From the IMG/VR virus record IMGVR_UViG_3300037264_008794, positions 1-21,945 of that record: a DNA stretch of 21,945 nucleotides; one strand, given 5' to 3'. Position numbers and translations under genes: made by a program. The stretch comes from a virus. Shown here piece by piece: positions 1 through 21,945 of the stretch; the first letter of the stretch is position 1, and each line of letters begins with the position of its first letter. The notes under the pieces were generated by a model. That model had not been told where the DNA came from. It did not search any database and saw only the letters and a list, made by a program, of their open reading frames with translations.

Positions 1-289
1 TGTGCTTCGCCAGCCACGGATACGGAGGATCCGTGATCAAAGCGTCGATCGACTGGCTCGGCAGGAGCTTCACGGCGTCCCAGGCATCTGCAGAGATTAC
101 GACGCACGCGGCGCCCGCGTGACAGGCTACGTAGACGCCTTTGTCGACGCGCCTAAAGAGCTTCCCAAGGTTCTCGTAGATCCTAGCCCTGATCGAATGC
201 TCTTTCGTGTCGGGCAGGGCCTCGTAGATCGACTGGAGGGACTTCGGGCCATCAACCAGCAGGGCCTGGACAGCTTCCAGGATCGTCAT
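1..289 (-). CDS. DNA methyltransferase (DPPY type), N-terminal part, runs off the window
   Basis: This frame is open from an ATG at 289 to the window edge, giving 96 residues. Residues about 1-55 look like a winged-helix segment (LLVDGPKSLQSIYEAL, then RARIYENLGKLFRRV). Residues 60-92 begin a methyltransferase fold and reach the catalytic motif DPPY at 87-90, in the context DALITDPPYPW. DPPY is motif IV of the amino-methyltransferases that make N6-methyladenine or N4-methylcytosine. With motif IV this early and no motif I before it, the order suggests a beta-class-like enzyme with motif I downstream; that is inference. The start overlaps the stop of the gene at 286-420 (ATGA). Such enzymes usually protect phage DNA from host restriction. 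The target site cannot be told. Confidence 0.8.
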   Translation of the reverse strand, partial: MTILEAVQALLVDGPKSLQSIYEALPDTKEHSIRARIYENLGKLFRRVDKGVYVACHAGAACVVISADAWDAVKLLPSQSIDALITDPPYPWLAKH

Positions 290-420
290 TCTTTCTCCAG
301 CTGGCGATCGTCATCGCAACGGGGGCCGGACGGCAACACCCCGCGGCCGTTGCAGGCCTTGCAGGCTTCACCCTCTTCGGAGCGGCCGGAACCTTCGCAC
401 AGGTTGCACTGAATGTTCAT
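286..420 (-). CDS. 44-aa DnaJ-type zinc-finger protein
   Basis: A 44-residue ORF with ATG at 420, overlapping the stop of the upstream gene (ATGA) and the start of the methyltransferase gene (ATGA), so it is translationally coupled on both sides. It has two CxxCxGxG-like repeats, CNLCEGSG (Cys5/Cys8) and CKACNGRG (Cys20/Cys23). This is the signature of the DnaJ central zinc finger, which binds a single Zn ion. Phages commonly encode such isolated fingers; their function is unknown. There is no J domain. The C-terminal tail is charged and polar. Confidence 0.75.
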   Translation of the reverse strand: MNIQCNLCEGSGRSEEGEACKACNGRGVLPSGPRCDDDRQLEKE

Positions 421-881
421 TGCGCCCCCTTGCCACACTTCGGACAGCCATCTTTCTTCGAGAACTTCACGCCGAGCGGCTTCGGGGCCTCGACCTTCAA
501 CTTCTCTCTGGCCATCTTGGCCAAGGGCGCGGTGCCCTTGATCACGCCCTCGACGCCGCAATCCTCGCACATGAAGTACACGCCGCCGGCCTCGACGACC
601 GCCTTGTGCTCGGCTACTTCCTTCTCGCACGCCTCACACAGGCCGCCGGGCAGCTTCTCGTTGTCCTCCATCTTGCGCACGCGATTCAGCGTTCTGGTCT
701 CCTGGCACTTTGGGCAGGTGCCGCTACCGTAGCCGAACACGGTGGTGGAACACGAAGAGCACGTGTAGACCCACTCATCGGCGCCGACCAGGACCAGCTC
801 GCTGCCTGGTCCCCCGCAGCGACCGCAGTACGTCAGCTTCGGGTTGACGCCCTTCTCGGGATGCAGCTTGATCGAGCTCAC
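417..881 (-). CDS. Multi-zinc-ribbon protein, 154 aa
   Basis: The chosen start is a GTG at 881 with GAGG just upstream, overlapping the stop of the preceding gene as GTGA. A longer reading to 1037 exists but would cover that gene out of frame. The protein carries six CxxC pairs, at about residues 19/22, 41/44, 56/59, 82/85, 105/108 and 146/149, enough for three zinc ribbons. The ribbons are joined by charged linkers, and the C-terminus is basic. It may bind nucleic acid or act as a scaffold, but no enzyme motif is visible. It ends by overlapping the 44-aa zinc-finger gene. Confidence 0.75.
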   Translation of the reverse strand: MSSIKLHPEKGVNPKLTYCGRCGGPGSELVLVGADEWVYTCSSCSTTVFGYGSGTCPKCQETRTLNRVRKMEDNEKLPGGLCEACEKEVAEHKAVVEAGGVYFMCEDCGVEGVIKGTAPLAKMAREKLKVEAPKPLGVKFSKKDGCPKCGKGAQ

Positions 882-1096
882 GTTCCCCTCACCGCAACCA
901 CCGCTCTGGACTCCTTTCCGCAATCGCACCTCCATCCCCTCAGCACCACGTTCGGGTTCGGGGATCGGAAGCTGACGCCGTAGGCCGTGTGGCAACAATG
1001 CAGGGGGTGGGCCGGAACACACTTCCCGAACCCGCAAGGGAGGGGAGGGTCCTGACCGGCCTGGACGGTCCTCGTGTCTTGAGTCCCGGATGACAC
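878..1096 (-). CDS. Small Cys/His-rich phage protein, 72 aa
   Basis: GTG start at 1096 with GGAGGG about 8 nt upstream on the minus strand. The stop overlaps the next start as GTGA, which is the main reason to accept this short ORF. The centre is rich in likely metal ligands: CGFGKC, then HPLHCCH, then a hydrophobic stretch (YGVSFR) and WRCDCGKES. The pattern resembles a compact zinc-binding fold of the kind found in small phage proteins. Function is unknown. The first 20 residues are low complexity, so a slightly later start is possible. Confidence 0.6.
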   Translation of the reverse strand: MSSGTQDTRTVQAGQDPPLPCGFGKCVPAHPLHCCHTAYGVSFRSPNPNVVLRGWRCDCGKESRAVVAVRGT

Positions 1097-1125
1097 AGGT
1101 CAGGCCCTCCCCAACAAGTAGTACG

Positions 1126-2322
1126 TCATATCGTGATCTGCCTCATCGGCTCACCCTTCACGTCGCCCTCGTGGATGAGCTCGTCCACGGTGTCCGCCTT
1201 CGCCACGTCGTCCCGGACCACGTTGCCGTCATCATCGGGGTCGAGCGTCGGCTGGTAGAGCTTGTTCGCGTCCGTGGCGAACAGGTAGCGCACCCGGACG
1301 ATGCACTCCTCGCCGGCATCCTTGATCTGCTTCTTGTACTTCTCGGGCACCGTGACGTTGCCCACGTTCAGGTTCTTGTACGACCCACCGATTTTCTCGC
1401 GCACCGCCACCTGGATGGAGTTCTTGTCGTTCCACTTCAGCATCAGCGCGCTGACTTCCTTCCAGAACTTGATCTTCACGCTCACGGCCTTGGGTGCGCT
1501 CGAAGCCTTTCCGGCCTCGTACTTGGCGACCTTGAGCTTGATGACCACTCCTTCCTGGCTGTTGGTCCTGAGATCATTCAAGAGCTCGCGCTTCGCGTCC
1601 TCGTTGAAGGCGCAGCGAACGGCGAGGACGTGCGTGCCCTGATAGGTGTCGACGTACTTGTTCAGTGCGTCGTATCTCAGATCAGCGGATATCGCGCTGA
1701 GATCCGACTCGCCAGTCCGCAGGGCGTCCACGACGTAGAACTTGTCGTCGAGCATCTCTCCATCGAGGATCACAGCCTTCCCAGCCTTCCGGACCGCGCT
1801 CGAGATCTCGTCGCTCAGCTCGACGAGCCCGCCGGTCTTGTTGAACGCGATGGGGTCGTCTTTGCCGATGCCGGTCCAGAAAATCCTGCAGAACTGTCCG
1901 TTGAGCTTCTGCTGGAACATCCAGTCGCCGTTCTTGGTGTACGCCTCGAGGTTCCCGAGGTCGTCCTTCGTGGGCATCATGAGGCCGACGCTCATGAAGT
2001 CCGACATCGTCTTCTTCTTGGCCTTCTCGTCGACGAAGCTCTGCACGCTCTGGGGGAGAGCCTTCGAGCCCGACTTCACGACGGAGTAGCCCTTGCCGAT
2101 CTTCTCGTTGAGCAGCTTGTTGTAGAGGCTGCTCGCGTGGTGCTTCATCAGCGCGTTCGGCGTCTTCGTCCCGGTCAGGCCAGCCTGGCCGATCGCTCCG
2201 TACTTGAACTGGACGAACCAGTAGTCGGAGCCGCCCTTCTGCTGCATCCACAGCTCATAGAATTTATTATGGCCAGAAATTTTGCATTCCAGCCGGCGGA
2301 AATCAACCATCATGTCGCTCAT
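1126..2322 (-). CDS. ATP-dependent DNA ligase with N-terminal WGR domain
   Basis: 398 residues; the start is set by AGAGGAGA upstream of ATG 2322. Residues about 15-70 form a WGR-like module (NKFYELWMQ, YWFVQFKYGAIGQAG). From about 105 on there is a nucleotidyltransferase domain: motif I KLNG at 139-142 with Lys139 as the expected AMP acceptor, a LDGEM motif at 186-190, EGVVIK at 257-262 (motif IV) and KIKFWK at 283-288 (motif V). A C-terminal OB-fold follows. The ligase seals nicks using ATP in phage replication or repair. Motif I has Asn where DNA ligases usually have Asp (KxDG); KxxG is still compatible with catalysis. WGR domains are known from PARP1-3, where they bind DNA ends. Fusion to a compact ligase suggests break recognition, which is inference. 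Confidence 0.88.
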   Translation of the reverse strand: MSDMMVDFRRLECKISGHNKFYELWMQQKGGSDYWFVQFKYGAIGQAGLTGTKTPNALMKHHASSLYNKLLNEKIGKGYSVVKSGSKALPQSVQSFVDEKAKKKTMSDFMSVGLMMPTKDDLGNLEAYTKNGDWMFQQKLNGQFCRIFWTGIGKDDPIAFNKTGGLVELSDEISSAVRKAGKAVILDGEMLDDKFYVVDALRTGESDLSAISADLRYDALNKYVDTYQGTHVLAVRCAFNEDAKRELLNDLRTNSQEGVVIKLKVAKYEAGKASSAPKAVSVKIKFWKEVSALMLKWNDKNSIQVAVREKIGGSYKNLNVGNVTVPEKYKKQIKDAGEECIVRVRYLFATDANKLYQPTLDPDDDGNVVRDDVAKADTVDELIHEGDVKGEPMRQITI

Positions 2323-2343
2323 TCAGGCGCTCTCCTCTCTTGC

Positions 2344-2377
2344 ATATTACGTCGTCCGTGTGTCACCCTGTGACACA
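2344..2377 (-). promoter_or_regulatory. Palindrome TGTGTCAC-CCT-GTGACACA with a -10-like box before the ligase gene
   Basis: A perfect 8-bp inverted repeat with a 3-nt centre occupies 2359-2377, between the coiled-coil gene and the ligase start. Ten bases downstream on the minus strand is TAATAT (2344-2349), a good -10 box, but no clear -35 is seen. Transcription from it would start about 15 nt before the ligase ATG. It could be an operator or a small hairpin; both readings are inference. Confidence 0.4.
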
Positions 2378-2391
2378 TCAGGCCTCGAGCC

Positions 2392-2805
2392 TCACGCACT
2401 CTTGTGGATGAGCCCGTTCCCATTCCTGACGATGCCGGGCAGTCCCGCGGCGGCTTCCGCCAGGCTCGCGTGGAGCATACCCAGGCTGTCCTTGGTGAAC
2501 GACGAGATCTTCTGGCCGTCTACGGACAGCGCGCTCACGAGCTGGTCGTACGCGATGACCAGGTCGCGGAGCCTCTTGATCGTGTCGTCGGCCTCGTCGG
2601 CGCCGGCTCTCGCTTGATTGACGTTCGCGTCGCACGTCTCTTTGAGTTGCCGGATCGCCTCGGTCTGTGCATTCGTCAGCGTCGCCAACGACTTCTTGTG
2701 AACGCACTCCATGCTGAGCATCCGAAACTGAAGCCGCTCACATTCCGCCGTGGCCTGGCCGAGCTTGATCGTCAGCGAGTGAGACTGCCCTTTGCTGCGA
2801 GCCAT
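2392..2805 (-). CDS. Coiled-coil hypothetical protein, 137 aa
   Basis: The start at 2805 is chosen because an excellent Shine-Dalgarno (AAGGAGGG) lies 6 nt upstream; a longer ORF reaches into the structured region and lacks such a site. The protein is helical with heptad-like spacing through about residues 15-80 (ECERLQF, EAIRQLKETC, DEADDTIKRLRDL). A milder helical C-terminal part follows (SALSVDGQKISSFTKDSLG). There are no membrane segments and no catalytic motifs. It may be a structural or assembly helper, but nothing decides this. Its SD lies right after two terminator-like hairpins, so it probably depends on read-through or an unseen promoter. Confidence 0.75.
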   Translation of the reverse strand: MARSKGQSHSLTIKLGQATAECERLQFRMLSMECVHKKSLATLTNAQTEAIRQLKETCDANVNQARAGADEADDTIKRLRDLVIAYDQLVSALSVDGQKISSFTKDSLGMLHASLAEAAAGLPGIVRNGNGLIHKSA

Positions 2806-2825
2806 AGTAAGCCCTCCTTCAAGGC

Positions 2826-2856
2826 AAAGAAAAAGGTCCGCAGGAAATCCGCGGAC
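2826..2856 (-). terminator. Second terminator hairpin after the array transcript
   Basis: On the minus strand GTCCGC (2856-2851) pairs with GCGGAC (2841-2836) around a 9-nt loop, followed by CTTTTTCTTT. The stem is 6 bp. It follows the larger structure at 2857-2936, making a tandem pair. On the plus strand the same stem is preceded, not followed, by T-poor sequence, so the terminator points leftward. Confidence 0.6.
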
Positions 2857-2936
2857 AAAAAAAATGGCGCGGCCAGTCTCCCGACTGTTTGCACCACGGA
2901 TGTCCCGCACATGGCGGAGCATCCGTGGGCCGCGCC
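2857..2936 (-). ncRNA. Three-way-junction RNA fold ending in a U8 tract
   Basis: Outer stem GGCGCGGC (2866-2873) pairs with GCCGCGCC (2929-2936). Inside are two hairpins: CAGTC/GACTG (2874-2887, loop TCCC) and CCACGGATG/CATCCGTGG (2894-2902 with 2920-2928), the latter extended by CCGC/GCGG. Read on the minus strand the outer stem closes onto A then eight T, the form of an intrinsic terminator whose hairpin has been elaborated into a junction. It lies just downstream of the pentamer array in the direction of transcription, so it looks like the 3' end of an array RNA. It could also simply be an ornate terminator. Confidence 0.6.
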
Positions 2937-2956
2937 CCTTCTCGACACGCTTGCGC

Positions 2957-3525
2957 GTGGAGGTAAGTCTCGTCGGTCTCGTCGCGTCTTGACGTGGCAG
3001 GTCTTGTCTGGCCGGGGCTCGTATCGCCTGGCCCCGTCACGTCGGTCTCGTCGCGTCGCGTCGTGAACTGTCAAGCAGAGTCGTGAAGCGTCCGGTCCAG
3101 TCAGGTCGGTCTTGTTGAGTCCTGTCCAGTCAAGCCCGGTAACGTCTGGTCCAGTCAGGTCGGTCTTGTCTAGTCCCGTCATGCCTCGTCCGGAAATGCC
3201 CCGTCCGGAAACACCAAGTCGCGTCGGTCTCGTCCGGTAAGGCCTCGCCTCGGAAAGTCTGGTCCGGTCCAGCCTCGCCTGGTCGCGTCGGTCTAGTCAG
3301 GTCCCATCAAGTACCGCCAGGTGAGGTAGCGTCTTGTCGCGTCGGTCAGGCCACGCTCCGTCTTGCATTGTCCGGTCCCGCTTGGCCAGGAAACGAAAGT
3401 CTTGTCGGTCTCGTCCAGTGCCGCCCAGCCCTGTAGAGTCCAGTATGGTCGGGTCGGTCGTGTCACGTCGTGTCCGGCTAAGTCTGGCCATTCCGAGCAA
3501 AGAAATGTCTCGTCGGTCGTGTCAA
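2957..3525. repeat. Two-level pentamer ladder: (GYCNN)n units separated by GTCG phase steps
   Basis: This gene-free stretch can be cut into about 100 five-base steps, 97 of which begin with G by hand count; GTCNN and GCCNN dominate. Ten copies of GTCGGTC start at 2972, 3041, 3105, 3159, 3223, 3287, 3341, 3404, 3453 and 3512. The steps are 69, 64, 54, 64, 64, 54, 63, 49 and 59. All but one equal 5n+4, so each unit is a run of pentamers plus one four-base GTCG that resets the register. The exception (63) has one extra four-base step, GAAA. Five-base periodicity does not fit a codon frame. The sequence between is not conserved, so this is not a CRISPR array or a simple tandem repeat. Function is unknown. 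Confidence 0.85.
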
Positions 3526-3530
3526 TGGTG

Positions 3531-3562
3531 GAGCGGGAGGCCCATCTCTGAGCCTCCCGCTC
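3531..3562 (-). terminator. 11-bp perfect hairpin after the 3576-4088 gene
   Basis: GAGCGGGAGGC (3531-3541) pairs with GCCTCCCGCTC (3552-3562) around a 10-nt loop, beginning 13 nt past the stop of the upstream gene. There is no T-tract on either strand, so Rho-independent termination is doubtful. It may protect the mRNA 3' end or mark the boundary of the pentamer array. Confidence 0.5.
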
Positions 3563-3575
3563 CTGGAGAAGAAGT

Positions 3576-4088
3576 CTACTTCGCGTGTTTCTTCTTCGGC
3601 TTCACGGAAGCCTTCGCCTGCAGCGACTTGAGATCGCTGATGAACTTCTGGCAGGCAGACCCGAGCACGTCGTGCCACGTCCACCGGCTGACGATCGAGA
3701 CCATCTCGAGTACGCCGGTCTTCATGGCCCCGTCCATGAGGGATTTGCTCTGCCTCACCTCGACGAGGGGGTGGTACTCCTGAGGCCCCTTCTGGTCGGG
3801 CAGGTTGTGGATGTTGATGAACATCGGCGAGGATACCGACTTCCCGGTCTTGATGTCCACCAGCTCGAGACGGTGCATGGAGATCAAAGATCTCGCGATC
3901 TCCAGATTCCACTGCTTCCATCCCTCGTGCTCGTCCCACTCGAACTCCGAGTGGAGAGGATGCTTGATGTCCTTCGCATCCTTGAACACGTCCTCGGCCA
4001 TCAGGCGACCATGCTTCTTGGTCACCATCGCGAGGCCCATCAACTGCAGCTGCCGCCTGGACGGCTTCTTCACCGCCGGCTTCTTCAT
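3576..4088 (-). CDS. Phage hypothetical protein with PLHS-FEWD motif, 170 aa
   Basis: ATG at 4088 has AGGAGGG upstream and overlaps the stop of the preceding gene (ATGA); a longer ORF to 4370 only shadows that gene. The N-terminus is basic (KKPAVKKPSRR). Residues about 31-70 read AEDVFKDAKD, then PLHSEFEWDEHEGW, then a helix NLEIARSLI. This arrangement is common in phage proteins of unknown role that pair a short helical domain with a PLHxxFEWDD-like signature. The C-terminus is very basic (KPKKKHAK). No catalytic motif is visible; DNA binding is plausible but unproven. It sits directly after the 4085-4903 gene and is probably made with it. Confidence 0.8.
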   Translation of the reverse strand: MKKPAVKKPSRRQLQLMGLAMVTKKHGRLMAEDVFKDAKDIKHPLHSEFEWDEHEGWKQWNLEIARSLISMHRLELVDIKTGKSVSSPMFINIHNLPDQKGPQEYHPLVEVRQSKSLMDGAMKTGVLEMVSIVSRWTWHDVLGSACQKFISDLKSLQAKASVKPKKKHAK

Positions 4089-4903
4089 GCACCCTCCTGG
4101 TAGTTCACGGCCGTGGCGCAGATCTTCTGCACCATGATCTTGCCGACGCCGAAGGTTCCAACTTCGTACCCGGACTTCTCCTTGCGGCTGTCGCCGACGC
4201 CGACGGTCTCTCCCGCGAGCGTCATGAACCGGCCGAACTGATCCGGAAGGATGAGTCTCGTCGGAATTCTCATGATGATTTTCGTGGACCACCCGAAGAA
4301 CTCCGGACGGCTGACGGGCATGAGGGTCTTGGGCCAGCTGGACGGATTCGGCAGATGTTCGTAGCGGCACTTCATCTGGTCGTACTTGATGGCGAACATG
4401 TTGGGGTCTTTGCTGCCGAATCCCGTGGCGCTGATGTGCCTCTCAAGGAACTTCGGGTGGAGCTGTGTCTCCTCACCGAGGACGGTGATGAGCGACATCT
4501 TGAACGCCTTGGCCCAGAGCCCGAAGCGGTTCGGGAAGTACGGCCAGAAGCCGTTGGGCTCGATCTTTTGGGTGGGCATCTTCGCTCCGGGAAGCAGGTA
4601 GAGCGCATCCTTGAACGCCCCGATGATGTCGAACGGGGGGCGGTTCTTGCCCTTGGGCAGCTGCCCGCCTTCGCCGATGTGCACGCCCTTCTTCGAGTGC
4701 GTGATCAGCGTGCTCAGCCCGATGATCTCGACCAGGTACTGGAACGAGTCGAAGAAGTTGGTCGGCGCGCTGATGGGCGCGCTGGGCATGGACTTCTGCT
4801 TCAGCTCGCGCTTCGGCTTGTCCTCGCCGTTCGTCTTGGGCTTGTCGAGCGACGCCAGCGCGTCCTTCACGACCTGCCGACCTTCGACAGACTTGCCAGC
4901 CAT
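4085..4903 (-). CDS. Phage hypothetical protein, 272 aa
   Basis: The start at 4903 has a strong GAGGAGG about 5 nt upstream; the ORF can be read much further upstream but crosses a hairpin and another gene. The first 45 residues are charged and probably disordered (LDKPKTNGEDKPKRELKQK). The rest is a mixed globular domain with many aromatic residues (PNGFWPYFPNRFGLWAKAFK, RPEFFGWSTKIIM). It ends in a segment VGVGDSRKEKSGYEVGTFGV. Similar endings with a glycine-rich G(x)GxxR...G.FGxF pattern occur in phage proteins of unknown role. It is followed by the FEWD-motif gene with an ATGA overlap, so the two are likely one functional pair. Confidence 0.8.
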   Translation of the reverse strand: MAGKSVEGRQVVKDALASLDKPKTNGEDKPKRELKQKSMPSAPISAPTNFFDSFQYLVEIIGLSTLITHSKKGVHIGEGGQLPKGKNRPPFDIIGAFKDALYLLPGAKMPTQKIEPNGFWPYFPNRFGLWAKAFKMSLITVLGEETQLHPKFLERHISATGFGSKDPNMFAIKYDQMKCRYEHLPNPSSWPKTLMPVSRPEFFGWSTKIIMRIPTRLILPDQFGRFMTLAGETVGVGDSRKEKSGYEVGTFGVGKIMVQKICATAVNYQEGA

Positions 4904-4989
4904 GGGAACCTCCTCAGAGAGAATAGAGAAAATGGGAAAAGGGAAATCCTCTTCCTCATGCAGACGAAAAAAAGAGCGCCGGGGGGTAG

Positions 4990-5023
4990 GCCCGGAGGGT
5001 GACATTGCCGTCACCCTCCGGGC
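4990..5023 (-). terminator. Strong 14-bp hairpin after the membrane-protein gene
   Basis: GCCCGGAGGGTGAC (4990-5003) pairs perfectly with GTCACCCTCCGGGC (5010-5023) around a 6-nt loop, starting 12 nt after the stop of the gene at 5035. On the minus strand a T8 tract follows only about 18 nt later, so it is not a textbook intrinsic terminator. It could still stall polymerase or block exonucleases. The rest of the 4904-5034 gap holds the ribosome binding site of the next gene. Confidence 0.6.
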
Positions 5024-5034
5024 TGGTGGTTCGC

Positions 5035-5298
5035 TTACTGCGCCGGGGCGTCCGCCCGCTTGCGGTTGTGCCAGGCGGACTGGGCCTTGGGGCCGGGCTT
5101 CGCGCCCTTCCGCTTGCCCTTCCGCTTGCCGCGCGCGCGCTTCTGGTCGGCCTCCTGCGCCTCCATCTGCCGCTTGAACGCGCGGGGGAACTCGCGGCAG
5201 AACCCGACCACCTGGTCGACCGCGTACAGGAACCCGCCGACGATGGCGATCTTGAAGAACGCCGACTTCGTGAACGCCTTGATGGCTTCGGGATTCAT
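5035..5298 (-). CDS. Small single-span membrane protein with basic tail, 87 aa
   Basis: The likely start is ATG 5298, 8 nt after GGAG; ATG 5304 two codons earlier is the alternative. Residues about 11-30 form one hydrophobic segment (FKIAIVGGFLYAVDQVVGF). A long, strongly basic tail follows with KRARGKRKGKRKGAKPGPK at about 55-75. With the positive charge C-terminal, the tail probably faces the cytoplasm, where it could contact nucleic acid. Holins and spanins were considered, but there is no neighbouring lysin and the tail is unusual for either. Function is unknown. It is flanked by hairpins on both sides. Confidence 0.7.
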   Translation of the reverse strand: MNPEAIKAFTKSAFFKIAIVGGFLYAVDQVVGFCREFPRAFKRQMEAQEADQKRARGKRKGKRKGAKPGPKAQSAWHNRKRADAPAQ

Positions 5299-5338
5299 AA
5301 CCATGTCTCCAAAACGTGCCGATGTCAACGCGTGCTAT

Positions 5339-5363
5339 CCGGGGCCGGCACAAAGTGCCCCGG
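5339..5363 (-). terminator. Hairpin between the zinc-ribbon and membrane-protein genes
   Basis: CCGGGG (5339-5344) pairs with CCCCGG (5358-5363), with an inner CAC-AAA-GTG stem and a 4-nt bulge. There is no T-tract on the minus strand. It lies in the 160-nt space between the genes at 5460-5678 and 5035-5298. No other signal is clear in that space. Confidence 0.35.
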
Positions 5364-5459
5364 CGCGCGGGAGAGAACATCGAGCGATAAGCTTGCGTGC
5401 AGAGCCTGGAAGTCCTCGTAAGGTCCAGGATGTCCGCGTCGCCACCGCTTGAAATCGAG

Positions 5460-5678
5460 CTAGAGTTCCCGCCTGTACGGCAGCGGGAGTTGGGCCGCCC
5501 TTCCGAAGGGCGCCAGCATGTTGACCGCGCCATAACGCCTGGACGACTCGCGGCGATCGGCCAGTTTCCGAGAAGCCTCGGAGCAGCTTGCGCAAAGCCG
5601 TGCGCAGTCGACCTGCTTGCCACACATGAAGCAGGGCATGAGGCCAGCGTCTGGCCCGATTCCGATTGGAGCGCCCAT
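5460..5678 (-). CDS. Zinc-ribbon protein, 72 aa
   Basis: The ATG at 5678 is preferred over an in-frame TTG five codons upstream, because a G-rich stretch (GGGGGGACA) precedes it, although the site is weak. The protein has CFMC (Cys16/Cys19) and CARLCASC (Cys25, Cys29, Cys32), a likely one-zinc ribbon. A helical stretch follows with basic residues (SRKLADRRESSRR), then a Pro/Leu-rich tail. Function is unknown. It lies just downstream of the structured region 5715-6169, whose last hairpins would fall in its 5' leader if the two are cotranscribed. Confidence 0.6.
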   Translation of the reverse strand: MGAPIGIGPDAGLMPCFMCGKQVDCARLCASCSEASRKLADRRESSRRYGAVNMLAPFGRAAQLPLPYRREL

Positions 5679-5714
5679 GATCTGTCCCCCCAAAAACGAA
5701 GGCCAGCGCCATCA

Positions 5715-6169
5715 ACGGTAGATCCCCGAAACGGGGTCGCAAACCGTGACGCCGACCTGATTAGCCGAATCCGATGGCCTGCGGCAATTCTCCGAGGGCG
5801 GAGCTCTCTGCCGGGCCATTGGGCTAGGCTAATAACATGCGCACCCTCCTACCGGGGCCCACTGGCGCTCGGAAAATCCGAGCCTTGAAATCCAGTGGGC
5901 CGTGGTAGGAGTCCTGGGATGCGGCTCTCCTACGCATCCCAGGACGGGACCCATCCCAGCTGAGGAGAGGGGTTAAAGTGTCCTTCAAGGTCCGCCCATA
6001 TCCCTAAGCGCCTATCCCTACGAGTCCTCGCAGGATGACGTGTTGCAGTCATCTCACTTACGCCGTTCTGTTTATCGGCGCGAGGTCTAATCAGGCCTAC
6101 TGCCCGGATCGCTCCGGGGCTCGGTTGGCTCTGGCGGGTAGGGCGGACTCTGAAGGGCACTACGACCCC
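5715..6169. ncRNA. Large structured RNA candidate in a gene-poor gap
   Basis: The stretch holds a run of strong, mostly nested helices. ACGGT/ACCGT encloses a CCCCG/CGGGG hairpin (5715-5747). A long stem follows at 5760-5833 (ATTAGCC/GGCTAAT, TGGCC/GGCCA, CGGCA/TGCCG, CTCCG/CGGAG). A three-part stem fills 5846-5911 (CTCCTACC/GGTAGGAG, GGCCCACTGG/CCAGTGGGCC, CTCGGA/TCCGAG). It abuts a perfect 12-bp hairpin at 5912-5944. A 29-nt long-range inverted repeat (5969-5997 with 6141-6169) encloses GATGAC/GTCATC, CGCCG/CGGCG, GGTCT/AGGCC and CCCGGA/TCCGGG. The strand is uncertain; neighbours run leftward. It shows the density of paired segments expected of an ornate phage RNA rather than of coding DNA. 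No known family is recognised. Confidence 0.65.
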
Positions 6170-6576
6170 TTCCACATCAGATGGAACCCGGTCTGGACAC
6201 CGCGGGTGACCTTGCCTCCACGGGCGATCTCATCCTTGTGCAGCCGGCGTCCGAGCCTGCACTCGAGGAAGAATCGCGTCATGGTGATCTCGCGGGTCCC
6301 TGGCTCGAGGCGGATCATCCACGATCCGGTGCCCTTGTGCCAGAGCTTGCGGAACTGGGGCTGCGGTTCCCGGATGACCTTGACCCTGGCTTCGCAAACC
6401 GCCCTGCGAATGCCCCTGCGGTGACGGTACTGGCTGACCGCGTTGGTCGTGATGCCGATCCTGGATGCCACAAGCGCGTCGGGGACAACTCCCACGCCGG
6501 CCGCCCGGAAGCGGTCGTCGGAGCTGCTCTTCCAGGCCTGAGCCCGGTGCTTGTGCCCGATCCCTGGACCGCCCAT
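6160..6576 (-). CDS. HTH protein with degenerate HNH-like C-terminus, 138 aa
   Basis: ATG at 6576 follows AGGAGG at good spacing. Residues about 22-57 form a helix-turn-helix (VPDALVASRIGITTNAVSQYRHRRGI), of the kind that precedes HNH domains in phage homing-type endonucleases. Residues about 84-115 (GSWMIRLE, then TRFFLECRLGRRLHKDE) resemble the strand-helix lead into an HNH core. The following hVHH-type metal site is missing and the protein ends early (GVQTGFHLMWKGS). It may be a truncated or diverged homing endonuclease, or a DNA-binding protein derived from one. It adjoins the structured RNA candidate and its last codons overlap the RNA's outer arm. Confidence 0.6.
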   Translation of the reverse strand: MGGPGIGHKHRAQAWKSSSDDRFRAAGVGVVPDALVASRIGITTNAVSQYRHRRGIRRAVCEARVKVIREPQPQFRKLWHKGTGSWMIRLEPGTREITMTRFFLECRLGRRLHKDEIARGGKVTRGVQTGFHLMWKGS

Positions 6577-6754
6577 GAAAAGGCCTCCTAAAAATACACA
6601 GGGGATCTCACGTTATTCTTATGCCCGATTTGGCCCGTTTGATCCCCATGCGGGGGCGTAGATAAATGCTCTCCCTTCCCTTCGGTCAGGTCGAGTCTCT
6701 ACGATCGCACCCTTCTTATGACACTATAAGGGGGCTTTGATCCCCAGGGCCCGG
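6577..6754. other. 178-nt gap with two copies of TTTGATCCCC
   Basis: The gap lies between the 6755-7042 gene and the HTH/HNH-like gene. TTTGATCCCC occurs at 6639-6648 and 6737-6746, each beside a G-run that can form a short CCCC/GGGG hairpin. A run TTATAG on the minus strand just after the second copy looks like a -10 box but lacks a -35. The two copies may be binding sites, or weak stop hairpins for the upstream gene. Nothing else is clear. Confidence 0.3.
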
Positions 6755-7042
6755 TCAGGGCCTGCGGGAGGCTTTCCGGCGTGCTTTCCCAGTCTTCGGG
6801 CGGGTGAGATCGGCCCCATGCTCCAGGGCATGGACCAGGTATTGCTCAAGGTGGTCCGGGGGTACCCAGGTCAGGAACCCCAGGACATGGGCGTGCTTCT
6901 CCGGGGGCAGGTAGTGCTTCACGAGGTCGGTGAGGCCGGTGATCATGATCTTGCCGTAGTCGCCCGGCCTGAACCGTTGATCGACGACGTCATCGAGCTC
7001 GGCGAGCTCGCCTGGGGAGATCTGCTTCGGCACTGCAGCCAT
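6755..7042 (-). CDS. Hypothetical protein downstream of terminase, 95 aa
   Basis: ATG at 7042 is preceded by GAGGAGGG; the longer ORF to 7090 overlaps the terminase end and lacks a site. The protein is acidic at first (SPGELAELDDVVDQRF), then helical (GDYGKIMITGLTDLVKHYL). A segment HVLGFLTWVPPDHLEQYLVHAL follows, and the tail is very basic (KTGKARRKASRRP). No catalytic motif or zinc site is present. It starts 22 nt after the terminase stop, so it is probably cotranscribed and could serve packaging, but its size and sequence do not match a known small terminase that I recognise. Confidence 0.7.
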   Translation of the reverse strand: MAAVPKQISPGELAELDDVVDQRFRPGDYGKIMITGLTDLVKHYLPPEKHAHVLGFLTWVPPDHLEQYLVHALEHGADLTRPKTGKARRKASRRP

Positions 7043-7064
7043 GTTCCCTCCTCTCGAGTCTATC

Positions 7065-9086
7065 CTACAAAGCCTTTTCGCCGCGCCCAATCTTCAGCGT
7101 CAGCATCATGAACATCAGGGAGTGCAACGAGTCGTCGGGCATCGAGTCGGGGTGATCGTAGACGATCTGCCGGAGAGCCCGGTTGTAGTCCTCGAAGACG
7201 CACGTGAAGTCCTCGGCGAACTGGGAGAAGTCCTCCCACTTCGGAAACATGAACTCGCGGTTCTTGATGCCCTGGATGACCATGGCGATGCCCATGGACC
7301 GGTTCAGGGTGTAGAGGCGGCTGGCGGGCTGGTAGCTCAGGTCCCTTTTTTTGACTCCGCTCTCCATGAGCTGGACCACGTCGCAGTACCCGGTCATCGC
7401 CTTGGCGAGATCCTTGTTCTGGACGTAGCCGCCGCCCCAGTCGCATCCGATCAGGCCGACGCCGAACCTCTGGCAGATCTTGGCGATCTCCTCGACCTGG
7501 ATCCCAGGCTCGTCCTTCTCGGCGGCGAACCTCCGCATGTACTCGATGTGGTACTTCCCCCCGTGGAACCCCCCTATGGTGAGCACGGTGAACGAGCCCA
7601 TGCCGGCGCCCCAGTCCACGCCCGCATACAGAGCATCGAAGTACTTGCTCATGTTCCTGAGCTCGAGGATGGGCTTCTGCTGGTCGCAGCAGGCTTTCAG
7701 GTCGCTCTCGGTGATGGGGTTGGCGCCCTTCTCGTGGGCGAGCCCGAGCACCTCGTTGTAGAAGTCCTTCTGGCCCCACTTCTGCGACTTCCGGTAGAGG
7801 TCCTTCCACTTGGCGGGGAACTGCACGATCCAGGGGACCATGGTCTGCGGGATCCTGAAGCCCATGAACTCCGAATCCTCGGCGCCCATCGGGACCCACT
7901 TCCCGAACTGGGGGTCGATGATCTTCCCGCACTTCGGGCAGGTGGGCCCGTCCTTCCGCACGATCTTCTCGTCCTGGAAGACCCACTCCCCGCACGAGCA
8001 CCAGATGAGCCACTCGCACTGGGTGCTGTTCTTCCAGTGGGTCTCCATGCTGTTGTTGAGGGTCTTGGGCGTACCCGCGTAGAACTTGTGGGGATTGGGC
8101 TGGTGGGACATGGTCTCTTCGAGGACCGGGAACACGTCGCTCGTCATGTCCTGGATCTCGTCGCAGAGGAGCATGTCCGCCGTTATGCCTCGGCAGCGGT
8201 CAGCGTCAGTGCTCGCGTAGCTCAAGAAGATCGTCGACCCGTTGAGCATCTGCTTCTCGTAGACGTCGTCGACGCATCTCTGTGGATCGAAGTGCTTGCC
8301 CCTCACGTAGGGGGAGGCGAGCACCCGGTCCAATCTGACGTGGGAGAAGACTTTGGTCTGCCTGTCCGACGAGCTGACGTACAGGCACTTCCAGTTCGGG
8401 TGGACGCACGACGACGCGATGAGTTTGGCGGCCAGCGAACTCGACTTCTCGACCTGCCTCCCGCAGTTGTGGACGACGACCCCACCGGCCACGAACGAAT
8501 AGTCGTTCGTCATGGTGAAGTCGTAGACGTCCTGTTCCCCGGCATCCTCCCACCCGACGCAGTTGGCCCACCCGAAGGCCCCCTCCTTCGACACCACCCC
8601 CACGCGCCGGTACTTGGGATCGGTGTGGGTGCACGTGGCGACCTGCTCGGCGGTCCCCCAGGTCCCCCGCTGGGTCCACAGTTTATGGTCCGACGTGCAC
8701 ACCAGCTCCATGCCGTTGTCGAAGCGCAGGCGCCGGCACTGCATCCTCCCGTTCAGGTGGATCCGGCTGATCTTGGCTGTCCCGAGCCTGTTCCTGGCCT
8801 CGCTCCAGCACACGAGTTCCTGGCCGACGAACTCCTCTGAGGCCATATCCCGCATGGGGATCTCACGGCCGTCGGGGAGGCGGATGGGCATGTCCCCGCC
8901 GATGCACCTCAGGAGTATCTTCTGGTCGTTGAGGTCGTGGATCTTCTTCAGGTAGGGCCTGCCCTCGAACGTGAACGGGGCTCCGTAGTCCACCCAGAGC
9001 CTGCTCGAGATCCACTCCGAGTACGTAATCCCTTCCAGCTCACCGGGTTGTAGGGCCGACACGCCCGGAAGCTGGCCCTCAGACAT
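7065..9086 (-). CDS. terL: Terminase large subunit (intein-containing precursor)
   Basis: The 673-residue precursor starts at ATG 9086 after GAGG. An earlier in-frame ATG (9149) lies upstream of the likely +1, so it is not used. Host-protein features, in precursor numbering: Walker A CGRQVEKSSS right after the intein (residues 208-217), Walker B MLLCDE at about 305-310, a zinc ribbon CSCG...CPKC at about 363-386, and an RNase H-like nuclease with acidic residues in AGVDWG (about 491), IGCDWGG (about 549) and PDDSLH (about 651). This is the packaging ATPase and headful/cos nuclease that pumps DNA into the procapsid. Walker A has Glu where Gly usually precedes the Lys. Splicing would remove 147 residues and leave 526. 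Zinc ribbons in this position occur in some terminase families. Confidence 0.93.
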   Translation of the reverse strand: MSEGQLPGVSALQPGELEGITYSEWISSRLWVDYGAPFTFEGRPYLKKIHDLNDQKILLRCIGGDMPIRLPDGREIPMRDMASEEFVGQELVCWSEARNRLGTAKISRIHLNGRMQCRRLRFDNGMELVCTSDHKLWTQRGTWGTAEQVATCTHTDPKYRRVGVVSKEGAFGWANCVGWEDAGEQDVYDFTMTNDYSFVAGGVVVHNCGRQVEKSSSLAAKLIASSCVHPNWKCLYVSSSDRQTKVFSHVRLDRVLASPYVRGKHFDPQRCVDDVYEKQMLNGSTIFLSYASTDADRCRGITADMLLCDEIQDMTSDVFPVLEETMSHQPNPHKFYAGTPKTLNNSMETHWKNSTQCEWLIWCSCGEWVFQDEKIVRKDGPTCPKCGKIIDPQFGKWVPMGAEDSEFMGFRIPQTMVPWIVQFPAKWKDLYRKSQKWGQKDFYNEVLGLAHEKGANPITESDLKACCDQQKPILELRNMSKYFDALYAGVDWGAGMGSFTVLTIGGFHGGKYHIEYMRRFAAEKDEPGIQVEEIAKICQRFGVGLIGCDWGGGYVQNKDLAKAMTGYCDVVQLMESGVKKRDLSYQPASRLYTLNRSMGIAMVIQGIKNREFMFPKWEDFSQFAEDFTCVFEDYNRALRQIVYDHPDSMPDDSLHSLMFMMLTLKIGRGEKAL
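8466..8906 (-). mobile_element. Mini-intein in the terminase, inserted at Walker A
   Basis: A 147-residue insertion begins with Cys1 (CIGGDMPIRLPDG, block A). It carries the block B TxxH motif as CTSDHKLW, and block F as DVYDFTMTNDYSFVAG. It ends in GVVVHN (block G) followed by Cys as the +1 extein residue. These are the residues needed for class 1 protein splicing. There is no LAGLIDADG or HNH endonuclease domain; about 50 residues link blocks B and F. Removing it joins ILLR to CGRQVEKS and restores the P-loop. Insertion at the ATP-binding site is typical of inteins, which favour invariant motifs. It can presumably splice but no longer home by itself. Confidence 0.92.
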
Positions 9087-9132
9087 GCTTTCGCCTCGAC
9101 GAGTGTTACAACCTGCACGGATCGACGCAGGA

Positions 9133-9162
9133 ACTATACCTTCCACCATAGCACAACGTCAA
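9133..9162 (-). promoter_or_regulatory. Sigma70-like promoter for the terminase operon
   Basis: On the minus strand TTGACG (9162-9157) and TATAGT (9138-9133) are separated by 18 bp. The expected +1 is near 9126, upstream of the chosen start at 9086 and downstream of the alternative start at 9149. The palindromic operator copy at 9171-9185 lies 8 bp upstream of the -35 box. Confidence 0.75.
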
Positions 9163-9170
9163 CCCGTTGG

Positions 9171-9185
9171 GTTGCTCCCAGCAAC
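9171..9185. promoter_or_regulatory. Operator copy 1, GTTGCT-CCC-AGCAAC
   Basis: A 15-bp palindrome with 6-bp arms and a 3-nt centre, followed by ATAT. It sits just upstream of the terminase -35 box. The position suits either activation or repression. The other two copies are at 9340 and 11564. Confidence 0.65.
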
Positions 9186-9332
9186 ATATCTCAACAGGCA
9201 TCTCCAGGCCCCCTTCGCGCGCTTCACGCTCCGTCTGGACATTGTGTGGACGGATACGTCCTCAGCATGTTGCGCGCTGGGGTGTAAGGGGTTGGTGGGT
9301 GAGGACTATCGGCGCGTTCACGGAACAAACAC

Positions 9333-9361
9333 TTGCATTGTTGCTCACAGCAACATACTCT
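9333..9361 (+). promoter_or_regulatory. Promoter of the rightward operon, giving a leaderless mRNA
   Basis: TTGCAT (9333-9338) and TACTCT (9356-9361) have a 17-bp spacer. The standard +1, seven bases past the -10, falls exactly on the A of ATG 9368, and there is no Shine-Dalgarno. Operator copy 2 fills the spacer, a position that suits repression. Confidence 0.6.
9340..9354. promoter_or_regulatory. Operator copy 2, GTTGCT-CAC-AGCAAC
   Basis: The same 15-bp palindrome as at 9171 and 11564, followed by ATAC. It lies between the -35 and -10 boxes of the rightward promoter, so a bound protein would block RNA polymerase. The rest of the 9087-9367 divergent region has only a half-site (ATGTTGC near 9268) and a short GGACG/CGTCC stem. 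Confidence 0.65.
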
Positions 9362-9367
9362 AAATCC

Positions 9368-9877
9368 ATGGCCGAAGACAATCGCGAGAAGCTCTTCGAG
9401 CTCGACAAGGCCGTGCACGTCTGCGTCTTCGGCCGAGCCATCATCACCGAGGACGAGATGAAAGGCGCCGCGGACAAACTGATGCGCCGCCGGTCGCCGG
9501 GGACCTACTGGTTCGTCGAGGGCTTCTACGGCCGGAAGAGCCAGCAGGGCGTCATCAGCTACGACCAGGACATCCTCCGCTGCTCGACCGACATCAGGAA
9601 CGCGTTCATAGTGGTCGAGCACATGAGGAAGGACGGCTACGCGTTCCGCCTCACGAGGCACGCACACGACCCGGTCGTGGAGCACCGTGCTGTCGTGAGC
9701 TTCGTGTGCAGCTCGGGCCCCTGCGAGAAGCACGGAAACAAGGCGCACAACCACCACGGTGCGTACGACGTCGAGGCCCCGACGTCCGAGCAGGCGATCT
9801 GCCTGGCCGCGCTCACGGCGGTGAACGCGCCCAGGGTGATGGTGCCAGAACAAAAAGCAGAGAAGGCTCGCAAGTGA
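9368..9877 (+). CDS. Phage hypothetical protein with HGNKAHNHHG motif, 169 aa
   Basis: ATG 9368 coincides with the predicted transcription start and lacks a Shine-Dalgarno, so a leaderless mRNA is likely; a longer reading to 9167 would cross the promoter. The sequence is soluble and mixed. Its most notable part is at about 115-130: CSSGPCEKHGNKAHNHHGAYD, a cluster of Cys and His able to bind metal, followed by a helix TSEQAICLAALTAVNA. This motif recurs in phage proteins of unknown role. It is the first gene of the rightward transcript and overlaps the next start (GTGA). Confidence 0.8.
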   Translation: MAEDNREKLFELDKAVHVCVFGRAIITEDEMKGAADKLMRRRSPGTYWFVEGFYGRKSQQGVISYDQDILRCSTDIRNAFIVVEHMRKDGYAFRLTRHAHDPVVEHRAVVSFVCSSGPCEKHGNKAHNHHGAYDVEAPTSEQAICLAALTAVNAPRVMVPEQKAEKARK

Positions 9878-10131
9878 AGATCGTGTCGGCAGCCATCCTG
9901 TTCCGGGGCGCGGTGATCTCGGAGCCACCGCCGGCCAGGCACAGCAACTTGATCGCAACGATTCGAAGCGCCTTCTGGCTGACCGGCGCGGTCACCGGGG
10001 AGGTGCAGGGTTTCCTCACGGACGAGGGCGGGTTCGTGGACCGCAGGAAAGCGGGCCAGATCGCGATCGCGTCGGGCCAGCTCAAGGAGCTGCCCGTTCC
10101 GCCTGACCTGTACACCGAGGATTTATGGTGA
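9874..10131 (+). CDS. Phage hypothetical protein ending in YTEDLW, 85 aa
   Basis: GTG start at 9874, overlapping the stop of the previous gene (GTGA). The protein begins with a short strand-rich part (KIVSAAILFRGAVIS) and then an acidic/aromatic GEVQGFLTDEGGFVDRRKAGQIA. It ends in PPDLYTEDLW. The pairing of a GFLT-x-GxFVDRxxA segment with a C-terminal SEDLW-like end is recurrent among small phage proteins of unknown function. No catalytic residues can be assigned. It is part of the rightward operon. Confidence 0.8.
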   Translation: MKIVSAAILFRGAVISEPPPARHSNLIATIRSAFWLTGAVTGEVQGFLTDEGGFVDRRKAGQIAIASGQLKELPVPPDLYTEDLW

Positions 10132-10138
10132 GGGGAAA

Positions 10139-10351
10139 ATGAGCGAAGCAAAGCTGGACATCAAGCACTTCGACCCGCTGCCGAACCCGACGCCGGAGGA
10201 TCTGAAGGACCCGCTGTTCGAGGCCATCTGGCGGGTGACGAAGACGTGGGACGTGAACGTGCCCGAGTACTACAGTGGCTACTGCGGGATGAACGGCTCC
10301 CACGTCATGCTGATCCTCAACGAGATCAGAAAGGCGAAAGTCCTGTCGTGA
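10139..10351 (+). CDS. Phage hypothetical protein, 70 aa
   Basis: ATG at 10139 follows GGTGAGGGGAAA, a good ribosome binding site. The protein is compact and acidic at the N-terminus. It then has FEAIWRVTKTWDVNVPEYYSGYCGMNGSHVMLILNEI, a segment repeatedly found in small phage proteins (W...KWD...P..Y.GY.G..G.HV..IL). No function is known. The stop overlaps the next start as GTGA. Confidence 0.8.
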   Translation: MSEAKLDIKHFDPLPNPTPEDLKDPLFEAIWRVTKTWDVNVPEYYSGYCGMNGSHVMLILNEIRKAKVLS

Positions 10352-10653
10352 GCACCGACTGTCACCACAAGACCCTGCGCTTCGGGAGCGGAGGCTACTA
10401 CATCTTCTGCGCGACGTGCTCCGCTGCCTGGATCGCCTGGAAGATGGGAGAGAACGAGCGCGTCCCAGGCGTTGACAAGGGACAGCCGGTGTGCGGCTCG
10501 GCGACGATGGGGATTCGCCAGAAAGGTGACGTCTGCGCGGAGTGTTCAGGAGGCGGCGAGATCGGCCTCGCCGATGGGCAGCTCCCGTGTCCCGTCTGCG
10601 GAGGTTCCGGGGACCCGAACAAGACCGGCCCATTCCCGACGGTGAAACCATGA
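10348..10653 (+). CDS. Zinc-finger protein with DnaJ-like CxxCxGxG repeats, 101 aa
   Basis: GTG at 10348 overlaps the previous stop. Three zinc pairs are visible: CATC (Cys21/24), CAECSGGG (63/66) and CPVCGGSG (81/84). The last two form a DnaJ-type zinc finger like that of the 44-aa protein at 286-420, on the other operon. A tryptophan-rich part (AAWIAWKM) follows the first pair. There is no J domain or enzyme motif. The role is unknown; protein binding is a reasonable guess from DnaJ. Confidence 0.75.
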   Translation: MSTDCHHKTLRFGSGGYYIFCATCSAAWIAWKMGENERVPGVDKGQPVCGSATMGIRQKGDVCAECSGGGEIGLADGQLPCPVCGGSGDPNKTGPFPTVKP

Positions 10654-10886
10654 TCTGCGACGACTGCGGCCTCGAGACGGGAACGAACGGCAACCACGCC
10701 ACGGACTCGTTCTGCATGGAGGCTCAGGCGGCTGAGCTGGAGCTGTTCAGGACCGCGCTCCGGGCGGCGCGCGACGAGATCCAGAACAAGGTCCCCGTCG
10801 AGAAACGGGACTGCGTTTTGTACGATAGGATCAACAACGTCCTGGGCGAGTTGGCCGGCGGTGACAGGGAGCGTAAGGGGGACTGA
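10650..10886 (+). CDS. Small hypothetical protein with N-terminal Cys pair, 78 aa
   Basis: ATG 10650 overlaps the previous stop as ATGA; a longer reading begins inside that gene and is Arg-rich shadow. CDDC at residues 3-6 and a later His/Cys (NHATDSFC) could bind one zinc. The rest is a charged helix (EAQAAELELFRTALRAARDEIQNK, RINNVLGELAGG), probably a coiled coil. Function is unknown. It is followed immediately by the next ATG. Confidence 0.7.
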   Translation: MICDDCGLETGTNGNHATDSFCMEAQAAELELFRTALRAARDEIQNKVPVEKRDCVLYDRINNVLGELAGGDRERKGD

Positions 10887-11177
10887 ATGGTGGACGTCCA
10901 TCGCGTCAGGGAGCTGAGGGAGAAGATCAGGGAGGTCATCGGGTTCAAGGACGGCGTCGCCCTCACCGACGAAATGCTGTCCGCGACGATGGCCGTCATG
11001 GTCGAGGTCTGGACCATGCGGATCCACTGCTCCCCGGAGAAGCACACGACCCTCGACGCCACCGAGCTCATGGAGAAGATCGCGCACGACGTGTCGATCC
11101 TGTTCCGGAAGCACGCCGAGCAGTTCCTTCCGCACTCGAAGATCTTCTCGGAGTTCAGCAGGGGAGACCAGCCGTGA
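10887..11177 (+). CDS. Helical hypothetical protein, 96 aa
   Basis: ATG 10887 directly follows the TGA of the previous gene, with AAGGGGG upstream. The protein is all helical in appearance (VRELREKIREVIGF, TDEMLSATMAVMVEVWTM, ATELMEKIAHDVSILFRKHAEQFL). There are no Cys pairs of zinc type and no membrane segment. It overlaps the next start (GTGA). No family recognised. Confidence 0.75.
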   Translation: MVDVHRVRELREKIREVIGFKDGVALTDEMLSATMAVMVEVWTMRIHCSPEKHTTLDATELMEKIAHDVSILFRKHAEQFLPHSKIFSEFSRGDQP

Positions 11178-11527
11178 GCGAGCTCTCGAAGGCCGACAAG
11201 ATGCGCACCATCATCAGGCGCGAGCTCGAGCGGAGCGTGGTCCCAAACCTCCACAAGGCGATCTACCAGAACGCCACGTACATCAAGAAGCTGAAGCAGT
11301 ACCCCGAGTTCATGCCGGCGATGATCAACGAGCTTGTCGAGATCCAGCTGCCCTACTACATGAAGGCTTCGGACGCAGCGGCGGATGCAGCGTACGCGTT
11401 CTTCATGACCGAGGCCGGCACCGAGTGGTGCAACATGGCCGGGCAGTTCAACGACGACCTGCAGAGGATCTTCAAGCCGTTCGTGCTCGACCTGGCGCGA
11501 AGACTCGACGCACTCGAGCTCAACTAG
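11174..11527 (+). CDS. Helical protein, possibly DUF2059-like, 117 aa
   Basis: GTG start at 11174 overlaps the previous stop. Residues about 50-105 (MINELVEIQLPYYMKASDAA, YAFFMTEAGTEWCNMAGQF) resemble the helical pattern of DUF2059 proteins, in which a FYxxPxGxxx element follows a long amphipathic helix. The match is weak. There is no signal peptide, which DUF2059 proteins often have. Its stop begins a 9-bp inverted repeat (TAGCATGCC/GGCATGCTA, 11525-11556). Confidence 0.7.
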   Translation: MSELSKADKMRTIIRRELERSVVPNLHKAIYQNATYIKKLKQYPEFMPAMINELVEIQLPYYMKASDAAADAAYAFFMTEAGTEWCNMAGQFNDDLQRIFKPFVLDLARRLDALELN

Positions 11528-11556
11528 CATGCCAGCGGCAAGCAAACGGCATGCTA
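11525..11556. repeat. Inverted repeat TAGCATGCC / GGCATGCTA
   Basis: Perfect 9-bp arms with a 14-nt spacer lie between the helical gene and operator copy 3. The inner GGCATG recurs again at 11559-11564. There is no T-tract, so it is either a weak terminator hairpin or a second protein-binding site in front of the internal promoter. Confidence 0.45.
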
Positions 11557-11563
11557 ATGGCAT

Positions 11564-11578
11564 GTTGCCCACAGCAAC
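11564..11578. promoter_or_regulatory. Operator copy 3, GTTGCC-CAC-AGCAAC
   Basis: Third copy of the 15-bp palindrome; here the symmetry extends to ATGTTGC...GCAACAT. It ends 8 bp upstream of the -35 box of the internal promoter, the same geometry as copy 1 at the terminase promoter. Confidence 0.65.
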
Positions 11579-11586
11579 ATTTACAG

Positions 11587-11615
11587 TTGAACTGCGAACC
11601 ACGGCATCGTACTAT
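11587..11615 (+). promoter_or_regulatory. Internal promoter giving a leaderless mRNA
   Basis: TTGAAC (11587-11592) and TACTAT (11610-11615) have a 17-bp spacer. The predicted +1 falls on the A of ATG 11622. This places the start of the gene at 11622 and rules out the longer reading that begins at 11529. Confidence 0.75.
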
Positions 11616-11621
11616 AGGGGT

Positions 11622-11831
11622 ATGGACACGGAGGCTGAACTCCGCAAGTCCCTTGAGCGGTGCCCGTGGTGTGGAGGGAGAGTGCAGATCATCGAGGCCA
11701 GCGAGCCCGGAGAGCTGACTCTCATCGCCTGCTCGGGAACCGCTTGTGGGTCGGAGCCCTGCTCGTGGTCGCTCACGGGCGGGGATGCGGACAAGGCGCT
11801 CGCCGCCGGGAAGCGCAAGCGTACGGCTTGA
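11622..11831 (+). CDS. Lar-like zinc-ribbon protein, 69 aa
   Basis: The start is set by the promoter at 11587-11615, whose +1 is the ATG. The protein has LERCPWCGG (Cys14/17), and then ACSGTACGSEPCSW with three more Cys. The order L-x-x-CPxCGG, followed by a second Cys cluster and a helix with GDADKALAAG, resembles the restriction-alleviation (Lar) zinc ribbon of phages and prophages. Lar-family proteins have been linked to dampening host type I restriction. The match is by eye and the second cluster is spaced differently, so the function is uncertain. It is alone behind its own promoter and heads the genes that follow. Confidence 0.65.
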   Translation: MDTEAELRKSLERCPWCGGRVQIIEASEPGELTLIACSGTACGSEPCSWSLTGGDADKALAAGKRKRTA

Positions 11832-11905
11832 TCTTCTCGGTCAGGCGTTAGGGAGGATACTGTCGTCGGCGTCCACCGACAAGCTCGAGGGGAACAGGAG
11901 AGCGT

Positions 11906-13762
11906 ATGCCAAGCCCGAACTACATGTCGGAGAACCCTGGGATCCCCGTCGACAACAAAACCCCGCTCGACTTCAAGCTGGAAAACATGACCATCGCCGA
12001 GCTGGGGAAGCTCCTCGGGGGGCTCAAGCAGGCCCAGGGGACGAACGTCTACAAGAAGGTCAAGGAGGAGTTCTCCAACAAGATCGCCAAAGAGCTCAGC
12101 AAGACGGTGCCCAACAAGGACAATCCTAAAAAGCACGAGCACGTCTGGTTCGATCTCGGCGGAGCCCTGTCCGGCGCGAAGGGTTGCGAGTGCGGGGAGG
12201 CGAGCCTCGAGAGTGCGCCGAGCCAGGAAGCCCTGACCCTCTTCGGTACGAACGCCGACGGAGAGCCCAAGAGCATCCTGGTGAAGAAGCTGGAGCCGAA
12301 GAACTTCCTCAACGACATGGCCGACCTCATGAAGACGAAGCACGAGCTCGCCCAGTCCAACCTGGCGAACGGCATCATAGACGAGCTGGCGGACGTCACG
12401 GGGCAGATGTACGACGAACTGGCCGTCCAAAGCTACGGCGAATCCGCCATCAAGCCGAAGATCGGGGTGGACATCGGAAAGCCGGGTGGAGACCAGTCCG
12501 TCGTGGTCTACCTGCTCGGCAAGAAGCTGACGGTCCATCCCATCGAAGGCGCCATCAAGGACGCCCTGCTCGAGGTGGACGGAGCGTTCTTCGTCGCGAC
12601 CGGGTTCCACAACGACATCCCCGGCGACGTCCTCACCATCAAGGCCGAGAAGATCCCGATGGACGAGCTCGTGATGAAGGCCCTGGGGAAGGCGGCTGAG
12701 ATGGGCGTCCTCGACCCGACGCACAAGCAGCTCGCCGCCATGGATCTGTCCAAGAAAATGGGGGTCAAAAGCTACCCGGAGCAGAAAGCTGGGGCCGCTC
12801 AATTCACGGCCGACGAGATCATCGCCGAGGGCGCGCCTGTCTTCCTCTCCGGGCCGACGTCCGTCACCTCGAAGCCGAAGAAGTCCCAGGTGATCAGCAT
12901 CGGGTTGGCCATGAACACGGCGGGTCCTGGCGAGCCGGTCTCGGTGAAGCTCGCAGACAAGTACGTCTCGAATCTGTTCGTGGACGAGCCGCCTCCGCAG
13001 CCGACCTCGGTGGACGTCATCGAGATCGAAAGGGCGCACATCGACACGATGGACCAGCCTGGGGCCACCATCCACATGGACCACGCGCTGGGCCAGTTCT
13101 ACATGGCCCGTCTCGGGGCCGGGTACTCGGTGATGTTCCACCCCAAGAACGGCCCCAAGCTCGAAGCCCTGGTCGACATGAAGCCGAAGGACTGGATCCG
13201 CGTGAGCCGCAGCGCCAACTCCGACGGATCGCTCACCTACATGATCGCGCGCATGACCGGAAAGGTCGTGTCCGCGGTGATCGTCAGCAAGCAGGTCGGC
13301 AACGAGTTCTTCCTGGGCGAGGGCCCGAAGCCGTCGCCGCACCTCAAGATCTCCGGCAAGATCGAGAGCCCAGTCCCACACGACGTCGCCTTCTCCCAGA
13401 ACGGCAGGAAGATCATGGAGATCTCCGCGGAAGGCAAGATCACGGTCTACGCCGACACGTACTTCTCGCTGAACGGGAAGACCGTGAACATGGCCGCCGC
13501 GGGTTTCGCCACGGAGTTCTGGAAGGCGGTCGAGTCCCTGAACCCGGTGATCGGGAAGTTCAAGCTTCTGGAGAAGAACTTCGACGTCCTGACGAAGAAA
13601 GCCCAGGCGGCCCTCAGCGAGCTCAGCCTGGCGAAGGCGGCCCTGTCGGCCATCGCCAAAGAGAAGGCCAAGCCGAACCACGACCCCAGCCAGGACCCGG
13701 CGAAGGCGCGCTTCGCCAACGTGGCCAGGATGCTCGACCTTTGCGAGGATGACCCAAAATGA
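11906..13762 (+). CDS. Large modular phage protein, 618 aa, function unknown
   Basis: ATG 11906 has AACAGGAGAG upstream. It is the longest rightward gene and appears built of modules. There is a helical N-terminus (about 25-70) and a HEHVWFDLGG...CECGEA segment (77-98). A GVDIGKPGGDQSVVVY element follows (187-202), then a region with VISIGLAMNTAGPGEPVSVKL (329-349) that resembles phage decoration proteins. Next is a beta-rich part with GYSVMFHPKNG and DWIRVSRS. KIMEISAEGKITVY plus ATEFWKAV (503-542) looks like a common small phage-protein module. A C-terminal coiled coil (551-590) ends the protein. No catalytic residues are clear. It may be a fused accessory polypeptide or a structural protein. 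Its stop overlaps the next start (ATGA). Confidence 0.8.
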   Translation: MPSPNYMSENPGIPVDNKTPLDFKLENMTIAELGKLLGGLKQAQGTNVYKKVKEEFSNKIAKELSKTVPNKDNPKKHEHVWFDLGGALSGAKGCECGEASLESAPSQEALTLFGTNADGEPKSILVKKLEPKNFLNDMADLMKTKHELAQSNLANGIIDELADVTGQMYDELAVQSYGESAIKPKIGVDIGKPGGDQSVVVYLLGKKLTVHPIEGAIKDALLEVDGAFFVATGFHNDIPGDVLTIKAEKIPMDELVMKALGKAAEMGVLDPTHKQLAAMDLSKKMGVKSYPEQKAGAAQFTADEIIAEGAPVFLSGPTSVTSKPKKSQVISIGLAMNTAGPGEPVSVKLADKYVSNLFVDEPPPQPTSVDVIEIERAHIDTMDQPGATIHMDHALGQFYMARLGAGYSVMFHPKNGPKLEALVDMKPKDWIRVSRSANSDGSLTYMIARMTGKVVSAVIVSKQVGNEFFLGEGPKPSPHLKISGKIESPVPHDVAFSQNGRKIMEISAEGKITVYADTYFSLNGKTVNMAAAGFATEFWKAVESLNPVIGKFKLLEKNFDVLTKKAQAALSELSLAKAALSAIAKEKAKPNHDPSQDPAKARFANVARMLDLCEDDPK

Positions 13763-14139
13763 GAGATCGCGCGATGGAAGCGGCGTGGGCCAGGGGGCAC
13801 GGCCTCCAGAGGTCCCGCGGGCATCCGTGTCTCGCAAGGCTCGTCGGGAAGTCCTGCTGGGTCTATAAGATGGCCGGGATTCACACGCCCCTGAAGGAGG
13901 TCATCTCCTGCGATCTGCCGGGAAGCGACCACGTATCGTTCTGGCTCAAGGGGGGCAGGCCCGCCGCCTACGTGATGCAGCCGTACGAAGTCAGCAGCGA
14001 GAGCCTCGACGGCATCTTCGAGTTCTGCAAGAAGCACAAGCTGAAGGTGTCGATCAGCACGGACAAGTCGTGGCACAACCCCGGAAAGACAACGCTGATC
14101 GTGATCTACAAGCCCGGCGTCATGGCGGAGAGCGCCTGA
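13759..14139 (+). CDS. Phage hypothetical protein with SWHNPG motif, 126 aa
   Basis: ATG 13759 overlaps the previous stop as ATGA. The first 25 residues are basic. The rest reads as a small alpha/beta domain: SCWVYKMAGIHTPLKEVISC, then GSDHVSFWLKGGRPAAYVMQPY, then a helix (LDGIFEFCKKHKL) and KSWHNPGKTTLIVI. The linked elements C-x-Y...GSDHxSxW, QPY and SWHxPG recur in phage proteins of unknown role. The fold could bind a nucleotide or DNA, but no catalytic set is certain. It precedes two more coupled small genes. Confidence 0.8.
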   Translation: MRDRAMEAAWARGHGLQRSRGHPCLARLVGKSCWVYKMAGIHTPLKEVISCDLPGSDHVSFWLKGGRPAAYVMQPYEVSSESLDGIFEFCKKHKLKVSISTDKSWHNPGKTTLIVIYKPGVMAESA

Positions 14140-14387
14140 TGGGGCACAAGGTCGTCCTGTTCACGAGCGACGAGGGGCACCTCCTGGGCTGGGTCACGCC
14201 GACCCGGCACTGGGCGTCGAAGAACGTGTCCGACCGTGAGAAGGCGGCGATGCTGAAACTGATCGGTGACGTCAGGGGCCTCGTCAGGCCGTACGTCGAC
14301 AACGGCCACGAGGTGGTCCGTGTGAGGGTGCCCCTGGGCATCGGCCAGGAGTTCGACCGCTTCCGCAACGTGGTGAAGAACCTGTGA
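14139..14387 (+). CDS. Small hypothetical protein, 82 aa
   Basis: ATG 14139 overlaps the preceding TGA (TGATG). The sequence is a mixed small domain: KVVLFTSDEGHLLGWVTP, a basic helix (DREKAAMLKLIGDVRGLV), then VDNGHEVVRVRVPLGIGQEFDRFRNVV. No zinc ligands or membrane segment are present. No family recognised. It overlaps the next gene as GTGA. Confidence 0.75.
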   Translation: MGHKVVLFTSDEGHLLGWVTPTRHWASKNVSDREKAAMLKLIGDVRGLVRPYVDNGHEVVRVRVPLGIGQEFDRFRNVVKNL

Positions 14388-14614
14388 GCCAGCCCAAGTG
14401 GGACCACGAGACCGTGCTGAACATCATCTGGTTCAAGAAGGGGCCGAAGCTTCCGGACGCGCCCTTCCAGGTGCGGCCCGGATCGACGGTCGTCGACAAG
14501 GAGAAGTTCGTGGAGAGCATCCTCGGGGACATCGCGGCCGGCCCAGGCGGCCCCCGCGCTCTCATCGGGGCGGTCCAGACTGACCTGCGCGAATTGAGAA
14601 AACTCGGCAGTTAG
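14384..14614 (+). CDS. Small hypothetical protein, last gene before the terminator, 76 aa
   Basis: GTG 14384 overlaps the previous stop. It begins with a hydrophobic/aromatic part (ETVLNIIWFKKGPKLPDAPFQV) and then a helix (DKEKFVESILGDIAAG), with a helical C-terminus (LIGAVQTDLRELRKLG). No function can be assigned. The hairpin terminator 20 nt after its stop ends this block of coupled genes. Confidence 0.7.
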   Translation: MSQPKWDHETVLNIIWFKKGPKLPDAPFQVRPGSTVVDKEKFVESILGDIAAGPGGPRALIGAVQTDLRELRKLGS

Positions 14615-14634
14615 AGCGACTGCCGGTTCGGCAT

Positions 14635-14663
14635 GGGGCCCGGAGGCTTGTCTTCCGGGCCCC
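14635..14663 (+). terminator. Hairpin terminator before tmRNA
   Basis: GGGGCCCGGA (14635-14644) pairs with TCCGGGCCCC (14654-14663) around a 9-nt loop, followed by TTAGATCTTT. The stem is strong and the T-tract imperfect. It ends 17 nt before the mature tmRNA 5' end, so it may also be a processing boundary. Confidence 0.65.
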
Positions 14664-14680
14664 TTAGATCTTTGGAAACC

Positions 14681-15060
14681 GGGCCCGAACAGGTTTCGAC
14701 TGTGACCCAGAACGGGTAAGCGGCGTGCCGTGGATGGCAGTTGGCCACGTAAACACTCTGCCAATCGCTTAAATGCGAAGGTTCACAAGTTCCCGAGCCA
14801 GCGTTCGCTGGCGCTGGCGGCGTAGTTAGCCGCCTGGGCGTCTGACCCGACGACTCCGATAGTCGGCGATGACGTTAAAGCATCGGAGTAGGTAGCTGCA
14901 TGAAGGCCAGGAGTTGTGCGGCACCGAAGCAGCTCTCCTGACTATGGTGAGGCGGCTTGTCCATGGCCAACCCTCACCAGAATACAACCATGGGCTACGC
15001 ACGTAGTCGCCCTCGGGGCGGGTTCACAGGACGAGGGTTCGATTCCCTCCGGGTCCACCA
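14681..15060 (+). ncRNA. ssrA: tmRNA (transfer-messenger RNA)
   Basis: 380 nt. The 5' end GGGCCCG pairs with CGGGTCC before ACCA at the 3' end, including a G3-U pair, the alanine identity element. The 5' segment GAACAGGTTTCGACTG and the T-arm GAGGG-TTCGATT-CCCTC are canonical. TGTGACCC near the 5' end pairs with GGGTTCACA near the 3' end (one bulge) as the long tmRNA helix. The tag frame opens with GCG at 14775 and encodes AKVHKFPSQRSLALAA before TAG (14823-14825). The ALAA ending is the classic degradation tag. tmRNA rescues stalled ribosomes with SmpB. The 3' CCA is encoded. A pseudoknot-rich stretch follows the tag. Phage-borne copies are known but uncommon. Confidence 0.95.
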
Positions 15061-15079
15061 ATTATTTTGGGAGAGAGCT

Positions 15080-15637
15080 TTGCCGGTCATCGAAGACTTC
15101 TACGCGTTCTTGGACACCGAGACCACAGGGGTCACGGCTGGCCACGACGAGGCGATCGAGATCGCGACCGTCCTGACGGACCTCAAGTACAACGAGATCG
15201 GCCGCTTCGACCAGAAGATCCAGTTCACCCATTCGAAGATGACCCCGAAGGCGGCCGAGATCAACGGATACGATCCGAAGGTGTGGGCCTACGAGGCCGT
15301 GCCCTTCTACCACTACCAGGCGTTCCTCACGAAGCACATCCCCTTCGGGCACGTCGCCATCCCGATCGGCCACAAGGTGGACTTCGACAGGGGCATCCTG
15401 GACCAGTTCTACTTCAAGCCCTACGGGAAGTTCTTCCCGCTCTCCTACCACAAGATCGACACGATGGGGATCGCGCTGCTGCTCAAGGCGGCGGGGATCA
15501 TCAACGTGCCGGACGTCAAGCTGGCCACGGTGTGCGCGGCGCTCAAGATCCCCCACACGGACGCGCACCGGGCGATGGGCGACCTCGTCGCGTCGAGGAA
15601 GATCTACGAGTTCGCGATCGGGGTGCTGCAGTCATGA
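15080..15637 (+). CDS. DnaQ-family 3'-5' exonuclease (DEDDh)
   Basis: The start is a TTG at 15080 with GGGAGAGAG upstream, since the ORF otherwise opens inside the tmRNA. The 185-residue protein has all exonuclease motifs: Exo I LDTETTG (Asp12, Glu14), Exo II GHKVDFDRGIL (Asp103) and Exo III HRAMGD (His163, Asp168). It is a free-standing proofreading-type or RNA/DNA-trimming exonuclease. Phages use such enzymes for replication fidelity or DNA/RNA turnover. Its location directly after the tmRNA may be accidental. The stop overlaps the next start (ATGA). Confidence 0.92.
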   Translation: MPVIEDFYAFLDTETTGVTAGHDEAIEIATVLTDLKYNEIGRFDQKIQFTHSKMTPKAAEINGYDPKVWAYEAVPFYHYQAFLTKHIPFGHVAIPIGHKVDFDRGILDQFYFKPYGKFFPLSYHKIDTMGIALLLKAAGIINVPDVKLATVCAALKIPHTDAHRAMGDLVASRKIYEFAIGVLQS

Positions 15638-16131
15638 TCAAGCACGAGGTCCGTCTCGAGGAGTTTGAGCTGCGGCTGGCGGCGATGGTGGGAGCTGAGA
15701 GATATATCCAGGCCATCACCAGGAAGCTCCAGGAACTGCATGGGGACGACAACGACTCGACGTGGGCAACCCACATCGAGGGCGCGTGCGGGGAAATGGC
15801 CTACGCAAAGTTCAGGGGAATCTACTGGAACGGATCGGTGAACACGTTCCGCGCGCCGGACGTGGGGTCGAGGATCCAGATCAGGACGCGCAGCAGGCAC
15901 GACTACGAGCTATTCGTCAGGCCGACGAGGGACAAAGACGACGACATCTTTGTGCTGGTCACCGGGAAAGCCCCCATCTTCTGGGTCCGCGGCTTCATGA
16001 GGGGGATTGATGCGAAGAAGCCGGAGTGGCTGAAGGACCACGGCGGACGTCCGCCCGCGCATTTCATCCCTAATGAGGCCCTCAGGAAGTTCCCGGACTC
16101 GTGGGCCCAACCGAAGAGGGCGCAGGCATGA
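15634..16131 (+). CDS. Possible PD-(D/E)XK-like nuclease, 165 aa
   Basis: ATG 15634 overlaps the exonuclease stop. The first 45 residues are helical. The core reads HIEGACGEMAYAKF (Glu49, Glu54), PDVGSRIQIRTR (Asp76, Gln82, Arg84), then beta strands DIFVLVTGKAPIFWVRGFMRGIDAK. The order helix-with-Glu, Asp, then hydrophobic-x-(Q)-x-R resembles the PD-(D/E)XK nuclease core, although the catalytic Lys is Arg here. The family is common in phages and unnamed. An alternative is a non-catalytic DNA-binding relative. The adjoining exonuclease supports a role in DNA metabolism. Confidence 0.6.
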   Translation: MIKHEVRLEEFELRLAAMVGAERYIQAITRKLQELHGDDNDSTWATHIEGACGEMAYAKFRGIYWNGSVNTFRAPDVGSRIQIRTRSRHDYELFVRPTRDKDDDIFVLVTGKAPIFWVRGFMRGIDAKKPEWLKDHGGRPPAHFIPNEALRKFPDSWAQPKRAQA

Positions 16132-16256
16132 CCGTCGAGTTCCTCCCTGGCTCCTGCCCGGTATGCACACTATACCGGGCAGGAGCATTCTACAAGTTCA
16201 GGAAGCACGGGGATCCGGTGCCGGAACACCCCGAGTGCGAAGAGAAGTCAGGATAG
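16128..16256 (+). CDS. 42-aa zinc-binding protein containing a 15-bp hairpin
   Basis: ATG 16128 overlaps the previous stop (ATGA). The 42 codons read with CPVC (Cys10/13) and then HPEC near the C-terminus, a plausible single zinc site. The coding sequence between them contains a perfect inverted repeat, GCTCCTGCCCGGTAT with ATACCGGGCAGGAGC (16150-16186, 7-nt loop). It is too strong to be chance and would fold in the mRNA. It could slow ribosomes or affect downstream expression. If the ORF is not real, the hairpin is an intergenic element. Confidence 0.6.
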   Translation: MTVEFLPGSCPVCTLYRAGAFYKFRKHGDPVPEHPECEEKSG

Positions 16257-16269
16257 ACAGGAGGCGGCT

Positions 16270-16734
16270 ATGTGGTTCTGCGAATCAGGGTGCACGGAGC
16301 AGCGTCCGGGCGAGATGATCTTCGACACCACGGACCTCGAGATGTGGCGCCAGTCCCAGGGAGTCCCGACGAAGTACATCTCGGGGGTGCACACCGTCCT
16401 GTGCTCGAAGTGCGCGAACCTGCTCGAGGTGTGGCTCAAGGCGCAACCGATCTGGGCGGAGTACCTGAAGACCCAGGCCAAGGGCAAGCGGCTCCAGGCG
16501 GAGCTGGAGAACGGCTCCAGGCCCGCGGGCGAGGTCGAGCGGGAGATCGTGGAGTTCGAGACCGTCGAGGAAGCCGCCTGGCAGGCCAAGGCGTTCCCGA
16601 TCATCAAGAGCTGGATCGACGCCCGCAAGGACGTCGTCGGCGTGGCGAACAAGGTCCGCACCGACGAGCAGAAGGTCAGGCGCGACGCCGCGAAGGCCGA
16701 GCGCGATCGTCTCAAGGGCGAGGCGAAGAAGTAG
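16270..16734 (+). CDS. Zinc-binding helical protein, 154 aa
   Basis: ATG 16270 follows CAGGAGG. Two Cys pairs, WFCESGC (Cys4/8) and LCSKC (45/48), can bind one zinc in the N-terminal third. From about residue 60 on the protein is long-helical and charged (KRLQAELENGSRPAGEVEREIVEFETVEEAAW, then basic KVRRDAAKAERDRLKGEAKK), likely a coiled coil. No enzymatic motif is present. It is followed 2 nt later by a GTG start. Function unknown. Confidence 0.75.
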   Translation: MWFCESGCTEQRPGEMIFDTTDLEMWRQSQGVPTKYISGVHTVLCSKCANLLEVWLKAQPIWAEYLKTQAKGKRLQAELENGSRPAGEVEREIVEFETVEEAAWQAKAFPIIKSWIDARKDVVGVANKVRTDEQKVRRDAAKAERDRLKGEAKK

Positions 16735-16736
16735 CC

Positions 16737-17234
16737 GTGCCGACTGCGAAGGCCAGGAAAGCCGACGTCGAGGCCGCGGAGCAGAAGAAGCGCGAGGAGC
16801 TGGTTCTCTTCTGCCCATGCTGCTTCGCCTCTGGCGACGGAGGATCGTGGACCAGGGGCGAGGCGGTCGTTCCAGGCCTCTGCTCGAACTGCGGGGCGGG
16901 CGGAGAGGACACGAGGCTCCCGCGCTGGGCCATCGATGCGATCCGGCGGAGTGCGTCCTGGGTGGGAAAACGCTACTATCCCTGCGAGGAAGACAAGGAG
17001 CACTACGACGAAGTCCAGGCCCTCCGCGCGCTGGTGAAGAAGTTCCCCGGCAGGAGCGTCCGGCTGGGCGAGGACGGCACTTTCTGGTGGGTCACGCAGG
17101 AGAAGGGCGGCGGGACCTCGACGTCCATCATGATCGAGAAGTCCCAGGCGAAGACGGCGAAGGAAGCCCTGGAGAAGGCGAGGTTGTCGCTGCCCTATGT
17201 CCCGAACCCCAAGAAAGCGAGCCGGAATGCCTGA
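16737..17234 (+). CDS. Zinc-ribbon protein, 165 aa
   Basis: GTG 16737 lies two bases after the previous stop, with a weak binding site in the preceding helix codons. The N-terminus is basic. LFCPCC (Cys26, 28, 29) and LCSNC (49, 52) form a zinc ribbon. The C-terminal half is globular (ALVKKFPGRSVRLGEDGTFWWVTQEK), followed by a helix. It overlaps the next gene by 8 nt. No function can be assigned. It is one of a series of Cys-rich proteins in this arm. Confidence 0.7.
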   Translation: MPTAKARKADVEAAEQKKREELVLFCPCCFASGDGGSWTRGEAVVPGLCSNCGAGGEDTRLPRWAIDAIRRSASWVGKRYYPCEEDKEHYDEVQALRALVKKFPGRSVRLGEDGTFWWVTQEKGGGTSTSIMIEKSQAKTAKEALEKARLSLPYVPNPKKASRNA

Positions 17235-17451
17235 AGAGAAAGTCGCGAGGCCAGAGGCGAAGTCCATCGAGGTCACCTCGGAGGACCTGATGGTCATGTG
17301 CGGGTGCCGAAAGGTCTCGATGGTCGTGAAGGGCGGCAAGCGGCGGCTCGACGCCCTGGACGCGGTGACCAACGCCGTCCGGGACGCGTGCGCGGCGGTG
17401 TGCGAATGCAAGGGGATGTTGGCGAACGTGGCGAGAAAACCGCACGACTGA
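17227..17451 (+). CDS. Small Cys-rich protein, 74 aa
   Basis: ATG 17227 overlaps the end of the previous gene by 8 nt; a longer start at 17197 would overlap more. MCGC and CECKG give four Cys that could bind zinc. Between them is a basic helix (VVKGGKRRLDALDAVTNAVRDACAAV). No enzyme motif. The gap to the next gene (17452-17478) has a TATGCT box at 17465-17470 that could give a near-leaderless start, but no good -35. Confidence 0.65.
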   Translation: MPEEKVARPEAKSIEVTSEDLMVMCGCRKVSMVVKGGKRRLDALDAVTNAVRDACAAVCECKGMLANVARKPHD

Positions 17452-17478
17452 GTTCTGCGTTTGGTATGCTTGAGCGTG

Positions 17479-17661
17479 ATGGGTTGTGTCTGCGGGAAGC
17501 GCCGGGTGATCACCACGATCCCGGCGAGCAGGGGTCAGGTGTCGTCGTCGAACACGGTGAAGTTCTGCCCGAAGTGCGCGTCGAGGATCACCGTGATCCC
17601 TGTGCGGGGAGAAGGCGGAAGGATGTTCTACCAGTACGTGCCGTGCGGCTGCGGCAGGTGA
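17479..17661 (+). CDS. Small zinc-ribbon protein, 60 aa
   Basis: ATG 17479 is preferred; a GTG one codon earlier is possible. No Shine-Dalgarno is seen. Cys3/Cys5, CPKC (30/33) and CGC near the end give six Cys, compatible with a zinc ribbon. The middle is Ser/Val-rich (SRGQVSSSNTVKF). It is followed 6 nt later by the DUF1360 gene. Function unknown. Confidence 0.6.
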   Translation: MGCVCGKRRVITTIPASRGQVSSSNTVKFCPKCASRITVIPVRGEGGRMFYQYVPCGCGR

Positions 17662-17667
17662 GGTGAC

Positions 17668-18024
17668 GTGGAAAAGTACGGAAGCGCGGGGAGCCTCGTC
17701 CTCGCGATCATCCTCTGCGAGATCGTCACGGAGCTCATCGTCGGGAGCGCGCTGCTCGCCCGCTGGCGCAACCGCATGCTCGGGCCCGACGAGAAGGCGC
17801 CGAGGCTGAGCGGGATCCTCGTATCCTGCGGGTACTGCCTGTCCGTGTGGGTGGCTCTTGGCCTGACGTACGCCCTGCGCATCAAGGGCATGATCCCGGT
17901 CCTGGGGGCCTTCGAGCCGGTCGCGATCGCGCTGGTCGTGCACCGGGCGTCGAACGTGCTGCACGTGACGATCTCGTTCACCTTCAAGATGCTCGAGGCC
18001 CTGGTGTCGAGGGTATCCCGGTGA
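17668..18024 (+). CDS. DUF1360 family membrane protein, 118 aa
   Basis: GTG 17668 follows GAGGTGAC. There are likely three membrane segments: about residues 8-30 (GSLVLAIILCEIVTELIVGSALLA), 50-70 (ILVSCGYCLSVWVALGLTYAL) and 80-105. The motif SCGYCLSVW, a C-x-Y-C-x-S-V/G-W signature in the second segment, is the hallmark of DUF1360, a bacterial and phage membrane family of unknown role that is often found near cell-envelope genes. It may act at the host membrane. It overlaps the next gene by 4 nt. Confidence 0.8.
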   Translation: MEKYGSAGSLVLAIILCEIVTELIVGSALLARWRNRMLGPDEKAPRLSGILVSCGYCLSVWVALGLTYALRIKGMIPVLGAFEPVAIALVVHRASNVLHVTISFTFKMLEALVSRVSR

Positions 18025-18347
18025 GCGGCCTGCAGCCTCCGTCCACGAAGCCCATCGAGGCGTTCGACGCCATCCTCAAGTCCCAAGGGCAGTTCTGGTG
18101 CCCGATCTGCAACCTTTGGATGGACTCGAAGCTCTGCCAGACCATCATCGAGCATCCGCAGCTCGTGGACGGGAAGGTCTTCGCCCACATCCTTTTCGGG
18201 ATGTGCGAGAAGTGCTTGGACTCCCTCAAGGGCCACGACCCGGTCGACGCCGCGCGCATCGCCATGGCCGAGAGGTCCGCGAAGGGCGTGGCGGAGATCC
18301 CCGACAGGCGGATCAAGTTCTTCGTGATGCGAAAGAAGCAAGCATGA
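18021..18347 (+). CDS. Zinc-binding protein, 108 aa
   Basis: GTG 18021 overlaps the previous stop (GTGA). FWCPICNLW (Cys27/30) and MCEKC (62/65), with His between, form a likely zinc ribbon or finger. The rest is mixed helix with a basic end (RRIKFFVMRKKQA). Proteins of this type often bind nucleic acid, but nothing proves it here. The stop overlaps the next ATG. Confidence 0.7.
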   Translation: MSGLQPPSTKPIEAFDAILKSQGQFWCPICNLWMDSKLCQTIIEHPQLVDGKVFAHILFGMCEKCLDSLKGHDPVDAARIAMAERSAKGVAEIPDRRIKFFVMRKKQA

Positions 18348-18589
18348 TCCGGCACAGACCCGTCCCGACCGAGCCGGCCATGAAGGGGCGCATCGGCGTG
18401 GCCAGGCGAATCCACTACCTGCTCGAGGTGAACCCCGAGGGGACCTGGGCCGTCGGGTCGTGCAAGAGGTGGGCCGGGCGCGTGGATCTCGTGCAGCCTG
18501 TCGTGAAGGTCACCTGCAACGAGTGCGTCGGTCTCGCCCAGAACAAGAGAGTCAAGCCGACCATTACGGTCGCCAAGGAGGTATCGTGA
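18344..18589 (+). CDS. Small hypothetical protein with C-rich core, 81 aa
   Basis: ATG 18344 overlaps the previous stop. It has a conserved-looking pattern: RIHYLLEVNPEGTWAVGSCKRW, then a strand-rich part and TCNECVG. Only three Cys are placed to bind metal, so a zinc site would be incomplete. The C-terminus is basic and short. No family recognised. The stop overlaps the next GTG. Confidence 0.7.
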   Translation: MIRHRPVPTEPAMKGRIGVARRIHYLLEVNPEGTWAVGSCKRWAGRVDLVQPVVKVTCNECVGLAQNKRVKPTITVAKEVS

Positions 18590-18936
18590 GCGAGGGGAGA
18601 GCCGTATCGATCGTCGCCGTTCCGGGCGGCTACATCGTCGAGTACAACGAGCTGTTGAAGACCACCGAGGACACGCCGTTCAAGGACGCCGATGGGAAGA
18701 AGATCAAGGTCGTCCAGTACAGGACAGGGAAGCAGCAAGTCGCCATCCGCGAGAAGGTCGACGACGCGATGAAGCTGGTAGCCTCGCTCCTCCTCAAGCG
18801 TATGGAGATCAAGGGCGAGGAGATGGAGATCATGTCGGCCCTGACCGGGTACGTCCACGAGGGCAACGACATCTCCGAGAAGGCGGATAAGGCGATGCCG
18901 GTGGCCATGAACCAGGCGTACGCCTCAAAGGCATGA
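18586..18936 (+). CDS. Hypothetical protein, 116 aa
   Basis: GTG 18586 overlaps the previous stop. The first half is strand-rich (SIVAVPGGYIVEYNELLKTTEDTPF, IKVVQYRTGKQQVAIREKV). The second half is helical (MKLVASLLLKRMEIKGEEMEIMSAL). No zinc site, membrane segment or catalytic motif is seen. It overlaps the glycosyltransferase start (ATGA), so the two are translated together. Confidence 0.7.
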   Translation: MSEGRAVSIVAVPGGYIVEYNELLKTTEDTPFKDADGKKIKVVQYRTGKQQVAIREKVDDAMKLVASLLLKRMEIKGEEMEIMSALTGYVHEGNDISEKADKAMPVAMNQAYASKA

Positions 18937-19694
18937 GGAAGCCGCTCGTCTCCTGCCTGACGATCACCCGCGACAGGCCTGAGCTCCTCAGGCGCTGCGT
19001 GGAGCAGTTCCTCTCGCAGACGTATCCCGAGAAGGAGCTCGTCATCGTCGTGGACCCGCGCTCCGCGTTCGACGAGTGGCTCCCCGAGTTCGAAGTGTGG
19101 CTGGACGGGCACCCGGACGTCTCCATCGAGATCGGGAGCTCCAGCACCGTGGGCGGGCTCCGCAACGAGACCGTGAAGCTCTCCCTCGGGCCGATCATTG
19201 CCACGTGGGACGACGACGACCTCAACCACCCGGAGCGGATCGCCAGGCAGGTCGAGACCATGGACGCTCACGGCGCCAGGGCGTCGTACCTCCCGAACGT
19301 GGGGGTCTACCTGCAGGACTCGAAGAAGTTCTCGATCGCGTGCTTCGACACGTTCGGGGCCGCCCCGTCCATGGTGGCCTGGAAGGACTCGATGATCCCC
19401 TATGAGGAGGTCGAGCGGTCCAGCGACGCGATCGTCCAGAGGCACCACTTCAACGCGAAGGTCCTCGTGACGGCGCCGGACGACCCGTGGCTGTACGTGC
19501 GGGTCTACCACGGGAAGAACATCTGGGAGCGCGAGCACTTCGAGCAGATCATCTCCATGAACTCGTTCCGGAAGGTGTGGGTGGAGAAGATCAGGCCGGG
19601 GCTCGCCCTCAACCTGCCGGCCCTGTTCCAGGACGGCGAAGTGCCGGGGAGCGTCATCGTGCATGGAGACGGCGTCGTGAAGCTCGGGCCGTAG
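18933..19694 (+). CDS. GT2-like (GT-A) glycosyltransferase
   Basis: 253 residues; ATG overlaps the previous stop. The N-terminus shows the GT-A nucleotide-binding start (VSCLTITRDRPELLRRCVEQFLSQTYPEKELVIVVD). WDDDD lies at 92-96, the DxD-type metal/sugar-nucleotide motif. A QxxHHFNAK segment and a large globular C-terminus follow. It should move a sugar from a nucleotide donor to an acceptor. In phages the acceptors include modified DNA bases and capsid proteins; none is shown here. Its last codons overlap the tRNA gene by 10 nt. The GT4 gene downstream is likely a partner. Confidence 0.88.
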   Translation: MRKPLVSCLTITRDRPELLRRCVEQFLSQTYPEKELVIVVDPRSAFDEWLPEFEVWLDGHPDVSIEIGSSSTVGGLRNETVKLSLGPIIATWDDDDLNHPERIARQVETMDAHGARASYLPNVGVYLQDSKKFSIACFDTFGAAPSMVAWKDSMIPYEEVERSSDAIVQRHHFNAKVLVTAPDDPWLYVRVYHGKNIWEREHFEQIISMNSFRKVWVEKIRPGLALNLPALFQDGEVPGSVIVHGDGVVKLGP

Positions 19695-19760
19695 CGCAGT
19701 TGGTAGCGCGCCAGCTTTGGGAGCTGGATGTCGCCGGTTCGAGCCCGGCCGGCCCGACCA
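19685..19760 (+). tRNA. tRNA-Pro (UGG)
   Basis: 76 nt including an encoded CCA. The acceptor CGGGCCG pairs with CGGCCCG. The anticodon stem CCAGC/GCTGG has loop TTTGGGA with TGG at 19718-19720. The T-arm is GCCGG-TTCGAGC-CCGGC. The D-arm is normal. It reads CCA and, by wobble, other Pro codons. The 5' end overlaps the glycosyltransferase stop, so 5' processing must cut inside that mRNA. Phage tRNAs usually offset codon-usage differences with the host. Confidence 0.95.
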
Positions 19761-19778
19761 CCATGGCGGCGTGAGAGT

Positions 19779-20027
19779 ATGATCGAAGGCGGAGGCGGAT
19801 GTCAGCCCTGCGGGCACAAGTGCCACGCGGGGAAGACGTGCAGGTGCCAGGTGGCGAGCAGCCCGAAGACGAAGAAGTTCTGCGGCTGCTACTCGTGCTA
19901 CTGCGAGGTGTGCCGTGCATCACAAGCGAAAGAGGACGCGGTCGCGGCGGGCGGGCTGCAAGATGTGCAAGCCCCACAAGAAGAACCGCCAGGCAGCAGC
20001 GAAGTACCGGGACCGGAGGCAGGATGA
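19779..20027 (+). CDS. Cys-rich protein, 82 aa, C-terminal part uncertain
   Basis: ATG 19779 follows GTGAGAG. Residues 1-45 are very Cys-rich (CQPCGHKCHAGKTCRCQ, then CGCYSCYCEVC), a clear metal-binding pattern. The last 36 residues look like unselected sequence, and they overlap the small gene at 19915 in another frame. The stop overlaps the next gene as ATGA, which supports the frame, but the true protein may be shorter or joined by frameshifting to the overlapping frame. Confidence 0.55.
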   Translation: MIEGGGGCQPCGHKCHAGKTCRCQVASSPKTKKFCGCYSCYCEVCRASQAKEDAVAAGGLQDVQAPQEEPPGSSEVPGPEAG

Positions 20028-20055
20028 GCCGGAAGATTCACGAACCGTCGCCTGA
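19915..20055 (+). CDS. Small basic phage protein with RAGCxMCKPHK motif, 46 aa
   Basis: GTG 19915 has GAGG 6 nt upstream. The protein opens HHKRKRTRSRRAGCKMCKPHKKN and continues basic (AAAKYRDRRQ). The RxGCxxCKPxKxN signature with a basic lead is one I recognise as recurrent among very small proteins in phage genomes, of unknown role. It lies wholly out of frame over the 3' part of the gene at 19779-20027 and the start of the 20024 gene. It is too short to be listed by length alone but the motif is strong. Confidence 0.65.
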   Translation: MHHKRKRTRSRRAGCKMCKPHKKNRQAAAKYRDRRQDEPEDSRTVA

Positions 20056-20482
20056 GACCCTCGAGCTCGCCCGGCAGGCGGTGGAGCGCAACGAGGCCAC
20101 AAAGAAGGCCCTCGACGCGATGTCCCCGGAGGACCGCGAGAAGCACATCAAGGCCTGGGCGAAGGGCCTCGCCGAGCAGTCGGTGGCAATAGGCGAGCGC
20201 GGGGTCGGGTGCGCGTGCTGCGATCCCGACGTCAAGGCGAAACTCAAGGAGAAGGAGAAGAGCGTGCCGATCCTGCCCAGGCGGCCCATCCCCAAGAACG
20301 CGGTGATCCTGCAGTGCCAGTCGTGCCAGGAGGTGCTCTATCGCGGGACGAAGCACCCAGAGTACAGCATGATCGTCTGTCCGAAGTGCAAGGCGTCGTC
20401 GAAGGTGAACCGTCCCCAGTACGAGAAGCCTGCTCCGCCGGCCGACGTCATGCCGGCCGAGCCGATCAAGTTCAAGGCGTAG
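20024..20482 (+). CDS. Zinc-ribbon protein, 152 aa
   Basis: ATG 20024 overlaps the preceding stop. Residues 10-55 are helical and charged (PETLELARQAVERNEATKKALDAM). GCACCD (Cys63, 65, 66) is a first Cys group. A true zinc ribbon follows at CQSC (98/101) and CPKC (119/122), 18 residues apart. The tail is Pro-rich. It resembles other phage zinc-ribbon proteins with unknown role. The next gene follows 1 nt after the stop. Confidence 0.75.
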   Translation: MSRKIHEPSPETLELARQAVERNEATKKALDAMSPEDREKHIKAWAKGLAEQSVAIGERGVGCACCDPDVKAKLKEKEKSVPILPRRPIPKNAVILQCQSCQEVLYRGTKHPEYSMIVCPKCKASSKVNRPQYEKPAPPADVMPAEPIKFKA

Positions 20483-20483
20483 C

Positions 20484-20726
20484 ATGGAGCAGGAGAGGCG
20501 GATCACGCCGGGCCCGTCGATCGAGCGCGTCGAGGGCGTGTGCGGCGGCGAGCCGGTGATCACGGGGACGCGCATCACGGTGAACCTGATCCACCAGTGG
20601 TTCACACGGCAAATGCTGGACGTGAACAAGATCCTGGCGCTGTACCCGCACCTCACCAAGCCCCAGATCATGGAGGCGCTCAAGTACGCCAGGAAGAACC
20701 CGTGGTGCCTGAAGGACGAGGAATAG
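20484..20726 (+). CDS. DUF433 (VapB45-like) antitoxin domain protein, 80 aa
   Basis: ATG 20484 lies one base past the previous stop. Residues about 14-75 match the DUF433 pattern: GVCGGEPVITGTRITVNLIHQWF, then ILALYPHLTKPQIMEALKYARKN. DUF433 proteins are DNA-binding antitoxins of VapB45-type pairs with a PIN-like DUF5615 toxin (VapC45). No such toxin gene is present beside it. It could neutralise a host toxin, act as a repressor, or be a leftover. The domain call is firm, the role uncertain. Confidence 0.85.
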   Translation: MEQERRITPGPSIERVEGVCGGEPVITGTRITVNLIHQWFTRQMLDVNKILALYPHLTKPQIMEALKYARKNPWCLKDEE

Positions 20727-20729
20727 GAG

Positions 20730-20924
20730 ATGGGAAAAAGGACTCTTGAGGATGCGATAGAGCACCTGTACGGCCGCTGCTCTCCAGAAATCAGGCAGAA
20801 GGTCGACGACATCATCGAGGGCGCCGCGCAGATGTCGCCGAAGGAACAGGGGGAGGCGGGGGAGAAGGCGGTGAAGCTCCTCATGGAGGAGATTGCCTTG
20901 AGGCTTAGTAAGTACAATAACTAA
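20730..20924 (+). CDS. Small helical protein, 64 aa
   Basis: ATG 20730 follows GAGGAATAGGAG. The 64 residues are nearly all helix (LEDAIEHLYGRCSPEIRQKVDDIIEGAAQM, EAGEKAVKLLMEEIALRLSKY). No toxin motif (PIN acidic residues) is seen, so it is not the DUF433 partner in the usual sense. Its stop is 3 nt before the next ATG. A TACAAT box at its end (20911-20916) may serve the GT4 gene. Confidence 0.7.
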   Translation: MGKRTLEDAIEHLYGRCSPEIRQKVDDIIEGAAQMSPKEQGEAGEKAVKLLMEEIALRLSKYNN

Positions 20925-20927
20925 GCC

Positions 20928-21938
20928 ATGAGAGTGCTCTACCTTGTCCGCTACGCCGACGCGCTCTCGGAGAGCTACATCCGCGCCGAGGCCGAGTACG
21001 CCGTGTCGCGGGGCGTCGAGGTCCGGTTCTGCGCGCAGGCGAGGGCGGTCGACAGCTACCCGGTCAACCCGTACATCGTCCGGTACGACGGAGATCTCGA
21101 GGCGGCAGTCAGGGAGTTCAAGCCCGACGTCATCCACGTCCACTGGCTGACGCTGGCCGCGGAGTATGCGGACCCGCTTTCGAAAGCCGGGCTCCCCGTC
21201 ACCGTGCGCGGCCATTCGTTCGATGCCTTCCCAGGCAACGTGAAGCACGTGGCCGCCATGGGGTGCGTGAGGAAGATCTGGCTCTTCCCGCACTTCGCGA
21301 AGCACCACCAGGACCTGAAGTGCGTGGAGCCTCTCCCGGTGGCGTACAACGCCGGATTCTTCTCGCCGGGAGCCGAGCCGCGCGAGAGGCGGCGCGTGGT
21401 GCGGGCGGGTGCGGGCCTTCCCGGCAAGGGCCTGATGGACTTCCTCCAGGTCGCACGCTTGTGCGAGCGCGAGGGCTTCGAGTTCCTGCTCGCCCTCACC
21501 GAGGCCACGGGTGAGATGGGGCACGTCGACAGGATGTACAAGAGCCCGTACTTCCCGAAGAACGTCGAGATCGTGAAGGGCCTCTCGCACGAGCAGGTGG
21601 CCTTCATGATGCAGAGCGCCGGGATCTATCTCCGGCACTTTCAGGAGAGCTCCCACCCGTGGGGGATGCCGATCTCGATCGCGGAGGCGCTGGCCTCCGG
21701 GATGTACGTCCTCGCGCAGGACACCTACGGGGCCGCCGACTACTTGGGCCTGGCCGGCGCCACCTTCACGAACCCGCAGCACTGCGCGAGCCTCATCGTG
21801 GAGACAAAAAAACAGGATGACTCCTGGTGGCGCCTGCAGACGGACGCGGCCGCGATCACCGCGGACCGCTACCGACCGGAGCACGTTCTGCCGCAGGTGA
21901 TAGACTACTGGCGAGATCTTGCGGGGGAGAAATCATGA
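20928..21938 (+). CDS. GT4-like (GT-B) glycosyltransferase
   Basis: 336 residues. The N-terminal Rossmann domain (about 1-140) has MRVLYLVRYADALSESYIRAE and DVIHVHWLTLAAEYA, then VTVRGHSFDAFPG. The C-terminal domain (about 155-330) has GLPGKGLMDFLQVARL and a donor-binding stretch SSHPWGMPISIAEALASG with Glu240 and Glu253 near the usual ExnE positions. Such enzymes transfer a sugar from an NDP donor. With the GT2 enzyme at 18933 this implies two glycosylation steps, perhaps of DNA or a virion protein. There is no Shine-Dalgarno; a TACAAT box would give a 5-nt leader. It ends in ATGA with the next gene. Confidence 0.88.
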   Translation: MRVLYLVRYADALSESYIRAEAEYAVSRGVEVRFCAQARAVDSYPVNPYIVRYDGDLEAAVREFKPDVIHVHWLTLAAEYADPLSKAGLPVTVRGHSFDAFPGNVKHVAAMGCVRKIWLFPHFAKHHQDLKCVEPLPVAYNAGFFSPGAEPRERRRVVRAGAGLPGKGLMDFLQVARLCEREGFEFLLALTEATGEMGHVDRMYKSPYFPKNVEIVKGLSHEQVAFMMQSAGIYLRHFQESSHPWGMPISIAEALASGMYVLAQDTYGAADYLGLAGATFTNPQHCASLIVETKKQDDSWWRLQTDAAAITADRYRPEHVLPQVIDYWRDLAGEKS

Positions 21939-21945
21939 TCGAGCT
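21935..21945 (+). CDS. Start of a further gene, cut by the window end
   Basis: ATG 21935 overlaps the stop of the GT4 gene in the ATGA pattern seen throughout this operon, with GGGGGAGA just upstream. Only three codons are inside the window (M-I-E), so no product can be named. Confidence 0.5.

Follow-up and report, generated by a model that had tools for sequence, protein, structure and literature searches.

The closest described counterpart of the locus analysed here is the Viral Interference Programmable Repeat (VIPR) system, which is RNA-guided, has a noncontiguous code and was first reported in a 2026 preprint (PMC13142463), the source of the following account. VIPR loci, most of them phage-borne, combine a RAMP gene (vipr) and a vap gene with vrRNAs in which YNNGG is repeated 9-16 times; the pentamers are given as "GGY/NN motifs, or a related consensus" (PMC13142463). 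The Vipr protein binds the vrRNA, the conserved triplet remains unpaired with the target, and pairing with double-stranded DNA is left to the two N letters of each pentamer, one target base, often a codon wobble, being skipped between dinucleotides (PMC13142463). The natural targets reported there are satellites and prophages, and binding represses transcription and acts against competing phages or satellites. The preprint also presents the vrRNAs of SUSP1 as proven RNAs, mentions staggered arrays with overlapping vrRNAs, and proposes VIPR as an ancestor of the CRISPR RAMPs (PMC13142463).

The window, i.e., the whole stretch of 21,945 nucleotides that was analysed, corresponds to the IMG/VR viral record IMGVR_UViG_3300037264_008794 and very probably harbors a divergent phage VIPR locus (Table 1). 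This assignment was based on the joint presence of the gene pair and the array, and on the finding that such arrays and genes occur together repeatedly. As in the system outlined in the preprint, the locus is phage-encoded (the IMG/VR record carries a terminase large subunit), and a RAMP-like protein gene with one accessory gene beside it, vap, adjoins a compact, reset-delimited pentanucleotide array in which a conserved triplet and a hypervariable NN alternate in tandem. Its units comprise 9-13 pentamers, a size within the 9-16 repeats of a vrRNA if the resets bound guides. Unlike in that system, as far as the available text describes it, the triplet read on the vipr strand of the window is GRC (GAC/GGC) and not GGY, the Vipr is very divergent, and no structured constant tail per guide was recognised. 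GRC was counted as a "related consensus"; the strict GGY triplet, typical of VIPR and not required by the wording of the preprint, was absent from the window array on either strand. Judged against the GGY of the preprint's main text, the altered scaffold triplet GAC/GRC is probably a VIPR variant. The earlier note on this DNA, made from the letters alone, knew of no described class like this array, a statement overturned by its match with the VIPR vrRNAs (PMC13142463).

Table 1. Features of the putative VIPR locus in the window
Feature	Position	Strand	Basis or remark
VIPR-type pentamer array (vrRNA array)	2962..3525	(-), probable	minus strand reads GAC/GGC+NN; plus-strand view GTCNN
Ten 4-nt resets (GTCG before GTC)	2972..3515	(.)	presumed guide boundaries
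vipr gene, RAMP/Cas7-like, 269 aa	4085..4894	(-)	profile, AF2, Foldseek; start uncertain, frame open to 5848
vap-like accessory gene (putative function)	3576..4088	(-)	phrog_15946, actinophage-neighbour profile
15-bp hairpin between vap and array	3530..3563	(-)	on the array's 5' side on the minus strand; z=-5.25
Intrinsic terminator: large hairpin, then eight U	2857..2936	(-)	3' end of the presumed minus array transcript; z=-5.64 for 2825-2970
Second tandem intrinsic terminator	2836..2856	(-)	

Periodicity, letter composition and resets of the array

The autocorrelation of G over 2957-3527 revealed an excess of G-G matches at lag 5 (116; z=+12.2 relative to 300 shuffles that kept the dinucleotides), for which a check against shuffled sequence had been proposed earlier, with further peaks at lag 10 (z=+10.7) and lag 15 (z=+9.2); the lag-5 peak was also present in the C (z 5.1) and T (z 5.5) series. 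The pentamer count confirmed that G was the first base in 97/100 pentamers, as previously counted by hand over about 100 five-base steps. On the plus strand, position 2 was occupied by T (65%) or C (24%) and position 3 by C (76%) or A (18%), and the letters at positions 4 and 5 were near-uniform. This distribution indicates a conserved triplet followed by two hypervariable letters, a spacer that is shortened to one base once per unit. The five-base phasing had been recognised in the earlier note, the organisation into triplet and hypervariable NN only in part; its opinions that a phase kept under variable content reflects selection on spacing, and that the stretch is neither a satellite, nor CRISPR, nor coding, were judged right.

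The score attributed by a ladder parser to the array was 261 bits, the maximum in 20 shuffled contigs being 17. When triplets were fitted on the vipr strand, GAC was the best (289 bits vs 69 for GGC), and the minus-strand letters were G77, A66/G21 and C96 at the three positions, the triplets being 54 GAC, 16 GGC, 7 TAC, 7 TTC and others, that is, GRC. RNA folding revealed no excess structure within the array itself. A BLAST search of the array against phages returned no match, since the content of the units is not conserved.

The ten GTCGGTC words start at 2972, 3041, 3105, 3159, 3223, 3287, 3341, 3404, 3453 and 3512, and their spacings of 69, 64, 54, 64, 64, 54, 63, 49 and 59, which equal 5n+4 in 8/9 cases, reproduced exactly those listed in the earlier note. 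They delimit nine units of 9-13 pentamers each.

Neighbouring genes and related loci

Among the 228 ORFs of the window, the product of vipr was the best match to a profile of 28 other Viprs, with an E-value of 8.7e-15 that is flattering, as 19/28 members had been collected for their resemblance to the window protein. With a profile limited to Viprs of the GGC type and from actinophages, whose choice did not depend on that resemblance, it was still the best (E=2.3e-4). The similarity of the window Vipr to its relatives is low, about 20% identity, and the AlphaFold2 model obtained with 28 relatives reached a pLDDT of 80.4, vs 33 from the single sequence. Foldseek paired this model with type III Csm3/Cas7 chains with a probability of 1.00, an E-value of about 2e-5 and modest TM-scores (0.3-0.5), and its viral matches included one annotated as "Cas system-associated RAMP superfamily protein". 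The predicted fold and the glycine-rich loop would thus be shared with the Csm3/Cas7 RAMPs of type III CRISPR, whereas neither CRISPR repeats nor further cas genes were seen in the window, and its 5-nt code is noncontiguous. A CRISPR-Cas array was likewise rejected for the window, there being no conserved repeat separating unique spacers, only one triplet per 5 nt.

The ATG of vap overlaps the stop codon of vipr (ATGA). The vap product matched phrog_15946 (E=7.7e-9) and a profile of Vipr neighbours from Gordonia and Mycobacterium phages (E=1.6e-12), and the tblastn matches of the window vap in phages of these two genera sit directly downstream of Vipr matches. Compared by profile with the distant vap of the GGC-type loci, the window vap gave no significant match; its tie to VIPR goes via its actinophage relatives. 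Outside the locus, the terminase large subunit gene (7065-9149, minus strand) presents an intein-like insertion near the N-terminus, a WGR domain is fused to a degenerate ATP-dependent DNA ligase domain at 1126-2322 (minus strand), and a complete tmRNA gene is found on this phage fragment at 14681-15060 (plus strand; tag AKVHKFPSQRSLALAA).

Scans for GTC-triplet patterns recovered nothing beyond chance matches, simple repeats and repeats of the pentapeptide or collagen-like kind. The first true relative, contig L237, came from an IMG/VR scan in which a G ladder had to be flanked by a reset on either side, and its array follows the same grammar with another triplet, having GGCNN pentamers and a reset of GGCG then GTC. 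A scan for this form returned 62 stretches, and the ladder parser recognised 84 arrays in 56 viral contigs, with 5189 pentamers and 568 GGCG resets. Over these 5189 pentamers, position 1 was G97, position 2 G75/T21 and position 3 C68/T26. The GGC arrays were mostly oriented as their flanking genes, which encode a conserved protein of ~250 aa with a RAMP-like glycine-rich loop and another of ~164 aa; the profile of the ~250-aa RAMP family matched PDB 36pp, "SUSP1 Vipr protein" (E=9.1e-5). The plain 14/15-mer tandem repeats GTCTGGTCGGGTCG of L006/L007 (IMGVR_UViG_3300005298_000141) imitate a 5/5/4 pattern and look unrelated to VIPR.

The association between gene and array was assessed in 25 viral contigs whose sole selection criterion was similarity to the RAMP protein of the window, a sample that includes several near-duplicates and amounts to about 20 independent cases. 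A period-5 GGY/NN array was present in 24/25 of them, always on the strand of the RAMP gene, vs 1/132 controls at the same threshold. In 28 loci (L299-L326), 4-nt steps represented 123/183 phase shifts, mostly as GGCA then GGC. The same gene pair and arrays were found in the Gordonia phages Ecliptus and UmaThurman and in the Mycobacterium phage Pippy, whose loci resemble that of the window in the RAMP-like and phrog_15946-like pair, the period-5 array and the 4-nt resets, and differ from it in the GGY triplet, the GGCA|GGC reset and the placement of the array between or before the genes. Period 5 and 4-nt resets were kept in dozens of loci, so that the spacing is maintained in homologous loci, the loss of which the earlier note had named as refuting its reading. 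Two annotated hypothetical genes, Pippy gp47 (L300:2563-2751) and UmaThurman gp40 (L301:3625-3948), lie inside VIPR-type arrays and are probably no genes.

Regarding the units, two complete identical ones were found in different arrays with differing neighbours on both sides, the change occurring exactly at the resets, and in ten further pairs of identical units the neighbours differed on one side only. Because identical units change neighbours exactly at resets, the resets would be the boundaries of the guides. In L266/L274 and L283/L286, identical guide units have different neighbours, as if reset-bounded modules move. Other layouts were also observed: the VIPR-type array at L318:6263-6847 holds 111 pentamers in a single unbroken phase without resets, and the unit junctions at L302:300-656 carry a longer conserved word, GGCAGATCRAGGCA then GGC, possibly a processing site or tail.

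Transcribed strand and competing explanations

The array is probably read on the minus strand, that of vipr. This orientation is favoured because the arrays of the relatives all lie on the vipr strand, including the arrays of the 24 loci retrieved by their similarity to Vipr; because hairpin, array and two tandem terminators come after vap in that direction; because the dinucleotides flanking the resets (purine, then A) fit those of the GGC arrays only on the minus strand; and because a codon model prefers the minus strand as sense, if the codon phase corresponds to positions 1-2. A VIPR array transcribed from the plus strand, opposite vipr and vap and with a GTC/NN or GYC/NN scaffold, would agree with the invariance of the first G (97%), as in the GGC arrays, and with the CGGTC that the window reset GTCGGTC has in common with the GGCGGTC of the other family; nevertheless, the strand of the relatives, the tandem terminators serving the minus strand and the reset-adjacent dinucleotides make it unlikely. 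A minus-strand RNA with repeated NNGAC elements, one of three guesses of the earlier note, came close to this best explanation. An Rfam match to anti-hemB over the terminator was weak (E=0.068) and was taken as chance.

Readings outside VIPR fared worse. Simple tandem repeats that are rich in GTC and mix 5- and 4-nt steps do occur in Streptomyces and in one viral contig, and the array could in principle be a decayed pentanucleotide microsatellite, its phase being kept since indels are rarer than substitutions; however, neutral decay does not give the position-dependent conservation observed (97/65/76% at positions 1, 2 and 3, with nearly random letters at 4 and 5), the same resets are found again in unrelated phages, and genes are linked to the arrays, all of which renders this origin very improbable. 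The unusual repeat-generating process suggested earlier found no support. TRAP (MtrB) RNA sites consist of (G/U)AG triplets and 2-nt spacers, and a TRAP-like ring protein that binds 10-14 (G/U)A-triplets per ring, spaced by 2 nt, on an RNA from the minus strand would fit the triplet plus 2-nt periodicity and the unit sizes, which resemble TRAP sites, and also the minus-strand first-position order G>U>A>C. This reading is hardly credible, though, as the third base is C (96%) and not G, the spacers are never 3 nt, the window has resets, and no TRAP-like gene was found, the array being adjoined by the RAMP gene and its partner; this candidate was dropped after the RAMP gene was found. Just as implausible is a protein-binding array at the DNA level, phased at half a helical turn: the 5-bp spacing of G had inspired this proposal of the earlier note, which is unsupported, given that the 4-nt resets break the helical phase, the related arrays share their strand with the RAMP gene, and the vrRNAs of SUSP1 are proven RNAs (PMC13142463).

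Proposed working and implications of the VIPR locus

The minus-strand transcript would run through vipr, vap, the hairpin, the array and the two terminators, and each 4-nt reset would end one guide and start the next, yielding about nine guides of 9-13 dinucleotides each. One Vipr subunit would presumably occupy each pentamer. By analogy with the system described in the preprint (PMC13142463), Vipr would hold the scaffold triplet GAC/GGC (GRC), the NN would serve as guide letters, and binding of Vipr to the window vrRNA may repress competing phages or satellites. No target for the window guides was found in the 2.5 Mb of collected loci or in the window, as no skip rule beat the controls, and one guide core matched 17 times in IMG/VR, in 11 unrelated groups, apparently by chance. 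In the GGC arrays, dinucleotide frequencies correlated with those at codon positions 1-2 of genes (r=0.73), no other positions showing such a correlation, a composition-based trace that is supportive only.

On balance, we lean slightly towards the view that a VIPR lineage switched its scaffold from GGY to GAC (GRC) along with a divergent Vipr, the protein-held part of the code being rewritable, and that the 4-nt short step is a general punctuation between guides in compact VIPR arrays across phage groups. The shared reset provides a simple rule to cut compact arrays into guides, and the presence of arrays in cultured Mycobacterium and Gordonia phages makes VIPR testable there, in laboratory strains. 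Moreover, the window locus apparently keeps the spacing of the code and its information letters and changes the triplet, offering a natural test of the Vipr residues that read the triplet.
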